From Pseudobutyrivibrio sp. ACV-2 (GTDB lineage: Bacteria; Bacillota; Clostridia; Lachnospirales; Lachnospiraceae): a DNA stretch of 64,000 nt. The notes beneath the pieces are model-generated. The model was given only the letters and a program-made list of their open reading frames with translations. It was not told the origin of the DNA and did no database searches. Position 1 is the first letter of the stretch. Each line of letters begins with the position of its first letter. Made by a program: the position numbers and the translations under genes. Where the stretch lies: positions 310,001-374,000 of the forward strand of contig NZ_FNQZ01000002.1 in the NCBI RefSeq assembly GCF_900107545.1, in the 5' to 3' direction. Positions 1 through 64,000 of this stretch are shown here, in pieces.

Positions 1-1630
1 TTGCATGAGCTAAATCACGGCCTATAAAGACCTCTTCATCGTCATCACCGTAGTGAATCATGCCAAGTGTCTTTGAAAAACCATATTTAGTAACCATGTT
101 TTTGGCCATCTGTGTAGCCTGTTTGATGTCATTTGACGCACCTGTGGTTACATCATCGAATATAATTTCCTCAGCCACACGTCCACCAAGGGATACTACT
201 ATATCCTGTAGCATTTTTCCCTTTGTAAGGAACATGTCATCATTTTCATTGATAGGCATGGTGTAGCCTGCTGCACTGGCTCCAGTTGGGATGATAGATA
301 CAGAATAAACCGGACCTACATCTGGCAGCACATGGAAAAGAATAGCATGGCCTGCCTCATGGTATGCAGTAATTTTCTTTTCTTTTTCTGAAACAACACG
401 GCTCTTCTTTTCTTTGCCGATTCCAACCTTGATGAAGGATTTCTTTATATCGTCCAGTCGAATGAAAGGACGATTTTCTCCTGCTGCAAGGATAGCTGCT
501 TCATTCAGTAGATTTTCGAGGTCTGCGCCTGTGAAACCTACTGTAGTTTGAGCAATCTGGTGAAGATCTACATCATCACCTAAAGCTTTGTTTGATGCGT
601 GAACCTTAAGGATTTCCTCACGCCCCTTAACATCAGGGCGTCCCACATAAACCTTTCTATCGAAACGGCCTGGACGCATAATAGCCTGATCAAGAATATC
701 AACACGGTTGGTAGCAGCCATGACGATGATGCCCTCATTTACTCCAAAACCGTCCATCTCAACAAGGAGCTGGTTTAGAGTCTGCTCACGTTCATCGTGG
801 CCACCTCCCATACCAGTGCCTCTGCGTCTGGCTACAGCATCAATTTCATCGATAAATACGATACAAGGTGCATTCTGCTTTGCCTCTGCAAAAAGGTCGC
901 GGACGCGGGATGCACCTACGCCGACAAACATCTCTACAAAGTCTGAACCTGAAATAGAGAAGAATGGAACACCTGCCTCGCCGGCAATAGCCTTGGCAAG
1001 GAGTGTCTTACCTGTTCCTGGAGGGCCCACCAAAATGACCCCCTTTGGAATACGGGCTCCAAGCTGGGTATATTTTTTAGGGTCTTTGAGGAAATCAACC
1101 AGCTCTTCTACTTCCTCTTTCTCTTCCTTTAAGCCTGCCACATCGTTGAATGTAGTATTGATATCCTCTTTGCTTGTCATGCGGGCACGACTTTTGCCGA
1201 AATTCATCATTTTGGCATTGGCCCCGCCACCGCTGGCACCCTGTGCATTCATCATAATCATGAACAGAATAAACACCGCTCCAAGGACTATAAGCATTGG
1301 AAGCAATTCTGAAATCCAGCTGTCATGTGGCACGTCATTTAAGTTGTAAGAGATTTCACTCTCATCTAGCAAATCCTGCAACTCATTAACATCTGAGACA
1401 TAAAGTGTAGAAGTTTTATCGCCCTTGAGTTTTATCAAAGCGCTACCTGTAGGAACCTGCTCATTCTGAGAAATGGTAACGGATAGTACTTCATCATTTG
1501 AAATAGCCTTCTGGAATTGTTTCATGGTATAGGTGGATGTGTTACGCCCCATGCTTGTGTAAAGGATTGCAAGCACTACCAAGACAAACAATCCATAGAT
1601 TATCATTCCTGAAGCTCTGCTTTTCTTCAA
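1..1630 (-). CDS. ftsH: ATP-dependent zinc metalloprotease FtsH (partial, C-terminus beyond window)
   Basis: Membrane-anchored AAA+ protease that degrades misfolded and short-lived membrane and cytosolic proteins. It runs off the left edge; about 543 codons are visible and the C-terminal end of the protease domain is missing. Visible parts are a first membrane segment (about residues 10-26), a short extracytoplasmic stretch, a second membrane segment (about 108-127), Walker A GPPGTGKT near residue 200 and the zinc-binding HEAGH at 424-428. I chose a TTG start at 1630 because AGGAGG lies a few bases upstream and no ATG fits as well. It follows hpt by 10 bases, the order known from Bacillus (tilS-hpt-ftsH), so co-transcription is likely. 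Confidence 0.97.
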
Positions 1631-1640
1631 TGTGCTCCTC

Positions 1641-2165
1641 CTAGTCTAGCTCAACAACACCGATGTATGGGAGATTGCGGTATTTCTGGTCGTAATCCAA
1701 GCCATAGCCTACTACGAACTGGTCGGGAATTGTGAAGCCTGTGTAATCAACATGTACGTCTACCTCACGACGATCAGGCTTATCAAGCATGGTAACCATA
1801 CGAACTGACTTTGCGCCACGATCCTTGAAAAGCTGACCAAGGTAATTTAATGTATTTCCACTATCAATAATATCCTCAACAATAATGACATTCTGTCCTG
1901 TTGGGTCTAAATCAAGGTCCTTTTTAATTTTGACCACGCCAGAGGATACTGTGCCTCCGTCATAGCTTGATGTAGCCATGAAATCGATGATAACTGGCAC
2001 TGTAATTCTCTTTGCAAGCTCACATGCGAAGAAAGACGCGCCCTTTAGAATACATACAAGAAAGACTGACTCTCCTTCATAATCCTTACTGATTTGCTCG
2101 CCAAGCTCTGCGATTCTTGCAGCCAACTCATCCTCTGGTAAAAGGACTCTGATGTTTTCACTCAT
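1641..2165 (-). CDS. hpt: Hypoxanthine phosphoribosyltransferase
   Basis: Cytosolic purine salvage enzyme that makes IMP or GMP from hypoxanthine or guanine and PRPP. The 174-aa length is normal for the family. The PRPP-binding motif EDIIDSGNT is at residues 97-105, and the flexible-loop region containing SSYDGG is at about 66-71. The ATG lies inside the end of tilS (8-base overlap), and its GGAGG ribosome site is within the last tilS codons, which suggests translational coupling. ftsH follows 10 bases downstream. Confidence 0.97.
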
Positions 2166-3525
2166 TTTTTGTTCCTCCGTAAATTATCTCTAATACACGA
2201 GTGGTATTATTAGAAATTTTATAATGTTCACTGATTCTATATCCAACCACCCACATAACGTGATTTCCATCACATACCAGCGGAATATTGTCTCTTAAAT
2301 GACGGGGAATTTTTGCATCCACGAAATAATCCTGCAGGGATTTGTGGTTTCCTGCGGCGTCTATAGTCAGATAATCCCCCTCTAAACGGGTTCTTATTTC
2401 AACATTATCTGTGATTTTATCACAATCAAACCATTTAGTATAGTTTTCCACAGGGTAATTCATACCTTGTTCATAGTCGAATTCTCTGTATGTAAAAGTG
2501 TCTTCTGAAGCCGATTCTTTTGCCTCATCTACAACATATATATCCTCGTAGGAAATGATTAGTGTCTTTTTATATGGAAGCTGCACCTGACGCTCTCCCG
2601 CCTCATTCAGCAGGCCTAAAATGGCATCAATATGTACTGCGCTAACATCCTTGCGCTGTGGCATGTAAGAGCTTAGATACTCCTTTAGAGCGTGGCTCGC
2701 TATAACCTTAGGGGCTGTAGCAATGGTACGCTTTCTAAGCCTGCCCTCACCAGACTGAGCTATAAGCAGTAGTCCTTGCGATTCCATTTCGATATAATCT
2801 GCAATTTCATTTAACTTCTCAGTCATTTCGTTGATGTGCTCTAAAGCTCTGGAATTAATCTCCTGAAGTTCAGGAATTATGTTGTGACGGATGCGATTCC
2901 TGTCGTATTGAATCTCTGAATTGGTGGCGTCAATACAATAAGGGATGTCATTGGCACTTAAAAATTCCATGATATCTGCTTTGGACACTGCAAGGAGTGG
3001 CCTGATGATTCTTTCTCTGACTGGAGCAATACCACACATTCCATCAAGCCCCGTACCTCTAGCCATATGGAATAGAACTGTTTCAGCGTTATCATTTGCG
3101 TTGTGGGCTATAGCTATTTTGGTGGCCGATGTATCAGGATTGTAGGTATCTAGAGCCATAGCATAATCCTCAAATGCCTGATATCTGGCAAGCCTTGCTT
3201 CCTCCTCTGTAGAACGGCCCGATTCCTTTACCAGTGATGGAATGTCTATCTTAAGCACCTTCAATGGTACATCAAAATCCTGGCACAGTGATTCCACATA
3301 TGCCTGATCCTCGTCTGCATCCGTCCCTCGGATACAGTGATTTACGTGCAGGGCATGAATCTCCAAATCGTATTCTTCTTTTAGCGCTAAAAGCACAAAA
3401 AAAAGGCAAACAGAGTCCGGCCCGCCTGATAGGCCAAGTACTACTCTGTCACCTTTCTGTAACATATTATGTTTTTCAAGATACTCTTTAATCTTCTTTT
3501 TCTTTAAAAATGATCCAATTGTCAT
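2158..3525 (-). CDS. tilS: tRNA(Ile)-lysidine synthase
   Basis: ATP-dependent enzyme that changes C34 of the AUA-reading tRNA-Ile to lysidine, so that it reads AUA and is charged with isoleucine; essential in most bacteria. The N-type ATP pyrophosphatase P-loop SGGPDS is at residues 33-38. The HNANDNAET segment and the C-terminal TilS substrate-binding domains follow; 455 aa is the usual size. The ATG at 3525 lies inside the end of the divIC-like gene (38-base overlap) with no strong ribosome site, so the exact start is uncertain by up to about 20 codons. The 3' end overlaps hpt. Confidence 0.95.
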   Translation of the reverse strand: MTIGSFLKKKKIKEYLEKHNMLQKGDRVVLGLSGGPDSVCLFFVLLALKEEYDLEIHALHVNHCIRGTDADEDQAYVESLCQDFDVPLKVLKIDIPSLVKESGRSTEEEARLARYQAFEDYAMALDTYNPDTSATKIAIAHNANDNAETVLFHMARGTGLDGMCGIAPVRERIIRPLLAVSKADIMEFLSANDIPYCIDATNSEIQYDRNRIRHNIIPELQEINSRALEHINEMTEKLNEIADYIEMESQGLLLIAQSGEGRLRKRTIATAPKVIASHALKEYLSSYMPQRKDVSAVHIDAILGLLNEAGERQVQLPYKKTLIISYEDIYVVDEAKESASEDTFTYREFDYEQGMNYPVENYTKWFDCDKITDNVEIRTRLEGDYLTIDAAGNHKSLQDYFVDAKIPRHLRDNIPLVCDGNHVMWVVGYRISEHYKISNNTTRVLEIIYGGTKNE

Positions 3526-3799
3526 GCGTCAACCCAAGCTTTTGTGAAGCCTCATTCTCTATGTATTCATCGCTACCGACGTATTCCTCTTGTTCTTTAA
3601 GCTGTCTGCTTTTTTCATTTGCTGCTCCAAGCTCTGTTTTAAGGGACTCCTCCCTCCTTTTAAGCTCTTCGTTTTTATCGTAAAGACGCACAATCTGGAC
3701 AGTAAACACTGCCAGCATAAAAAGCATAATTACAGCCACGTATATTCTACCAGTTGAGGTTTTCTTTCGTCTTCTAACTTGTCTTCTATTATTTCTCAT
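3488..3799 (-). CDS. divIC: FtsB/DivIC-family septum formation protein
   Basis: Small bitopic cell-division protein that helps hold the divisome together with FtsL and FtsQ/DivIB type partners. It shows a basic cytoplasmic N-terminus (RRQVRRRKK), one membrane segment (about residues 20-38), then an extracellular coiled coil rich in Glu/Lys/Leu and a C-terminal region with the EYIENEASQKLGL pattern typical of the family. I prefer the ATG at 3799 over the upstream TTG because AAGG lies just upstream. It sits between rqcP and tilS as in Bacillus, but without the sporulation genes normally found there. Confidence 0.88.
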   Translation of the reverse strand: MRNNRRQVRRRKKTSTGRIYVAVIMLFMLAVFTVQIVRLYDKNEELKRREESLKTELGAANEKSRQLKEQEEYVGSDEYIENEASQKLGLTHDNWIIFKEKED

Positions 3800-3807
3800 A
3801 ACCAACC

Positions 3808-4047
3808 TTAAAGGTATTTAAAAAGATCTGCCGCAGCATCCTTTTTAGTAGTATCCTGAATATCCAGAACTTCGACCTTTACGTTTTTATTCCCAAATGC
3901 TATTTCTATTATATCACCAATTTTTACATCAGTGGATGCTTTCGCAATTTTTCCATTAATTTGAACACGCCCGCTATCGCAAGCCTCATTGGCTACGGTG
4001 CGTCGCTTGATTAAGCGTGATACTTTTAAATATTTATCTAGTCTCAT
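3808..4047 (-). CDS. rqcP: S4-domain RNA-binding protein RqcP (YabO)
   Basis: A 79-aa protein made almost only of an S4 RNA-binding fold (MRLDKYLKVSRLIKRR, then GRVQINGK). In Bacillus the orthologue RqcP works with RqcH in ribosome quality control, stabilising P-site tRNA on obstructed 50S subunits during alanine tailing. The position between hup and divIC is the conserved one for yabO. The next gene starts 8 bases after its stop, so the two are probably co-translated. Its upstream region holds a long hairpin element at 4120-4211. Confidence 0.9.
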   Translation of the reverse strand: MRLDKYLKVSRLIKRRTVANEACDSGRVQINGKIAKASTDVKIGDIIEIAFGNKNVKVEVLDIQDTTKKDAAADLFKYL

Positions 4048-4119
4048 GCGTTTCGTTTACCTCTTTTCGTACCATAGTTGTAGATTTCTGCTTTGTGAAA
4101 GTAAGTTTTCACAGTGTAA

Positions 4120-4211
4120 GCTGTCAGGTAACAATTATATATTGCATATTTGGGTGAGTATAGCGAAAGCGATACCCAAATATGTAATATATGATTGTTG
4201 CCGTAGACAGC
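4120..4211 (-). repeat. Long intergenic hairpin element, copy 1
   Basis: A near-palindromic 92-base element between hup and rqcP. Outer arms GCTGTC (4120-4125) and GACAGC (4206-4211) enclose an asymmetric internal loop, then long inner arms starting ACAAT, with a terminal loop containing the motif TATCGCTTTCGCTATACT on the minus strand. The same architecture and the same terminal loop occur at 43097-43190 with different stem sequences, and a variant occurs at 22939-23022. Confidence 0.85.
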
Positions 4212-4232
4212 GCCGCCATTGAGAAAAACTAA

Positions 4233-4255
4233 GGGGTTCGGCAATGCCGAACCCC
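4233..4255 (-). terminator. Rho-independent terminator after hup
   Basis: Perfect 10-bp stem GGGGTTCGGC / GCCGAACCCC with a 3-base loop, followed on the minus strand by TTAGTTTTTC. It lies about 27 bases past the hup stop codon and separates hup from rqcP. Confidence 0.85.
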
Positions 4256-4281
4256 GAAAAGATTCTCAATTTACTAATGTA

Positions 4282-4554
4282 TTAGTTGATAGAATCCTTA
4301 AGAGCCTTACCAGCCTTGAACTTAGGAGCCTTAGATGCAGGAATCTTCATCTCAGCGCCTGTCTGTGGATTTCTACCTGTACGAGCTGCTCTCTCAGATA
4401 CTTCGAAAGTACCGAAACCAACGAGCTGGATCTTCTCACCCTTCTTAAGCTCTTCAGCTACAACATCTGTAAATGCCTTAACAGAAGCTTCTGCGTCCTT
4501 CTTTGAAATGTTAGCCTTGCTAGCGATAGCTGCTACTAATTCAGTCTTGTTCAT
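4282..4554 (-). CDS. hup: HU-family DNA-binding protein
   Basis: Histone-like nucleoid protein that bends DNA as a homodimer. It has 90 aa, with the MNKTELVAAIASKA start, the family signature GFGTFEVSERAARTGRNPQTG at residues 47-67 (DNA-binding beta arm) and a Lys-rich C-terminus. AGGAGG precedes the ATG. It has its own strong promoter (4622-4650) and terminator (4233-4255), so it is probably a monocistronic, highly expressed gene, although its place next to rqcP is the conserved Firmicutes one. Confidence 0.97.
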   Translation of the reverse strand: MNKTELVAAIASKANISKKDAEASVKAFTDVVAEELKKGEKIQLVGFGTFEVSERAARTGRNPQTGAEMKIPASKAPKFKAGKALKDSIN

Positions 4555-4621
4555 TACTTATTCCTCCTCGAGAATTCTTATTTTATATTTAGGACCTTAA
4601 TCCCGTATAATTTCAATATCC

Positions 4622-4650
4622 TTTATAATTCTTTTGGTATGTCATGTCAA
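4622..4650 (-). promoter_or_regulatory. Strong SigA-type promoter of hup
   Basis: Minus-strand TTGACA (4645-4650), a 17-base spacer, and TATAAA (4622-4627). The -35 box is a perfect match and the -10 box matches 5 of 6, which fits an abundant nucleoid protein. The transcript would begin about 60 bases before the hup start codon. Confidence 0.85.
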
Positions 4651-4652
4651 CC

Positions 4653-4689
4653 AAAAAGCCTTAAAAACGCCCATTTTATAAGGTTTTTA
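4653..4689 (-). terminator. Terminator between the PEGA lipoprotein gene and hup
   Basis: Minus-strand hairpin with AAAACCTTA and TAAGGCTTTT arms ending in a run of T. It lies just before the hup promoter. The remaining sequence to 4844 is AT-rich with no visible gene. Confidence 0.65.
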
Positions 4690-4844
4690 TGGATTATTAC
4701 AAATTTTTTGCGGTATTTTTAAACATTATTACCATTTACAAACCCTTGATTTTCCTAGGAGTTCACAATTTTTTCACACATTTTACGCAATTTGTTTAAA
4801 ATAACTGAGTTTTGCCCGTAAATTTAAGGTTTGTAATTTCTTTT

Positions 4845-6122
4845 TTAGTTCATAAGATTGCCGATTAAATCGGAAATTGTAGATAAATAATCCACTTCGT
4901 AGTCATAATCATTTTTAATGGCACTTCCTGCAGTTTCTTCTTCCCGGCCATTATTTTCAGATACATCTTCGCCACTGGCAGGTTCGGCTGTACCAGGTGC
5001 CGCTGTCTGGCTTTCCGTTTCATTTGTAGTCTCATTTGATGTCTGGGTTGACTCTGACTCACTTTCTGATTCCATGGCAAGGGTGATTTCTGCAGACTCT
5101 GAATTGACTACAAGTGTTTTGTTCCAGGAAGCATAGCCTGCACATTTTACCACGAGCCTGTGGGCGCCATATTGCACGTTCTGCGGCTCGTTGGTATCGA
5201 TGAGTTTACCATCCAGATAAACATAAGTATCAGGTACAGTCACAAGAAATGTAAGCAAACAGTAGGATGGGCCATCACCCTTCATATCATCCAAATCAAC
5301 CCTGACTTCTTCTCCGCGTGGAATAGTAAAGGTCTGGGAACCACCCCAACCGTTGTTTGCAACAGTGATTTTATAGGTTCCCTCCGGCACCTCTATCACC
5401 TCTGGGCCGTTTACTATAGAAACTATTTTATTTCCAATAAAAATCATGCTGCCGTCAAACAGTTCTGTATGAACCAAGCTGAGATAGCCGTGTCCTGTGG
5501 TAACAGCAATGGAAATAACGTTTTTATCCCGTCCAATAACAGTGATAGCATCATCTTCGCTAATGCTTGACAGCAATATTTTCTCTGAATCTGAATATAC
5601 TTTTGTGGAATCTGTCAGCTTGTAATTTTTCCCATCGATTTGAATAAGACCTCTGCCCTCATCGATTTTATATTTGGTGATATCTTCAAAATACCAAACA
5701 TCTGCTGACTTTTGAATCTGGCTTAAAGCCCCGGATGCCGGCAGAAGGCTACCGATATCTACCACTGAACCTGTGGTAAACTCAGCCCAGGTGCTATTAC
5801 CGCCATATTTATCAAGAAATTTTGTGGTCATGTTGTACTTGTAACGAAGCTGTTTGTCTGTGGACAGGGAATATAAGGATATAGTCTCGTCCGTCATATC
5901 CAAATTTTCAAGGATGTATAGATTAACGTCTTCAGACGAAGTTTCTACAGATTCTTCCTCATCCGTATCCTCTATAGTCTCCTCTTTCGGCAAAACAGCA
6001 GAGCCTGTGCGGTTAGTAACTGTGGCATTGTTAGGATGAGTGCCACAGCTCGCAAAGGCTCCTGTAAGTATCATTATTACAACTATTAAATTGACCCATT
6101 TTTTAGAAAAGTTCCCTCTCAT
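4845..6122 (-). CDS. PEGA-domain lipoprotein
   Basis: A 425-aa exported protein of unknown exact function. It has a signal peptide with lipobox LTGAFASC (lipidated Cys26), an acidic linker (about 45-65), a region with no family I recognise (70-225), then two PEGA-like beta modules (about 228-277, PEVIEVPEGTYKITV; and 294-350, DTYVYLDGKLIDT). A Ser/Glu/Thr-rich low-complexity tail follows (350-400). PEGA modules are thought to be surface or cell-wall-facing structural domains. It starts 4 bases after the cca stop without a clear ribosome site, so it is probably translationally coupled to cca. A terminator follows at 4653-4689. Confidence 0.8.
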   Translation of the reverse strand: MRGNFSKKWVNLIVVIMILTGAFASCGTHPNNATVTNRTGSAVLPKEETIEDTDEEESVETSSEDVNLYILENLDMTDETISLYSLSTDKQLRYKYNMTTKFLDKYGGNSTWAEFTTGSVVDIGSLLPASGALSQIQKSADVWYFEDITKYKIDEGRGLIQIDGKNYKLTDSTKVYSDSEKILLSSISEDDAITVIGRDKNVISIAVTTGHGYLSLVHTELFDGSMIFIGNKIVSIVNGPEVIEVPEGTYKITVANNGWGGSQTFTIPRGEEVRVDLDDMKGDGPSYCLLTFLVTVPDTYVYLDGKLIDTNEPQNVQYGAHRLVVKCAGYASWNKTLVVNSESAEITLAMESESESESTQTSNETTNETESQTAAPGTAEPASGEDVSENNGREEETAGSAIKNDYDYEVDYLSTISDLIGNLMN

Positions 6123-6126
6123 GGGA

Positions 6127-7452
6127 TTATTTTATCATACTTTGTGCCATATTTAACAGAATTTGTCTGTCATTTAGTTCTGGATTGTCTACTACAGCAT
6201 CAAAAATGTCGTTTAGAACTTCTCCAATCCTTTGTCCCTGTGGAACACCCATAGCTATCAAGTCCTTGCCATTTATCTGTAAATCCTTAATTCTAAGGCA
6301 ATCGCCAGCCTCAACTATCTCATGAAAGACTCTTTCGAGCTCTGCGATATATGCAAGCTTTTCGTCCCTCAGATAAGTGCTTTGAGCCAGTGTATCCGCT
6401 CTTTTAACTTCCAGTAAATCTGGAAAGTTTTCCTGACCTACGCGAATAATCATTCTTCGGACATTACGGTCATTTATAGCCGGTCTGTCATCATGATTTT
6501 TAACCAGGTTACAGACTTTGCTTGTGGTATCATTGTCAAACTTCAGACGTCTGAGGACTGTACGAGCCATATCTGTACCCTTTATCGGGTGTAGCTTGAA
6601 GTGGTCCTGTCCTTTATCATCTGTGGTCTTACAGGCTGGTTTAGCGATATCATGAAGCATCATGGTCAATCGCAACACTTTATCGGTAGGAATCAGCTCC
6701 ATAGCCTTAATGGTGTGCTCACCTACTGTATAGGCATGATGCACATTGTTTTGCTGGCATTCCATCATAACGTCAAGCTCTGGGAAGAATACCTTTGAAA
6801 GACCTGTATTATATACCTCACGAAGCCTCTCTGGATGGTCTGAGGTGACCAGTTTTACCATTTCGACCTGAATGCGCTCTGCACTGATGCGCTCAAGTGT
6901 AGGTGCTAAGTCCTTAATAGCCTGATAGGTAGCTGGCTCTATCTCAAAGCCAAGTTGCGCTGAAAATCTAAGGGCTCTAAGCATGCGAAGGGCATCCTCT
7001 GTAAAACGCTCTGTAGGATTGCCGACGGCTTTGATAATTCCAGCCTGAAGGTCTGCCTCTCCACCAAATAAATCTACCAGCCCTCTGCTTTCGTTATATG
7101 CCATGGCATTAATAGTGAAATCCCTGCGCTTTAAATCCTCTTCGAGGGATGCTGTAAAGGTGACCTCCTTAGGGTGTCGTCCATCCTCGTATTTGCCATC
7201 CACTCGATAGGTGGTGACCTCATAACCCACGCCATGCATCAACACTGTGACTGTACCATGCTCAATTCCGGTGTCAAAAGTGCGCGAAAACAAGGCCTTG
7301 ACCTGCTCTGGCAAAGCCGAAGTGGTAATATCCCAGTCGTGTGGAATTTTCCCTAGAATGCAGTCACGGACACAGCCGCCTACTGCATAGGCTTCGTGTC
7401 CGTTTGATTCTAATACCGATATAATATTTTGAACGTCTGCTGGTAAATTCAT
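6127..7452 (-). CDS. cca: CCA tRNA nucleotidyltransferase with HD domain
   Basis: Adds or repairs the 3'-terminal CCA of tRNAs, using CTP and ATP. The class II nucleotidyltransferase head has GGCVRD and the catalytic DWD within PHDWDITTSA (about residues 25-45), then the RRDFTINAMAYN and RFTEDALRMLRALRF motifs. A C-terminal HD domain has HTIKAME and MLHDIAKP. The 441-aa length is normal. It begins one base after the proS stop (TAATATG junction) and probably belongs to one proS-cca-PEGA transcript. Confidence 0.95.
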   Translation of the reverse strand: MNLPADVQNIISVLESNGHEAYAVGGCVRDCILGKIPHDWDITTSALPEQVKALFSRTFDTGIEHGTVTVLMHGVGYEVTTYRVDGKYEDGRHPKEVTFTASLEEDLKRRDFTINAMAYNESRGLVDLFGGEADLQAGIIKAVGNPTERFTEDALRMLRALRFSAQLGFEIEPATYQAIKDLAPTLERISAERIQVEMVKLVTSDHPERLREVYNTGLSKVFFPELDVMMECQQNNVHHAYTVGEHTIKAMELIPTDKVLRLTMMLHDIAKPACKTTDDKGQDHFKLHPIKGTDMARTVLRRLKFDNDTTSKVCNLVKNHDDRPAINDRNVRRMIIRVGQENFPDLLEVKRADTLAQSTYLRDEKLAYIAELERVFHEIVEAGDCLRIKDLQINGKDLIAMGVPQGQRIGEVLNDIFDAVVDNPELNDRQILLNMAQSMIK

Positions 7453-7453
7453 A

Positions 7454-8893
7454 TTAATAAGCTTTACCCCAATATACTAACTTTTTAGCTGGCTTGCCAC
7501 AGCATGCACAAACCTCAGAAATGTGCTCCTGGTCATTGAATGGCATACAACGTGAAGTAACAGCTAAATCTTCTTTTATTTTGTTCTCGCAAGCCACATC
7601 GCCGCACCACATAGCGCGGATGAAGCCTGGCTTGTTATTAGCGATTTCTGTGAACTCAGCGTAGTTGTGAGCATCCCAGATGTGGCTGTCTCTGTGAGCC
7701 TTTGCTCTTTCAAACATATCCTTCTGGATAGTCTCAAGGAGCTCAGCTACCTTTGTCTCAACTTCATCAAGTGAGCATTCGATTTTCTCACGAGTATCAC
7801 GGCGAACAAGTACGCACTTGCCAGCCTCGATATCCTTTGGTCCAAGCTCTACACGAACAGGGATACCACGCATCTCTGCCTCAGAGAACTTCCAACCTGG
7901 GCTCTTGTCTGAATCATCAAGCTTTGCACGCATTGTCTTGCCAAGACGCTCGCAAACCTCGCCCGCCTTTTCAAGTACGCCTTCCTTCTTCTGCTGAATA
8001 GGAATAACAACAACCTGTGTAGGTGCAATACGTGGTGGAAGTACGAGACCTGAGTCGTCACCGTGTACCATGATGATAGCACCGATAAGACGTGTAGTCA
8101 TGCCCCATGATGTCTGGTGAACATACTGAAGCTGATTGTTTTTATCTGTGTACTGAATACCAAAAGGTTTAGAGAAGTTCTGGCCAAAGTTGTGTGAGGT
8201 ACCAGACTGTAGAGCCTTACCATCGTGCATAAGAGCCTCGATAGTATAAGTAGCTTCAGCACCTGCGAATTTCTCCTTGTCTGTCTTCTGTCCACGAACT
8301 ACAGGCATAGCAAGTACTTCCTCGCAGAAATCAGCATAAAGATTAAGCATCTGTACTGTGCGAGCCTCTGCATCTTCAGCTGTAGCATGAGCTGTATGGC
8401 CTTCCTGCCATAAGAACTCACGTGAGCGAAGGAATGGACGAGTCTCCTTTTCCCAACGAACTACAGAGCACCACTGGTTATAAACCTTTGGTAAGTCTCT
8501 GTGAGAGTGGATAATATCCTTATAGAAATCACAGAAAAGAGTCTCAGATGTAGGACGAACGCAAAGACGTTCCTGAAGCGGGTTAAGGCCACCATGTGTA
8601 ACCCAAGCTACCTCTGGTGCAAAGCCCTCAACATGATCCTTTTCAACCTGAAGAAGACTCTCGGGGATGAACATAGGCATGTAAACGTTCTGAACGCCTG
8701 TCTCCTTGAATCTTCTGTCTAACTCGTGCTGGATGTTTTCCCAAATAGCATACCCATCGGGCTTGATAATCATGCATCCTTTTACTGATGAATATGCAAT
8801 CAAATCAGCCTTAACAACTACGTCGGTATACCACTGTGCGAAATCCTCTGACATAGAGGTAATCGCTTCTACCAGCTTTTTTTCCTGTGCCAT
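7454..8893 (-). CDS. proS: Prolyl-tRNA synthetase, archaeal/eukaryotic type
   Basis: Charges tRNA-Pro with proline. It is the shorter class II form (479 aa) without the bacterial INS editing domain. Visible are motif 2 ([28 protein letters not shown], about residues 140-167), the motif 3 region ([14 protein letters not shown]), the anticodon-binding domain and a C-terminal module with CEN, CACC and a terminal Tyr (WGKAY), all typical of this subtype. AAGGAG lies just upstream of the ATG. A promoter-like pair TAGACT - 17 - TAAAAT lies upstream; no T-box signature is visible. Confidence 0.97.
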
Positions 8894-9048
8894 TTTTTTC
8901 TCCTTTTCTTATATTACAATAAAATCCTGCTAATTCTAATTAGCTCTCCTATTTTAATACAAATATCAATACAAGTCTATACCTCAAGTTGCTATATTAA
9001 TGGGCTTTCTGGAATATTATTGGTGATTGCTACAGATATACAAAAGAG

Positions 9049-9075
9049 CCTATCCCGAAAGATTAGGCTCTTTAA
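9049..9075 (-). terminator. Terminator after the GGDEF-EAL gene
   Basis: Hairpin AGAGCCTA / TAGGCTCT directly after the stop codon of the gene ending at 9077, followed on the minus strand by TTTTGTA. It separates that gene from the proS promoter. Confidence 0.85.
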
Positions 9076-9076
9076 A

Positions 9077-11362
9077 TTACTGTAGGTATTTTTCTTCGAA
9101 TTTTTTCACTGGAAGTGGCTTGCTGAAATAGTAGCCCTGAAGGTAATCAGCATTGGTTTCCCTCAGGTAATCCAGCTGTTCCTGGGTTTCGACCCCTTCG
9201 ATGATAACCATCATTCCTAAGGCTTTTGCAAGTGTAATTATTGTATTAACGATTTTGCGTCCTCTAACGGTATTTTTGTCCATCGAGAGGAATGCCATAT
9301 CCATCTTTAAGATGTCTGCTGGAACCTCCTGGAGCATATTAAGTGATGAATAACCGCTGCCGAAGTCGTCGATTTCAACCAGAAAACCATATTCCTTTAG
9401 AGATGAAATGATTTCAATCTGCCTTTCTTTTTCGGTCATGAAGACACTTTCCGTAATTTCCAGCTTTAGTCTGGATGGAGCTATGTTATATTTCTCAACA
9501 AGCGAAACCAGCGTTTCGTAAATGTCTATGTAGTAGAAATCCTTTACAGAAATATTTACTGATATAGACAGGTCGTCATGACCTAGAGCCTTCCAATAGG
9601 AAAGCCTTTTAGCTGCCTGCTCCCAGATGTATAAATCCAGCTTGTAGATGTAGCCGGTACGCTCTAAAAGTGGAATGAATGACGCCGGAGCGATGATGCC
9701 TCTCTCTGGATGAATCCAGCGCACCAGTGCTTCGCAGAGAGCAGTTTTTCCGTCTATGGTAACTACCGGCTGCAGGAACATTGCAAACTGTCCTGTAGAA
9801 AGGGCCGACTCAAACTCTCCGATAATCTTTTGCTCGCTTAAGTACTCGTTTCGAAGCATATCACCATAGTAGGCGATTGAGTTTTTGAAGCTGTCCTTTA
9901 TGGAATCTATCGCCAGGAATGCACCATCACACATAGACATTACAGAGGCGTTGCGGTCGTAAATATCATATACACCCACCAAAATGACCATTCTGTATTG
10001 GGCATTGTTCATGAAATGGCTAACCTTGTTCATGCCAGTCATGAACACCTCTTCGCTATATCGATTTTTAGGCAGAAGAATTGCAAATCTGTCAGCCTCT
10101 AATCTGGCAAACACGGAGACATTTGATATGTGTTCCCTGATAGTATCGGCACATCTTACCAACAGCTGATCTGCCTCCTCCATTCCAAACATGTCGTTGA
10201 TAAGCTTGAAACCTTTGATATTGAAGCAGGTCATAACATAGCTGACATCCGGATTGTCATCAAGCTTTTTCCTTGCTTCCTCGTAAAAGCTTTCGCGATT
10301 CAGAGCGCCTGTGAGGCTGTCGTGGCTTGAACGATATTTCTCTTCTTCGTAGGCCAGGAAATCTCCTGTAACATCATAGAAGGAGAAATAACATCCACAG
10401 TAGAAGCCCTTTTTATCATATATTTTGTTGAAATGGATATCGAAACGATATTCGTCACCATTCACTGTGTATAAAGCACTCCAGCTGGTATTTGAGATGG
10501 CGTTTGCCGGCCTGCCCTCGCGCCATTTTCTAAATCTGGCTTCAAGGAGACGCTTATCGCCGCTGGCAGAAAAAATCCTGTTGGCCAGCTGATTTGAATA
10601 AATGCAGTTATCGTTTTCATCGTAGGAGATAAGGGCACATTCCATCCTTTCAGTGATGGTGCTGAGCATATATTCTACGAATGTCTTTGGGTTGTATAGA
10701 AGCGTATAATACGCCACAAACATTGACCCAATAGAATAAAAGCAAATAGACACATCTACCGGATAGTCAAAGAACAGATATAAAACATTGAGACCTATAA
10801 TTCCCAAAAACATCACCAGGATGGACAGGTACCTGTTCCTGAGAAAGCCGCTGGTTATAAAGGATTTCTTGATGAAAATCAAGACTATCATAATAACCAG
10901 GATGTAGCAGAACACAAGGTGAACCATATAGTAGTCATTGATTTTGAATTGGTAGAACCACTCTTCACCTACATATCTGCGTTCCAGCCAAAATGCATGG
11001 TGCCATTTACTGTTGAAAATCAAGCTGATATTGTCAGCTATAGCTATTGATGTGGTAATCATGGGTGCAGCGTAGTTGTCCATCCAGATTCTGGTGTAGT
11101 TTCTAGAGTAAAACAAAAATGTGATAAGCACCCAGTCTATTCCTGCAAAGTATAAAGAATATCCGATTTCCGACAAGAACTGATTCTTGGTGGAAATCGC
11201 AAACGAATACACCACGCAGGTAACAATTCCAACTATCAAAAGCTGTAATATCGATATATTCAGCTTACTATTTTTAATGATATGCTTTGAGCCTATATGC
11301 AGTGCTCCCACTAGCATGATGAAGGCTGTCAGCAAAAAAAGAAATACATACAGCTTTATCAA
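9077..11362 (-). CDS. Membrane c-di-GMP phosphodiesterase (7TM - PAS - degenerate GGDEF - EAL)
   Basis: Probable signal-responsive c-di-GMP hydrolase. Residues 1-225 hold about seven membrane helices like the 7TM sensor region of some histidine kinases. A PAS-like segment follows (about 230-340), then GGDEF (about 345-500), then EAL (about 510-755). The GGDEF signature has decayed to EADRF, so cyclase activity is unlikely. The EAL domain keeps EALVRW, the NIS segment, LEITES, DDFGSGYSSL, EGVET and QGYYFSKPLP. The start is TTG at 11362 after GGGGG. It has its own terminator. The signal sensed is unknown. Confidence 0.93.
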   Translation of the reverse strand: MIKLYVFLFLLTAFIMLVGALHIGSKHIIKNSKLNISILQLLIVGIVTCVVYSFAISTKNQFLSEIGYSLYFAGIDWVLITFLFYSRNYTRIWMDNYAAPMITTSIAIADNISLIFNSKWHHAFWLERRYVGEEWFYQFKINDYYMVHLVFCYILVIMIVLIFIKKSFITSGFLRNRYLSILVMFLGIIGLNVLYLFFDYPVDVSICFYSIGSMFVAYYTLLYNPKTFVEYMLSTITERMECALISYDENDNCIYSNQLANRIFSASGDKRLLEARFRKWREGRPANAISNTSWSALYTVNGDEYRFDIHFNKIYDKKGFYCGCYFSFYDVTGDFLAYEEEKYRSSHDSLTGALNRESFYEEARKKLDDNPDVSYVMTCFNIKGFKLINDMFGMEEADQLLVRCADTIREHISNVSVFARLEADRFAILLPKNRYSEEVFMTGMNKVSHFMNNAQYRMVILVGVYDIYDRNASVMSMCDGAFLAIDSIKDSFKNSIAYYGDMLRNEYLSEQKIIGEFESALSTGQFAMFLQPVVTIDGKTALCEALVRWIHPERGIIAPASFIPLLERTGYIYKLDLYIWEQAAKRLSYWKALGHDDLSISVNISVKDFYYIDIYETLVSLVEKYNIAPSRLKLEITESVFMTEKERQIEIISSLKEYGFLVEIDDFGSGYSSLNMLQEVPADILKMDMAFLSMDKNTVRGRKIVNTIITLAKALGMMVIIEGVETQEQLDYLRETNADYLQGYYFSKPLPVKKFEEKYLQ

Positions 11363-11384
11363 GTGTAAACCCCCGTTTTCTGTT

Positions 11385-12047
11385 CTAGTTAGAGTTAGCT
11401 ATTTTGCTATCTTTAAAATCCTCTCCCTCTGGCTTTATGGCAAAGCTCATAGATTCGCCAGAAACAGGATGTTTAAATCCGATAGAATAAGAACACAGTG
11501 CAAGATTTCGGCCTGTAGCCACGCCACCGTACTTCACATCCCCAAGTATTGGAGCTGTGCGGCTGGCAAGCTGAATTCTGATTTGATGATGACGACCAGT
11601 AAAAAGCTCAATATCCAAAAGCTTTTTGTCATCCCATTCATCTACAGTGCGGTATCTTAAAGTAGCTTTTTTCGCTCTAGGATCTGACTCCTTGACAACC
11701 TTTGAAAGATTGGTTCGATTGTCCTTTACGAGATAATCTACCAGGTCGCCTTCCTCTGGGAATGACTCTCTGGTAATGATTGCATAGTAATGCTTCTTAA
11801 AGCTATGCTCAGTGATTTGTTTTGTAAGATTATTAGCGGCTTCCTTTGTTTTTGCGAAAACCATTACACCTTCAACAGGCTGATCCAAGCGGTGAACTAC
11901 ATGGATAGTAGGCTGCTGCCCTTTTTCTGAAAGATAATTATTAAGCAGGCTCACCATATCCTGCTCACCAATATTTTTTGTCTGGGTAGCAACCCCAGCT
12001 GGTTTATAGCATACAATGATGCTTTCATCCTCAAAAATTACGTTCAT
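11385..12047 (-). CDS. RluA-family 23S rRNA/tRNA pseudouridine synthase
   Basis: Isomerises uridine to pseudouridine in structured RNA. It is a short form (220 aa) without an S4 domain. The catalytic motif HRLDQPVEGVMVFAK is at about residues 53-67, and the later GRHHQIRIQLA motif typical of the RluA family is present. I chose ATG at 12047, seven bases after GGGGG, over the TTG two codons earlier. The RNA target cannot be read from the sequence. It stands alone between the GGDEF-EAL gene and the two-component pair. Confidence 0.92.
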   Translation of the reverse strand: MNVIFEDESIIVCYKPAGVATQTKNIGEQDMVSLLNNYLSEKGQQPTIHVVHRLDQPVEGVMVFAKTKEAANNLTKQITEHSFKKHYYAIITRESFPEEGDLVDYLVKDNRTNLSKVVKESDPRAKKATLRYRTVDEWDDKKLLDIELFTGRHHQIRIQLASRTAPILGDVKYGGVATGRNLALCSYSIGFKHPVSGESMSFAIKPEGEDFKDSKIANSN

Positions 12048-12093
12048 ACACAATCCCCCTAAATTATAGATTTATACCCTTATTTTAACATAC

Positions 12094-12783
12094 TTAAACC
12101 TTAAAGCGGTAGCCTACACCCCAGATTGTCTCAATATACTGTGGTTTCGATGTGTTAAGTTCGATTTTTTCTCGTATTTTGTTGACGTGAACTGTAACGG
12201 TGGAGATATCACCGATAGATTCCTCGCCCCAAAGAGTCTCGAAAAGCTGCTCCTTTGAGTAGATTACATTTGGATTTTCTGCTAAAAATGTGAGAAGGTC
12301 GAATTCTTTAGCTGTGAATACCTTTTCCTCACCATTAATCCAAACTCGACGGCTGGCCTTGTCAATTCTAAGGCCACGGATGCTGATTTCGTTTTTCTTG
12401 ATAGCCGGCGACTGAACCAGACGCTCGTATCTGGCCAAATGTGCCTTTACTCTGGCTACAAGCTCGCTTGGAGAAAATGGCTTTGTGATGTAATCATCTG
12501 CACCAAGCCCCAGGCCTCTGATTTTGTCGATCTCCTCTTTTTTGGCTGTAACCATAAGGATAGGTACATTTTTCACCTCGCGGATGCGCTTGCACAGCTC
12601 AAAGCCATCGATACCTGGAAGCATCAAATCCAAAATATACATATCATAATTGCCAGCCAAAGCTTTCTGTAGACCCTTTTCTCCGTCTGCTTCAATATCC
12701 ACCTCGAAATTTGAAAGCTCCAGATAGTCCTTCTCAAGCTCTGCAATGGCTTCTTCATCTTCTATAATCAAAATTCTACTCAT
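12094..12783 (-). CDS. OmpR/PhoB-family response regulator
   Basis: DNA-binding output of a two-component system. The receiver domain (residues 1-120) has the acidic pocket EDE and phospho-acceptor Asp52 in ILDLMLPG, with the Lys of TKPF as switch residue. The winged-helix domain (about 130-228) ends YIETIWGVGYRFKV. The start is ATG at 12783 after GGAGG. It overlaps the 3' end of the kinase gene by 8 bases, so the two are coupled, kinase first. Confidence 0.96.
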   Translation of the reverse strand: MSRILIIEDEEAIAELEKDYLELSNFEVDIEADGEKGLQKALAGNYDMYILDLMLPGIDGFELCKRIREVKNVPILMVTAKKEEIDKIRGLGLGADDYITKPFSPSELVARVKAHLARYERLVQSPAIKKNEISIRGLRIDKASRRVWINGEEKVFTAKEFDLLTFLAENPNVIYSKEQLFETLWGEESIGDISTVTVHVNKIREKIELNTSKPQYIETIWGVGYRFKV

Positions 12784-13921
12784 TTTCAACCTCCATAAAT
12801 TTGCGTATTACAAAATACATTGTTGTGCCTTCGTTTTCCTTGCTGGTGACCCAGATTTTGCCACCGTGGTCCTCCACAATCTTTTTGACGATGGAAAGAC
12901 CTATGCCACTACCACCTGCGGCTGAGTTTCTGGATGTATCGGCACGATAAAATCTATCAAAAACATAAGGCAAGTCTCTGGTGGCGATACCCTTGCCGTT
13001 GTCTGTTATCTCTACCTGAACGAAATCCCCCACATCCTTTATAGAAATACCAATTCTGCTGGCCACATCGGCCCTCATGTATTTCACAGAATTGCTGACG
13101 ATATTGTGGATGATACGACCAAGTTGCTCCGGATCGGCGATAATCAGCACATTTGGATCCACAAAATTGGAATAATCAAGGCGAATGTGTTGATTTTCCA
13201 AATCCATTCCAAGCTCCTCGATGCAATCATCGAAATATGCCTGCAGGTTGAGTTTCTGGAAATTGTATGGAATTTTATTGGTATCAATTTTGGAATAAAG
13301 GGTAAGCTCGTTAATGAGTGTGTTCATCTCATTAGCCTTGTTGTAAATGGTGCGTATGTATTTTTCCTGTTTTTCAGGGGTGTCTGCCACACCATCAAGC
13401 ATACCTTCGGCATAACCCTTTATGGCGGTTATAGGAGTTTTTAAATCATGGGCAATATTGGAAATCAGCGCCCTCTGCTCCGCTTCGTCCTCAAGTCGGT
13501 CTTTAGCATTGTTTTTGAGGCGCACTCTCATGTCCTCAAAGGCATTACACACATCTGACATTTCATCCTTGCCTGTGGATGCCACACTAAAATCCAGGTT
13601 GCCCTCTTTAACATTGTTGGCGGCTATTTTTAGAGTTTTTAGCTGTGGAGCTATCCCTCGATATATCCATACTACCATTATCACAGCAGTAACTAGCAGT
13701 ATTATGAGCTCAGCAACGCAAAAGCTGACTACCAGCTCATCAAATCGCCCGCTATCATCCATGTAGGTCTTCACCGAATCCACGAATTCATTTGTGACCA
13801 TGGGATTAGCCGCCGCCTCCCGAACTATCCCCTTTAGACCGTACATCAATGTAGTAAATAGTAGTACAGGAACCAAAGTTATTATAAAAAATGAAATAAT
13901 CAGTCGATTTTTTAGTTTCAT
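12776..13921 (-). CDS. HAMP-containing sensor histidine kinase
   Basis: Membrane sensor partner of the downstream OmpR-type regulator. It has two membrane segments (about residues 8-28 and 67-86) flanking a very short outer loop of about 38 residues, HAMP (90-145), an H box with His158 in SNIAHDLKTPITAIKGY, and N, G1, F and G2 boxes (IVSNSVKYM, DNGKGI, FDRFYR, GSGIGLSI). The start is ATG at 13921, preceded by GAGGTG. The longer reading frame would begin inside the terminator at 13937-13968. The small outer loop suggests it senses the membrane or a partner protein rather than a large ligand. Confidence 0.95.
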   Translation of the reverse strand: MKLKNRLIISFFIITLVPVLLFTTLMYGLKGIVREAAANPMVTNEFVDSVKTYMDDSGRFDELVVSFCVAELIILLVTAVIMVVWIYRGIAPQLKTLKIAANNVKEGNLDFSVASTGKDEMSDVCNAFEDMRVRLKNNAKDRLEDEAEQRALISNIAHDLKTPITAIKGYAEGMLDGVADTPEKQEKYIRTIYNKANEMNTLINELTLYSKIDTNKIPYNFQKLNLQAYFDDCIEELGMDLENQHIRLDYSNFVDPNVLIIADPEQLGRIIHNIVSNSVKYMRADVASRIGISIKDVGDFVQVEITDNGKGIATRDLPYVFDRFYRADTSRNSAAGGSGIGLSIVKKIVEDHGGKIWVTSKENEGTTMYFVIRKFMEVENE

Positions 13922-13936
13922 AAGCACCTCATTCAC

Positions 13937-13968
13937 CAAAAAAGCAGCCACATAGTGTGACTGCTTTA
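13937..13968 (-). terminator. Terminator upstream of the histidine kinase gene
   Basis: Minus-strand stem AAAGCAGTCACA / TGTGGCTGCTTT with a 3-base loop and a following T run. It ends transcription from the AT-rich accessory patch and supports the shorter start of the kinase. Confidence 0.85.
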
Positions 13969-14063
13969 ATTATAGCATACCTGTTATTTTTAATGTATTT
14001 CTATTCCTATATCTACAAACTCATTACAATAACTGATTATTTCTTATTATCTTACCTCAATAT

Positions 14064-14486
14064 TCAAAAACATAACCCTCTGGCAACACTTTCTTGCAAT
14101 CTTTCTATTTTCATTTTTGCATCTTTTTCACGTACACTCAAAACAAAATGTAATTCTTTTTTAGGTAAAAATATAATTAATTCATCATAATTGGCCAAAA
14201 CACTTGCCTCAATAAGTATTATTTTTTCTTGCTGGTTATGTTCATAGCTTTTTGTTTTATTACCATAATCAACCACAAGATACCTGTCATCTCTGCTAAT
14301 ATGTATCTTTCGATTGAAAATAGACAAATAGGAAAAAGCTTGATTAGTCGCAAATAATATGATTATAGGGAAACTATATATTGAAAACGCCCCTCGGCCA
14401 AACTGTTCCCCTAAAATATAGATAAGAACAGCTATACTCACAGAAACTATTCGTTTAAGATGTATCCTTTCACAGTTTATGTCCAT
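14064..14486 (-). CDS. Small membrane protein of unknown function
   Basis: A 140-aa protein of no family I recognise. Two hydrophobic segments (about residues 14-28 and 34-54) are followed by a cytoplasmic part with alternating hydrophobic/polar strands (KIHISRDDRYLVVDY, DELIIFLPKKELHFVLSV) that could fold as a small beta domain, and a C-terminal charged helix. A good AGGAGG site precedes the ATG. It starts 14 bases after the broken lipoprotein-like gene and lies in a visibly AT-rich stretch, consistent with accessory DNA. Confidence 0.65.
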   Translation of the reverse strand: MDINCERIHLKRIVSVSIAVLIYILGEQFGRGAFSIYSFPIIILFATNQAFSYLSIFNRKIHISRDDRYLVVDYGNKTKSYEHNQQEKIILIEASVLANYDELIIFLPKKELHFVLSVREKDAKMKIERLQESVARGLCF

Positions 14487-14499
14487 TCTTTAGGCCTCC

Positions 14500-15051
14500 T
14501 TACTTTTCATAGCTATTCCTGTCAATTTTTAAATACTCGTACCATTCCTTCATCTCTGAAACTATTGGGTTTGAAAGTATTACATATATAATCTCACGCT
14601 CGTTTTCATTATTTAAAACATACTCATATACATTGTCTTCCCCATCCTTAGCTATATATGCCGGGTAATTATATGATTTATCGTCATAGATTAGATTACC
14701 TGAACCCACCTCTGACTTCGCATCACCCATATTAGATAATCTTTCCAGTTCTGCATTATAATCATCCTCTGAATACTTAATTCTTAAAATAGTATATTCA
14801 AAAGAATCATCTGTGTCTAGGTTCATCTTCGACACATATTGTCCATCAGCAAATTCTTTGATGCTATCTGGGAACATTTCAAAATTAGAGTTAAAATCAG
14901 CCCCGTTTTGTGATATCAGTTCACTCTTATTGTATGCAGACAAACCATATAACGTGACTGCAAAATCATTAGCATGATAAGCATCTGCATTTATCGCAAG
15001 TAGATTATAATCCTGCTCCCCTATAACACCATAGTAACTCCTAGCTACTGC
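14500..15051 (-). pseudogene. N-terminally damaged paralogue of the 46.5-kb lipoprotein
   Basis: The open frame has coding-like sequence from 15051 to 14500 but no ATG or GTG start. The first usable start is a TTG at 14943 in mid-protein, without a ribosome site. An excellent AGGAG followed by ATG at 15032 is one base out of frame and hits a stop after three codons, which suggests a small indel just after the original start. The C-terminal half resembles the lipoprotein at 46509-47066: EMFPDSIKEF vs LIFPEDEEDF, then KYSEDDYNAELERL vs KYDREEFDSEIRRL, then YNYPA vs FNFPA, and YEYVLNN vs YEYALLD. The signal peptide is missing. It may also be expressed as a 147-aa remnant. Confidence 0.6.
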
Positions 15052-15058
15052 CTAATAA

Positions 15059-15125
15059 ACCCTTATTAATTCACGTTGTATAATAAAGGGTACGAATACC
15101 GAATTTATGACGAAATTCGCTATTC
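15059..15125. repeat. Two adjacent inverted repeats
   Basis: First hairpin 15059-15091 (ACCCTTATTA ... TAATAAAGGGT), second 15094-15125 (GAATACCGAATTT ... AAATTCGCTATTC, 12 of 13 paired). They lie between the ATPase stop codon and the broken 5' end of the neighbouring gene, and may act as terminators or mark a rearrangement boundary. Confidence 0.6.
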
Positions 15126-15144
15126 TATACTTTTTTAATATATG

Positions 15145-16569
15145 CTACTTGTATAAATCTTCTACTGTAATTAGCTTTACATTAGGCGTATCAGCATTTT
15201 TTACCCATTCAGTAAATCCACTCAAAGAAAATAAAATTAATGTTGTGACATTATAGCTGCCAGATATAAGCTTAGATCTTCTAACAAGCGTCTCGAATAT
15301 CTCTTTATCTATTTTTTCATTTTTGAATTTACACTCACCTAAAATAGCCGTTTTATCTATTGTAGATATACCTACTACATCGATATCTGCAGACTGTTGA
15401 TACTTTCTTCCGTTTACATCTATCATCTGCTCGACGCCCCACCAAGTACCAACTTCCGTAATAAAAGAGCCAAATTCCCCAAGAATACCGCGATTCAATG
15501 TGTAATAACGGCACATATCTTCAAATACACTTCCCATAAAAGAATGTAATCCACTCTTTACAACTTTTTCATAATAGACCTGGCCCTGACCCATTTCTAT
15601 CACGCTTATAGCTTTAGGAATAAACTGATACCAGAATTTAAACATATGATCTTTAAGAACATACTGGGTTTTCTTCTTGTTTTTTTCTTCTGTAATACAT
15701 TTTTTCTTCTCCACAAGACCAACATCAATTAGCTTTTCCAATGAATACAGAACCGTACTATCTTTTTCTTTAACTTTAGCTGCTATAATATTGAGAGCAG
15801 TCTCGCCTGATGCAACCTGTTCAATAATATTATTTACAAGAGTTACATCTGAAAATTCTTGGGTTAATAGGTTCTTTGTTTCATCAAACAGATAGCCATC
15901 CGTATTAAAGAAAAGCTTAATAATGTTTTCATCCAAGCTTTTTGAAGAATCAAAAAGGGCCAAATACTTTGCCACTCCACCAGTAACACCATAGCAGATT
16001 GCCTTATCTTCTGGTGAATAGCCTGGGACAAATAACGCAGAATCCTTGTAGTTGAATGCATCTAGCTTTATCTGGGAATCTCTACGCCCAAAAATCGGAC
16101 TTCTTTCACTAAGCACCTTCTTTACCATAAAGCTAAGTGCTGAGCCACATAGAATAAGCATCATGTTCTTATCCAACCACTGGTTATCAATATATTTTTG
16201 CAATACGGACAGCAATGCCTCATCCTTTTCTGCCCAATATGGCAATTCATCGATAACCAATATTAATTTTTCATTTGCATTTGATACTTTGCTAGTAATT
16301 ATGTCAAAGACACTTTCTATATTTGAAAATGTGGCATTACTATACGCTGGATCCAACACATCAAAAACCTGTTTTGAAAACAACTCAAGATTTCTGTCGG
16401 CTCCTACTTTTGTAGCTGTATAAAATATAGCCTTTTTGTTTTTTATAAACTCTCTGATAAGGAATGATTTGCCTACTCTTCGTCGACCATAAATTACTGT
16501 CATTCCAAAACCATCTTTTTCGTATATAGCCTGTAATGATTCTAATTCTTTTTCTCTACCAATAAACAT
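15145..16569 (-). CDS. Archaeal-type ATPase fused to a DUF234 nuclease-like domain
   Basis: A 474-aa protein. The N-terminal ATPase_2-type NTPase opens FIGREKELESLQ, with Walker A GRRRVGKS at about residues 28-35 and Walker B LILVIDELPYW near 100-110. A middle winged-helix region is present (about 240-300). The C-terminal DUF234 part contains ADIDVVG, then GECKF, the D...ExK arrangement of PD-(D/E)XK nucleases. The biological role of this family is poorly known; some are linked to mobile DNA or defence. The ATG at 16569 is chosen because AAGGAG is five bases away. Repeated ATTTGAAT boxes lie upstream, suggesting its own control. Confidence 0.8.
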   Translation of the reverse strand: MFIGREKELESLQAIYEKDGFGMTVIYGRRRVGKSFLIREFIKNKKAIFYTATKVGADRNLELFSKQVFDVLDPAYSNATFSNIESVFDIITSKVSNANEKLILVIDELPYWAEKDEALLSVLQKYIDNQWLDKNMMLILCGSALSFMVKKVLSERSPIFGRRDSQIKLDAFNYKDSALFVPGYSPEDKAICYGVTGGVAKYLALFDSSKSLDENIIKLFFNTDGYLFDETKNLLTQEFSDVTLVNNIIEQVASGETALNIIAAKVKEKDSTVLYSLEKLIDVGLVEKKKCITEEKNKKKTQYVLKDHMFKFWYQFIPKAISVIEMGQGQVYYEKVVKSGLHSFMGSVFEDMCRYYTLNRGILGEFGSFITEVGTWWGVEQMIDVNGRKYQQSADIDVVGISTIDKTAILGECKFKNEKIDKEIFETLVRRSKLISGSYNVTTLILFSLSGFTEWVKNADTPNVKLITVEDLYK

Positions 16570-16582
16570 ATGCACTCCTTAT

Positions 16583-16630
16583 ATTCAAATCGTTTTTATT
16601 CAAATCATTTTTAATTAAATCTATTTGAAT
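16583..16630 (-). promoter_or_regulatory. Repeated ATTTGAAT boxes before the ATPase gene
   Basis: Two direct copies of ATTTGAAT (minus strand) at 583-590 and 598-605 of this 16-kb block, 15 bases apart, and an inverted copy at 16623-16630 next to a TATATTATA promoter-like stretch. They sit immediately before the ribosome site and could be repressor sites. Confidence 0.5.
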
Positions 16631-16699
16631 ATAATATAGCACACTTTAAATTTACTTTCTATGCATGATTCGGTAAGTCATAGGTTTTTCCATATAAAA

Positions 16700-16729
16700 A
16701 TAACCCAGACTCAATTGAATCTGGGTTAT
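16700..16729 (-). terminator. Terminator after metK
   Basis: Stem ATAACCCAGA / TCTGGGTTAT with a 10-base loop, followed on the minus strand by TTTTTAT, 13 bases past the metK stop. Confidence 0.9.
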
Positions 16730-16741
16730 AACTACTAACTG

Positions 16742-17923
16742 TTAAAGATATTTCTTTAAAGCCTCAGCTTTGTCTGTCTGCTCCCAAGGAAGCTTGACAT
16801 CTGTGCGGCCGAAGTGGCCATAAGCTGCTGTTGGGCGGTAGATTGGTCGACGAAGGTCGAGCATTTTGATGATGCCTGCTGGACGAAGATCGAAGTTTTC
16901 ACGAACGATTTCAACAAGCTGGTTGTCTGAAAGCTTGCCGGTGCCGAATGTGTCTACCATGATAGATGTAGGTTCTGCTACGCCGATAGCATATGAGAGC
17001 TGAATCTCACATTTGTCTGCCAGGCCAGCTGCTACGATATTTTTAGCAACATAGCGAGCTGCATATGCGCCTGAGCGATCCACCTTTGTGCAATCCTTTC
17101 CTGAGAAAGCACCGCCGCCATGACGAGCATAGCCACCGTAAGTATCAACGATAATCTTACGGCCAGTAAGACCTGCATCACCGTGTGGACCACCGATGAC
17201 GAAACGGCCTGTAGGATTGATGTAGAACTTTGTCTTGTCATCAATCATGTCCTTTGGAAGGACTGGGTCAAAGACATACTTTTTGATGTCTGCGTGAATC
17301 TGTTCCTGAGTAACATCTTCATCATGCTGTGTAGATAAAACTACAGCCTCAAGTCTAAATGGCTTGCCAGCCTCGTCATACTCTACAGAAACCTGTGTCT
17401 TTCCGTCTGGACGAAGGTAACTGAGTGTTCCGTCTTTGCGGACATTAGCAAGCTGTAGAGCAAGTCTATGAGCAAGAGAAATAGGATATGGCATGAGCTC
17501 TTCTGTTTCGTTAGTAGCGAAACCGAACATCATACCCTGATCACCAGCGCCTGTGTCCAGGTCATCTGTAAGTGATCCTTCCTTTGCCTCAAGAGCCTTG
17601 TCAACACCCATGGCAATGTCTGCGGATTGTTGATCAAGAGCGACCATAACAGCGCAAGAATTTCCGTCGATGCCTTTCTTTCCATCGTCATAACCGATTT
17701 CAAGAAGAGTCTTGCGAACAATAGCTGGAACATCGAGCTGAGCCTTTGTAGTAATCTCGCCTGTAACGAGGACAAATCCTGTACATGAGCAAGACTCACA
17801 AGCTACTCTACTCATTGGATCTTCAGCTAAGCAAGCATCGAGGATGGCATCAGATATGGCATCACATACCTTATCTGGATGACCTTCTGTTACTGACTCT
17901 GAAGTAAAAAGTAACTTTTCCAT
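16742..17923 (-). CDS. metK: S-adenosylmethionine synthetase
   Basis: Makes S-adenosylmethionine from methionine and ATP in the cytosol; it feeds all methylations and polyamine synthesis. The 393-aa length is normal. Conserved parts are [20 protein letters not shown] (N-terminus), [10 protein letters not shown] (about 126-135), [15 protein letters not shown] and GGGAFSGKD. It is a single-gene unit with its own promoter (17983-18011) and terminator (16700-16729). No SAM riboswitch is visible; instead a perfect palindrome lies at the expected transcription start. Confidence 0.98.
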
Positions 17924-17953
17924 CTTTTAACTCTCTTTCTATATGAAATTGTC

Positions 17954-17977
17954 TTACCTAAGGTCATTCTTAGGTAA
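17954..17977 (-). promoter_or_regulatory. Palindrome at the metK transcription start
   Basis: Perfect inverted repeat TTACCTAAG - 6 bases - CTTAGGTAA, placed 5 bases downstream of the -10 box, i.e. covering the probable +1. It could be a protein operator or a 5' hairpin of the mRNA. Confidence 0.65.
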
Positions 17978-17982
17978 AGTAT

Positions 17983-18011
17983 AGTATATACCCTAGTTCT
18001 GTATATAGCAA
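17983..18011 (-). promoter_or_regulatory. SigA-type promoter of metK
   Basis: Minus-strand TTGCTA (18006-18011), 17-base spacer, TATACT (17983-17988). Confidence 0.75.
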
Positions 18012-18028
18012 CAATAAATATTTTTATT

Positions 18029-18127
18029 CACAATTAGTTCACCGGAATATAATAATTGATTTATATAATCAATATTAATGAAATGATTGTGAACTACATT
18101 GTGCAATAGCATGTGCCCCGCTATAAT
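18029..18127 (+). promoter_or_regulatory. Promoter of the HD-GYP gene with long inverted repeat
   Basis: Plus-strand TTGTGC (18099-18104), 17-base spacer, TATAAT (18122-18127). A 14-base inverted repeat with one bulge (left arm 18029-18042, right arm 18089-18103) overlaps the -35 box, and a smaller palindrome ATTGATT / AATCAAT lies inside it. The layout suggests a repressor or activator binding cooperatively over about 75 bases. Confidence 0.65.
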
Positions 18128-18159
18128 GGTGGCACTAAAAATGTAACGTGAGGGCAACT

Positions 18160-19281
18160 ATGACAACTTTAACAGTAGACAAACTTGAACCTAACATGAT
18201 AACAGCAGAGCCTGTTCTTACCAAGCGTGGGCAAACTATTGTAAAGGCAGGTGAGAAACTCACTCCCCAACTGATAGCAAAGCTCTCTTTTTATAAGATA
18301 GAAACTGCTACTGTGGAAGATACAGAGCCACCTGTGTCTTCTGAACCTGAGCCTACACCTACCACTACCACAACGAATGAGACTTATGTAAGTGAGCAAA
18401 TCACATATACACAGCGTTTAAAGGCTTCTCCACAATTTCAGAAATTCCAATCGGACTACGCATTAAATATCACTTATCTCAAGGAAAACTTCGAAGCAAT
18501 TATTGCCGGAGGCGGCGCAGAGTGTTCTGATTTAATGCTTGAAAACTGCGAAAGTCTGTTTAAATCAAAGACATCACTTGAGCTTTTAGATATGTTAAGC
18601 AACATGCGAAATCTTGAGGATCCTATTTATTCTCATTCCCTTAATGTTGCACTGATTTCCCGCTCTATTGGAAAATGGCTTAAGCTCCCTAAAGAAGAAT
18701 TGAACATTATAACGTTGGCTGGGTTGCTTCATGATATTGGAAAAACTCAGATACCTGAAAGTATTCTTAATAAACCTGGTCGTTATACAGATGAAGAATT
18801 TGCCCAAATGAAGTCCCATACTCTGCTTGGGAAAAAACTTCTTAACGATAAGAGCTTTGACCCTCGTATTTTGTACGCTGCACTTCAACACCACGAGAGA
18901 AGTGACGGTAGTGGCTACCCGAGAGGCCTTGGGGAAGACGAAATTGACGATTTTGCGAGCATTGTAGCTATTGCTGATGTATATGATGCAATGACCTCTG
19001 CAAGAGCACATCGCGATCCGCTTTGTTCCTTCCAGGTTATTTCTGAATTTGAAAAAGATGGACTAAAAAAATACAACACAAAATATATTCTTGTATTCCT
19101 TGAAAGAATAGCTAACACATACAACAACAGCCGAATAATGCTTAATAACGCAAAAACAGGCCGTGTGGTTTATATTAACAAAACCAATCTTTCACGACCT
19201 GTAGTAGCCCTTGACAATGGGGATATCCTTAATCTTGCTGATAGCGCCAACAATGAGCTGTATATTAAATCGATTCTCTAA
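18160..19281 (+). CDS. HD-GYP domain c-di-GMP phosphodiesterase
   Basis: Probable hydrolase of c-di-GMP. An N-terminal domain of about 60 residues resembles the small domain often found before HD-GYP. A Pro/Thr linker follows, then a helical region and the HD-GYP core: HSLNVA, the metal pair in LLHDIGK (about residue 188), the HHERSDGSGYPRGL signature, and DVYDAMTSARAHR. The metal-binding residues look intact. ATG 18160 is chosen over GTG 18148 because GAGG lies correctly before it. It is one of few plus-strand genes; its 3' end overlaps the recD2 end by 17 bases (convergent). Confidence 0.92.
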   Translation: MTTLTVDKLEPNMITAEPVLTKRGQTIVKAGEKLTPQLIAKLSFYKIETATVEDTEPPVSSEPEPTPTTTTTNETYVSEQITYTQRLKASPQFQKFQSDYALNITYLKENFEAIIAGGGAECSDLMLENCESLFKSKTSLELLDMLSNMRNLEDPIYSHSLNVALISRSIGKWLKLPKEELNIITLAGLLHDIGKTQIPESILNKPGRYTDEEFAQMKSHTLLGKKLLNDKSFDPRILYAALQHHERSDGSGYPRGLGEDEIDDFASIVAIADVYDAMTSARAHRDPLCSFQVISEFEKDGLKKYNTKYILVFLERIANTYNNSRIMLNNAKTGRVVYINKTNLSRPVVALDNGDILNLADSANNELYIKSIL

Positions 19282-21502
19282 AGGCTTCGTCTATTCTGTC
19301 TTTTAGACCAGAGTAGCGTTTCGCCTGAGACACATTATCAATCATTGAATAATAAACATCTGCGTCGCCTACCATGGTGACGCATTTTTTTGCTCTGGTG
19401 ATGGCTGTGTAGAGGATGTTTCTGTTCATAAGCATCTTTGGACCTTCCATTATAGGCATCACCACTGCAGGATATTCGGAACCCTGCGACTTGTGGATGG
19501 TGATGGCATAGGCAAGCTCCAGCTCATCTAACGATGCAAATGGATAAGTGACCGTCCTGCCCTCTTCAAACTCGACGATTATGGATTTGGACCAGTCATT
19601 TATTTCTTTGATAATTCCCACATCTCCGTTGAATACTCCAACGCCCTTTTCCAAAGTGATATTATAATTGCCCTTTACTTCCCATTCCAGCTGATAGTCA
19701 TTGCGAATCTGCATGACCTTGTCACCTTCGCGGAAGGTTCTGGTCTCACCCTTCCACTCGTTTTTTTTGGTGGACGGTGGATTTAGGTACTGCTGTAGGA
19801 TGCCATTAAGACGTTCCACACCGATGAGCCCCTTGCGGGTAGGGGTGAGGACCTGAATATCACTTACATTTGCATCCACATATTTGGGCAGCTTTTCCTT
19901 AATTAATGTGAGCATAACGCTGATGATGGTATCTGCATCATTTCTCTTAAGGAAAAAGAAATCCTTGGACTTGTTATCTAACACCATATGCTCACCCTTG
20001 TGAATCCTGTGAGCATTCATAACGATGTCGCTCTCCTGGGCCTGACGGAAAATCTTTTCCAGAGTAACTGATGTGAACTGATTAGATGCCAGGATATCCT
20101 TTAGCACATTGCCAGGGCCAACGCTTGGGAGCTGATGCATATCACCTACCAGGATTAATCTGGTGCCAACTGATATGGCCTTTAAAAGAGAATACATCAG
20201 TGAAACATCTACCATGGACATCTCATCTATGATGATGACATCACACTCCAGTGGATTTTCCTCATTGCGGTCAAATTTGGCAAAGGATGTAGCATCATCG
20301 TCATCCCCCATTTTGCCCGATACCTCAAGCATACGATGGATGGTTCTGGCTTCGTAGCCTGTGGCCTCGCTCATTCTTTTGGCGGCTCGGCCTGTTGGGG
20401 CTGCCAGAAAGATGTTGTACCCCTCTTCTTCAAAAATGTGAATCATAGTGGTGATAGTAGTGGTTTTACCAGTACCAGGGCCACCTGTCAGTACGAAAAA
20501 GCCATGCTCCGCTGCTGCAATAACAGCATCCTTTTGTAGCTCATCCAGCTCAAAGCTTTCATCTTTTTCTATACGGCGAATCACCTTTTCCAAATCTGCC
20601 CTGTCGGCCTTGTAGGTCAGGTTAAGCTCCTTTAGCATACCTGCGATGGATTCCTCCATGCGATAGAAGGAACGAGAGTAAACCTGTTTAGTATCATCTG
20701 TCATACGTTTAATTATGACTTTTTTATCCATTGCCAGATTCATTATCTGAGCCTCTACCGATTCAGCGTCCACCTTCAGCAAATCCACAGCCATATCTAT
20801 CAATGTCTCTATTGGAAGATAGGTGTGTCCGTAGCCTGCTCCCTGTCCCAGCACATACTGTATGCCACCCTTGATTCTAAATTCAGAATCTACCTTTATA
20901 CCAACCTGCCCTGCGATTTCATCGGCAGTCTTAAATCCTATACCTGATACTTCATCGGCGATTCGATAAGGGTTGCTTTGAATGACATTGTATACATCAT
21001 TTCCAAAACGATTATATATTTTGATGGCAGTGTTTCCATGTAGGCCGTATTTATCCAGGAATATCATGGCATTTCTGATATCCTTGGCCCCTACTATCTG
21101 GTCGGAGATTTCCATGGCCTTTCCTAAGGAGATGCCCTTTACTTCCTCAAGTCGCTCTGGCTCCTCCTCGATGATACGGAAAGTATCTGCCCCAAATGTT
21201 TTAATAATTCTGGCAGCCAGCTTTGGGCCGATTCCACGGATAGCTCCCGAGCCTAAATATCGCTCCATGGAAGCTTCGTCCGTAGGTGCCACCGCCTCAT
21301 AGCTTGTTGCCTTGAACTGCTTGCCGTATACGGGATGATCCACGTAATCGCCTCTTAGCAAAAGATTCTCTCCCTCACCGATTGTAGGGAAAATCCCGGT
21401 GGCGGTAATTAGCATGTCATCCGTTACATAATCAAGCACTGTATATCCGTTATCCGGATTTCTAAATATTATGTTTTCTACGTATCCTGTTATTTCTACC
21501 AT
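19265..21502 (-). CDS. recD2: RecD2-type ATP-dependent DNA helicase
   Basis: SF1B 5'-3' DNA helicase acting without RecBC in DNA repair and replication-fork maintenance. The 745-aa length is typical. The N-terminal region has OB-like and helix-hairpin-helix segments (GIGPKLAARI, GISLGKAMEI, GIGFKTADEI), then Walker A GGPGTGKTTT (near residue 345), the DEMSMVD box and C-terminal helicase motifs including AITIHKSQGSEYP and TAITRAKK. It ends inside the 3' end of the HD-GYP gene (17-base convergent overlap). The flgJ terminator lies just upstream. Confidence 0.95.
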   Translation of the reverse strand: MVEITGYVENIIFRNPDNGYTVLDYVTDDMLITATGIFPTIGEGENLLLRGDYVDHPVYGKQFKATSYEAVAPTDEASMERYLGSGAIRGIGPKLAARIIKTFGADTFRIIEEEPERLEEVKGISLGKAMEISDQIVGAKDIRNAMIFLDKYGLHGNTAIKIYNRFGNDVYNVIQSNPYRIADEVSGIGFKTADEIAGQVGIKVDSEFRIKGGIQYVLGQGAGYGHTYLPIETLIDMAVDLLKVDAESVEAQIMNLAMDKKVIIKRMTDDTKQVYSRSFYRMEESIAGMLKELNLTYKADRADLEKVIRRIEKDESFELDELQKDAVIAAAEHGFFVLTGGPGTGKTTTITTMIHIFEEEGYNIFLAAPTGRAAKRMSEATGYEARTIHRMLEVSGKMGDDDDATSFAKFDRNEENPLECDVIIIDEMSMVDVSLMYSLLKAISVGTRLILVGDMHQLPSVGPGNVLKDILASNQFTSVTLEKIFRQAQESDIVMNAHRIHKGEHMVLDNKSKDFFFLKRNDADTIISVMLTLIKEKLPKYVDANVSDIQVLTPTRKGLIGVERLNGILQQYLNPPSTKKNEWKGETRTFREGDKVMQIRNDYQLEWEVKGNYNITLEKGVGVFNGDVGIIKEINDWSKSIIVEFEEGRTVTYPFASLDELELAYAITIHKSQGSEYPAVVMPIMEGPKMLMNRNILYTAITRAKKCVTMVGDADVYYSMIDNVSQAKRYSGLKDRIDEAFRESI

Positions 21503-21524
21503 AGGATATATACTAACACAAAAA

Positions 21525-21553
21525 ACACCCAGTAGCTATAAAGCCCTGGGTGT
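21525..21553 (-). terminator. Terminator of the flagellar rod operon
   Basis: Stem ACACCCAG / CTGGGTGT with T run on the minus strand, between flgJ and recD2. Confidence 0.85.
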
Positions 21554-21567
21554 CATTTCAATCATTA

Positions 21568-22023
21568 TCAGGTTAGCACTTCCTGAACTGTGGAAGTGTT
21601 TTCACTTGCTATGTCGTCTGAAACCTTTTCATTATCGAGACCACTGCTTTCTGTCGGAAGATTTGTAGTGCCTGTGATTCCATAGTTGCGCATAATCTGG
21701 TCAACTAAATCATCAGTCAGGTCTCCTCCAATCTGATCTACCATCTGTGATGCAATCTGTGTGATGGACTGGTCGAGATAAAGATCCTTGTACATGCTCA
21801 TAGAATCGTTGTTTTTTTCTTCCATGGTCATGGTCTCTTTCATCTCTTTGATGACCTTTTCCATCATGAAGGTTTCGAAGTTTTTCACCGCTTTGGTGAT
21901 GTCTTCCCTGGAGGAATTCTTTGAAATGCCTCCGATAGACCTTGTAGTGGCATCTGCCGCAGATGCCCTGCCTTGATTTGTGTACTGCGTTTGTAAGTAC
22001 TGATTCATTCCTGTGATATCCAT
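21568..22023 (-). CDS. flgJ: FlgJ-like rod-binding protein (no muramidase domain)
   Basis: A 151-aa flagellar rod assembly chaperone/cap candidate. The region from about residue 40 to 115 matches the rod-binding domain (KAVKNFETFMMEKVIKEMKET, then MSMYKDLYLDQSITQIASQ). There is no C-terminal peptidoglycan hydrolase domain, as usual in Gram-positives. An acidic Ser/Thr tail follows. A GGGGG ribosome site is present, and the gene is 27 bases from flgG as last gene of the flgF-flgG-flgJ unit. Confidence 0.85.
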   Translation of the reverse strand: MDITGMNQYLQTQYTNQGRASAADATTRSIGGISKNSSREDITKAVKNFETFMMEKVIKEMKETMTMEEKNNDSMSMYKDLYLDQSITQIASQMVDQIGGDLTDDLVDQIMRNYGITGTTNLPTESSGLDNEKVSDDIASENTSTVQEVLT

Positions 22024-22050
22024 ATTCTTATCCCCCTTTTAATAGTAACA

Positions 22051-22866
22051 CTATCTCTTCAGGTTGTTAGCCTGCTCCAGCATTGTATCTGAAGTGGTTA
22101 TCGCCTTTGAGTTCATTTCATATGCACGCTGAGCAATGATAAGATTTACCATTTCATCAGCTACATTTACATTTGAGCCTTCCAGATAATTCTGGACAAC
22201 TTCACTTCTGATGACTCCCTGAGTGCTCCACTCTGGCATTGGTTCGCCTGAAGCCTCTGACTCATCATATAGATTTTCGCCTATCTTATTAAGACCTACT
22301 CTATTGGTAAATTGATAAATAGCTACACTCTGTCCGGTGGCTGTATATTTTCCATCAGCATTTTGAATTGTGATAGCGCCTGTATCAGGGTCCACCTTAA
22401 AATCTTTTTCTACAGTTTTTGGAACCTTGATTGGCTGATTGGCCTGGTCCAGTACCTGGTAACCTTCTGGAGTGGTAAGAACTTTCTCACCTGCATCATT
22501 TATAGCCCAGCTGAAATTTCCATTTCTGGTATAGTGAGTCTCTGTGCCATCCTGCACTGCAAAGAAGCCTTCACCGATGATACACATTGCTGTATTGCTA
22601 TCGTTTGCAAGCTGTGCGCCCTGGGTGAAGTTTGAATTCAAAGAAGCCACTCTGGTTCCAAGGCCTACCTGAGCTGCAGTTGGTTTGGTATCGCCCTGAG
22701 CATTTGTACTTTTAGACTGCAGGGTTTGGTACAAAAGTGTCTTGAACTGGGCGTTCTGTGCTTTATAGCCTGTTGTATTTACATTTGCTAAGTTATTTGC
22801 GATTGTATCAACTGATGTTTGCTGGCCCTTCATTCCTGAAGCAGCTGACCATAATGATCTGACCAT
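22051..22866 (-). CDS. flgG: Flagellar distal rod / hook-basal body protein FlgG
   Basis: Extracellular axial protein of the flagellar rod. The N-terminal signature SAASGMKGQQTSVDTIANNLANVNTTGYK and C-terminal SNVNVADEMVNLIIAQRAYEMNSKAI are the two ends of the axial coiled coil. The 271-aa length matches FlgG (Bacillus FlhP). GAGG precedes the ATG. It is separated from flgF by a 211-base gap that carries a hairpin element (22939-23022). Exact FlgF/FlgG identity relies on order and length. Confidence 0.9.
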   Translation of the reverse strand: MVRSLWSAASGMKGQQTSVDTIANNLANVNTTGYKAQNAQFKTLLYQTLQSKSTNAQGDTKPTAAQVGLGTRVASLNSNFTQGAQLANDSNTAMCIIGEGFFAVQDGTETHYTRNGNFSWAINDAGEKVLTTPEGYQVLDQANQPIKVPKTVEKDFKVDPDTGAITIQNADGKYTATGQSVAIYQFTNRVGLNKIGENLYDESEASGEPMPEWSTQGVIRSEVVQNYLEGSNVNVADEMVNLIIAQRAYEMNSKAITTSDTMLEQANNLKR

Positions 22867-22886
22867 GGTATTTCCTCCTAGTTTAC

Positions 22887-22961
22887 GGCTCGCCTGTTAC
22901 GCTCTCAATGCTATAAGATATTGTTACGCTGTGGCTCGCCTGTTACGCTCTCAATGCTATA
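22887..22961 (+). repeat. 29-base direct repeat, two copies
   Basis: Identical 29-base units beginning GGCTCGCCTG and ending AATGCTATA at 22887-22915 and 22933-22961 (46-base period). The second copy is the 5' arm of the hairpin element at 22939-23022; the first is an isolated half without a matching 3' arm. Confidence 0.85.
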
Positions 22962-23022
22962 TATTGCAACGGTCAGCTTGGAATGCTTCCCTTATGCAAT
23001 ATATAGTATTGATAGCTACAGG
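22939..23022 (+). repeat. Long intergenic hairpin element, copy 2
   Basis: Outer stem CCTGT / ACAGG, internal loop TACGCTC opposite TAGCT, inner stem of about 18 pairs ending TATATTGCA / TGCAATATA, and a terminal loop that differs from the other two copies. It lies between flgF and flgG. Confidence 0.85.
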
Positions 23023-23077
23023 CTATCTTTACTTTGCAGTGGGTTACGCTGCTAACAACGAATAATTACGTTTACGA

Positions 23078-23881
23078 TTATACGCGGCCTATTGTATTGG
23101 CAGTTTTTTCTAGGGTTGAATCTTCGGTTTGTATCATTTTTTGACCTGCTTCGTAGGCGCGGGCTATTTGAATCATACTAACCATTTCATCTACTACATT
23201 TACGTTTGAGGCTTCAAGTGTGCCCTGCTCAACTATTGCTTCGCTTTCGATGATATTTCCGCCTGGAATCAAATCATATAGATTCTCACCATATTTATTG
23301 ATGTAGTCGTAGTTATCTATGTCGATTACTCCGATGGTATCTACCTCTTCTCCGTTTTGGCGAATTGTTCCATCAGACGCTATCGAATATTTTAACGACG
23401 GGTCAATCTGCACTCTAAAACCATCACCGTACTGAGAACCTGATGCACCATCTGAATTCAGCACATAGTCGCCATCTACTGTTCTAAGATATCCCTCGTT
23501 GTCCACTACGAAAGAACCGTCTCTTGTATATTTGATGGAAGTTTCTCCAGCTTTATTTGTAAATTCAATTGCAAAAAAGCCTTTACCACCAAGGGCAACA
23601 TCTGATTCTTTATCTGTAATTTGAAATGGGCCCTGATCCCAATTGGTGTAGGTCTCGCCTATCTTTGCACCAAGGGAGATGTAGCCTATTTTCTCAGGCA
23701 TGTTGTGCCAATGAGATGTATCTTTTATTTTTATGGCCAGCTTTTCGTCAAAGGCTTGCGCTACCATAGCTTCCTTTTTGTAGCCTGTAGTTGCAGAGTT
23801 GGCCAGGTTGTTTGTCATAACATCCATTCGCCTCTGCTCATTTACCATTCCTGTATAGGCTGTGTAGAGTCCTTTTACCAT
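23078..23881 (-). CDS. flgF: Flagellar basal-body rod protein FlgF-like
   Basis: Axial rod protein, 267 aa. The N-terminus YTAYTGMVNEQRRMDVMTNNLANSATTGYKKE and C-terminus SNVNVVDEMVSMIQIARAYEAGQKMIQ are the family signatures. It corresponds by order to Bacillus flhO next to mbl and flhP. GGGGG lies before the ATG. A SigD-like flagellar promoter is seen upstream at 23927-23953. It is separated from mreB by a terminator (23993-24017). Confidence 0.88.
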   Translation of the reverse strand: MVKGLYTAYTGMVNEQRRMDVMTNNLANSATTGYKKEAMVAQAFDEKLAIKIKDTSHWHNMPEKIGYISLGAKIGETYTNWDQGPFQITDKESDVALGGKGFFAIEFTNKAGETSIKYTRDGSFVVDNEGYLRTVDGDYVLNSDGASGSQYGDGFRVQIDPSLKYSIASDGTIRQNGEEVDTIGVIDIDNYDYINKYGENLYDLIPGGNIIESEAIVEQGTLEASNVNVVDEMVSMIQIARAYEAGQKMIQTEDSTLEKTANTIGRV

Positions 23882-23926
23882 AAGCTGCCCCCATTTTACT
23901 TATACTTAAACCTTTCTCCATCTATG

Positions 23927-23953
23927 TTATCGGACACTTTAAGCCATACTTAA
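23927..23953 (-). promoter_or_regulatory. Candidate SigD (sigma-28) flagellar promoter
   Basis: Minus-strand TTAA (23950-23953), 15-base spacer, TCCGATAA (23927-23934), compared with the consensus TAAA-N15-GCCGATAA (10 of 12). It lies about 45 bases before flgF. Confidence 0.6.
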
Positions 23954-23992
23954 CCCTGGTAACAAATTTTTTATAAAAACTTCTAACAAAAA

Positions 23993-24017
23993 AGGACCTG
24001 GAAAAAATCCAAGTCCT
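23993..24017 (-). terminator. Terminator after mreB
   Basis: Ten-pair stem AGGACTTGGA / TCCAGGTCCT (one G-U) with T6 loop and a following T run on the minus strand. Confidence 0.85.
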
Positions 24018-24035
24018 GATAATTTATATTTGATA

Positions 24036-25016
24036 TTAATCTGAAAGAAGCTCCACGTAACGGCCTGTTCCGATGGCTACGCATGTCATAGCTTCGTCGG
24101 CTGTCATAGTGTTGATGCCTGTGCGGTCCTCGATGAGCTCCTCAAGACCACGAAGAAGTGCACCGCCACCTGTAAGTACGATACCTCTGTCTGCAACGTC
24201 GGCTGCAAGCTCTGGTGGAGTCTTTTCAAGAACTGAGTGAATAGCCTCAACAATCTGCATTGTAGATTCCTTGAGTGCTTCCTCTGTCTCCTCTGAAGAA
24301 ACTGTGATAGTCTTTGGAAGACCTGATACGAGGTTACGTCCTCTAACATCCATAGTCTCTGGCTCGCCAAGTGGGTAGCAACGACCGATTTTAATTTTGA
24401 TATCTTCGGCTGTACGCTCACCGATAAGAAGGTTGTGCTTCTTTCTCATGTAACGAACGATAGCCTCGTCGAAATCGTCACCAGCCACCTTGATAGATGT
24501 GCTGACAACTGAGCTACCAAGTGAGATGACAGCGATATCTGCTGTACCACCACCGATATCTACGATCATATTTCCCATTGGAAGTGAAATATCGATACCA
24601 GCGCCGATAGCTGCTGCGATAGGCTCCTCGATGATTTTAACCTCGCGGGCACCTGCTGCAAATGCTGCATCCTCAACGGCACGCTTCTCAACCTCTGTGG
24701 CTCCTGAAGGAACACAGACAGCGATACGAGGCTTACGATAGCTCTTTTTACCCATAGCCTTCTGAACGAAATATTTAATCATCTTCTCGGTGACTGTGTA
24801 ATCAGAGATAACACCCTGACGAAGTGGACGAACTGCCACAATATTACCAGGAGTACGTCCAATCATAAGACGTGCCTCTTCACCAATTTCTTTGATTTTG
24901 TTTGTATCTCTATCAAAAGCCACAACTGAAGGCTCTTTTAATACAACGCCCTTGCCCTTTGCATATACAAGAACGCTAGCTGTACCTAAATCAATTCCGA
25001 TATCTGAACCTGCCAT
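24036..25016 (-). CDS. mreB: MreB/Mbl actin-like rod-shape protein
   Basis: Bacterial actin homologue that guides the elongation wall-synthesis machinery along the inner membrane face. Its 326 aa hold the ATPase phosphate motifs IGIDLGTASVLVY (N-terminus) and MIVDIGGGTADIAVISLG, and the adenosine motif GIVLTGGGALLRGLEE. The neighbourhood with flgF/flgG fits Bacillus mbl-flhO-flhP, so it is the Mbl-type copy rather than the mreBCD one. It has its own promoter (25089-25116) and terminator, unlike a continuous operon with the flagellar genes. Confidence 0.95.
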   Translation of the reverse strand: MAGSDIGIDLGTASVLVYAKGKGVVLKEPSVVAFDRDTNKIKEIGEEARLMIGRTPGNIVAVRPLRQGVISDYTVTEKMIKYFVQKAMGKKSYRKPRIAVCVPSGATEVEKRAVEDAAFAAGAREVKIIEEPIAAAIGAGIDISLPMGNMIVDIGGGTADIAVISLGSSVVSTSIKVAGDDFDEAIVRYMRKKHNLLIGERTAEDIKIKIGRCYPLGEPETMDVRGRNLVSGLPKTITVSSEETEEALKESTMQIVEAIHSVLEKTPPELAADVADRGIVLTGGGALLRGLEELIEDRTGINTMTADEAMTCVAIGTGRYVELLSD

Positions 25017-25050
25017 TTTACTGTTCCTCTCTTATTTTTTAATATAGAAC

Positions 25051-25065
25051 TGTCTAAATTAGACA
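25051..25065 (-). promoter_or_regulatory. Palindrome in the mreB 5' leader
   Basis: TGTCTAA - A - TTAGACA, a perfect 7-base inverted repeat about 24 bases after the -10 box. Possible operator. Confidence 0.5.
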
Positions 25066-25088
25066 AAATTACGCATTTTTACTTTTCT

Positions 25089-25116
25089 ATTATATACGAA
25101 AAAAGAGAGGTTTCAA
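25089..25116 (-). promoter_or_regulatory. SigA-type promoter of mreB
   Basis: Minus-strand TTGAAA (25111-25116), 16-base spacer, TATAAT (25089-25094). It starts 5 bases after the uvrA stop codon. Confidence 0.7.
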
Positions 25117-25120
25117 GTAT

Positions 25121-27946
25121 TTACTTTAAATACTCTTTAAGGTACTGGCCTGTGTAACTTTGTTTAACTTTTACAATTTCCTCTGGTGTTCCTTTGGCTA
25201 TTACGGTACCACCTCTGTCACCACCGTCAGGGCCCATATCGATTATGTAGTCAGCGCACTTTATAACGTCCAAATTGTGCTCGATGACCACTACTGTGTT
25301 GCCCGAATCGGATAGCTTTCGCATGATTTCTACGAGTTTGTTTACATCGTCAAAATGAAGACCTGTGGTCGGCTCGTCAAGGATGTAGATTGTTTTTCCA
25401 GTGGCGCGACGTGACAGCTCTGTGGCAAGCTTGATACGCTGTGCCTCACCACCTGAAAGTGTGGTGGATGGCTGACCAAGCTTGATGTAGCCTAAGCCTA
25501 CATCGTATAGGCTCTGGATTTTGTTTAGGATGCTTGGAACATTTTTGAAGAATTCCACTGCTTCCTCTACTGTCATATCAAGGATGTCGTAGATGGTCTT
25601 GCCCTTGTAGTGAACCTCAAGTGTCTCTCGGTTGTAACGCTTACCTCCGCAGACTTCGCAAGGTACATACACATCAGGCAAGAAATGCATCTCGATTTTG
25701 ATGATACCGTCTCCTGAGCAGGCCTCACAGCGTCCGCCCTTTACGTTGAAAGAGAAACGCCCCTTGCTATAGCCTCTTTCTTTAGCTTCGGTTGTGCCTG
25801 CAAAAAGGTCTCTAATTAAATCGAACACTCCTGTGTATGTAGCAGGATTTGAGCGAGGAGTACGTCCGATTGGAGACTGGTCAATGTCGATGACCTTGTC
25901 TAGTGCTTCTGTACCAATGATATCATCGTGCTTTCCTGATATTTTGCGGGCACGATTAAGCCTCTTTGCCAAATCCTTGTATAAAATCTCGTTGATAAGG
26001 GAGCTCTTTCCTGAACCGGAAACTCCTGTTACAACTGTCATGATTCCAAGTGGAATATCCACGTCGATATTTTTAAGGTTGTGCTCCCTAGCGCCCTTTA
26101 TAGTGAGCCAGCCCTTTGGCTCACGACGCTCTGATGGAACAGGGATGCAAAGCTTGCCGCTTAGGTACTGACCTGTAATGGAATTAGGATTTGCCATGAT
26201 TTCCTCTGGTGTACCTGCTGCAACGACTTCTCCACCATCCTTGCCGGCGCGAGGGCCAATATCCACAAGATAATCCGCAGCCTTCATGGTATCGGAATCA
26301 TGCTCTACAACTATCAGGGTGTTGCCTAAGTCTCTAAGCCCCTTTAGGGATGCTAAAAGCTTGTCGTTATCCTTCTGATGAAGTCCGATAGATGGCTCAT
26401 CTAAAATATATGCAACACCTACCAGACCTGAGCCTATCTGGGTAGCCAGACGTATACGTTGAGCCTCACCACCTGATAGTGTGGCTGTAGCACGGGCAAG
26501 TGTTAGATAGTCAAGCCCTACATCTACCATGAATTTCAGACGATTTCTGATTTCCTTAAGGACTACAGCACCTATCTTTTTCTGCTGTTCAGTAAGGTCA
26601 AGGTTGTCGATAAGGTCGTATAGCTCATGAACCGGATACTGAGTCATCTCAAAAATATTTCTATCTGCGATTGTAACTGCAAGGCTTTCCTTTTTCAGAC
26701 GCTGACCATGACAGCATGGGCAATCGCTGTAAAACATGAATTCTTCGTATTCTTTTTTAGCAGACTCCGAATAGGTCTCCTTGTAGCGACGGTTGATATT
26801 TTCAATCAAGCCCTCAAATACTGTAGGATAAACGCCTCTGCCGCGCTGTCCCTCATAATGGACATCAACTGAGCGGTCGAAACCATGCATAAACATATGG
26901 CGGATGTTTTCCGGAAGCTCCTTGTATGGAGTATCCAGTGAGAATTTGTATTCCTCGGATAAAGCCTCAAGCAATGCGTGGGCAAAGCTTGTGCTTTTGT
27001 TTGAGGACTGCCAGCCAATGACCTGAACGCAACCCTCATTAAAGGAAAGTGATTTGTCTGGAATCATCAAATCCTCGTCGAATTCCATCTTGTAGCCAAG
27101 TCCGAAACACTCTGGGCAGGCGCCAAATGGATTGTTGAAGGAAAAGCTACGTGGCTCCACTTCATCGATGCTGATGCCGCAGTCCGGACATGAAAATCCT
27201 TCTGAGAATTTGATAGGCTCTCCGTCGATAACATCAACAATCACAAGACCATCAGCCAGCTTTAGCACTGCCTCGATTGAGTCAGTGAGACGCTTTTCGA
27301 TGCCCTCTTTGATTACAAGTCTGTCGATGACAATTTCAATATTGTGCTTTATATTTTTATCCAGCTTTATCTCTTCAGATAAATCGTAGACATTTCCATC
27401 TACATTTACACGGACGTAACCGGATTTTTTCGCTTTTTCAAATAGCTTTTCGTGAGTACCCTTGCGGCCTCTCACTACTGGTGCTAGTAGCTGAATTTTG
27501 GTGCGCTCAGGAAGTGCCATTATAGCATCAACCATCTGGTCTACAGTCTGCTTGCTGATAGGCTTGCCACAGTTTGGGCAGTGTGGGATGCCACATCTGG
27601 CATATAACAGACGCATGTAGTCATAGATTTCTGTAACAGTTCCTACTGTAGAACGTGGGTTGTGGTTGGTGCTTTTCTGGTCAATGGAAATGGCAGGTGG
27701 CATACCTTCCATGTGCTCTACGTTTGGCTTTTCCATCTGGCCCAAGAACTGGCGAGCGTAGCTGGAAAGAGATTCCATGTAGCGGCGCTGGCCCTCAGCA
27801 AAGATTGTGTCAAAGGCTAAGGATGATTTTCCTGAGCCTGAGAGACCTGTGAGAACTACAAATTCATCACGGGGAATGTCTATGCTTATGTTTTTAAGGT
27901 TGTGTTCGTTGGCACCTTTTATCTTGATATATTTTTTTTCTTTCAA
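25121..27946 (-). CDS. uvrA: Excinuclease ABC subunit A
   Basis: Damage-sensing ATPase of nucleotide excision repair. The 941-aa length is standard. It has two ABC ATPase halves (first Walker [10 protein letters not shown] near residue 34, second GVSGSGKSS near 645; two LSGGEAQRI signatures) and zinc modules ([37 protein letters not shown]). The start is TTG at 27946 with AGAGGA upstream. It follows uvrB, but a CCTCATCCG repeat (27975-28060) fills the gap between the two. Confidence 0.98.
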
Positions 27947-27974
27947 TTTTGGTTCCTCTCTTGCTTTAGGTACG

Positions 27975-28060
27975 ACACCTCATCCGGCCTGCGGCCACCT
28001 TCCCCCTCGCCGGGGTGGCAGATAACGCTAAAGCATTATCTCTTCCCTCTAGGGGAAGGC
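27975..28060 (+). repeat. CCTCATCCG/CCTTCCCC hairpin repeat between uvrB and uvrA
   Basis: One B-type unit: CCTCATCCGGCC, short loop, GGCCACCTTCCCC, ending AGGGGAAGGC, with extra bases inserted in the second hairpin loop. Related units are at 36546-36597, 54384-54480 and 56773-56872. Confidence 0.85.
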
Positions 28061-28067
28061 TACTAAC

Positions 28068-30047
28068 TTATAAATCCCTCAACATATTTTTAAGTTCAAC
28101 CATTTTGTCGCGGTATTCGGCAGCAGCTTCGAAATTGAGCTCAGAAGCGGCCTTTTGCATCTTCTTTTGGATATCTGCGATAAGCTTTTCAAGCTCTTTT
28201 TTGTCCATTTCTTCAGGATCCTTCTTAAACTGCATTTCCTTTTTCGCGATGTCCCTGGAAATGGAGATGAGCTCGCGGACTGATTTTTGAATGGTCTGTG
28301 GTGTGATGCCGTGAGCCTCGTTGTAGGCCTTTTGGATTTCACGACGACGCTCCGTTTCACTGATAGCCTTTTCCATGGATTCTGTCATGGTGTCGGCATA
28401 CATGATTACGTGACCTTCGCTGTTACGAGCAGCACGTCCAATGGTCTGGATAAGTGAGCGCTCACTTCTGAGGAAGCCCTCTTTGTCTGCATCCAAAATG
28501 GCTACCAGGGTGATTTCCGGAATATCCAAGCCCTCACGCAAAAGGTTGATACCTACAAGCACATCAAACACATCCAGGCGCAAATCTCTGATGATTTCTG
28601 CACGTTCCATGGTGTCAATGTCGGAATGCATGTATTTAACCCTGATGCCAAGCTCTGCCAAATAATCAGTCAAATCCTCTGCCATGCGCTTGGTTAGAGT
28701 GGTAATCATTACTTTATTTTTATTTGCTGTTTCCTTTTGGATTTCGTTGAACAGATCGTCTATCTGACCATCTACAGGGCGTACTTCTATCTCTGGATCC
28801 AGCAATCCTGTAGGTCTGATAACCTGCTCAGCACGAAGCATTTCGTGTTCTTCCTCGTAGTCGCCAGGGGTAGCAGATACAAACATCATCTGGTCGATTT
28901 TCGATTCGAATTCTCCGAAATTCAAAGGTCTATTATCTAAAGCTGATGGAAGTCTGAAGCCGTACTCCACCAATGTGCGCTTTCTGGCCTGGTCGCCTGC
29001 AAACATACCTCGCACCTGAGGCAGTGTTATATGACTCTCATCTACGATAATGAGGAAATCATCACCAAAATAATCTATAAGGCATTTTGGTGGCTCTCCT
29101 GCCTTTTGAGCTGTCATGTGGCGGCTGTAGTTTTCGATACCGGAGCAAAAACCTGTCTCCCTGAGCATCTCTATATCAAAATTAGTGCGTTCAGCTATAC
29201 GCTGGGCTTCTATTAATTTGTCTTCGGATTTGAAGTATTTAACACGCTCGTCAAGCTCCGCTTCTATGCTGGCGCAGGCAGCGTTGATTTTATCCTGAGG
29301 AATAACATAGTGGCTGGCAGGGAAGATAGCACAGTGCTCTAAGGTGCGCTTCACCTGACCTGTCAATATATCTGTTTCGCATATACGGTCTATCTCATCC
29401 CCAAAGAATTCGATGCGGATACCATAGTCGCTGGTGTTGGCTGGGATGACCTCAAGCACATCACCGCGCACTCTAAAGGTACCGCGGGCAAAATCCATAT
29501 CATTACGCATGTACTGGATGTTTATCAGTTCATGGATGACATCGTCCCTGTCCTTCATATCACCAGGACGCAGAGAAACCATCATGTTTTGGAAATCATC
29601 AGGCTCACCGATGCCATAGATACAGGAAACTGATGAAACTATGATTACGTCACGCCTTTCAGAAAGAGACGCTGTTGCAGACAGACGCAGTTTGTCGATT
29701 TCATCATTTATAGAGGAATCCTTGGCGATGTAGGTATCAGTGCTAGGCACGTAGGCCTCGGGCTGATAGTAATCGTAGTAGGATACAAAATATTCCACGG
29801 CATTTTCCGGGAAGAATTCCTTGAACTCGGAATAGAGCTGGCCTGCCAGGGTCTTGTTGTGGGCAATGATAAGGGTTGGCTTGTTCAGCTGTTCAATGAC
29901 ATTGGCCATGGTGAAGGTCTTTCCTGAACCTGTAACACCAAGGAGTGTCTGCATCTGATTACCTTCCTTGAAGCCCCGAACCAGTTCCTCTATAGCCTGT
30001 GGCTGGTCGCCTGTAGGTTGGTACTGCGAATGTAACTTAAAATCCAT
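28068..30047 (-). CDS. uvrB: Excinuclease ABC subunit B
   Basis: Helicase-like damage verifier that is loaded by UvrA and recruits UvrC. Visible are [19 protein letters not shown] at the start, Walker [13 protein letters not shown], the beta-hairpin region ([13 protein letters not shown]), DESH, the C-terminal helicase motifs ([21 protein letters not shown]) and a terminal UVR domain (about 620-660). The ATG at 30047 fits known N-termini; a TTG four codons earlier is possible. It starts 31 bases after the hydrolase gene. Confidence 0.97.
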
Positions 30048-30078
30048 AATGTTTACCAAAAATGCTATGCTAAATCAA

Positions 30079-30819
30079 TTAGTTAATAAATTTTAAAATT
30101 TCTTTTACTGTAATATCATTTTGCTCTTCCACTGTAATGGTAGGCTCTCCATCGCCCTTTTGGCTGCCGTAATCCCCAAAGAAAGCGTGGCAGCCACCAT
30201 CTATCACTACTTCGGTGTAATCAGATGGAAGATTTTTAAGATTTTCATTATACTTTTCTATTTTTAATACTTTGTCCTCAGAACCTCTGAGCAATAAAAC
30301 ATCTAAATCTGTTTCTGTTAAATCCTTCACGGAATATGATGCCATCAGGACGATGCCCTTATAATCCTCGGAGTGAAAATGGGCAAACCAGGATGCCATT
30401 ACACCTCCCAGGCTGTGGCCGCTCAAGTACCAGTCGTGAATCTCCGGACAGTTGTCTACAATGTCATTGGCTCCCTTTGGATTGAGAAGTGCCAGGTAGT
30501 GAGGCATACCTACAATGACGCACTCGATGTCGTTTTCTGCCAGCTGTTCCATTACAGGAGCGTAGGCTTCTGTCTCCACCAGGGCGCCTGGATAAAATAC
30601 CAGTCCAGCCTTGGGATTCTCTGGAATAAAGCTGATGTTTAATCCATCACGGACGACTGTGACACCATCCACTGGCTTAGTAACGTAGGTTAATGCCCTG
30701 TCTGTGGCTTCATAATAGTGGTTTACATAAGAGGCGAGGCGTGCCACAGCAGTAGCTATTAAAAGCAAGCCTACACCTAAAATAATTAATAGTTTCTTCT
30801 TTTTATTTTTAGTGTTCAC
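30079..30819 (-). CDS. Membrane-anchored alpha/beta hydrolase
   Basis: A 246-aa hydrolase with one N-terminal membrane anchor (about residues 8-28), so the catalytic domain is probably outside the membrane. The nucleophile elbow is GHSLGG, the acid is in LRGSEDKV and the catalytic His in GGCHAFFGDYG, giving a full Ser-Asp-His triad. The substrate is unknown. It directly precedes uvrB (31-base gap) but has no obvious functional link to repair. Confidence 0.85.
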   Translation of the reverse strand: MNTKNKKKKLLIILGVGLLLIATAVARLASYVNHYYEATDRALTYVTKPVDGVTVVRDGLNISFIPENPKAGLVFYPGALVETEAYAPVMEQLAENDIECVIVGMPHYLALLNPKGANDIVDNCPEIHDWYLSGHSLGGVMASWFAHFHSEDYKGIVLMASYSVKDLTETDLDVLLLRGSEDKVLKIEKYNENLKNLPSDYTEVVIDGGCHAFFGDYGSQKGDGEPTITVEEQNDITVKEILKFIN

Positions 30820-30889
30820 GTGTATTACTTATTGTCCTTTATCGAATTTTGTTAAATTCAGTTGCTCATATTATAGCACAGCAACCGTT

Positions 30890-32098
30890 TTAGTCAAACA
30901 TTTGTTTGCTGGATGCCAGCTTTGGCTGACTAAAAATGCTAAAAAGATTAATCACCAGATTATCTATAAAATAGGTAAATATCAGTGAAATAATCAGTGT
31001 TACAAATATTGAAATAACAAGGCCTACGCCGCGATATTCCAAGGATGATACATCGACTATTTTTCTGGATACAAAGTATAGCACCCACATGTGGATAAGC
31101 ATTATTCCATAGCCATATTTGCTTATTAATCTGACAAACAGGTTATCCACCAGTATCCCCTTTATTTTAAATAGGAGGGAGAAGATGCCTGTTGCTGCAA
31201 GCAACCTGAATATTGATAGATTGCTTATAATTCCTTCATTTGCAGGAGCTGATGGGTCTATAAAGAAAATGAATATGCTTGTAATGAGTCCGGCTGCAAT
31301 CAACAGATAATCAAATCTTCTAGTCTCCTCTTTTGAGCACCAATATCCTACGATGCTAACAAGTATCCAGCCAATTGCCTTTACAACCGGCACATTAAGG
31401 CAGTTAAAATAGCCGCCGATGATTGATGCCACAGCTATGAGCACCATGAAAATCGTTAGATTTTTATATGACAGCTTTCTTATGAGAATTCTGATAAGTG
31501 GCATGGAAATGTATACCAGAAGCAGATAATTTATCAGCCAAAAATGCGGCACATGATCCTGGGTGAGTATCAGGTTGATGAGCTTCCCCACAGACAGCGC
31601 TTTGAATTCATCATACTCCCACAAATACCACAGATAATAAACTACAAGAGGGATTGCAATTTTTGTCACCCTGCGTTTGTAAAATGCTGTGGCCGGTTCG
31701 ATTTTGCCTAGCAGCAGTGCTCCGGAAAGCATCACAAACAAAGCGTTGCATACAAAAGACCAATATCTGAAATGATCCAGGCTGCTGTACAAAAAGGTGC
31801 CACTCATTTCAGTTGCATTGGGTAGATCCCAATTTATCACATGAATCCCTATCACTAAAATAACCGCGATGGTTCTTAAATAATCATAGATGGGTGTGTG
31901 ATTCGATTTGATAAGTGCCAGCGATTTTTTGACGTATAGCTCATCTGCTTTCGAAGTAAATATGGCACATATAGCACCAAGTGCCATTGCATCGATAAAA
32001 ATATTGGGTCTGTCCTGGATAAAGCTGAAATGTTTTGTAAAGGCGGCTGCAATAAGAAGAACCGCCATCCAGTATGTTAAGTTAATTGATTTTTTCAT
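30890..32098 (-). CDS. Acyltransferase family 3 membrane protein
   Basis: About ten membrane helices. It contains the family 3 acyltransferase pattern near the start: YDYLRTIAVILVIGIHVI, with the His expected for catalysis. Members O-acetylate or O-acylate surface sugars, cell-wall polymers or small molecules; the target here is unknown. I prefer the ATG at 32098 (MKKSINLTYW, GGGAG upstream) over the frame start at 32137. It is a single gene between terminators. Confidence 0.85.
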   Translation of the reverse strand: MKKSINLTYWMAVLLIAAAFTKHFSFIQDRPNIFIDAMALGAICAIFTSKADELYVKKSLALIKSNHTPIYDYLRTIAVILVIGIHVINWDLPNATEMSGTFLYSSLDHFRYWSFVCNALFVMLSGALLLGKIEPATAFYKRRVTKIAIPLVVYYLWYLWEYDEFKALSVGKLINLILTQDHVPHFWLINYLLLVYISMPLIRILIRKLSYKNLTIFMVLIAVASIIGGYFNCLNVPVVKAIGWILVSIVGYWCSKEETRRFDYLLIAAGLITSIFIFFIDPSAPANEGIISNLSIFRLLAATGIFSLLFKIKGILVDNLFVRLISKYGYGIMLIHMWVLYFVSRKIVDVSSLEYRGVGLVISIFVTLIISLIFTYFIDNLVINLFSIFSQPKLASSKQMFD

Positions 32099-32144
32099 CT
32101 CTAATATGCTCCCTATTTTATAAAAATAGTATAGCACAATATAA

Positions 32145-32172
32145 AAGGCTAACCATCATTTTGGCTAGCCTT
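32145..32172 (-). terminator. Terminator after the DUF1292 gene
   Basis: Ten-pair stem AAGGCTAGCC / GGTTAGCCTT followed by TTTATA on the minus strand. Confidence 0.85.
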
Positions 32173-32182
32173 GTCTTTAAGT

Positions 32183-32440
32183 TTACTTCATTTCCATATA
32201 TGCTTCCGCTACTCGATTATAGTCAATCTGATTGGTGATTTTTTCCACCTTGAAGTCTTCCTCTCCTACTTTAACTCTATATAGAAAAACTCCTTCGTCG
32301 TTAACCGTATCACCTTCTACTAACGCCGCAGCTACATAACCTTTGTTCTCAAACTCGAACTGGTCGATAACTGCCATTTCTACTTCGTCACCATCCTTTG
32401 TATTGACAACAAATGTGATATACTCTCTAAATTCACTCAT
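32183..32440 (-). CDS. DUF1292-family small protein
   Basis: An 85-aa acidic cytosolic protein of the DUF1292 type (YrzB-like), common in Firmicutes with unknown function. Pattern: ITFVVNTKDGDEVEMAVIDQFEFENKGYVAAAL, then a second strand-rich half. AAGGAGG precedes the ATG, and a TATAAT box sits about 55 bases upstream. It has its own terminator. Confidence 0.8.
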   Translation of the reverse strand: MSEFREYITFVVNTKDGDEVEMAVIDQFEFENKGYVAAALVEGDTVNDEGVFLYRVKVGEEDFKVEKITNQIDYNRVAEAYMEMK

Positions 32441-32527
32441 GCGGGCGTCCTCCTTACATAACCTTCCCGTTATATGTTTGTATATTACATTATAATTGTG
32501 TATAGATTAAGCATAATATATGAAATA

Positions 32528-34195
32528 TTAAAGAATAGTAACAGACCTTGGGGCACAATTCACATTTTCGCCAAAGTATAGACACATTTCACTATCTGAG
32601 CCATTGATAATTATGGTTTTCCTCTCATTTTCGTATTCACGAGAAAATACGTATATACGTTTTTTATCATCCACAAGCTCCGTCCTGTAGCTGCCTCTGG
32701 TTAGCGCCTTAGAGCTCTTTCTTAAGGAAATCCAATACTTATAAAAATCTTCAAGTGAGTTTGTTTCATTCCATGGCATTGGCTTTCTATATTCACATTC
32801 TTCAAGACCGGTTATTCCTTTTTCATCTCCATAGAACACAGATGGAATTCCTGGTGCGCACATCATAAATGCAAAGGCCATCTTTAGCCTAGACTCATCT
32901 CCATTACAGAAGCTTAAGAAGCGTCCTATATCATGAGTATCAAGGAAGTTCATTTGAGCCAGTGTAACCTGTCTAGGGTAACGGTGAAGCATATGCTGGA
33001 TTCTTTCGTCAAATTTTGATGGAGTGATTTTTTCTTCTGCAAAGAAATCTCTACATATATTTGTAAAGGTGTAATTCATGGTGGAATCGAACTGATCCCC
33101 TAAAAGCCAAGCAGTGGAATCCTCCCAGATTTCACCTATTAGGAAGGAGTCCCTCTTTTCTTCTCTAATGGCTCTTTTGAACTGGCGGAAAAACTCATGG
33201 TCAATTTCATTGGCAACATCCATTCTCCATCCATCAATACCGCATTCACGAATCCAGAATCGGCCAACATCACAGCAATATTTACATACCTCTGGATTTC
33301 CTGTGTTAAGTTTTGGCATGTCTGAAACGTAGGCAAAGGCCTCATAATTTGGATAAGGATATCTTTCAATAGGAAATCTCAGCTTGTAGAACCAATCCAC
33401 ATACCTTGAATTTTCACCTTTTTCCAAAACATCCTTAAATGCAAAGAAATCAGGACCACAGTGATTGAATACACCATCTAAAATGACCTTTATACCTCGC
33501 TCGTGACAAACCTTTACCAAGGCCTTAAATTCATCCAAGGTACCAAAACAAGGATCGATATCAAAGTAATCTACAGTGTCATACTTGTGGTAGCTATTAG
33601 CCTTGAAAATAGGGTTTATGTAGATGCAGTTTGCACCTAAATCCGAAATATAATCAAGGTTATCCACAATACCAGATATTTTTCCACCAAGGTTTGAACG
33701 GAAGTGAATACCATCCTGTTCTATATCATTTCCCTGACCTGAAATAGCTCTGTGACCGTCTGCAAAGCTATCAGGGAAAATATGATACATTACCATGTCC
33801 TTAGTCCATTCAGGCATGGTAATCATATCCTCTCTTCGTAAATACGGATATTGGAAAAACTCTGTACGGTCTACGTCAGTGTTATCTGTAAAGCCGTGTT
33901 CACTATAATTCAGCTTTATTCCAAAATAATCTTCTAGGCTGAAATAGTAACAAATTCTGGTGTAATCACTTTTTACTTCAGCTTCAAAATAGTCATAGAT
34001 TTGGTCAGAGCCGGTGAGCTCCATTTCTACCTCTGTGACTCTGATTTGTTTTTCTCTATCCACTCTATCCCCATAGAAAAGGGAGGCCTTTTTCAGGTCT
34101 CCCTTTGCAGCTTTCAGGGATAGCACAAGTTTGTCTTCGGCCACCATATAGGCTTGCTCCGACAATGGTCTGTGTGTAATTCCTGCTAAATTCAT
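32528..34195 (-). CDS. Cytoplasmic GH13 neopullulanase / cyclomaltodextrinase-like enzyme
   Basis: Hydrolyses imported malto-oligosaccharides, possibly cyclodextrins or pullulan fragments. The N-terminal part (1-120) resembles the CBM34 domain of this subgroup. The GH13 barrel shows VILDGVFNHCG (region I), GWRMDVANE with the nucleophile Asp (region II), LIGEIWEDS with the acid/base Glu (region III) and FLDTHDIGRF (region IV). There is no signal peptide, so it acts inside the cell on what MalEFG imports. The 555-aa length is normal. It is the last gene of the mal operon, 39 bases after malG. Confidence 0.92.
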   Translation of the reverse strand: MNLAGITHRPLSEQAYMVAEDKLVLSLKAAKGDLKKASLFYGDRVDREKQIRVTEVEMELTGSDQIYDYFEAEVKSDYTRICYYFSLEDYFGIKLNYSEHGFTDNTDVDRTEFFQYPYLRREDMITMPEWTKDMVMYHIFPDSFADGHRAISGQGNDIEQDGIHFRSNLGGKISGIVDNLDYISDLGANCIYINPIFKANSYHKYDTVDYFDIDPCFGTLDEFKALVKVCHERGIKVILDGVFNHCGPDFFAFKDVLEKGENSRYVDWFYKLRFPIERYPYPNYEAFAYVSDMPKLNTGNPEVCKYCCDVGRFWIRECGIDGWRMDVANEIDHEFFRQFKRAIREEKRDSFLIGEIWEDSTAWLLGDQFDSTMNYTFTNICRDFFAEEKITPSKFDERIQHMLHRYPRQVTLAQMNFLDTHDIGRFLSFCNGDESRLKMAFAFMMCAPGIPSVFYGDEKGITGLEECEYRKPMPWNETNSLEDFYKYWISLRKSSKALTRGSYRTELVDDKKRIYVFSREYENERKTIIINGSDSEMCLYFGENVNCAPRSVTIL

Positions 34196-34234
34196 AATAT
34201 TTGTCCTTTACTCTTTCTAAGGCTAACGGGAAAG

Positions 34235-35077
34235 TTAACCCTTAACAGCACCACCTGTAACACCTTCAACATAGAACTTCTGCATTATGATGAAAAGAAT
34301 TGAAATTGGCACCGCAATCATAAGACCTCCACAGCAGAAGTATGCGAAGTACTGGTTAATAAGTGCTCTCTGTAACAGGTTGAAAAGACCTAATGCCATA
34401 GTCCAATCTGTAGGGTTCTTTGATTTAATCATCAATCGTACAAGTACGAAATCCATCCATGGATTTAAGAAGGAATTGATGATTGTATATACGATCATTG
34501 GCTTTGAAAGAGGTACTACTATCTTTGCAAATATTGTAGCCTCTGATGCACCTTCCAACTTTGCTGCCTCGTGAAGAGAGGTAGGGATAGTATCAAAGAA
34601 GCCCTTTAAAATCAAATATCCAAGTCCTGATGCACCTGAGTAGAGGATGATTAATCCTACTACACTGTCTGTAAGTCCAAGCATCTTCAAGATGAAATAC
34701 ATAGCAATCATTGAAAGAACACCTGGGAACATTCCAAGGATAAGAGAGAAGCTCATAAGCTGCTTTCTACCCTTGAACTCAATGAATGAAAATGCATAAG
34801 CTGTCATAATTACAAAGCAAGACGAAATGATACAGCTGCAAATACCGATTATCATTGAGTTTTTGAACCATGCAGGGAAGTTGGCCGCTGCATCTGGCTC
34901 AAAGAACAGCTGGTGATAATTTGCAAGTGTCCAGTGCTCTGGGAAGAAATGGTTTGTATTGATACCCTTTTGAGCACTGAATGTGGTGACTACCAGCCAA
35001 AAGATTGGCAGAAGCCAAATGAAAGCAAGGAGTGCTAATACTACATGTCTTCCGACGATTTTATATGTCTTTTTCAT
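34235..35077 (-). CDS. malG: Maltodextrin ABC transporter permease MalG-type
   Basis: A 280-aa inner-membrane permease with six helices. The EAA loop EAAKLEGASEATIFAKIVVPLSKP (residues about 188-211) contacts the ATPase subunit. The C-terminus (YVEGVTGGAVKG) matches MalG. Its ATG overlaps the malF stop (TAATG), so the two permeases are translationally coupled. No ATPase gene is present in this locus, so an MsmX/MalK-type ATPase from elsewhere is needed. Confidence 0.94.
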   Translation of the reverse strand: MKKTYKIVGRHVVLALLAFIWLLPIFWLVVTTFSAQKGINTNHFFPEHWTLANYHQLFFEPDAAANFPAWFKNSMIIGICSCIISSCFVIMTAYAFSFIEFKGRKQLMSFSLILGMFPGVLSMIAMYFILKMLGLTDSVVGLIILYSGASGLGYLILKGFFDTIPTSLHEAAKLEGASEATIFAKIVVPLSKPMIVYTIINSFLNPWMDFVLVRLMIKSKNPTDWTMALGLFNLLQRALINQYFAYFCCGGLMIAVPISILFIIMQKFYVEGVTGGAVKG

Positions 35078-36489
35078 TATCTATATACCCCCTCTTTATC
35101 TCCACCTATCATTCTTGAGAAGGTTAACAGTGATAAGCCTGCACAGATTACGAATGTTACGATACCGATAACTGATGCCATCTTGAAGTTAGAGTACTCA
35201 TTTGTAAGTCTGAACAGCCATGTGATAAGCAAGTCTGCTTCGTTGGCGTGTGAGTTTGCCATAGCCATGTTTGCAGTCTTGTAATTGCTGGTAAGCAGAT
35301 AGATAACATTGAAGTTGTTGATGTTACCGATTACTGACTGAATAAGGGATGGTCCTGTGATAAACATTACGTATGGCATTGTGATCTTCCAGAAAATCTG
35401 GAATTTATTTGCTCCATCGATTTTTGCTGACTCAATCTGGTCAGATGGAATATTCATAAGGATACCTGTCGCAACAAGCATCTGATATGGAATACCAATC
35501 CAGATGTTTACAAGGATGATGGTCGCATGAACCCAGCCTGGCTTTGAAAGGAACGGGATAAATGCATCACCTGGATTAAGTAAGCCGATGGTCTTGAAGA
35601 AATCGGTGATACCGATGTTTGAACAAAACGTATTTACGATACCATTGTCACCAAGCATTTTGCTGATGAGAAGCAGGGTAACGAACTGTGGGATACCAAT
35701 TGTAATAACAAATAAGGTTCTCCACATACCCTTGAAACGTGTATCCTCATGATTGATGAACTGGGCAAGTAAGATACCTCCAAGGAAGGTTGTTGCTGTG
35801 GCAACTACGGCCCAGATTAATGTCCAAATTAAAACTCTTACGAATGCGTAGCCAAATGTAATTGTCTGGCTTGTGGTGAAAAGATTTACGAAGTTTTTGA
35901 TACCCACCCATGTAAACAGATAAGTTGGTGGCTGATGATTTTCATCATAATTCGTAAATGCGATACATACCATGAAAAGGATAGGTATGATGTTGATAAG
36001 AAGAACGCCAATACTTGGCAATGTAAGAAGAGTGATATGGAATCTCTCATTTTTAAATGAGGTAATATCATCCATAAATGTATTGATGTGTTCTCCCTCT
36101 TCCTTCATCTTCTGCACACGATATACGGCTTTTATGTTTCCGATATAAAGTGCTATAAATGCAATGATTACAAGGATTGCGATGATTCCGTAAAGAAGAA
36201 TCAGCAATGAGTTATCGTAATCATTTACTGTTTTTTTCATGGTTAAAATGTCGAATACTTCTTCTCTTTGAACAGTACCAAGAGTGTTAAGTTTTGACAG
36301 ATATGGCATAAATACTTTAAAGATTGAAGTAAGTACCCCTACCTCTAAGAGGGTCATCAGGATACCACGTGCAATTTGCTTTCTTCCAAAATATCCTGCG
36401 CCCATGATTATAAGAGAAAGCTTTACCCAGATATCACCTTTTGCGATGGCTTGGGCGAAGCTACTAAAATAGTTTTTTATTTTGTTCAT
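35077..36489 (-). CDS. malF: Maltodextrin ABC transporter permease MalF-type
   Basis: A 470-aa permease. A hydrophobic N-terminal extension with two or three helices (about 20-140) precedes the six-helix permease core, whose EAA-like loop is SDQIESAKIDGANKFQIFWKITMP. A long N-terminus is a known trait of MalF proteins. The start is ATG at 36489 after GAGG, not the GTG two codons earlier. Upstream, a terminator made from a repeat lies between malE and malF and should lower permease output relative to the binding protein. Confidence 0.93.
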   Translation of the reverse strand: MNKIKNYFSSFAQAIAKGDIWVKLSLIIMGAGYFGRKQIARGILMTLLEVGVLTSIFKVFMPYLSKLNTLGTVQREEVFDILTMKKTVNDYDNSLLILLYGIIAILVIIAFIALYIGNIKAVYRVQKMKEEGEHINTFMDDITSFKNERFHITLLTLPSIGVLLINIIPILFMVCIAFTNYDENHQPPTYLFTWVGIKNFVNLFTTSQTITFGYAFVRVLIWTLIWAVVATATTFLGGILLAQFINHEDTRFKGMWRTLFVITIGIPQFVTLLLISKMLGDNGIVNTFCSNIGITDFFKTIGLLNPGDAFIPFLSKPGWVHATIILVNIWIGIPYQMLVATGILMNIPSDQIESAKIDGANKFQIFWKITMPYVMFITGPSLIQSVIGNINNFNVIYLLTSNYKTANMAMANSHANEADLLITWLFRLTNEYSNFKMASVIGIVTFVICAGLSLLTFSRMIGGDKEGVYR

Positions 36490-36503
36490 AGACACCTCGC
36501 TGA

Positions 36504-36564
36504 TAAAAAAGCTGACTGGATGAGGGTAAAGCAGTTAGGGGTAAAAACCCTCATCCGTCAGCTC
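36504..36564 (-). terminator. Intercistronic terminator between malE and malF
   Basis: Minus-strand stem AGCTGACGGATGAGGGT paired with ACCCTCATCCAGTCAGCT (one bulge) and followed by six T. One arm is the first part of the CCTCATCCGTCAG repeat. It probably lets only part of the malE transcripts continue into malF-malG-GH13. Confidence 0.85.
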
Positions 36565-36597
36565 CACTGACACCTTCCCCGCTTTTGGGTGGGGGAA
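36546..36597 (+). repeat. CCTCATCCGTCAG/CCTTCCCC hairpin repeat, A-type
   Basis: ACCCTCATCCGTCAG, loop, CTGACACCTTCCCC, loop, GGGGGAA. Same unit type as in 54384-54480 and 56773-56872. A further hairpin with GCGGCC / GGCCGC outer arms and TTTGCC / GGCAAA inner arms follows at about 36632-36663. Confidence 0.8.
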
Positions 36598-36702
36598 CAC
36601 CACGCTTAGTCCGTTAACAAGGACAGTCGCGGCCATTTAAAGTTTGCCTACGGCAAAGGCCGCTCCAGTAATACATTTTCCTCCTTCCAGTCGGAAAAAG
36701 TA

Positions 36703-37998
36703 TTAATCTTCTACAGGCTGTGTGATACCTGCTACGGCATCGTCAAGTACTGACTGTGATACCTTGCCGTCTAAGATGTTCTTTCCGAGTGATTCAGCTG
36801 GGCTCCAGTAATTGCCACCTACTCTCTGAAGCTGAGCAAATTCTGACTGAGCTGCAAGAGCGTCAAGTGCTGGAGAAGAAGCCTTTGAAAGTGCCTCTGT
36901 GTTTGAAGGGCCTTCACCTGTTGCTTCGTAAACTGCTTCCTGAGACTGAGCGTTTGAAAGGTACTCAGCAAGGAGCATTGACCAACCTGTGTTTTCTGCA
37001 TATGCGTTAACGCCTATGAACTTATATCCTGAGTATGAAGCTACCTGCTTGTCCTCACCATTAACTTTGAATGTAGGAAGCTTTGTAGCTGCATAGCCAT
37101 CACCGTATGCATCAGAGAATGCATTAACGTTCCATGTACCAGAAACATAAGCTACTACCTTGCCATCATTAAGGTTTGCAAGAAGGTCATCATTACCATA
37201 GCTCTTGAATGCCTTTGAAGATGCGATGCTCTGAAGTGACTCAGCTGCTGCAAGACCTGTTTCAGAGTTCCAATCACAGTTGTTTGACTGATCCTCGTTT
37301 TCTGTAAGCTCACAACCTGCACCCTGGAACCATCCATATAAGTACCAGCCGTTTGCTACTTCACATCCAACTTCCTTGCCAAGCTCCTCAGCCTTAGCTG
37401 TAAGTGCCTCCCAAGAAGCTACATCTTCATCAGATAACTGATTCTTGTCATAGTACAAGAAATATCCGTTAGAAGCTGTGAATGGATAGCCGTACTGCTT
37501 ACCATCGTATTTACCTGCATCAACTGTTGCAGGAGTATCTGTCTCGTTCATGTCATATGTGTACTGAGCAGCTACTTCGTTCAGTGCACCAGCCTTAACA
37601 AGTGCTTCGAGCTGATCATCTGGGAATACGAATACATCAGCTGCTGCCTCGACATCCTCAAGGACTCTATCCTTCATATCAGCCTCTGAAACAGCGCCAA
37701 GAGTGATGTTGAAATCTACATCTGGGTACTCTGCTTCGAACTTATCACAAAGCTCTTTCATAACCTTCTGATAAGCCTCTGTCTCTGAGCACCATAAATC
37801 GATGTTTACTGTGCCATCTGTAGCTGCAATAAGATTTGCAACTGCATCCTCTGATGATGCTGTGTCGCTTGCGCCATCATCTGTAGCCTCTGTCTGTGCG
37901 CTATCTGAAGTTGTTTCTTCAGCTGCGCTGCCACATCCTACAAAAGCGGTAACTGCCATTGTAGAAACAAGAAGTGCTGATACTAATTTTCTTTTCAT
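36703..37998 (-). CDS. malE: Maltodextrin-binding lipoprotein MalE-type
   Basis: Extracellular solute-binding protein delivering malto-oligosaccharides to MalFG. A lipoprotein signal peptide (MKRKLVSALLVSTMAVTAFVGCGS, lipidated Cys near residue 22) is followed by a Thr/Ser/Asp-rich linker (25-55), then the family 1 binding fold (TVNIDLWCSETEAYQKVMKELCDKFEAEYP). Start ATG 37998, after GGAGG, rather than ATG 38022. It is the first gene of the operon, with a promoter at 38088-38116 and operator palindromes just downstream of it. Confidence 0.94.
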   Translation of the reverse strand: MKRKLVSALLVSTMAVTAFVGCGSAAEETTSDSAQTEATDDGASDTASSEDAVANLIAATDGTVNIDLWCSETEAYQKVMKELCDKFEAEYPDVDFNITLGAVSEADMKDRVLEDVEAAADVFVFPDDQLEALVKAGALNEVAAQYTYDMNETDTPATVDAGKYDGKQYGYPFTASNGYFLYYDKNQLSDEDVASWEALTAKAEELGKEVGCEVANGWYLYGWFQGAGCELTENEDQSNNCDWNSETGLAAAESLQSIASSKAFKSYGNDDLLANLNDGKVVAYVSGTWNVNAFSDAYGDGYAATKLPTFKVNGEDKQVASYSGYKFIGVNAYAENTGWSMLLAEYLSNAQSQEAVYEATGEGPSNTEALSKASSPALDALAAQSEFAQLQRVGGNYWSPAESLGKNILDGKVSQSVLDDAVAGITQPVED

Positions 37999-38040
37999 GT
38001 TAAAATCCTCCATTTTCCTCATAGGTATTATTTATACCTC

Positions 38041-38077
38041 GGTTGCACAATTGTTCACGTTGTGCAACCGGTTGTTC
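38041..38077 (-). promoter_or_regulatory. LacI-type operators in front of malE
   Basis: Inverted repeat GGTTGCACAA - 11 bases - TTGTGCAACC, the right arm continuing into a GCAACCGGTTG core at 38065-38074. Half-sites match the operator at 39241-39257 before the repressor gene. Position just downstream of the -10 box fits repression. Confidence 0.8.
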
Positions 38078-38087
38078 TACATACATT

Positions 38088-38116
38088 ATCCTATACTTGT
38101 GTTCTTTTTTCGTCAA
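38088..38116 (-). promoter_or_regulatory. Promoter of the mal operon
   Basis: Minus-strand TTGACG (38111-38116), 17-base spacer, TAGGAT (38088-38093). Confidence 0.65.
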
Positions 38117-38171
38117 CTAATAAACTTGTACGACTATTTAGTGAAATTTTTGTGAAATATTACCAAGTTGT

Positions 38172-39161
38172 TTATCTGGTACTATCGCGCATTTGAATGT
38201 TGAAGTCAGTAACTATCTGGCTTGCGACACTTTCTCCATCTAAGTTGCGCATAAGAGTTTCAAGACACAAAGCCCCCAGTTTTTTTGCATCAAAATACAA
38301 ACTGGTGATAGATGGCTTTGATGTAGATAAGAGATTTGAGTCATAAAATGAGCATAGCTTAACATCCTCAGGCACAGAAATACCATCGTTGTGAAGGCAG
38401 TTAAGCACTGAGTTGCAAAGCATATCATCCATACAAACAATACACTCAGCCCCGTCTGCCATGGCTGTTTTAAGCACTGAGTCCAGACGCTCACTTTTAT
38501 GCATGTTCAAGAAAATAAGGTCCTCATCTACTTTGAGACCTTTATTTTTAAAACCATTTTTAAAGCCGATTAATCGACTTGAGGTTACATTGATATTTTC
38601 ACCACCGCCAATAAGAGCCATACGGGTGATTCCAGCATCTATAAGTGTTTCAATCATTCTTGAGGCTGCCCCCTCATTGTCGTGATCCACGTATGGAACA
38701 GCTTTATCCATAGGGTTCCCCACCACGATATATGGGATATTTGCAGTCTTTAAGAAATTGATAACCTTTGAATCACGCTCACATCGGCTGACAATAACAG
38801 CGTCAATTTTTCTGTTCTGGACAGCATGTTTCAGTGGCGAAATTCCCTCGTTATCTGCAAGAATTATCAACACATCATAGTCAAAATCCATAGCACGATC
38901 ACAGACTCCTGTCATAAGAGTCTGGAAATAAGGCATCTCTCCAAGTGCTGAATCCGCTGGCACTACAAGGCCTACGTTAAAGGTGCGACTGGCCGCAAGG
39001 GAGCGAGCCACAGCGCTTGGTCTGTAGTTTATCTGCTTAATATATTCATTTACCTTATTTCTGGTTTCCTCGGAAATACGGCCTTTACCTGAGATTGCAC
39101 GGCTTACGGTGGTTTTAGAAAGACCTAGTTCTTTTGCGATTGATTCTAGTGTATGGGACAT
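38172..39161 (-). CDS. LacI-family transcriptional repressor of the mal operon
   Basis: A 329-aa regulator. The N-terminal helix-turn-helix is LESIAKELGLSKTTVSRAISGKGRISEETRNKV, with the hinge YRPSAVARSLA, then a periplasmic-binding-like sugar domain. It probably releases its operators when maltose-type sugars bind (MalR-like). It lies directly upstream of malE in the same direction. Start ATG 39161 after GGAG. An operator of the same type sits in its own leader (39241-39257), suggesting autoregulation. Confidence 0.93.
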   Translation of the reverse strand: MSHTLESIAKELGLSKTTVSRAISGKGRISEETRNKVNEYIKQINYRPSAVARSLAASRTFNVGLVVPADSALGEMPYFQTLMTGVCDRAMDFDYDVLIILADNEGISPLKHAVQNRKIDAVIVSRCERDSKVINFLKTANIPYIVVGNPMDKAVPYVDHDNEGAASRMIETLIDAGITRMALIGGGENINVTSSRLIGFKNGFKNKGLKVDEDLIFLNMHKSERLDSVLKTAMADGAECIVCMDDMLCNSVLNCLHNDGISVPEDVKLCSFYDSNLLSTSKPSITSLYFDAKKLGALCLETLMRNLDGESVASQIVTDFNIQMRDSTR

Positions 39162-39240
39162 GGGGTTCTCCATTTCTTAAGTTAGAAAGATGCTCACTAA
39201 AATTGAGCTCTATATTAAAAGCTATCACAAGATACTATCT

Positions 39241-39257
39241 GTTGCAACTGGTTGCGC
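39241..39257 (-). promoter_or_regulatory. LacI-type operator before the repressor gene
   Basis: GTTGCAACTGGTTGCGC, a near-palindrome GCAAC-TG-GTTGC related to the sites before malE. Confidence 0.75.
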
Positions 39258-39278
39258 TAAATTTTGTTAAAGAGCACA

Positions 39279-39316
39279 AAAAGAGCCCCCACTTTTTGTG
39301 AAGGCCCTCTTTGAGG
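39279..39316 (-). terminator. Terminator after the Cache-HAMP receptor gene
   Basis: Minus-strand AAAGAG, bulge, CCTTCAC, A5 loop, GTGGGGG, CTCTTT and T run, starting at the stop codon of the preceding gene. Confidence 0.8.
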
Positions 39317-39318
39317 TA

Positions 39319-40761
39319 TTATGAATCGAAGGAGTCTATGGAATCCTCTGTGTTCATTGTAGGTGTTTCAATATTAGGGGCTGCCACTGCGGTGGTAAAC
39401 TGTGAGGTTTTGTCCATAAGGGCATTGGCCTCGGCTGACAGCTCCTCAAATATCATCTTCATTTCCTCTAAATCCGAGGTTTCGTTTATGCCCATGGCAT
39501 AGCTCTGAAGATTTAGGGCTGAAAACTGAATATCTGAAATGATGTCGTTAAAGGTTTCCTTGATAGAATTGACCGATGATGAAATATCGTTTAATTCACC
39601 TGGAAGAGGATCAATATCCTGCACCATCAGGTTGCCCTTTTCCATTTCTGACAATACGTATTTCTGCTGTTGGATAACATTTGACAAAACATTCATCGTA
39701 AGGGCAAGCTTGTTTTGCAAATCACCTATTTCATCGTTGGCTTCAGCAAAATTCAACTGTGTTGTAAATTCGCCCTGTATGATTTTATCCATAACCGGAT
39801 TAATTTTATCTAAAGGCTTTAATACCTTTCTGATGGTAACTGTAATATCACCTAAGGCTAAAGCCAAGCAAAAGAGCGCAACAAAAACGCTGATTCTAAT
39901 TCCTCTCATAACATGAGACATGAAGTTGGACTCTGGGTACGCCATAGCGACAGTCCATTTGCTATCTGCAAGGGACTGTATTGAATAAACCATACGGGTA
40001 CCTGTATAATCCGCTGCAGTAATATGTTCATCTAGACGAGATGTAGACAATAGCTCCACCAATTCTGGCATTACGTCTGGAGCGGCTGTTATTTTTTCGG
40101 AAGTAGGATTATAGGCTTCATTTGGATGAATAATAATATTATTCTTGCTATCCAATAAAAATCCATAGGAGCCCGCTTCAAAATCTATTGTTCCAAAGAA
40201 CTCCTGGATGGATTCAATATCCGCATCAACTGCTACAACTCCCACCATCATTGTGCCCCAATACACAGGCGTTGCTACAGTTACCATCATTACGTCCGGT
40301 CTCGTTGCGCTGGCATATGGGTCAATAACTACAGTGTGCCCTGCTTTTTCCGCATTTTTGTACCAGACTCTTTCCCTTGGATCTACACCCTCAGCAAAAT
40401 TAACTCCTCTGGCCATAGTCATATTGCCAAGCTTGTCTGAGAAATATACATAAAAATACTCAGGATGGTTCAGCGCCACTCTATCAACCACAGCACGAAC
40501 AGTAACCTCATTTAAATCGCCAAGTGCTGTAAGAGTGCTAGCCATGTCTTCGGTAACGGTACTCATGTCATTTATCCAGCTGTCAACCACATTGGTGGTC
40601 ATAGTTGTGGCCAACTCCAGTTTGGTCTCCTGCTGTTCGATAATTCGGCGAGACAAATATATAAGATTGATTGCAGTCATAAAACTGATTGTAACTAATA
40701 ATGCTATTACAACGTGTACTGTAATCCTTCTCCTGATTGTAGTGCGCTTGGTACTCTTCAT
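39319..40761 (-). CDS. Cache-HAMP membrane receptor lacking a methyl-accepting output domain
   Basis: A 480-aa protein organised like a chemoreceptor. It has a first membrane helix (about residues 13-36), an extracellular dCache-type sensor (about 40-285, with RVWYKNAEKAGHTVVIDPYASATRPDVMMVTVATPV), a second helix (about 295-315), HAMP (about 320-375), then only about 105 residues of helical sequence. The conserved chemoreceptor tip for CheA/CheW is absent and the sequence ends in an acidic Ser/Asp tail. No kinase or GGDEF domain follows. Start ATG 40761 after GAGGGG. It probably binds a small ligand; output is unknown. Confidence 0.82.
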   Translation of the reverse strand: MKSTKRTTIRRRITVHVVIALLVTISFMTAINLIYLSRRIIEQQETKLELATTMTTNVVDSWINDMSTVTEDMASTLTALGDLNEVTVRAVVDRVALNHPEYFYVYFSDKLGNMTMARGVNFAEGVDPRERVWYKNAEKAGHTVVIDPYASATRPDVMMVTVATPVYWGTMMVGVVAVDADIESIQEFFGTIDFEAGSYGFLLDSKNNIIIHPNEAYNPTSEKITAAPDVMPELVELLSTSRLDEHITAADYTGTRMVYSIQSLADSKWTVAMAYPESNFMSHVMRGIRISVFVALFCLALALGDITVTIRKVLKPLDKINPVMDKIIQGEFTTQLNFAEANDEIGDLQNKLALTMNVLSNVIQQQKYVLSEMEKGNLMVQDIDPLPGELNDISSSVNSIKETFNDIISDIQFSALNLQSYAMGINETSDLEEMKMIFEELSAEANALMDKTSQFTTAVAAPNIETPTMNTEDSIDSFDS

Positions 40762-40877
40762 TTCAACCCCTCTTTTACTCATTAACACAGTACTTTCGTT
40801 ATATATGTTCATCTTATTATATAAATAAGGGAATTTCGTGAAAAAAAAGTGCCATTTGATGAATTTACACAGTCTAT

Positions 40878-41567
40878 CTATCTGGTATTAACTAAACAAT
40901 CGTATCGAATAGCTTTTCCTTCCAGGCTATAGCTAGGCTTTTTATTTGCCAGATATGGACCCTTAAGTGGGCGTTTAATAACAATGCGTTGGGGTCTGGC
41001 ACACAGCGCTGCTTCAAGTAGCTCCTCCTCATTAGAGCATGGGCTTTCAAGCCTTTGAATGAGCTGAAACTTCTTTTTTATCAACGCGCTTTTTTGTCTG
41101 GCAGGAAACATTGGATCTAAAAGTACAATATCAGGCTGATAATCAAGCTGTTTCATCCCTGCTACACTGTCACCGCAGATTAGCTCCATACGGCTCACCG
41201 CAGCACTTAATTCAGGAATTTGGGCTGCCCTATCCATACAATCCTGCAAAAGAGCGGCAATTATCTCGTCACACTCATAGAGTCGTACCTGAAAGCCTGC
41301 TGCTGCAAGTATGAGAGAATCCTCGCCAAAGCCTGCTGTGGCATCAACCAGGGTCTGTGGCATTGCCTGACCTTTTATTCTGGCCGCCTTTACAAGCATT
41401 TCTCTTTGGAGATTGCTTTGCTTTAATCGTGGCAGCATATCTCTAAAATCTGCCATTATAGAAAGCTCGCCATCTGTAAGGCACAAGCCCTCACCATTAT
41501 TTGTGAGAGCCAGCCCTATTTCAGCGAGCCTTGTATTGTATTCCTGTAACTTTATATCTGAAATCAA
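40878..41567 (-). CDS. rsmJ: RsmJ-like 16S rRNA guanine methyltransferase
   Basis: SAM-dependent methyltransferase of the RsmJ (YhiQ) family; in E. coli it methylates G1516 of 16S rRNA. The 229-aa form shows the SAM-binding motif LVDATAGFGEDSLILAAAGF (about 76-95), the acidic loop YECDE and catalytic-type VLLDPMFPARQKSALIKKKFQ. TTG 41567 is the likely start, close to the pncB stop (2 bases), without a clear ribosome site, so coupling is probable. The family is better known in proteobacteria, so the exact RNA target is less sure here. Confidence 0.8.
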   Translation of the reverse strand: MISDIKLQEYNTRLAEIGLALTNNGEGLCLTDGELSIMADFRDMLPRLKQSNLQREMLVKAARIKGQAMPQTLVDATAGFGEDSLILAAAGFQVRLYECDEIIAALLQDCMDRAAQIPELSAAVSRMELICGDSVAGMKQLDYQPDIVLLDPMFPARQKSALIKKKFQLIQRLESPCSNEEELLEAALCARPQRIVIKRPLKGPYLANKKPSYSLEGKAIRYDCLVNTR

Positions 41568-41569
41568 TA

Positions 41570-43072
41570 TTATTTATCCTCTTTGCGTAAGAGTTCCATC
41601 TTCATGTTGTAATAATCCGGTGTCATATCCAGATAATGCTTGTGTGGATTCTCGAAACGCTGCTCCTCAGGCCATACGCTTGTTTCAAGCTGAGTTTTTA
41701 CACGTTCTCTGATGGTCTGCATGTCCTCGTCCGGAGAAACAGCCTCGCCACCGCGGATGAGAGGCTTTTGAAGAAGCTCTGCTGTGCAGTTTTCAAAAAT
41801 GTGTGTGCTCTTCCATGGCTGCTCAGGGTCGATAAAGCGATATCCACCTGGGGTAGACATATCCACATTTTCACCCTTGATAGCTAGCATATCTGCAACG
41901 GCTCTGCCGTTTTCGTCTTTGATACGGTACACGTCCTTGAGACCTGGATTGGTGATTTTTTCAACGGTCTCGGAAATCTTAATCTTTGGAATGGTCTCGC
42001 CTGTTTTTGCATCTGTAACTGCGCAAAGCTTGTAAACAGCGCCAAATACTGGCTCTGATTTAGCTGTGATAAGGCGCTCGCCTACACCAAATGAGCTAAC
42101 CTGTCCACCCTGCTGCAAAATAGAAGTAATAGTGTACTCATCAAGTGAGTTACTTACGATGATTTTAGCATCGGTAAAGCCTGCGTTATCAAGCATTTTT
42201 CTGGCATTTTTTGTAAGGTATGCAAGGTCTCCTGAATCAATTCTGATGCCGTAGCTCTTTGACTGGATGCCTGCTTCCTTCATTTCCTGGAACACTTTAA
42301 TAGCGTTTGGCACGCCGCATTTAAGTACGTTGTAGGTATCAACCAAAAGAATGCAGTTATTTGGATAGCTTTTTGCAAAGCTTCTGAAGGCTGCAAGCTC
42401 TGAGGTATGGTAATCATTATCATCACTGGTGAAATACATGACATAGCTATGAGCCATAGTACCACCAATTGGAATGTTAAAGTACTGACCCGCAGATACT
42501 GTGGCTGTACCTGCTGCACCGCCAATATAGGCAGCTCTAGCGCCATAGATAGCAGCATCGTTATTATGGGCACGTCTTGCACCAAAATCTGATACTGGGC
42601 GGCCTGCTGCTGCACGCACGATGCGACTGGCTTTAGTAGCAATGAGTGACTGGTGATTTACCTGAGCCAAGACTTCAGTTTCTACCAGCTGAGCCTCTAT
42701 AATAGGGGCTGTAACTGTGATGATTGGCTCGTTTGGATACATAATGGTCCCCTCTGGGAATGCATCCACATCACCTGTAAATTTGAAATTCTTCAGGTAC
42801 TCTAAAAAGTCCTCTGTGAAATGGCCTACACTTCTAAGATAATCAATATCCTCATCTGTGAAATGCATGTTCAAAAGGTAATCCTTTATCTGCTGAAGGC
42901 CTGCGAAGATGGCGAAGCCACCGCCGTCTGGGTTGACGCGGTAGAATACGTCGAAGCTTACTTTAGTATTTGGATCAATGGATGGGTCATTAAAATACGC
43001 ATTGGCCATGGTAAGTTCGTATTCGTCCATCATCATGGTTAGGTTTCTTGCTTTATCTTGTGTTTGTTTCAT
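41570..43072 (-). CDS. pncB: Nicotinate phosphoribosyltransferase
   Basis: First step of NAD salvage from nicotinate: joins nicotinate and PRPP with ATP help to make nicotinate mononucleotide. The 500-aa length fits the clostridial subgroup. Conserved features are the N-terminal MMMDEYELTMANAYF, FARRAHNNDAAIYGARAAYIGGAAGTATV, GTMAHSYV and RIDSGDLAYL (phosphate-binding region). The alternative start at MMMDEYEL is possible, since the ribosome site of 43072 is distant. It is followed closely by rsmJ. Confidence 0.95.
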   Translation of the reverse strand: MKQTQDKARNLTMMMDEYELTMANAYFNDPSIDPNTKVSFDVFYRVNPDGGGFAIFAGLQQIKDYLLNMHFTDEDIDYLRSVGHFTEDFLEYLKNFKFTGDVDAFPEGTIMYPNEPIITVTAPIIEAQLVETEVLAQVNHQSLIATKASRIVRAAAGRPVSDFGARRAHNNDAAIYGARAAYIGGAAGTATVSAGQYFNIPIGGTMAHSYVMYFTSDDNDYHTSELAAFRSFAKSYPNNCILLVDTYNVLKCGVPNAIKVFQEMKEAGIQSKSYGIRIDSGDLAYLTKNARKMLDNAGFTDAKIIVSNSLDEYTITSILQQGGQVSSFGVGERLITAKSEPVFGAVYKLCAVTDAKTGETIPKIKISETVEKITNPGLKDVYRIKDENGRAVADMLAIKGENVDMSTPGGYRFIDPEQPWKSTHIFENCTAELLQKPLIRGGEAVSPDEDMQTIRERVKTQLETSVWPEEQRFENPHKHYLDMTPDYYNMKMELLRKEDK

Positions 43073-43096
43073 TGGGTTTTTCTAATCTCCTAGTCC

Positions 43097-43190
43097 GCAG
43101 TGTTACGCTCACAATCATTACTACTACCCTTCGGTATCGCTTTCGCTATACTCACCTCAGGGTAGCAGTAATAATTGTTAGCTACACTGC
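43097..43190 (+). repeat. Long intergenic hairpin element, copy 3
   Basis: Outer arms GCAGTGT / ACACTGC, internal loop TACGCTC opposite TAGCT, inner arms ACAATCATTACT..CTACCC / GGGTAG..AGTAATAATTGT, and terminal loop with TATCGCTTTCGCTATACT. The terminal loop is identical to copy 1 (4120-4211), but the stem bases differ while pairing is kept. It lies between the CDF gene and pncB; orientation relative to genes is opposite to copy 1. Confidence 0.87.
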
Positions 43191-43292
43191 TCATTTAAAG
43201 TTTGGAATGCGTTTAGTAGCGGCACATACGGGCTTGAATGTGTATCTACGGAACTACGATGACGCATTTACGTATTGTGTTAAGGTACGCAT

Positions 43293-44432
43293 TTAGTCCG
43301 TTATGTCCACGTCGGCGGATATTTGGATAGTGTATTCTGGGTAGGCGTCGAGGACTTCGCGGTAAATTATTTCGGTGCCTTCGGTGTGTGGAATGTCAAA
43401 GCTAAATACTACGTCAAATCGCATTTCCCTTGTGGTGGTGTTTACGTAAAATCCGTGGAGTTGGAGGGCCCATTCGTGAGCCTTTACGATTTCAAGCACA
43501 CGGTTTCTGATGTGGGCTGCCTCGTCGTCCTTGGTATTGAACGAGTAGACACCTACGCCTGTAAGCACAACGCCTGTTTCTTTAAATACCTTTTCCTGTA
43601 TTCTACGGGTAAGATTGTCCACCTCTTCTACGGTCATAACATCTGGAAGCTCTACATGGACTGACCCTAAGAACTTGTTTGGGCCATAGTTATTAAGCAC
43701 CAAATCGTAGGCCCCTCTGACCTCTGGCTCCTCGCAGATGATACGCTTGATTCCTACTGAAAGCTCTCTATCAGGGCGGCGTCCCAGGATATCATCCAAA
43801 GTATCGGACATCATCTCCCAACCTGCCTTTATGATAATCACAGAAATCAGCACACCTACAAATGCCTCAAGTGAAATGCCAAATGCAATGTAGATGATAG
43901 CCGATGCCAGTACTGATGTTGAAATGATAGCATCAAAGCTGGCGTCTGCTCCAGATGCCACAAGAGCGCTGGAATTGACCTTTTCACCTGTGGCCTTAAC
44001 ATATCTGCCAAGGAAAAATTTTACGATGATGGCCACCACTAAAATCACAAGTGTTATAGAGTTATACTCTGCTTTTTCAGGGTGAACAATCTTTAAAATC
44101 GACTCGTTCAATGATGTAAGACCTGCATATATGATGATGGCAGCCACAAGCAGCGCGCTTAAATACTCTACTCGGCCATGACCTAAAGGATGCTCACGGT
44201 CTGGCATTTTGCCTGCCAGTTTCGTACCCACTATGGTAATCACGGAAGAAAGTGCATCCGACAGGTTGTTTACCGCATCCAGTATGATAGCAATGGAGTT
44301 TGACATCACTCCCACCAAGGCCTTGAAGGCCGCCAGGAAAATATTTGCTACAATTCCGATAATACTGGTCTTGACGATAATCTGGTCACGATTTGCTACT
44401 GCATCTGCTACATTCATGTTTGTATTTTTCAT
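43293..44432 (-). CDS. Cation diffusion facilitator exporter, manganese-type site
   Basis: A 379-aa metal/proton antiporter with six helices and a C-terminal cytoplasmic dimerisation domain, longer than usual by a further ferredoxin-like half. The helix 2 site reads NNLSD (N..D) and helix 5 reads DASFD (D..D), i.e. N-D-D-D instead of the zinc type D-D-H-D, which by analogy to streptococcal MntE suggests manganese (or iron) export. The HPLGHGRVEYLSAL motif is present. Its ATG overlaps the end of the Cys-rich gene by 4 bases (coupled). Confidence 0.85.
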   Translation of the reverse strand: MKNTNMNVADAVANRDQIIVKTSIIGIVANIFLAAFKALVGVMSNSIAIILDAVNNLSDALSSVITIVGTKLAGKMPDREHPLGHGRVEYLSALLVAAIIIYAGLTSLNESILKIVHPEKAEYNSITLVILVVAIIVKFFLGRYVKATGEKVNSSALVASGADASFDAIISTSVLASAIIYIAFGISLEAFVGVLISVIIIKAGWEMMSDTLDDILGRRPDRELSVGIKRIICEEPEVRGAYDLVLNNYGPNKFLGSVHVELPDVMTVEEVDNLTRRIQEKVFKETGVVLTGVGVYSFNTKDDEAAHIRNRVLEIVKAHEWALQLHGFYVNTTTREMRFDVVFSFDIPHTEGTEIIYREVLDAYPEYTIQISADVDITD

Positions 44433-44677
44433 TGTGTCCTCCTGTTTTCACGCAGTACATCTATAATCTCATCGTATCTATCTCTTTCGTGTGGGCGCAG
44501 ACAGTTTATACAGGATTTGGTTCCTGATTCCGTATATACGAAGCCACCGCCGCACTTATCCCCCAGACAATACAGTGGACAATAACAAAATAGGCAGTTA
44601 AAATCCTCTGGATGACTTGTCTTGTGACAAGGGAAATATTCACATTCTGTATTTTGGAAAAATTTATAATGCTCCAT
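44429..44677 (-). CDS. Cysteine-rich small protein (PF04071-like)
   Basis: An 82-aa protein with about nine Cys arranged CEYFPC, NCLFCYCPLYCLGDKCGG and SCINC, plus His, matching the cysteine-rich small domain family; it probably binds metal. It is coupled to the CDF exporter (4-base overlap), which hints at a role in metal handling. ATG 44677 (MEHYKFF) is preferred to the upstream frame start because the only promoter (TTACAA-16-TATAAT, 44685-44712) would start transcription right at this codon; the mRNA may be leaderless. Confidence 0.72.
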   Translation of the reverse strand: MEHYKFFQNTECEYFPCHKTSHPEDFNCLFCYCPLYCLGDKCGGGFVYTESGTKSCINCLRPHERDRYDEIIDVLRENRRTQ

Positions 44678-44684
44678 ATCAAAC

Positions 44685-44712
44685 ATTATACTATTATTTG
44701 ACAATATTGTAA
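44685..44712 (-). promoter_or_regulatory. Promoter of the Cys-rich / CDF pair
   Basis: Minus-strand TTACAA (44707-44712), 16-base spacer, TATAAT (44685-44690). It is divergent from and overlaps a plus-strand TTGACA (44698-44703) that may serve the channel genes. Confidence 0.6.
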
Positions 44713-44788
44713 CTATTGAGTAGGCTTTCACAGTTATTTCGCAGCTAGATGATATTATTGCGGTAGGATGATTTCGTGAGGTATTGAT

Positions 44789-44947
44789 ATGAGCGATCAT
44801 GATAACATGAACACTTTTATAAGTGACGAAGGAATAATTGAAACTAACAAAAGTAAGCAGACGAGACGATTTGTTTTCCTGTGCAATATTTTGACGTTTG
44901 CCTTGGCTGTGCTTGGTTTAGTTGCTTTTATTAAGGGTAACTTCTAG
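44789..44947 (+). CDS. 52-aa single-pass membrane protein upstream of the channel
   Basis: A short gene with a good ribosome site (GAGG, then 7 bases, ATG). It has a polar acidic N-terminus (about 30 residues with SDHDNMNTF), a Lys/Arg stretch and one hydrophobic helix near residues 29-47 (FVFLCNILTFALAVLGLVAF) followed by Lys. Its stop is 10 bases before the start of the ion channel gene, so both should be translated from one mRNA. I recognise no family. It could be a regulatory or accessory subunit of the channel. Confidence 0.7.
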   Translation: MSDHDNMNTFISDEGIIETNKSKQTRRFVFLCNILTFALAVLGLVAFIKGNF

Positions 44948-44957
44948 GGGAAATCCT

Positions 44958-45686
44958 ATGTATGATTTTAAGAAACGTGTTTACGAAGTAATTGAAGTAT
45001 CCCATGTGGGGGACAATTCCAGCAGAGCCTACGATGTGCTGATGACTACGGCTATTATTGTGGGTTTGGTTCCTTTGACCATGAAGGGGAATAGTATTTA
45101 CACGGTTATTATCGACGTTTTTACCAGCGTGCTCTTTCTGATTGATTATATTGCTCGCGTTTATACAGCTGATTATAAAATGGGCTATAAGCACTACAGA
45201 GCTTATATTGCCTACATTTTTACCCCTCTGGCAATATTTGACTTTCTTTCTATTGTGCCAGTTATTTATGTATTTTTACCTGTTTCTTCGTTGATTGGAT
45301 TGCTTAGACTTTTTAGAGTTTTTAGAGTGCTGAAGCTTGTCAGATATTCTAAGACTATGGTTATTATTGCAAATGTAGTTAGAAAGGTTAAGAAACAGCT
45401 GATGGCTGTTTTGATTTTGATTACTGTGTATATTTTTGTTTCGGCAATGCTTGTATTCCAGCTGGAGCCTGACCTTTTTAACAATTTCTTTGATGCCCTG
45501 TACTGGGCTACCATTTCTATTACTACCATAGGATATGGAGATATTTCTCCTGTAACCCCTGTAGGAAGGCTTATCACCATGATTTCCGCTTTGGTGGGAA
45601 TGGCTGTGATTGCCCTGCCTACAGGTATCATTACGGCTGCCTATATGGCTGAGATTACTAAAAAGAAGAGTAAGTATGAGCTTTAG
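44958..45686 (+). CDS. Voltage-gated potassium channel
   Basis: A 242-aa ion transporter with six membrane helices. The S4 voltage sensor carries regularly spaced Arg (LIGLLRLFRVFRVLKLVR, about residues 112-129), and the pore loop has the K+ filter TTIGYGD (about 192-198) between S5 and S6. No cytoplasmic ligand domain follows. Start ATG 44958, after GGGGA; the frame start at 44922 lies inside the preceding 52-aa gene. The 3' end overlaps the convergent epimerase gene by 4 bases. Confidence 0.92.
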   Translation: MYDFKKRVYEVIEVSHVGDNSSRAYDVLMTTAIIVGLVPLTMKGNSIYTVIIDVFTSVLFLIDYIARVYTADYKMGYKHYRAYIAYIFTPLAIFDFLSIVPVIYVFLPVSSLIGLLRLFRVFRVLKLVRYSKTMVIIANVVRKVKKQLMAVLILITVYIFVSAMLVFQLEPDLFNNFFDALYWATISITTIGYGDISPVTPVGRLITMISALVGMAVIALPTGIITAAYMAEITKKKSKYEL

Positions 45687-46501
45687 TCTGCGTAGCTGGC
45701 GGATGTCTTTATGGTACCTATGGTAGTCTTAAGAATCTTTTTGCGCAAATCATTATTGAGGTAATAAATATTTTCCTCTTCCTCTTTTCCTACAATGCAA
45801 CTATCATCCCAGCCATATAGCTGACATAAAGCCTTATTGAAATTGTAGTGAGATACTGGCTCCTCCTCTGAAATATTTATTATCCCAATGTATTCACTGG
45901 ATAATAGTTCTATGACTGCCTCAGCCAATTCATTGACTTCTACAATACTGAAAATTATATTAGTCGCCCTAATGTATTCTTTGTCTGACTCCACATAGTC
46001 TTTTAATGTTCGGCTTCTACTGTCTAGCTTTCCATCTGGATTTATACCATAAATACTGCCAGGTCGGATAATACAAAAATTATTAAACATTCTAATAATG
46101 CTTTCAGATTTAATCTTTCCATTGAAATAATGATGGTTATACCAGTCTTCTGTTCTAATGAAAGGTTCAACCTCTTCTGTCATATTTTTCTCATACGCCA
46201 CCGATGTAGAAAGAAAAATAAATCGAATTGAACCTATAAACTCAGAAAGAACTGGCATCACCTCATCAGCTATGATTTCCTCTAGCTCATGATTCATGAC
46301 AGTCCAAATTATTGCGTCTGGATTGAACTCTTTTACGACTATTTGCAATTGCTTTGTATCAAGCACATCAAGTTGAATGAATTCGTTTTGATTCCTGTGA
46401 GTGATGTAAGTACCAAGGAGCTCAATATTTTCAACACTCTTCAGCTTGTGATATATTGTGCTACCTAGGAACCCACTGGCACCTATAATTAGTATCTTCA
46501 T
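45683..46501 (-). CDS. NAD-dependent epimerase / RmlD-like reductase
   Basis: A 272-aa extended short-chain dehydrogenase. The Rossmann motif IIGASGFLGSTIYHKL is at the N-terminus and a sugar-nucleotide-binding-like region follows (IIRPGSIYGINPDG). The usual catalytic YxxxK is not obvious; HHYFNGKIKSE may hold it (Y..K). The substrate is unknown, and the family makes or modifies deoxysugars. It is in the AT-rich accessory patch, 7 bases downstream of the lipoprotein gene. Confidence 0.78.
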   Translation of the reverse strand: MKILIIGASGFLGSTIYHKLKSVENIELLGTYITHRNQNEFIQLDVLDTKQLQIVVKEFNPDAIIWTVMNHELEEIIADEVMPVLSEFIGSIRFIFLSTSVAYEKNMTEEVEPFIRTEDWYNHHYFNGKIKSESIIRMFNNFCIIRPGSIYGINPDGKLDSRSRTLKDYVESDKEYIRATNIIFSIVEVNELAEAVIELLSSEYIGIINISEEEPVSHYNFNKALCQLYGWDDSCIVGKEEEENIYYLNNDLRKKILKTTIGTIKTSASYAD

Positions 46502-46508
46502 TTAATCT

Positions 46509-47066
46509 CTACTTTGAACAATTATATATTGAATAATCTGTAGTATTATCTTTATTTAATTCTTCAAGATGAATAGGCCTGTAATCCTCTTTAATAAAAT
46601 CCATATTATCAATAAAAGTATTACAAACATAGACTATTTGATTCTTTTTATTGTCTAGAAGGGCATATTCATAACAATTACTATGACTAAAAACCCCTAC
46701 TATCGCAGGAAAATTAAACTGATTCTCAGTATAGTAGGTGTGTCGTCCCTCATAGGTTAACTTTAACAGTCTTCTAATTTCAGAATCAAATTCTTCTCTA
46801 TCGTATTTCCTTTCAACTACAATTTGATGAGCTGTTGAAAGGCCATAGTTTTCCTCATAAAGATATGCGTCCTCAAAATCCTCTTCGTCTTCTGGGAAAA
46901 TAAGCATCTCTGAATGAGCCTCACGTTCATCATTTCGTATTTCCGATACTATCTCATAAACCTCATCCTGATTTGAAGTTTCAAATATTTCATCAGTATC
47001 CTGAATATTTCCACAGCCCGTTAAAAACAGCATTAACATACAAGCAAACGCAATTTTATTTTTCAT
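46509..47066 (-). CDS. Lipoprotein of unknown function
   Basis: A 185-aa exported lipoprotein with signal peptide MKNKIAFACMLMLFLTGCGN (lipobox LTGC). The acidic mature part (SEMLIFPEDEEDFEDAYLYEENYG) leads into a mixed alpha/beta region (KYDREEFDSEIRRLLKL, YYTENQFNFPAIVGVF, YEYALLDNKKNQIVYVCN). I know no family name. A damaged paralogue is at 14500-15051, where the same segments are recognisable. Start ATG 47066 with AAGGGA upstream. Confidence 0.7.
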   Translation of the reverse strand: MKNKIAFACMLMLFLTGCGNIQDTDEIFETSNQDEVYEIVSEIRNDEREAHSEMLIFPEDEEDFEDAYLYEENYGLSTAHQIVVERKYDREEFDSEIRRLLKLTYEGRHTYYTENQFNFPAIVGVFSHSNCYEYALLDNKKNQIVYVCNTFIDNMDFIKEDYRPIHLEELNKDNTTDYSIYNCSK

Positions 47067-47094
47067 CAATTTATCATCCCTTTAATAAAGCTGA

Positions 47095-47349
47095 TTAATC
47101 TATAGCTTCTATTTCGAATATAACTCTCTCACCACAATCAGTGCATTGATATGGCCCATGCTTCAAATTTCCGCCTCTACGAAAAGCATAGATGAACGGG
47201 TAAATTGCATTCATGGCCACCATACATACATTTGCACTTCTTTCTTTATCAAGCATACTTCCTTCAAAATACAGTTCATCCCCGACTTTGTATTGGGGAC
47301 AAAGACTATCAACTACTGTTACTTTGACTTTTTTATCAACAAAGCTCAA
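47095..47349 (-). CDS. TIGR04076-family small protein
   Basis: An 84-aa protein matching the TIGR04076 pattern: KVKVTVVDSLCPQYKVGDELYFEG, then CMVAMNAIYPFIYAFRRGG, then a C-terminal CTDCGERVIFEI. The conserved Cys suggest metal or redox chemistry, but the function is unknown. TTG start 47349, seven bases after a full AGGAGG. It stands between the lipoprotein and the membrane protein gene. Confidence 0.75.
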   Translation of the reverse strand: MSFVDKKVKVTVVDSLCPQYKVGDELYFEGSMLDKERSANVCMVAMNAIYPFIYAFRRGGNLKHGPYQCTDCGERVIFEIEAID

Positions 47350-47384
47350 CTATAAACCTCCTTGCAAATTTCAATGTTTTATTC

Positions 47385-48116
47385 TCATATATCTAGATTT
47401 TCTTTCTCGCACACATTCTCTAATCTCCTTTTCAAGGCATTTCTGAAGTATGAATAGAATTCTCCTAAAAATATATACACTAGTAATCTTTGATCTAAAA
47501 CAACTAGAATAAGAATTATAATTTCTATTATGAATAATACATATATATCTTTTTTTCCTACACTCTTATTTTTCCATATACGAATCATTCCTATAGAAAA
47601 ATATAAAGTACAAATCAAACCTGAAATTATTAATTCTAGGAATGTTTCATGGACAGACATAAATATCAGTATTAATACAAAATTACATACAATAAAACTA
47701 TAATAGCGATCTATATGCGATGAATCGTATGCCCTAAGTTCACGAATTAATTCATTTGTAGATACATTCTTTTCCTCAATTTCTTCACATATCTTTAATT
47801 TGCATGCAATACAAATAATTATTTCACATAAACATAAAACCATTGTTACGTAATGACTAAAATTCGAAAGATAAACTATCTGAATAATAATCAATAGCTT
47901 TAACACCAAGTCAACATTGTTATATTTTCCAGAATTACTTAGCAATCCCAGTTCATTCATCGAGCTTGGAATGGCAGAAATTAAAATTCCTATTATCAAA
48001 GGAGCAATTACAAAAGCAATCCTGTAGTCAGTTATATTTTTATAACTTGCATATTGCATAAACAATATGGTTATAAAAAATATAATGTCCCCTACTATAA
48101 GCAATTTCTTTACCAT
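47385..48116 (-). CDS. Polytopic membrane protein of unknown function
   Basis: A 243-aa protein with about six hydrophobic helices (around 5-25, 32-50, 70-105, 140-160, 165-183 and 196-222) and a charged cytoplasmic loop (KLKICEEIEEKNVSTNELIRELRAYDSSH, about 106-134). I recognise no family. It is not an AgrB protease, since the expected His and Cys motifs are missing. GGAG precedes the ATG. It is separated from the AgrA-like regulator by a terminator. Confidence 0.65.
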   Translation of the reverse strand: MVKKLLIVGDIIFFITILFMQYASYKNITDYRIAFVIAPLIIGILISAIPSSMNELGLLSNSGKYNNVDLVLKLLIIIQIVYLSNFSHYVTMVLCLCEIIICIACKLKICEEIEEKNVSTNELIRELRAYDSSHIDRYYSFIVCNFVLILIFMSVHETFLELIISGLICTLYFSIGMIRIWKNKSVGKKDIYVLFIIEIIILILVVLDQRLLVYIFLGEFYSYFRNALKRRLENVCEKENLDI

Positions 48117-48272
48117 CTATACTTCTCCATATTTGTATAGTCATGTTGTTTTACAAATGTATATCTCATTTCTTTTTACCTTCGTTTATTTTTTACAATT
48201 TTATTACATAATTACAAAAAAGAAGTTGAATAGAGTATTCTGCAGTAATATGGGAGTTAATTGCACAAAAAA

Positions 48273-48298
48273 AGATGAGCAAATATTTCTGCTCATCT
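48273..48298 (-). terminator. Terminator after the LytTR regulator
   Basis: Stem AGATGAGCA / TGCTCATCT followed by seven T on the minus strand. Confidence 0.9.
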
Positions 48299-48311
48299 AA
48301 TAAAAATATAT

Positions 48312-49031
48312 CTATCCAATTGCTACCTGAACTATATAATTTGCATATGCTGTGCTAAAAGGCATATATTTATGCCTACTAATCATTATTGTTTCTTTAT
48401 TTTGTAGGGTCAAATCGGTATGACTAAAGGAATCAACATATCTCATATTAGCAAGGAATGACTTATGACATCTAAAGAAATGCTTCTTTGATATTCGCTC
48501 TTCCACCGAAGCCAAAGTCTCATTGCACTTTATAATATCCCCCTTGTTAATATAATGAATAATGCAATTCTTTCCATCTGCTTCTACGTAGGAAATTTGG
48601 CTTTCTCTAATAAAGTAGTTAATACCGTCCTTCTTTATTACCAGTATTTCGTCTTCCTCCATTGTCTTATAGAAATCATCCATTGCAGCAAATAGCTTTT
48701 CCTCAACGAGTGGCTTAACCAAAAATCTAAAGGTCGATACCTCAAACGCATCAAACACTATACTTGAATAGCTTGTAAGGAAGATAATTGTAACATCTAG
48801 CTTTTTATCACGTATCCTTTTGGCTATGGTGAGGCCGTCTTCACCTTTATCCCCAAACTCATAGTCTAAAAACACTAAGTCAAATTTTTCTACTTCTTCT
48901 AATAAATCTTCTCCTGACTCATATTTGGTAGTTTTATATTCGAGATCCCTTTGAATGTAATACTTAAGTAATAGTTTTTCTGTCCCTTCTCGTATTTCCT
49001 TATTATCATCGCATATTGCTATATTTACCAT
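48312..49031 (-). CDS. LytTR-family response regulator (AgrA-like)
   Basis: A 239-aa regulator. The receiver domain (1-120) has the acidic pair CDD and acceptor Asp56 in LVFLDYEFG. The LytTR DNA-binding domain (about 130-237) contains ISYVEADGKNCIIHY and KKHFFRCHKSFLANMRYV. It probably controls genes through direct repeats, as AgrA, VirR and ComE do. It follows the kinase by 17 bases. No peptide-processing AgrB or AgrD gene lies next to it. Confidence 0.93.
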   Translation of the reverse strand: MVNIAICDDNKEIREGTEKLLLKYYIQRDLEYKTTKYESGEDLLEEVEKFDLVFLDYEFGDKGEDGLTIAKRIRDKKLDVTIIFLTSYSSIVFDAFEVSTFRFLVKPLVEEKLFAAMDDFYKTMEEDEILVIKKDGINYFIRESQISYVEADGKNCIIHYINKGDIIKCNETLASVEERISKKHFFRCHKSFLANMRYVDSFSHTDLTLQNKETIMISRHKYMPFSTAYANYIVQVAIG

Positions 49032-49048
49032 TACGTTTTCCTGTTATT

Positions 49049-50350
49049 TTACTGGAGCATCAGCTGAACCTTGCTCTGAAAAATCCCCTCGTTGTATTCT
49101 AATGAAAAATCTCCATTGTATTTCTTTGCAACTCTATTAATATTACTCAAGCCAAAACCATGGATATCCTTTTCAGCTTTACTAGTCTTTATCGAATTAC
49201 TATTTTTTATATTAACCTTCTCGCTTGGGTTAGTGATTAACAACACCCAAATATTCTTTTTCAATACTGAGTTAATGACTATAGTCTTTGTTCCCTCAAG
49301 CTTCTCACAAGCCTCGATTGCATTATCCAGAAGGTTCGACAAAATAATCACTATATCTGAATCCGCAATTTTGTCTGAAGGCATTAGTCCATTTAGTTCA
49401 ATTTTTATTGCATCTTTTTCTGATCGATGTGATTTTGCTGTCAATATAGCATCGGCTATAAAATTTCCACTATTATATTTTGAACTTCCATGAGAAGTCA
49501 TTTCCTGCAACTCATCTATATATCCAAGAGCTTTATCATTTTCATTTTCTCGAATCAAAGAATAAAGTCCTATTAGAAGATTTCTAATATCATGACGAAA
49601 TTTTCTTGTATCCTTTTCTTTTTCCACAAGCTCATTGTAATACTCAGTGGTCTGTTTCATCTGTTTTTCCAGTAATTGATTAATGTCCTCTAGATGACTT
49701 TTTCTCACAAGCGTTACAATGGACCTAAAAATCAAAAGCGCTACAGATATATATGCAATAACAGCCACCGTTCTGGCAGCATTCGAATACTTTACCGATC
49801 TAAACATTCCTATTTCAATCATGGATATAGAGTATGTAATCACAATGAATAAAACATAATCTATATACCCCAGACTTGAAAAAATAACATTCATATTAAA
49901 TTTCTTTTTTATTAATAATAACGATAGGAATACAATAAGAAAAAAGGTTGATGCAAGTAGTTCCATTGCAAAACTATTGCTTGCAAATTTATGGTATCCA
50001 ATAGTCTTCAACAAAAGGCCTATATTGCTGGCTAATGTTGAAGAAATAGTAACAAAAAAGAATACTATAAAAACAATTTTCCTTTTTATTTTGTAGAACA
50101 AGCTAACTATAATCAAGGATTTCCATAGTAACGGAACATACAATAGACCTATCAGAATACGATTGTCTTTTATCGTAGCTACTACAAATACACACCATAA
50201 AACCCAAAAGACAAATACGTTGAAAAAGATATGTCTGATAGTGGGCTTTTTCTTTTCAAGATATAAAAACTCGCCCGCTATCAAATAGATATTTATAAAT
50301 TCAATAATTGTCCAGAAAAAGAATATAGCAACATCAAAATATGACTTCAT
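49049..50350 (-). CDS. GHKL-type sensor histidine kinase (AgrC-like)
   Basis: A 433-aa peptide-sensor-type kinase. Six or seven membrane helices fill residues 1-215. A coiled linker and the phospho-acceptor His in RKFRHDIRNLLIGL (about 253) follow, then the GHKL ATPase with LSNLLDNAIEACEK and GFGLSNINRVAKKYNG. The layout is that of AgrC, whose ligand is normally a cyclic peptide. A promoter-like TTGGAA-17-TAAAAT lies upstream. First gene of the kinase-regulator unit. Confidence 0.92.
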   Translation of the reverse strand: MKSYFDVAIFFFWTIIEFINIYLIAGEFLYLEKKKPTIRHIFFNVFVFWVLWCVFVVATIKDNRILIGLLYVPLLWKSLIIVSLFYKIKRKIVFIVFFFVTISSTLASNIGLLLKTIGYHKFASNSFAMELLASTFFLIVFLSLLLIKKKFNMNVIFSSLGYIDYVLFIVITYSISMIEIGMFRSVKYSNAARTVAVIAYISVALLIFRSIVTLVRKSHLEDINQLLEKQMKQTTEYYNELVEKEKDTRKFRHDIRNLLIGLYSLIRENENDKALGYIDELQEMTSHGSSKYNSGNFIADAILTAKSHRSEKDAIKIELNGLMPSDKIADSDIVIILSNLLDNAIEACEKLEGTKTIVINSVLKKNIWVLLITNPSEKVNIKNSNSIKTSKAEKDIHGFGLSNINRVAKKYNGDFSLEYNEGIFQSKVQLMLQ

Positions 50351-50459
50351 AATACATTATTTCCCCACAGAATTCTCACCTCCCCTTAATTTATTATTTT
50401 ACATTAAACGATAATTATTTCCAATAAAAAGAGCTTCTAGGCAGCGTAAATCCACCCAG

Positions 50460-50487
50460 TTGACTATTTAGAAATAGTTGATATAAT
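50460..50487 (+). promoter_or_regulatory. Plus-strand promoter of a short transcript
   Basis: TTGACT (50460-50465), 16-base spacer, perfect TATAAT (50482-50487). The next downstream element on this strand is a terminator only about 45 bases away. Confidence 0.75.
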
Positions 50488-50493
50488 GATTTT

Positions 50494-50567
50494 AGACAAG
50501 AATGCAAGAAAGACATTTCAAGCGTAATAACAAAAAAGCTAGGAGTTGCCGCTCCTAGCTTTTTTTA
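50494..50567 (+). ncRNA. Candidate small RNA of about 73 nt
   Basis: Predicted from a strong promoter (50460-50487) and a perfect 14-pair intrinsic terminator (50532-50565) in the gap between two minus-strand units. About 38 bases of single-stranded 5' sequence precede the terminator. The only short frame starts inside the -10 box, so a protein is unlikely. Neighbours are an AgrC-like kinase and the ydjH-like gene. Confidence 0.55.
50532..50567. terminator. Bidirectional intrinsic terminator
   Basis: AAAAAAGCTAGGAG / CTCCTAGCTTTTTT, 14 perfect pairs with a 6-base loop; usable on both strands. Confidence 0.92.
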
Positions 50568-50660
50568 TTCCTTTAAATGAGAAACCAATTAAATCTAAAA
50601 TTAAATCGATCATTGTATTATCCCACTTTCAACTTATCGCATTTAAGTCATAACACAAAC

Positions 50661-50706
50661 TCCGAAAAATGTTGGCTTTAGAAGTAAACTGCACATTTTC
50701 GGAGTT
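50661..50706 (-). terminator. Hairpin after the TPM-domain gene
   Basis: ACTCCGAAAATGT and ACATTTTTCGGAGT arms (one bulge) on the minus strand, followed by TTTGTGTT, 8 bases past the stop codon. Confidence 0.65.
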
Positions 50707-50713
50707 ACCTGCA

Positions 50714-51481
50714 TTAAAAGCTGTGTCCGCCTCCAGATGATGAGGATCCGCCTCCTGAAAATCCTCCACCACCTGATGACCAGCCTCCTCCGCCAGAAGA
50801 ACCGCTGTCGGATGCATGTCTGGTTCTTTTACTGTCGTAGATAACTGCCGAAGCACCTATGGCTGCACCTGCTACCACAGCGGCTGCCATTCTGTCTGTT
50901 GCGCGGGCGCTGGCCTTTCTATTCTCACTCATTGCCCAGAAAAAGGTGAGCAGGAATCCAAACACAATGGAGAGCAACGCAGCTACTATGTATCGCATTG
51001 GTCGAAGGATGAAGCCTGCACTTAAAAGGGTGTTTACCTGGTCAAAGCCCTTTACAAAGCAGCTATAATATTCGCCTTTTGAAGCGTATTTGTAAATATT
51101 ATCTGTAACATCTAACGCATCTGCATCTGATAAATTTTTCTTTGCTGTTCCATGCCCTGAAAGGAAAATCTGACGATTATCCATATCGATAATGAAAACA
51201 ACTCCAGGGTCATTCATAGTATAAATATCTGTATAGTATGCATCTGCCAGAGCGTGAGTATTCTCATAGTCATTGTACTCAGCTGTGATTGCCATATAAT
51301 TGTAGTCTGCACTCAAGGATGCCAGATATGTTTGAAGCTCAGTTTCCTCTTCCGATGACAAAAGATCTGCATCATCAATAACGTATACATTTGTATCTTT
51401 TGCTTGGACTGTCAGTGGTACTATCAGCATAATGGCTACCGCAAGCCCTAGCATATATTTTAAAATATTACGCACGTTCAA
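50714..51481 (-). CDS. ydjH: TPM-domain membrane protein (YdjH-like)
   Basis: A 255-aa protein with a signal peptide (about 1-27), a TPM fold (YVIDDADLLSSEEETELQTYL to VTDNIYKYASKGEYYSCFVKGFDQV, about 32-150), a membrane helix (about 162-185) and a Gly/Ser-rich tail ending GGGHSF. In Bacillus YdjH is part of the ydjFGHI membrane-stress set, where YdjG and YdjH bring YdjI and PspA to the membrane. TTG start 51481 overlaps the ydjG-like end by 14 bases, with GGAGG inside it (coupled). Confidence 0.8.
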   Translation of the reverse strand: MNVRNILKYMLGLAVAIMLIVPLTVQAKDTNVYVIDDADLLSSEEETELQTYLASLSADYNYMAITAEYNDYENTHALADAYYTDIYTMNDPGVVFIIDMDNRQIFLSGHGTAKKNLSDADALDVTDNIYKYASKGEYYSCFVKGFDQVNTLLSAGFILRPMRYIVAALLSIVFGFLLTFFWAMSENRKASARATDRMAAAVVAGAAIGASAVIYDSKRTRHASDSGSSGGGGWSSGGGGFSGGGSSSSGGGHSF

Positions 51482-53048
51482 GCCCTCCTCCCTTTTTCAT
51501 AAACTGAGGAGATGGTCTGGTTGCAAATCTGTTGAACTCATCTACCACTGCGTGGATGGAATATATGATTATTCCAAAGGCTACGATTAATGCTCCATAA
51601 TAGAAAACATCATTTGGAAGATTTATAAGCCTAATGAAAATGGCCAATAACCATCCTGCAAGGCCTGTCAGCATTACCTTTTTCTCCCCCTGTTTCACAG
51701 TAAATAAGCTTAGAATTGCAAATATCACGCTGCAAAAATAAAGCATTCCCGAAACAAGTGCTCCTGCTTGTGCTACACCAAATATAAAAATGATAGCTAT
51801 CATAGCCATAACTAAAAATAAAGCAACTGTAAGTCCAAAAGTCCCCATCGGCTTTTTCTTTGCCTGCTTTTTTGCTTCCTCGGATAGATTTTCAGGGGAT
51901 TTAAAATATCCCTTATCGTTTAAATGCAAGTCTCTTATGTAGGTTTCCTTTGCAAGCAATGCACCTGTAAATGCAATAACAGAAGAAACAAATGCCGCCA
52001 CAGCACATAGATTTTTAACCTGAAAACTAAAATTAAAAATAAAGCTTGCTGCAATAAGTACTGCAAATATTATCAGAGATACTACCGCTGCTTTCTTAAA
52101 TAATTTCGACTTTTCTATAGGCATATCTGTATAAAGCTTGCCTGTGACACCATTGACAATGGAGTATGCAACTCTGTCACCATAACGGGTGGTCAAAAAA
52201 TACAGTGGCATATAAGCACCCTCTATGCCGTCAAACTTTAGACTGCTTGTTATCTGACTTGTGATCGGTTCAACCATACCAAGGTCTGGTGAATAACCTT
52301 TTGAATTTGCTGTTACCTGCTGTTTTAAATATTCTGTAGCCTTATCGAAGGATTCCTGCTGATAAAGAGCCTGATCCACCGATGTATTTTCCACAAAAAA
52401 GCCTGCCAGGAAATTTGGATTAAAGTTTTCCACTCTATCAAGAGCAAACGGCTCGATATGCTCCGCAATGGAATCGTCCAAAGCCTGAGATGCGTCGTAT
52501 GGTATCTTTACTGAATCAACCTTCAAATCCACTGAAACATCTGCCTTGTCCACGTAATCATAGGAGCCCTTGGTATAGCTTTTAACGCCTTTATAAGTGA
52601 CTGTATCATTAATGGAATACTCATAAAAATAATATGGTACATAAAGGGGCACCATTTTTTCAATATTGTCATCGTCATTCAGACCATCTGGTGCGAAATG
52701 CAGTCCCTTTGTAGCTTTCTCATATCTATTTTTAGCCTGCTTTTTGCTGATTTCAAAGGGCATAATGTATTTAGGTGTACCATATTCAGAAAACTTCTCC
52801 TGCATGGTTGCCTGGCTGCCACAGTATGGGCAGAACTCCATACCATCATTGTCAATCAGCTGTATTTCACCGCCACAATTAGGGCACTGGTACACGCCTG
52901 TTGTTATGTGATCAGTGCCTATTTTATCGTCGGCTTTGTATTTATTTACATCATGTAGATTCCCGCAAGACCCACATTTAAGCTTTTGTTTTGGAATATC
53001 AAATTTTAGTTGCCCACCACAATCCGGGCAAGGAAACATTGTTGCCAT
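51468..53048 (-). CDS. ydjG: Zinc-ribbon membrane protein (YdjG-like)
   Basis: A 526-aa protein. Two TFIIB/rubredoxin-like zinc ribbons at the N-terminus (CPDCGGQLKF..CGSCGN, residues 7-31; CPNCGGEIQL..CPYCGS, about 54-78) are followed by a large soluble region with NDTVTYKGVK and YMPLYFLTTRYGDRVAYSIVNGVTG, then about seven hydrophobic helices in the last 190 residues. Order and neighbours fit Bacillus YdjG, though this one is longer. GGAG before ATG. It sits between the SPFH and TPM genes. Confidence 0.78.
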   Translation of the reverse strand: MATMFPCPDCGGQLKFDIPKQKLKCGSCGNLHDVNKYKADDKIGTDHITTGVYQCPNCGGEIQLIDNDGMEFCPYCGSQATMQEKFSEYGTPKYIMPFEISKKQAKNRYEKATKGLHFAPDGLNDDDNIEKMVPLYVPYYFYEYSINDTVTYKGVKSYTKGSYDYVDKADVSVDLKVDSVKIPYDASQALDDSIAEHIEPFALDRVENFNPNFLAGFFVENTSVDQALYQQESFDKATEYLKQQVTANSKGYSPDLGMVEPITSQITSSLKFDGIEGAYMPLYFLTTRYGDRVAYSIVNGVTGKLYTDMPIEKSKLFKKAAVVSLIIFAVLIAASFIFNFSFQVKNLCAVAAFVSSVIAFTGALLAKETYIRDLHLNDKGYFKSPENLSEEAKKQAKKKPMGTFGLTVALFLVMAMIAIIFIFGVAQAGALVSGMLYFCSVIFAILSLFTVKQGEKKVMLTGLAGWLLAIFIRLINLPNDVFYYGALIVAFGIIIYSIHAVVDEFNRFATRPSPQFMKKGGGLERA

Positions 53049-53076
53049 CTAAATTTCTCCTGATATCCTGATATTA

Positions 53077-54240
53077 CTATGGGCGCTTTGTTCCGCAGTT
53101 TGTGCAGAAGTTTCCATAGTTTTCATTTCCACAGTTTGGACAGAACCATCTATTCTGCTGAGGTGCTCCCTGAGGCTGTGGTGCGCCCTGTGCGCCTGCG
53201 AAGTTCTGCTGACCTTGCATAGGCTGTCCACCCATCTGATTCATAGCTGCCCCCTGATTTAACAGGTCTGCACCATTGGCACCACCTGCCTGCATAGCCA
53301 TACCCATTCCAAAGAAGCCCATTGCAGCTCCATTTGAGTTGCTTGCTGCTGCTCTCATTGCGTCAGCCTGAGCCTGAACAAGTGTAGCACCTGCCATAGA
53401 CTGTGAGCGAAGTGCACCTGACTTCTGAAGTTCCTTTAAAGTTGCGGCATCCTCATCAGGTATAATTGTAGAAAGAATCTGAACAGATGTGATGGCAAGA
53501 CCATATTTTTCTGTCCAATCATAATTAAGCTCATCTGCCATTGCTTCAGAGATTTCCTTTGTATAGCCAGGAATGCCTGATGGTCTGATACCCATGCCTG
53601 AAAGCTTGCCTAAAGCTGGCTGAAGAGCCTGTACAAATGTGGCTCTAAGCTGGTCCTGAATATCCTCGATAGTATATTCATCCCTTACATTTCCTGCGAT
53701 CGCTGTGTAAAGCTGTGTAGGGTCTGATACTCTCATGCTGTAGTTTCCGTTGCACTTGAGGTTGGTATCCATATCAAGACCGATGTTTGCATCTAAAATT
53801 CTAAATGGAATTGGACTTGGTGTGCCAAACTTAAGTCCTGTAATGTCCTTTGTGTTTACATAGTAGACTCTCTGCTGAACAGGCTTTTCTCCACCAAATG
53901 TAAAACGTCTTCCAAATTCCTTGAATACATTGGCAAAATCCCCAGCGAAAATTGACGCAGAGCCATTGTCTTCCCAAGAATAAGCACCTGCTTCCGCAGC
54001 AACATCAATAATCTGGCCCTGGTCTACAAGAAGTGCCACCTGACCCTCGTTGACGATTACTACTGAATCCTTTGTAATAACGTCTGCATCACCTTTGGTA
54101 TTTGAGCTTTTGCCTGATACCTTGTGTGTGGCTCTCTTAAGAAGCACTTCTGATGACATTGAATCACATACGAAGAATTCTTTCCATTGGTTTGCAAGCT
54201 CACCTGATACGGAGCCTTTGAATGACTGGATTAATCCCAT
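53077..54240 (-). CDS. ydjI: SPFH-domain protein with C-terminal zinc ribbon (YdjI-like)
   Basis: A 387-aa cytosolic membrane-scaffold protein of the virion core/SPFH type. The SPFH region is at about 30-270 (VIVNEGQVALLVDQGQIIDVAAEAGAYSWE, then YTIEDIQDQLRATFVQALQPAL), followed by a Met/Gly/Gln-rich flexible stretch (about 285-360) and a C-terminal zinc ribbon WFCPNCGNENYGNFCTNCG. In Bacillus YdjI links PspA to YdjG/YdjH. First gene of the three-gene unit; no PspA gene is nearby. GAGGG lies before the ATG. Confidence 0.82.
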   Translation of the reverse strand: MGLIQSFKGSVSGELANQWKEFFVCDSMSSEVLLKRATHKVSGKSSNTKGDADVITKDSVVIVNEGQVALLVDQGQIIDVAAEAGAYSWEDNGSASIFAGDFANVFKEFGRRFTFGGEKPVQQRVYYVNTKDITGLKFGTPSPIPFRILDANIGLDMDTNLKCNGNYSMRVSDPTQLYTAIAGNVRDEYTIEDIQDQLRATFVQALQPALGKLSGMGIRPSGIPGYTKEISEAMADELNYDWTEKYGLAITSVQILSTIIPDEDAATLKELQKSGALRSQSMAGATLVQAQADAMRAAASNSNGAAMGFFGMGMAMQAGGANGADLLNQGAAMNQMGGQPMQGQQNFAGAQGAPQPQGAPQQNRWFCPNCGNENYGNFCTNCGTKRP

Positions 54241-54383
54241 TTTTGTACCCTCCCGAAATTGATTTTGTAGTTTAGATTATAGATTATAAATAATTACCGA
54301 ATTTATTTTATTGTAGCATAGTGGGAGTAAGGGGACAAATTGTTTGCGCGAAGGGGGGGGGATTTCAAGGGCTTTACGTACGG

Positions 54384-54480
54384 CCCTCATCCGTCAGCTA
54401 TGCTGACACCTTCCCCCTGAGGGGGAAGGCAGACACCTCATCCGGCCCTGGCGGGCCACCTTCCCCTCTAGGGGAAGGCT
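54384..54480 (+). repeat. CCTCATCCG/CCTTCCCC repeat, A+B units
   Basis: A unit (CCCTCATCCGTCAGC..GCTGACACCTTCCCCC..GGGGGAAGGC) followed directly by B unit (ACACCTCATCCGGCC..GGCCACCTTCCCC..GGGGAAGGC); each unit holds two small hairpins. Direct copy at 56773-56872; the two bracket ptsI and ptsH. Confidence 0.9.
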
Positions 54481-54485
54481 TCAAT

Positions 54486-54518
54486 AAAAAAAAATCCCAG
54501 GCTGGCGCCTGGGACTTT
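54486..54518 (-). terminator. Terminator after ptsI
   Basis: Stem GTCCCAGGC / GCCTGGGAT with a GCCA loop, followed by eight or nine T on the minus strand. Confidence 0.93.
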
Positions 54519-54526
54519 ACATTAAT

Positions 54527-56230
54527 TTATTTTGCGGATGCTTTTAGAAGAGCTACGATTTCAGCCTCTGTTGAAAGGCTAAGAACCTTTTCTGCTAAAG
54601 CGTCTGCTTCTGCTTTTGACCACTTAGAGATGATGCTTCTAGCTGTGAGGACGAGTACTGGGTTTACTGAGTACTCGTCGAGTCCGAAGGACATCAAAAG
54701 TGGAATCATGAGTGGATCAGCTGCTGCTTCGCCACACATACCAACTGGAATACCAGCTTCGTTACCAGCCTTGATGATGTTCTTGATTGAACGAAGAACA
54801 GCTGGCTGGAATGCTGAGTAAAGGTATGCAACATTTGCATTTCCTCTATCTACAGACATTGTGTACTGTGTTAAATCGTTTGTTCCGATTGAGAAGAAGT
54901 CTGCTTCCTTTGCAAGCATGTCTGCAATAAGAGAAGCTGCTGCTGTTTCTACCATGCATCCTACCTCAATCTTGTCATCGAAATCAACACCTTCAGCCTT
55001 GAGCTCCTGCTTGCACTCTTCTACGAGAGCCTTTACAGCACGAACCTCGTCTACACAAGTAACAAGTGGAACCATGATTTTAACCTTGCCAAATGCACTT
55101 GCTCGAAGGATACCTCTAAGCTGAGTTTTATAAATATCAGGATTTGCGAGGCAGTAACGAACTGCTCTGTATCCTAAGAATGGATTTTCTTCTTTTTCGA
55201 GGCCAAGATAAGGGATGTCCTTATCGCCACCGATATCAAGTGTACGGATGATAACGCATCTGCCACCCATAGTCTCAACAGCTTCCTTGTAAGCAGCAAA
55301 CTGCTCATCCTCTGATGGAAGATGTGGCTTGTCCATGAATAAGAACTCTGAACGGAAAAGACCGATACCTTCGCCGTCACACTCGATAGCCTTTTTAGCA
55401 TCCTTTGGTGTACCGATGTTACAGAAAAGCTCTACCTTGTCACCATCAGCTGTAAGAGTCTCCTTACCAAGGAAGTTCTTAAGCTCTGCCTGTGCACGGA
55501 TGAACTCTTCACGCTTAATAACGTACTTAGAAACAACTTCACCGTCTGGATTAATATATACATCACCCTCTGTACCATCGACGATAGCAGTATCCTTGTC
55601 CTTTACGATTTCTGTAATACCAGGAACAGAAAGAACTGCAGGTATCTCTAAGGCTCTAGCAAGAATTGCTGAATGTGATGTCTTTCCACCAACCTCTGTG
55701 ATGATTCCGACAACGTTTTCCTTAACAATCTGTGATGTCATTGAAGGTGTAAGGTCGTGAGCAACAAGTACTGTACCTGGTGCTACCTTACTGATATCAA
55801 CATCTTCTACCCCAAGAAGAATCTTAAGCAAGCTGATTTTGATGTCTGAGATGTCTGATGCACGCTGACGCATCATATCATCTTCCATTTTAGAGAACAT
55901 GCCGATGAACATATCGCAAACTGCTGTAACAGCTGCCTCTGCACACTGACCTGCCTCAATCATCTTGTTCATCTCGCCAGCCATTGTAGGATCAGCAATC
56001 ATAGCAAGGTGACCTTCCATGATTTCTGCTTCCTTAGGACCGATGTTCTTGCGGATGTTTTCGGCCATTTCTGCTGTCTCAGCCTTGAACTTTTCGATAG
56101 CTGAGCTGAATCTTGCTTTTTCTGCATCTGTGTCATCGATGTGCTTTGACTCAAAAGATAAGTCGCGGTCTACGATGAGGCAAATGCTACCAATACCTAT
56201 ACCTCTCGATGCTTCTATGCCTTTGTACAT
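54527..56230 (-). CDS. ptsI: PTS enzyme I (phosphoenolpyruvate-protein phosphotransferase)
   Basis: Moves phosphate from PEP to HPr, the first step for all PTS sugars. The 567-aa length is normal. The swivelling His domain carries the phosphorylated His in GGKTSHSAILARALEIPAV (about 190). The PEP-binding barrel shows GIGLFRSEFLFMD, IRTLDIGGDKDIPYL, GCMVETAAASLIAD and TNDLTQYTMSVDRGN. AAGGAGG lies upstream, 30 bases after ptsH. The order ptsH-ptsI is conserved; here the pair sits just after the fructose operon. Confidence 0.97.
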   Translation of the reverse strand: MYKGIEASRGIGIGSICLIVDRDLSFESKHIDDTDAEKARFSSAIEKFKAETAEMAENIRKNIGPKEAEIMEGHLAMIADPTMAGEMNKMIEAGQCAEAAVTAVCDMFIGMFSKMEDDMMRQRASDISDIKISLLKILLGVEDVDISKVAPGTVLVAHDLTPSMTSQIVKENVVGIITEVGGKTSHSAILARALEIPAVLSVPGITEIVKDKDTAIVDGTEGDVYINPDGEVVSKYVIKREEFIRAQAELKNFLGKETLTADGDKVELFCNIGTPKDAKKAIECDGEGIGLFRSEFLFMDKPHLPSEDEQFAAYKEAVETMGGRCVIIRTLDIGGDKDIPYLGLEKEENPFLGYRAVRYCLANPDIYKTQLRGILRASAFGKVKIMVPLVTCVDEVRAVKALVEECKQELKAEGVDFDDKIEVGCMVETAAASLIADMLAKEADFFSIGTNDLTQYTMSVDRGNANVAYLYSAFQPAVLRSIKNIIKAGNEAGIPVGMCGEAAADPLMIPLLMSFGLDEYSVNPVLVLTARSIISKWSKAEADALAEKVLSLSTEAEIVALLKASAK

Positions 56231-56260
56231 AGATGTTTTCCTCCTTAATCTAATGAAGAA

Positions 56261-56524
56261 TTAGTCTCCGAGACCGCTTTCAACGAGCTCTACTGCCTTT
56301 GCAAGTGCTGCTTCTTCATCAGCACCATCGCAGATGATTTCGATTTCAGCGCCACACTTAATGCAAGCTGCCATAAGCATCATAACGCTCTTTCCATCGT
56401 ACTGCATACCATTGTAGCCGATCTTAACATCTGACTCGAATGGTGTAACTGCTGCAGAGAAAACTGTAGCTGGACGCATGTGCATACCCTGCTCGTTTGT
56501 AACCTTAACTACTTTTGAAACCAT
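56261..56524 (-). CDS. ptsH: PTS phosphocarrier protein HPr
   Basis: An 87-aa phosphocarrier between enzyme I and the sugar-specific IIA domains. The active site reads GMHMRPAT rather than the usual GLHARPAT; the phospho-His and Arg-Pro are kept, and the Ala next to His is Met. The regulatory Ser region is YDGKSVMMLMA, with Ser in the HPr-kinase position. Start ATG 56524 (MVSKVVKVTN), with AAAGGAG upstream, instead of the frame start at 56548. It has its own promoter region with an inverted repeat (56587-56623). Confidence 0.95.
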   Translation of the reverse strand: MVSKVVKVTNEQGMHMRPATVFSAAVTPFESDVKIGYNGMQYDGKSVMMLMAACIKCGAEIEIICDGADEEAALAKAVELVESGLGD

Positions 56525-56586
56525 AATATAAAACTCCTTTCGTTTCAACGCGTATTAAATCCCTAAAAAAGTACTTATATACTTTA

Positions 56587-56623
56587 TAGAAAAACACTTG
56601 ATTTGTCTATCATTGTTTTTCTA
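56587..56623 (-). promoter_or_regulatory. ptsH promoter region with inverted repeat
   Basis: Ten-base perfect arms TAGAAAAACA and TGTTTTTCTA with a 17-base spacer, overlapping a probable minus promoter (TAGACA, 17 bases, TAAAGT). Possible operator controlling ptsHI. Confidence 0.5.
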
Positions 56624-56687
56624 CAAAATATATACGAAAAACGTGTATTTTCAAACGAATTAAACAATTTGGCTAACAATAATAGAA

Positions 56688-56722
56688 AGATGAGGGGGCG
56701 CGGTTTTTGGGTCCCCTCATCT
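56688..56722 (-). terminator. Probable terminator between fruA and ptsH
   Basis: Stem AGATGAGGGG / CCCCTCATCT with a 15-base loop, then TTCTATTATT on the minus strand. Together with the repeat at 56773-56872 and the ptsH promoter it fills the 355-base gap, where no gene is visible. Confidence 0.6.
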
Positions 56723-56772
56723 GGGATTTGGTGGGAATTTTGGGGCTTTGTTGGTAGCCTTTAGGCTGTGTA

Positions 56773-56872
56773 GCCCTCATCCGTCAGCTTAACAGCTGAC
56801 ACCTTCCCCCAGAGGGGGAAGGCAACACCTCATCCGGCCCTTTCGGGCCACCTTCCCCTCGAAGGGGAAGGC
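56773..56872 (+). repeat. CCTCATCCG/CCTTCCCC repeat, A+B units, second copy
   Basis: Same A-then-B arrangement and orientation as 54384-54480, with differences mainly in the hairpin loops. It lies 7 bases past the fruA stop codon. Confidence 0.9.
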
Positions 56873-56879
56873 TTATTTA

Positions 56880-58787
56880 TTATTCTTCTACTGTTTTCTT
56901 TAAGAGTCCGAGAAGGAGGCAGCTTGCTGCTGAGCCGATTGCAAGTGCTACAAGGTAGAGTGCCCAGTGGCCTACTACAGGGAATACGAAGATTCCACCG
57001 TGTGGAGCCATAAGTGTGCATCTGAATACCATTGAAAGTGCACCAGCGAGACCTGAACCAACCATAAGTGATGGGATTACGTGAAGTGGATCAGCTGCTG
57101 CGTAAGGGATAGCACCCTCTGTAATGAAGCAGAAGCCCATGATAAAGTTTACAGGGCCAGCTTTTCTTTCAGCTACTGTGAACTTCTTAGGGAAGATAAG
57201 TGTAGCAAGTGCGATTGCGATTGGAGGAACCATACCACCAACCATAACTGCTGCCATAATCATCCAGCCTACTTCGTTCTGCTCTGCAAGTGCTGCTGTA
57301 CCAAATACGTATGCAGCCTTGTTAAGAGGACCACCCATATCTGTAGCCATCATTGCACCAAGGATAATTCCGAGTGGTACAAGTGATGTAGTACCCATGC
57401 TAGAAAGAACACCTGAAATCCATGCGTTAAGTGCACCAACGATTGGGTTGATTGCGCACATGATGATACCAATTACTGCGATACCGCAAAGTGGATAAAT
57501 AAGTACAGGCTTGATACCTTCAAGAGACTGTGGAAGCTTGTCGCAAAGCTTCTCAAGCCACTTCATAAAGTAACCTGCTGCGAAACCTGCTACTAATGCG
57601 CCAAGGAAAGCTGAAGGAATAGCTCCACCTGGATTTGCAAATGTAGCACCACTAGCTGCAAGCGCACCACCTACGAAACCAACTGCAAGACCTGGTCTGT
57701 CAGCAATTGACTGAGCGATAAATCCTGCAAGGATTGGAAGCATGAAGCCAAATGCTGTACCACCGATATTCTTGAACCAAGCAGCTACTGGTGTGTTTGT
57801 ACCGAAGTTGCTAGGATCGATTGAGTAATCATCAAGTAAGAATGCGATAGCGATAAGGATACCACCACCGATAACGAATGGAAGCATGTGTGATACACCA
57901 TTCATTAAGTGCTTGTAAAGCTGACGTCCGATTGACTCGTTTGCATCATCAGACTTTTTAGTAACAGCACCTGTGTGATGATATACAGTAGCTGTCTCTG
58001 CCTTCTGGAATAAAACTTCTGGAGTATGGATAGCTTCCTTTGTAGAAGCCATAACTACCTTTTTGCCGTCGAAAACGCTCATGTCAATGTTCTTGTCACA
58101 AGCTACGATAACTGCATCTGCCTCAGCAATTTCAGCAGCTGTAAGAGGATCCTTTGCTCCTGCTGAGCCGTCCTTCTCTACTCTGAAAGAAATGCCAAGC
58201 TCTTTAGCCTTAAGCTCAAGAGACTCTGCAGCCATAAATGTATGTGCGATACCTGTTGGACATGCTGTAACTGCAACTATTTTCTTTGTTGCAGCTTTTG
58301 CTGGAGCAGCTGCCTTTGTAGCGCCGTCCCTTTCAGCTTCCTTTGCATCGATAAGCTTTAAGAACTCATCAACTGACTTTGCCTCTACAAGAGTCTTGCA
58401 GAATGCCTTGTCCATAAGAATGGTCATAAGCTTTGATAAAACTTCAAGATGTGTATCAGCACCACCCTCTGGAGCTGCAATCATGAATAAAAGATTGCTT
58501 GGGTTGCCATCAAGAGACTTGTAATCTACACCTGATGGACATGTGATTGCTGTAACTCCTGCCTTTGCTACAGCTGCTGACTTTCCGTGAGGAACAGCAA
58601 TACCATTACCAATTGCTGTTGACCCTTTTTCCTCGCGCGCAAGAATAGCTTTCTTGAAAGCTGCCTCATCCTTTAAATTGCCTACTTCGCTGTGAAGTGC
58701 GATGAGTTGGTCGATTGCTTCATTCTGGTCAGCTAATCCAACCTGAAGCTTGATCCCTCTAGGATCAATGAACTCTGAAATTTTCAT
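56880..58787 (-). CDS. fruA: Fructose PTS transporter, fused IIA-IIB-IIC
   Basis: Imports fructose and phosphorylates it to fructose-1-phosphate. The 635-aa single chain has IIA (about 1-150, phospho-His in AVPHGKSAAV near residue 69), a short Ala/Lys linker, IIB (about 170-270, phospho-Cys in VTACPTGIAHTFMAAE) and IIC with eight to ten helices (about 290-630). The A-B-C order is the usual one for Firmicutes FruA. It starts 8 bases after fruK, so it is in the fruR-fruK-fruA operon. The FruA product is the FruK substrate. Confidence 0.96.
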   Translation of the reverse strand: MKISEFIDPRGIKLQVGLADQNEAIDQLIALHSEVGNLKDEAAFKKAILAREEKGSTAIGNGIAVPHGKSAAVAKAGVTAITCPSGVDYKSLDGNPSNLLFMIAAPEGGADTHLEVLSKLMTILMDKAFCKTLVEAKSVDEFLKLIDAKEAERDGATKAAAPAKAATKKIVAVTACPTGIAHTFMAAESLELKAKELGISFRVEKDGSAGAKDPLTAAEIAEADAVIVACDKNIDMSVFDGKKVVMASTKEAIHTPEVLFQKAETATVYHHTGAVTKKSDDANESIGRQLYKHLMNGVSHMLPFVIGGGILIAIAFLLDDYSIDPSNFGTNTPVAAWFKNIGGTAFGFMLPILAGFIAQSIADRPGLAVGFVGGALAASGATFANPGGAIPSAFLGALVAGFAAGYFMKWLEKLCDKLPQSLEGIKPVLIYPLCGIAVIGIIMCAINPIVGALNAWISGVLSSMGTTSLVPLGIILGAMMATDMGGPLNKAAYVFGTAALAEQNEVGWMIMAAVMVGGMVPPIAIALATLIFPKKFTVAERKAGPVNFIMGFCFITEGAIPYAAADPLHVIPSLMVGSGLAGALSMVFRCTLMAPHGGIFVFPVVGHWALYLVALAIGSAASCLLLGLLKKTVEE

Positions 58788-58795
58788 ATTCCCTC

Positions 58796-59701
58796 CTACA
58801 ATGCTTTATACAATTTTTCTATATCAGCAGCCTTTGCGAGGCCGTCTGAGAACGCTGTTGCGGAACCTGAAGCGGTTCCCATCTTAAGTGCTGTCTCGTA
58901 GTTCTTCTCCTTCATATACCCTGCTACGAAACCTGCAACCATTGAATCCCCGGCACCTACAGAGTTTCTAACTGTTCCCTTTGGAACACCGATTCTGTAA
59001 CGCTTGCCATTTTCATCAACAAGCATAGCTCCATCTCCCGCCATAGAGATAAGTACATTTCTCGCACCCATCTTTTGGAGCTCAAGTGCACCTTCATATA
59101 TCTCATCGTCTGTCTCAAGTGTCTTTCCTACGATTTCACCAAGCTCGAAATTGTTTGGCTTGATAAGGAATGGATGATACTTAAGTACGTTTGTGAGCAA
59201 GTCTTTTGTTGCATCAACAACAAACTCGATTCCCTTGCCATCAAGCATTGAAAGAATCTTTTCATATACATCATCTGGAAGTGAATTAGGAATTGAACCT
59301 GCAAGGATTAAAACATCACCCTCTACAAGTTTTGAAAGCTTATCGAAGAGCTCCTTTTGAGCTTCCTCGTCAATCTTTGGTCCCTGAGCGTTAATCTCAG
59401 TTTCCTCGGTAGCTTTAAGCTTGACGTTAATTCTAGAAATGCCTTCCTTAAGCTGGATAAAATCTGATTCGATGCCAGCAGCCTGAACGCCTTCAACAAT
59501 AGCGCGACCTGTGAATCCAGCAACAAAACCAAGTGCTGTACTCTTAAGTCCAAGTTCCGCCAGAACCATGGATACATTGATACCCTTTCCACCAAAATAG
59601 TATTCCTCGCTAGATGAGCGGTTGGTCATGCCTGGGAGCAAGTCACCATCCATTCTTACTACATAATCAATAGCAGGGTTAAATGTAACCGTATAAATCA
59701 T
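58796..59701 (-). CDS. fruK: 1-phosphofructokinase
   Basis: PfkB-family kinase that makes fructose-1,6-bisphosphate from fructose-1-phosphate. Its 301 aa have the N-terminal PfkB signature GGKGINVSMVLAELG (about 38-52), ILAGSIPNSLP and the C-terminal catalytic motif VGAGDSMVAGFVAGY, whose Asp is the base. AGGTAAAGCG lies upstream. Middle gene of the fructose operon, 18 bases after fruR and 8 before fruA. Confidence 0.95.
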   Translation of the reverse strand: MIYTVTFNPAIDYVVRMDGDLLPGMTNRSSSEEYYFGGKGINVSMVLAELGLKSTALGFVAGFTGRAIVEGVQAAGIESDFIQLKEGISRINVKLKATEETEINAQGPKIDEEAQKELFDKLSKLVEGDVLILAGSIPNSLPDDVYEKILSMLDGKGIEFVVDATKDLLTNVLKYHPFLIKPNNFELGEIVGKTLETDDEIYEGALELQKMGARNVLISMAGDGAMLVDENGKRYRIGVPKGTVRNSVGAGDSMVAGFVAGYMKEKNYETALKMGTASGSATAFSDGLAKAADIEKLYKAL

Positions 59702-59719
59702 CGCTTTACCTCCGTTTTC

Positions 59720-60472
59720 TTATTCACTGGTAACAATTACAGTTGTGTGATTTAAATATTCTTTAACGGTGAGCTTGTTTGTAATAATTGTGCAATCACC
59801 GATATTAGCAAATGTAACTGAGTTGATTTCGTCGAATTTGGTGTGATCCGCAAGTACGTAGGAAACGTAAGAATGGCGAATCGCCTCGGTCTTAATCATG
59901 GCCTCATCGACGTCCGGTGTGGTAAAGCCAGCCTGAATTGAAATACCATTAGTACCCATAAATGCTTTAGTGAAATGATATTTGCGAATGAACTCTACAC
60001 AATCCGGTCCAACAACTGCCTCTGTGGCACCTTTGAGCCTGCCGCCAATCATAATAGTTTCAAGGCCCTTTTCCATGAGGCGCTTTGCATGAACTACACC
60101 ATTTGTGATGTACTTTGCGTTGTGATTGGTGATGTATTCAATCATGGCAAGTGTGGTGGTTCCTGCATCTATATAAACAAAGTCGTTATCTGCAATGAGC
60201 TCTGCAGCGTAATGGCTAATGCTGTCCTTTTCGACAACATTTTTCTGAGCCTTCATTTTGACTGCGTCTTCTTTGGTGTTAACATGCTTTGAAGTAATCG
60301 CAGTGGCACCGCCAAATACCTTTATCAGCTGCCTGTTACGATTGAGTGCATTAATATCACGTCTGATGGTGGCGGCAGAGGTATCCAAAAGCTCTACCAG
60401 CTCATTTACAGATACTGCCTTTTTTTCATTCACTATTTCGACTATTAGTGCACGTCTCTCTTCCGTAAGCAT
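59720..60472 (-). CDS. fruR: DeoR-family repressor of the fructose operon
   Basis: A 250-aa sugar-phosphate-responsive regulator. The N-terminal helix-turn-helix is MLTEERRALIVEIVNEKKAVSVNELVELLDTSAATIRRDINAL. The effector domain of the DeoR type has DAGTTTLAMIEYI and IMIGGRLK, and probably senses fructose-1-phosphate or the bisphosphate. Start ATG 60472 after GGGGG, not the frame start at 60490. First gene of the operon, with TGATT-type operator repeats over its promoter (autoregulation). Confidence 0.94.
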   Translation of the reverse strand: MLTEERRALIVEIVNEKKAVSVNELVELLDTSAATIRRDINALNRNRQLIKVFGGATAITSKHVNTKEDAVKMKAQKNVVEKDSISHYAAELIADNDFVYIDAGTTTLAMIEYITNHNAKYITNGVVHAKRLMEKGLETIMIGGRLKGATEAVVGPDCVEFIRKYHFTKAFMGTNGISIQAGFTTPDVDEAMIKTEAIRHSYVSYVLADHTKFDEINSVTFANIGDCTIITNKLTVKEYLNHTTVIVTSE

Positions 60473-60519
60473 TAGTTTCCCCCTGAACATCTTTGCTCGT
60501 TTTTGATTACCTTAATGCA

Positions 60520-60548
60520 AATATAACACGCTTTTGTTTTTCTAGCAA
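60520..60548 (-). promoter_or_regulatory. Promoter of the fructose operon
   Basis: Minus-strand TTGCTA (60543-60548), 17-base spacer, TATATT (60520-60525). Confidence 0.75.
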
Positions 60549-60581
60549 TCATAAACAATCACGAGAGGTCACAAATAATCA
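60546..60581 (-). promoter_or_regulatory. Phased TGATT operator repeats for FruR
   Basis: Minus-strand TGATTGTTTATGATTG (60546-60561) and TGATTATTTGTGAC (60568-60581). The TGATT starts are spaced by about 10 and 20 bases, i.e. on one DNA face, which fits a DeoR/GlpR-type repressor. They overlap and extend upstream of the -35 box. Confidence 0.65.
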
Positions 60582-60653
60582 AATTCTGTCACTTTATACA
60601 TTTTTCGGGCTGTAGTTTTGTGATTTTTGCCAAGGCAAATGCCCAGGCGTTGA

Positions 60654-63600
60654 TTAAATTTTCTCTTTTTTATGCTTCTCCTTATCTAAATACATATTTT
60701 TATCTGCTTCATCGATGCATTTTCCAAGGTCTTCAAAATCCGAATAAACAGAATGGCCGATGGACACCTTGATTGGTATCATAGTAGTAGCCATCTTCTC
60801 ATATCGTTTAAGCCCCATGTCAATTTCGTGTCTTATATTATCGATTTCCTGCATATCTTTATGCTGATGTAAAATCAAAAATTCATCGCCTCCGTACCTG
60901 AATACCACGCTATCATCTAAAGCTACACGGCTAAGCACTTTACTAGTTCTCTTTAAAATCTCATCGCCATAGTCATGACCATACATGTCATTAATCTGCT
61001 TGAATTTATCAATATCGAGTATGATAAGTGTAAAATCAGTTTTGTCACGATTGTACTGATCTATATATTTTTGAACGATTTTCGCAAATCCACGACGATT
61101 ATACTGTCCTGTCAGGGCATCAGTAATAGACAGCATCTCCAGCTTCTCCATTTCCTCAAGCTCTTCAGTAATATCCCTGAAGTAGCCAACCAGACCTGCT
61201 ATCTTTCTATCTTTTATGTAAGGCCTCTTGTATGCCTTAATTTTGCGCACCTGTCCTTTGACGATGCATTCACCTTCCACAGCTTCAATGGACTTTCCTT
61301 CATTTATGACTGCAAGTTCATCCCGCTTAAATGGTTCAGGATTAATATGCCAGCCCATTTCCTCGTCTGTTTTACCAAGGATTTCTTCTACAGACTGCAG
61401 ACCGTAATAATCAAGGAACATCTGGTTTGCTCCCTTGAATCTGCGGTCTTTATCCTTCCAAAATACACCTGCCGGCAAGAATTGAAGAATACTTTCAAAC
61501 TCAGGCTTCTTGTCCAGTATTTCTACGGTGCCATTTTCATCTGTAACAATCTCACGCTCCTGCGCCAGATTCATCTGCCTGCTTATTTCATTGCAAGCCT
61601 CTGTCACACAGCTAAGGAGGAGGTCAGTGTTTCCAAGTCGCATAATAGAAAGGATTATTTCTTTCCACACATAGGTTTTTCTGGCATCTTTCAACCTGAA
61701 AAAGCCCACACTTATACTCATTGGTTCATCATGCAGACGCTGTTCTACAGTGGTTAAATCCATGAAACTCTTGAAATAACATTTATCATCAGGATGAACT
61801 CTCTGTTCAGCCAAATCGTCTATAACCTTTCTGGCAGTCTTATTTGAAAAGTCTACGTGTAGTCTGTTGTCATTCAGGTATACATTTTCAAAGTAATCAT
61901 CATGTATTCCAAACAAATCAACACACTCATACTGGGAGAACATTGCCCAGCTGATAGTGTTTAATCTATTATCATAATTTGAATCTATGAATCGTGAGAG
62001 TACTCTCATAGAAACCAAAAATGCGTCCCTACGGCCTGTTACGTCTGCGCATATATGGCGCACTCTCAGGTTTATGATATGTCCTCCCTTCACAAAATCC
62101 ATATTTCCTATCCTGTTTTCTACTTTACTGCTTTCACACACCGCCAAAAACTGTTTGTGATTCATTTCCTTGCCTTCAACAGGGCTATTGAGCAGTTTTT
62201 CTAAGTCCTCAATACTATCAGCATTCAGAAAAGATACGGTGTTTTTAAAGTCGTCATTTGCATGAAGAATTGTCCAGGTGTCATTCTCTCTGATATAAAG
62301 TGCGAGGGGCAGAGGGCTTTCAACTACTGAGCTGTTCACATTTTGAAGAGGATTTTGGCGCAACACATCCACAAGACCGATGGCCTCGCAAAATAATCTT
62401 TGCTCGAAACACTCTAATTCTCTGCCATTTCTTTTAACATTTTTCAAGCTTTCCATATAAGGCATAGGACGACCTATCAGGTAGCCCTGAATCATTTCGC
62501 AGCCTATACTTTTCAGGAAATCGTACTGCTCCTGTGTCTCGACGCCTTCTACTAAGGTATGGATTTTTAAGTTTTTAATCATGGAAACGATGTGCTTTAA
62601 GATAACCTTTCCGCCATCGTGTGTGTCAAAATCGCTTAGGAAATCCATGTCGATTTTGATAAGATCAAACTCATAGCTTTTTAGGACGTTGAGTGAAGAG
62701 TAGCCACTGCCAAAATCGTCCATCCATACTATGTAGCCTTTTTCTCTAAGCTTTTTTATCTGTTCCCTAATAAACAGAGGGCTGTCCATAAGGGCGCTCT
62801 CAGTTACTTCAAAATGGAACATATTTTTAGGACACTCGTATTCCTCCATTTTTGCATCCAGGTAGGAAACCACATCCATTGTCTCAAAATCAATTCGGGA
62901 CAGATTTATAGATACAGGCACAACCTTCATTTTGCCTCGTACATCGTCCCGATATCTGGAGAATACTTCCTCCATTACATAACAGTCTACCTTTGGAATC
63001 AGGCGATATTCCTCTAAAACCGGGATAAATTCGTTAGGGAATACCACGCCCTTTTTAGGGTCAATCCAACGAACCAGTGCTTCCCAGCCGCATACTTCTC
63101 CTGTGAGAACACGTACAACGGGCTGATAGTAGATTTGTATATATTTATTTTCAATGGCTTCTTCCAAGCTATCGAGGATTTCCTGTTTTCTCTTTAAAGA
63201 GCCTCCCAGGGCATCATCGTAGAAGCGATAGGCCATATCATATTTCTTTTTGATGCTGGTGCAGGCCATTCGAGCCCTGTCGCAACAGCGGATAACGTCT
63301 TTTTCGTCCCCTTCAACCACGTAAATACCAGCTTTTACCTCAATATTGATTGAGCGCTGAACCAGCTTTATACGCTGTCGGATATTTTTGATTGCAGGGA
63401 TAATCTGGGTACTATTTGTAAGAACTGCAAAATGATCCCCCGAGAAACGGGAAACCAGCTGACCATAAAATACATCATTAATGATGTAGCCCAATGAGAT
63501 GAGCAGTTCATCTCCCAGTTCATAGCCATAGTTTGCATTGAATATTTTGAAATTATCTAAATCGAAAAAAACAAAGATATATTCCTGGTCGGGGTCCTTT

Positions 63601-63698
63601 TCATCCAACACTTTCTGGGCACACTCGTAGAAGGTCTGCTTATCAAGCAAACCTGTGAGTTCATCTATACATTTTCTCTGTTCACCAGTGTCACCCAT
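60654..63698 (-). CDS. Large c-di-GMP protein: degenerate GGDEF - EAL - PAS region - PAS - GGDEF
   Basis: A 1014-aa cytosolic protein without membrane helices. The first GGDEF (about 10-160) has SGDHF and is probably inactive. EAL (about 170-415) keeps EALVRW, EVTES, DDFGSGYSSL, EGVET and QGYLIGRPMP, so it should hydrolyse c-di-GMP. Residues 430-715 look PAS-like with weak similarity. A clear PAS at about 720-840 (FWKDKDRRFKGANQMFLDYYG) is followed by a second GGDEF (about 850-1005) with intact RYGGDEF. One chain may therefore both make and break c-di-GMP. AGAGG before ATG. Confidence 0.9.
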   Translation of the reverse strand: MGDTGEQRKCIDELTGLLDKQTFYECAQKVLDEKDPDQEYIFVFFDLDNFKIFNANYGYELGDELLISLGYIINDVFYGQLVSRFSGDHFAVLTNSTQIIPAIKNIRQRIKLVQRSINIEVKAGIYVVEGDEKDVIRCCDRARMACTSIKKKYDMAYRFYDDALGGSLKRKQEILDSLEEAIENKYIQIYYQPVVRVLTGEVCGWEALVRWIDPKKGVVFPNEFIPVLEEYRLIPKVDCYVMEEVFSRYRDDVRGKMKVVPVSINLSRIDFETMDVVSYLDAKMEEYECPKNMFHFEVTESALMDSPLFIREQIKKLREKGYIVWMDDFGSGYSSLNVLKSYEFDLIKIDMDFLSDFDTHDGGKVILKHIVSMIKNLKIHTLVEGVETQEQYDFLKSIGCEMIQGYLIGRPMPYMESLKNVKRNGRELECFEQRLFCEAIGLVDVLRQNPLQNVNSSVVESPLPLALYIRENDTWTILHANDDFKNTVSFLNADSIEDLEKLLNSPVEGKEMNHKQFLAVCESSKVENRIGNMDFVKGGHIINLRVRHICADVTGRRDAFLVSMRVLSRFIDSNYDNRLNTISWAMFSQYECVDLFGIHDDYFENVYLNDNRLHVDFSNKTARKVIDDLAEQRVHPDDKCYFKSFMDLTTVEQRLHDEPMSISVGFFRLKDARKTYVWKEIILSIMRLGNTDLLLSCVTEACNEISRQMNLAQEREIVTDENGTVEILDKKPEFESILQFLPAGVFWKDKDRRFKGANQMFLDYYGLQSVEEILGKTDEEMGWHINPEPFKRDELAVINEGKSIEAVEGECIVKGQVRKIKAYKRPYIKDRKIAGLVGYFRDITEELEEMEKLEMLSITDALTGQYNRRGFAKIVQKYIDQYNRDKTDFTLIILDIDKFKQINDMYGHDYGDEILKRTSKVLSRVALDDSVVFRYGGDEFLILHQHKDMQEIDNIRHEIDMGLKRYEKMATTMIPIKVSIGHSVYSDFEDLGKCIDEADKNMYLDKEKHKKEKI

Positions 63699-63790
63699 AC
63701 ATTTACCTCTAAGTGGATATTCCCAGCCTTTAAAAATTGTAGCATTAAATTGTGAACATTTTGTCTATTAGATATGTAGAAGTGTGATGT

Positions 63791-64000
63791 TTATTCGCCT
63801 GATTGTATCTGATGTGACAAATAGCAGCCTATTTTTGCAATAAAAGCTAAAATATCATCTTTTAGTTCTGGTGGGAAGGAGTCTAAAACCGGGGCAGTTT
63901 CAAAGCTAAGGGTACCATTGAAGCCTATATCTCTCATTGCCTTAATAAAGGCTGGCCAGTTGGTTGAGCTGGTGTTGTCACGGGTCTTTGTGAAGGTGAA
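63791..64000 (-). CDS. Sugar phosphate isomerase/epimerase-like protein (C-terminal part)
   Basis: The last 69 codons of a gene entering from the right edge. The sequence NWPAFIKAMRDIGFNGTLSFETAP resembles the C-terminal strand-helix of AP-endonuclease-2-type TIM barrels (sugar isomerases/epimerases), where the Glu of SFE is a metal ligand. The remaining residues form a final helix (LKDDILAFIAKIGCYLSHQI). It ends 92 bases before the GGDEF-EAL gene. Identity is tentative because only the end is visible. Confidence 0.65.
   Translation of the reverse strand, partial: FTFTKTRDNTSSTNWPAFIKAMRDIGFNGTLSFETAPVLDSFPPELKDDILAFIAKIGCYLSHQIQSGE

Follow-up and report, generated by a model that had tools for sequence, protein, structure and literature searches.

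A lineage-restricted family of covarying, probably mobile hairpins in Pseudobutyrivibrio

Three long intergenic hairpins in a 64,000-nucleotide stretch of DNA from Pseudobutyrivibrio sp. ACV-2, the whole of which was analysed and is here called the window, belong to one family with many copies across this genus of bacteria from rumen and gut. We read it, at a probability of about 0.58, as a new REP/bcr1-like family of genus-wide mobile hairpins whose folding strand (F) possibly also acts in mRNA.

Three copies and the fold they share

An earlier note, made from the letters of the window alone, had placed three hairpins and given their outer stems, and inspection of the sequence bore out both. 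The copies, their parts and their flanking genes are as follows:

3808-4047: predicted gene flanking copy 1
4115..4214, plus strand (the folding strand, against both flanking genes): copy 1, full element, apex class A; R2 match of 39.7 bits
4282-4554: HU-type gene flanking copy 1
22051..22866, minus strand: flagellar basal-body rod protein gene, downstream of copy 2
about 22888..22929, minus strand: partial half-copy adjoining copy 2, by eye
22935..23028, minus strand: copy 2, full element, flanked by two genes for flagellar rod proteins; apex class B, with a tandem GA/AG step; R2 match of 79.7 bits
23078..23881, minus strand: flagellar basal-body rod protein gene, upstream of copy 2
41570..43072, minus strand: nicotinate phosphoribosyltransferase gene, downstream of copy 3
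43093..43196, minus strand (the folding strand, along both flanking genes): copy 3, full element, apex class A; R2 match at 43098-43191, 48.8 bits
43097..43103, plus strand: outer stem arm GCAGTGT of copy 3, from the fold
43104..43106, minus strand: GTA side of the A/GTA internal-loop module of copy 3 (TAC on the plus strand; single opposite base 43183)
43135..43152, minus strand: class A apex of copy 3, the folding strand reading GC-GAAA-GC in mid-apex
43184..43190, plus strand: outer stem arm ACACTGC of copy 3, from the fold
43293..44432, minus strand: cation efflux gene, upstream of copy 3

Folded as RNA, copy 1 reaches -52.9 kcal/mol on the plus strand (z -11.3; -37.1 on the opposite strand), copy 3 -52.3 kcal/mol on the minus strand (z -10.2; -39.8 on the opposite strand), and copy 2 -41.5 kcal/mol on the minus strand (z -7.9), about equal to the -42.6 of its opposite strand. 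For copies 1 and 3, the better fold lies on the complement of the strand that had been described. None of 200 shuffles folded as well as copy 1, 2 or 3 in each case, and all three score with model R2, supporting the proposal that they form one family; beyond them, the next distinct R2 place in the window lies at E 0.12. The terminal loop motif that copies 1 and 3 had been said to have in common, GTATCGCTTTCGCTATAC, is indeed found twice in the window, both times free of mismatches (0.02 matches expected with up to 3 mismatches).

On F, the element is a long irregular hairpin. An outer stem of ~6 bp leads through an A/GTA internal loop to a long variable stem, which is capped by an apex. The asymmetric internal loop of the earlier description is present, with a different composition: TAC opposite T (3 vs 1 base), between the outer stem and GCT/AGC. 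The apex takes three forms: in class B it has a tandem GA/AG step, in class A a loop of GAAA type, and class C shows a third form. Elements are roughly 90-105 bp long; the aligned class B elements measure about 83-89 nt, the length range in which these 117 had been chosen, and class A copies are similar to them in size or longer.

Alignment A4 comprises 117 of 126 selected class B elements, nine having been dropped by hand without a recorded rule. Across its 33 named pairs, 91.5% of cells are paired, against 69.7% after shuffling and 30-43% for slid structures. Two-sided changes were found in 30 of the 33 pairs and in 791 cells vs 227 shuffled, counts in which related rows are not independent, and no shuffle out of 500 gave as many; the claim that stem letters vary while pairing is kept thus holds. 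Two pairs are poor, 15-82 (73/116 unpaired) and 36-62 (52 unpaired). Among 111 distinct elements, 26 pairs give 2660 Watson-Crick cells and 69 wobble cells on F, against 7 wobble cells on the opposite strand; a further 72 cells are mismatched in other ways. A single column pair contributes 27 of the 69, and in a rougher alignment covering 195 elements the asymmetry is weaker, at 173 vs 61. Wobble pairs make up ~3% of paired cells, which is low for RNA.

Within this free but paired stem, the unpaired modules hold. In A4, the single A is present in 117/117 elements, the G, T, and A of GTA in 116, 116, and 115, the loop T in 117, and GA/AG in 108, the last count being inflated because the class B selection pattern asks for GA on both sides; without that pattern GA/AG occurs in 145/195. 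In 105 elements from genomes G012 and G000 that lack the class A loop, found with a model (R1) built from 15 copies, the corresponding counts are 104 for A, 99 for GTA, 87 for GA/AG, and 104 for the apical T. Ninety elements from motif-scan loci and the window gave 90, 90, 58, and 87 (loop T), the A and GTA values being biased, since those loci were chosen by a motif containing the A/GTA bases. Outside apex class A, the A/GTA loop and the apical T are nearly fixed, and the tandem GA/AG step is common. In class A the A/GTA loop is looser: of 25 such copies in G000, 14 have GTAA or GTAG close to their 3' end. GTAG is conserved, but lies within the hairpin, where it separates the outer from the inner stem.

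Two further features were seen at individual loci. Some apices are enlarged by other hairpin-like inserts (L061:2716-2872 and G000 C27:84615-84771), and some elements are adjoined by what looks like another long palindromic repeat, its core resembling CCCCGCCGGCGTGGGTCCCC (L073 about 1470-1580, L059, L075).

Distribution, mobility and conservation in place

Among the genomes searched, the family is restricted to one genus. Further copies, sought in the window's own genome and its relatives, proved to be many: R1 matched 29 of 61 genomes, comprising 29/29 of the window's genus and 0/32 others, with from 1 to at least 63 matches per genus genome. Among the best 150 candidates per genome, G010 has 47 matches, G012 71, and G003 134, and the window's own genome has 84 at E up to 0.1, some matches in these counts being the opposite strand of one and the same element. 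Under strict filters and among the best 11 candidates per genome, R2 matched two out of 397 genomes of the family, each belonging to the genus; 20 of the 395 genomes without a match among those best 11 candidates were listed, all as 'same family'. A motif scan of a named genome collection returned 78 stretches, 72 titled Pseudobutyrivibrio and 6 Butyrivibrio fibrisolvens 16/4. The same scan of a viral collection returned one (L134, 2250 bp), whose flanks are 99.1% like P. xylanivorans MZ8 locus L061 and which is therefore probably bacterial DNA. An Rfam search of the window gave no match, and five loci that include copies of classes A, B, and C yielded 13 weak matches, every one below its gathering score, in keeping with the earlier statement that no named family fits.

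The family behaves as a mobile repeat would, as the earlier note had supposed: its presence is patchy, copies have unrelated flanks, and elements are nested. In the spacer between the two flagellar rod genes, the element is present in 11 of 29 genus genomes; 16 are without it and have a spacer of 11-52 bases, and in the remaining two, where the gene start was misread, the spacer looks empty by eye. Copies 93-98% alike have unrelated flanks. In the best three non-neighbour pairs, homology ends about ATGAGC and GCGGACTA in two, and some bases further in the third (two of the ten near-identical pairs shown are tandem neighbours). Half-copy arrays from 175 sources include 165 simple LR clusters, 7 LLR, 7 LRR, and 4 LLRR, together with a small number of longer arrays. 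The reversed control had 2 LR and 10 LL; given those 10 LL, the 34 LL clusters and at least one LLR may be chance.

A target-site duplication was sought at 137 elements: 51 flank 5-mers were shared vs 44.2 after shuffling, with 44 of 500 shuffles as high, and flank 4-, 6-, and 7-mers likewise gave nothing significant. At fixed offset pairs, the largest excess was 7 vs 1.9, among several hundred offsets tried. The ten pairs compared for empty sites contained no clean junction; we saw shortened hairpins, larger deletions, nested differences, and diverged spacers instead. Near 3277 of L081, a mini-palindrome stands where the relatives L113 and L252 hold a full element. In place of the usual right arm it has the reverse complement of its own left arm, as if a fold-back had been copied.

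Orthologous copies outdo their flanks in identity among closer pairs (32/39 at 85-95% flank identity) and not among distant ones (15/44 at 70-85%). The comparison covered 91 pairs, three of opposite orientation having been dropped, with the aligned part of the 400-base flanks as reference. By flank identity, the element was the more identical in 3/5 pairs at 95% or above, 10/14 at 90-95%, 22/25 at 85-90%, 9/30 at 80-85%, and 6/14 at 70-80%; tandem copies supply some of these pairs, several loci are represented more than once, and many were located through an exact motif, which favours conserved copies. An apparent in-place inversion was traced to misleading flank homology and rejected.

Position, orientation and competing explanations

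Copies lie mostly just downstream of genes, along the gene and the leading strand. Of 238 elements classified with codon-scored genes, a set from which 10 exact duplicates and 3 elements lacking a flanking gene had been removed, 210 lie between codirectional genes, F running along the genes in 181 and against them in 29; 22 lie at convergent and 6 at divergent sites. For the 181 gene-directed copies, the upstream gene lies a median of 57 bases away. Background spacers in G012 samples comprised 26 convergent and 22 divergent ones, or 8 and 22 for gaps >100 bases. Longest-ORF gene calls used at an earlier stage had left copy 3 unclassified and misread copy 1, and the counts were redone; the older calls gave 176 with the genes, 25 against, 24 convergent (17 leading, 5 lagging, 2 unclassed), and 7 divergent. 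As had been observed from the window, orientation differs among its three copies, 2 and 3 running along their flanking genes and 1 against, but family-wide it is strongly biased and not random. Variable orientation had been taken to speak against an RNA role; with F along the genes in 181 of 210 codirectional sites that argument falls, leaving room for a role in RNA.

At convergent sites, which gene direction leaves undecided, F is on the leading side in 15 cases and on the lagging side in 4, with 3 unclassed, the leading strand outside G012 being a proxy from neighbouring genes. At codirectional sites where gene direction and leading strand disagree, F follows the genes in 3 and the leading strand in 2, so such sites do not decide. 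In G012, where the GC skew changes sign at 0.70-0.84 Mb and 1.96-2.10 Mb, 65 copies out of 71 rows were examined, and in 55 of them F has the sense of the leading strand. The G012 C1 regions around these switches, 661-993 kb and 1873-2184 kb, are without listed elements.

Under our preferred reading, a trans-acting factor would recognise F in its folded state, probably when it is exposed as single-stranded DNA in the lagging-strand template, and would place copies downstream of genes without target-site duplication. F would then be transcribed with the upstream gene, and the hairpin may be kept as a 3'-end or intercistronic mRNA structure, serving as a stabiliser or processing site. A role of the folded strand in mRNA is judged likely.

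A purely selfish single-stranded-DNA element, its hairpin kept only for a recombinase and without any RNA role, would account for several of these observations. The leading-strand bias extends to convergent sites (15 vs 4, 3 unclassed), copies are nested, and there is no target-site duplication signal; moreover, gene-opposed copies keep the GT excess (25 vs 13) and the loop (A 18/19, GTA 19/19 with the older longest-ORF gene calls), the latter fitting DNA as well as RNA. It accounts less readily for orthologs that outdo their flanks in 32/39 pairs at 85-95% flank identity, for the scarcity of divergent relative to convergent sites (6 vs 22; G012 background 22 vs 26), and for a search that found no Y1 or reverse transcriptase common to all genomes and no integron integrase over cut-off. 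We regard this account as possible but doubtful.

A dispersed cis-regulatory RNA or terminator-like motif, spread by ordinary duplication without mobility of its own, appears improbable. Such a motif would be expected near 3' ends and directed with genes, as seen here (181 vs 29), and four related G012 C1 copies (381788, 1761282, 1415024, 350846) all lie between convergent genes, one of them, 1415024, being flanked by tracts of A and T in the manner of a two-way terminator. However, the element also occurs between two flagellar genes that run in the same direction, no T tract appears when the 3' flanks of 65 G012 copies are profiled, and nested copies and near-identical copies with unrelated flanks speak for movement.

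The search for a mover bears on the remaining alternatives; among Y1, reverse transcriptase, and integron integrase models, none common to all genus genomes was found. Y1_Tnp is present in 10 of 29 genus genomes and the reverse transcriptase RVT_1 in 15, both being missing from G012 and G008, which are rich in copies, and R2 found no element in 18 Y1 loci and 8 RT loci. A retro-element reading was rejected on the RVT_1 distribution and the empty RT loci. The suggestion of a REP-associated Y1 transposase as partner likewise did not hold up. A REP element mobilised by a RAYT transposase would agree with the palindromic, intergenic, and mobile nature of the family and with the GTAG conserved between outer and inner stem, yet it is made very improbable by that patchy Y1 distribution, by the Y1 loci without an element, and by a length and an internal GTAG position unlike those of the REPs described in PMC3733652. 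An integron attC-like recombination site, for all its similar anatomy and strand bias, is scarcely credible, as no genus genome (0/29) has a match to the integron integrase model over cut-off, and the weaker matches present in 29/29 genomes recur in all 14 controls, as expected of general tyrosine recombinases.

Beyond the preferred reading, the family could represent a new class of mobile element, in which one hairpin, recognised by shape and not by stem sequence (A/GTA loop, tandem GA step, free but paired stems), is moved at replication forks and can insert into its own copies. The enzyme that moves it, either one of the host or one since lost, would belong to a kind so far unconnected with repeats, and nested hairpins built by self-insertion would then act in mRNA. 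We consider this extension unlikely.

Significance and relation to known repeats

The family adds a large structured repeat to the genus, and titles in the literature on Pseudobutyrivibrio or Butyrivibrio revealed none. Covariation around fixed unpaired modules makes it a test case for how shape by itself may define a mobile repeat, and its orientation a test case for telling transcription-linked from replication-linked bias. For annotators, it is a warning that a hairpin of this type can separate two genes within an operon and is not necessarily a terminator.

MITEs are short, non-autonomous elements with inverted ends; the present family differs in that we found no target-site duplication signal, and no cognate transposase among the Y1, RT, and integron integrase models. 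The attC sites of integrons have a paired box, an unpaired spacer, a second box, and a variable stem, and are of folded-strand architecture. Our elements resemble them in the folded strand with its variable stem, and differ in that no integron integrase was found over cut-off.

REPs, as described in PMC3733652, are 20-40 bp long, have GTAG at one end, and often occur with RAYT; they are palindromic, intergenic, and often downstream of genes, with subfamilies that have alternative paired stem letters. The passages of PMC3733652 on hosts of GTAG palindromes name Proteobacteria, Cyanobacteria, Chloroflexi, and PVC, and that text nowhere mentions Firmicutes. With REP/GTAG palindromes and REPtrons, the present family has in common its palindromic form, intergenic location, frequent position downstream of genes, GTAG, and alternative paired stem letters, whereas its aligned length of about 83-89 nt, the GTAG inside the hairpin, and the lack of a RAYT link set it apart.

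The bcr repeats of the Bacillus cereus group are described in PMC6542083 as lineage-restricted, 100-400 bp long, and with mobile features, bcr1 reaching up to 130 copies and mobility being tied to a TTTAT motif; a common fold is given for Bcr1 in PMC2267715. Our elements are, like these, lineage-restricted, structured, and mobile, being patchy, copied, and covarying, but differ in genus (Pseudobutyrivibrio and B. fibrisolvens 16/4), in sequence, and in giving no target-site duplication signal. We would place the family among the REP and bcr1-like repeats.
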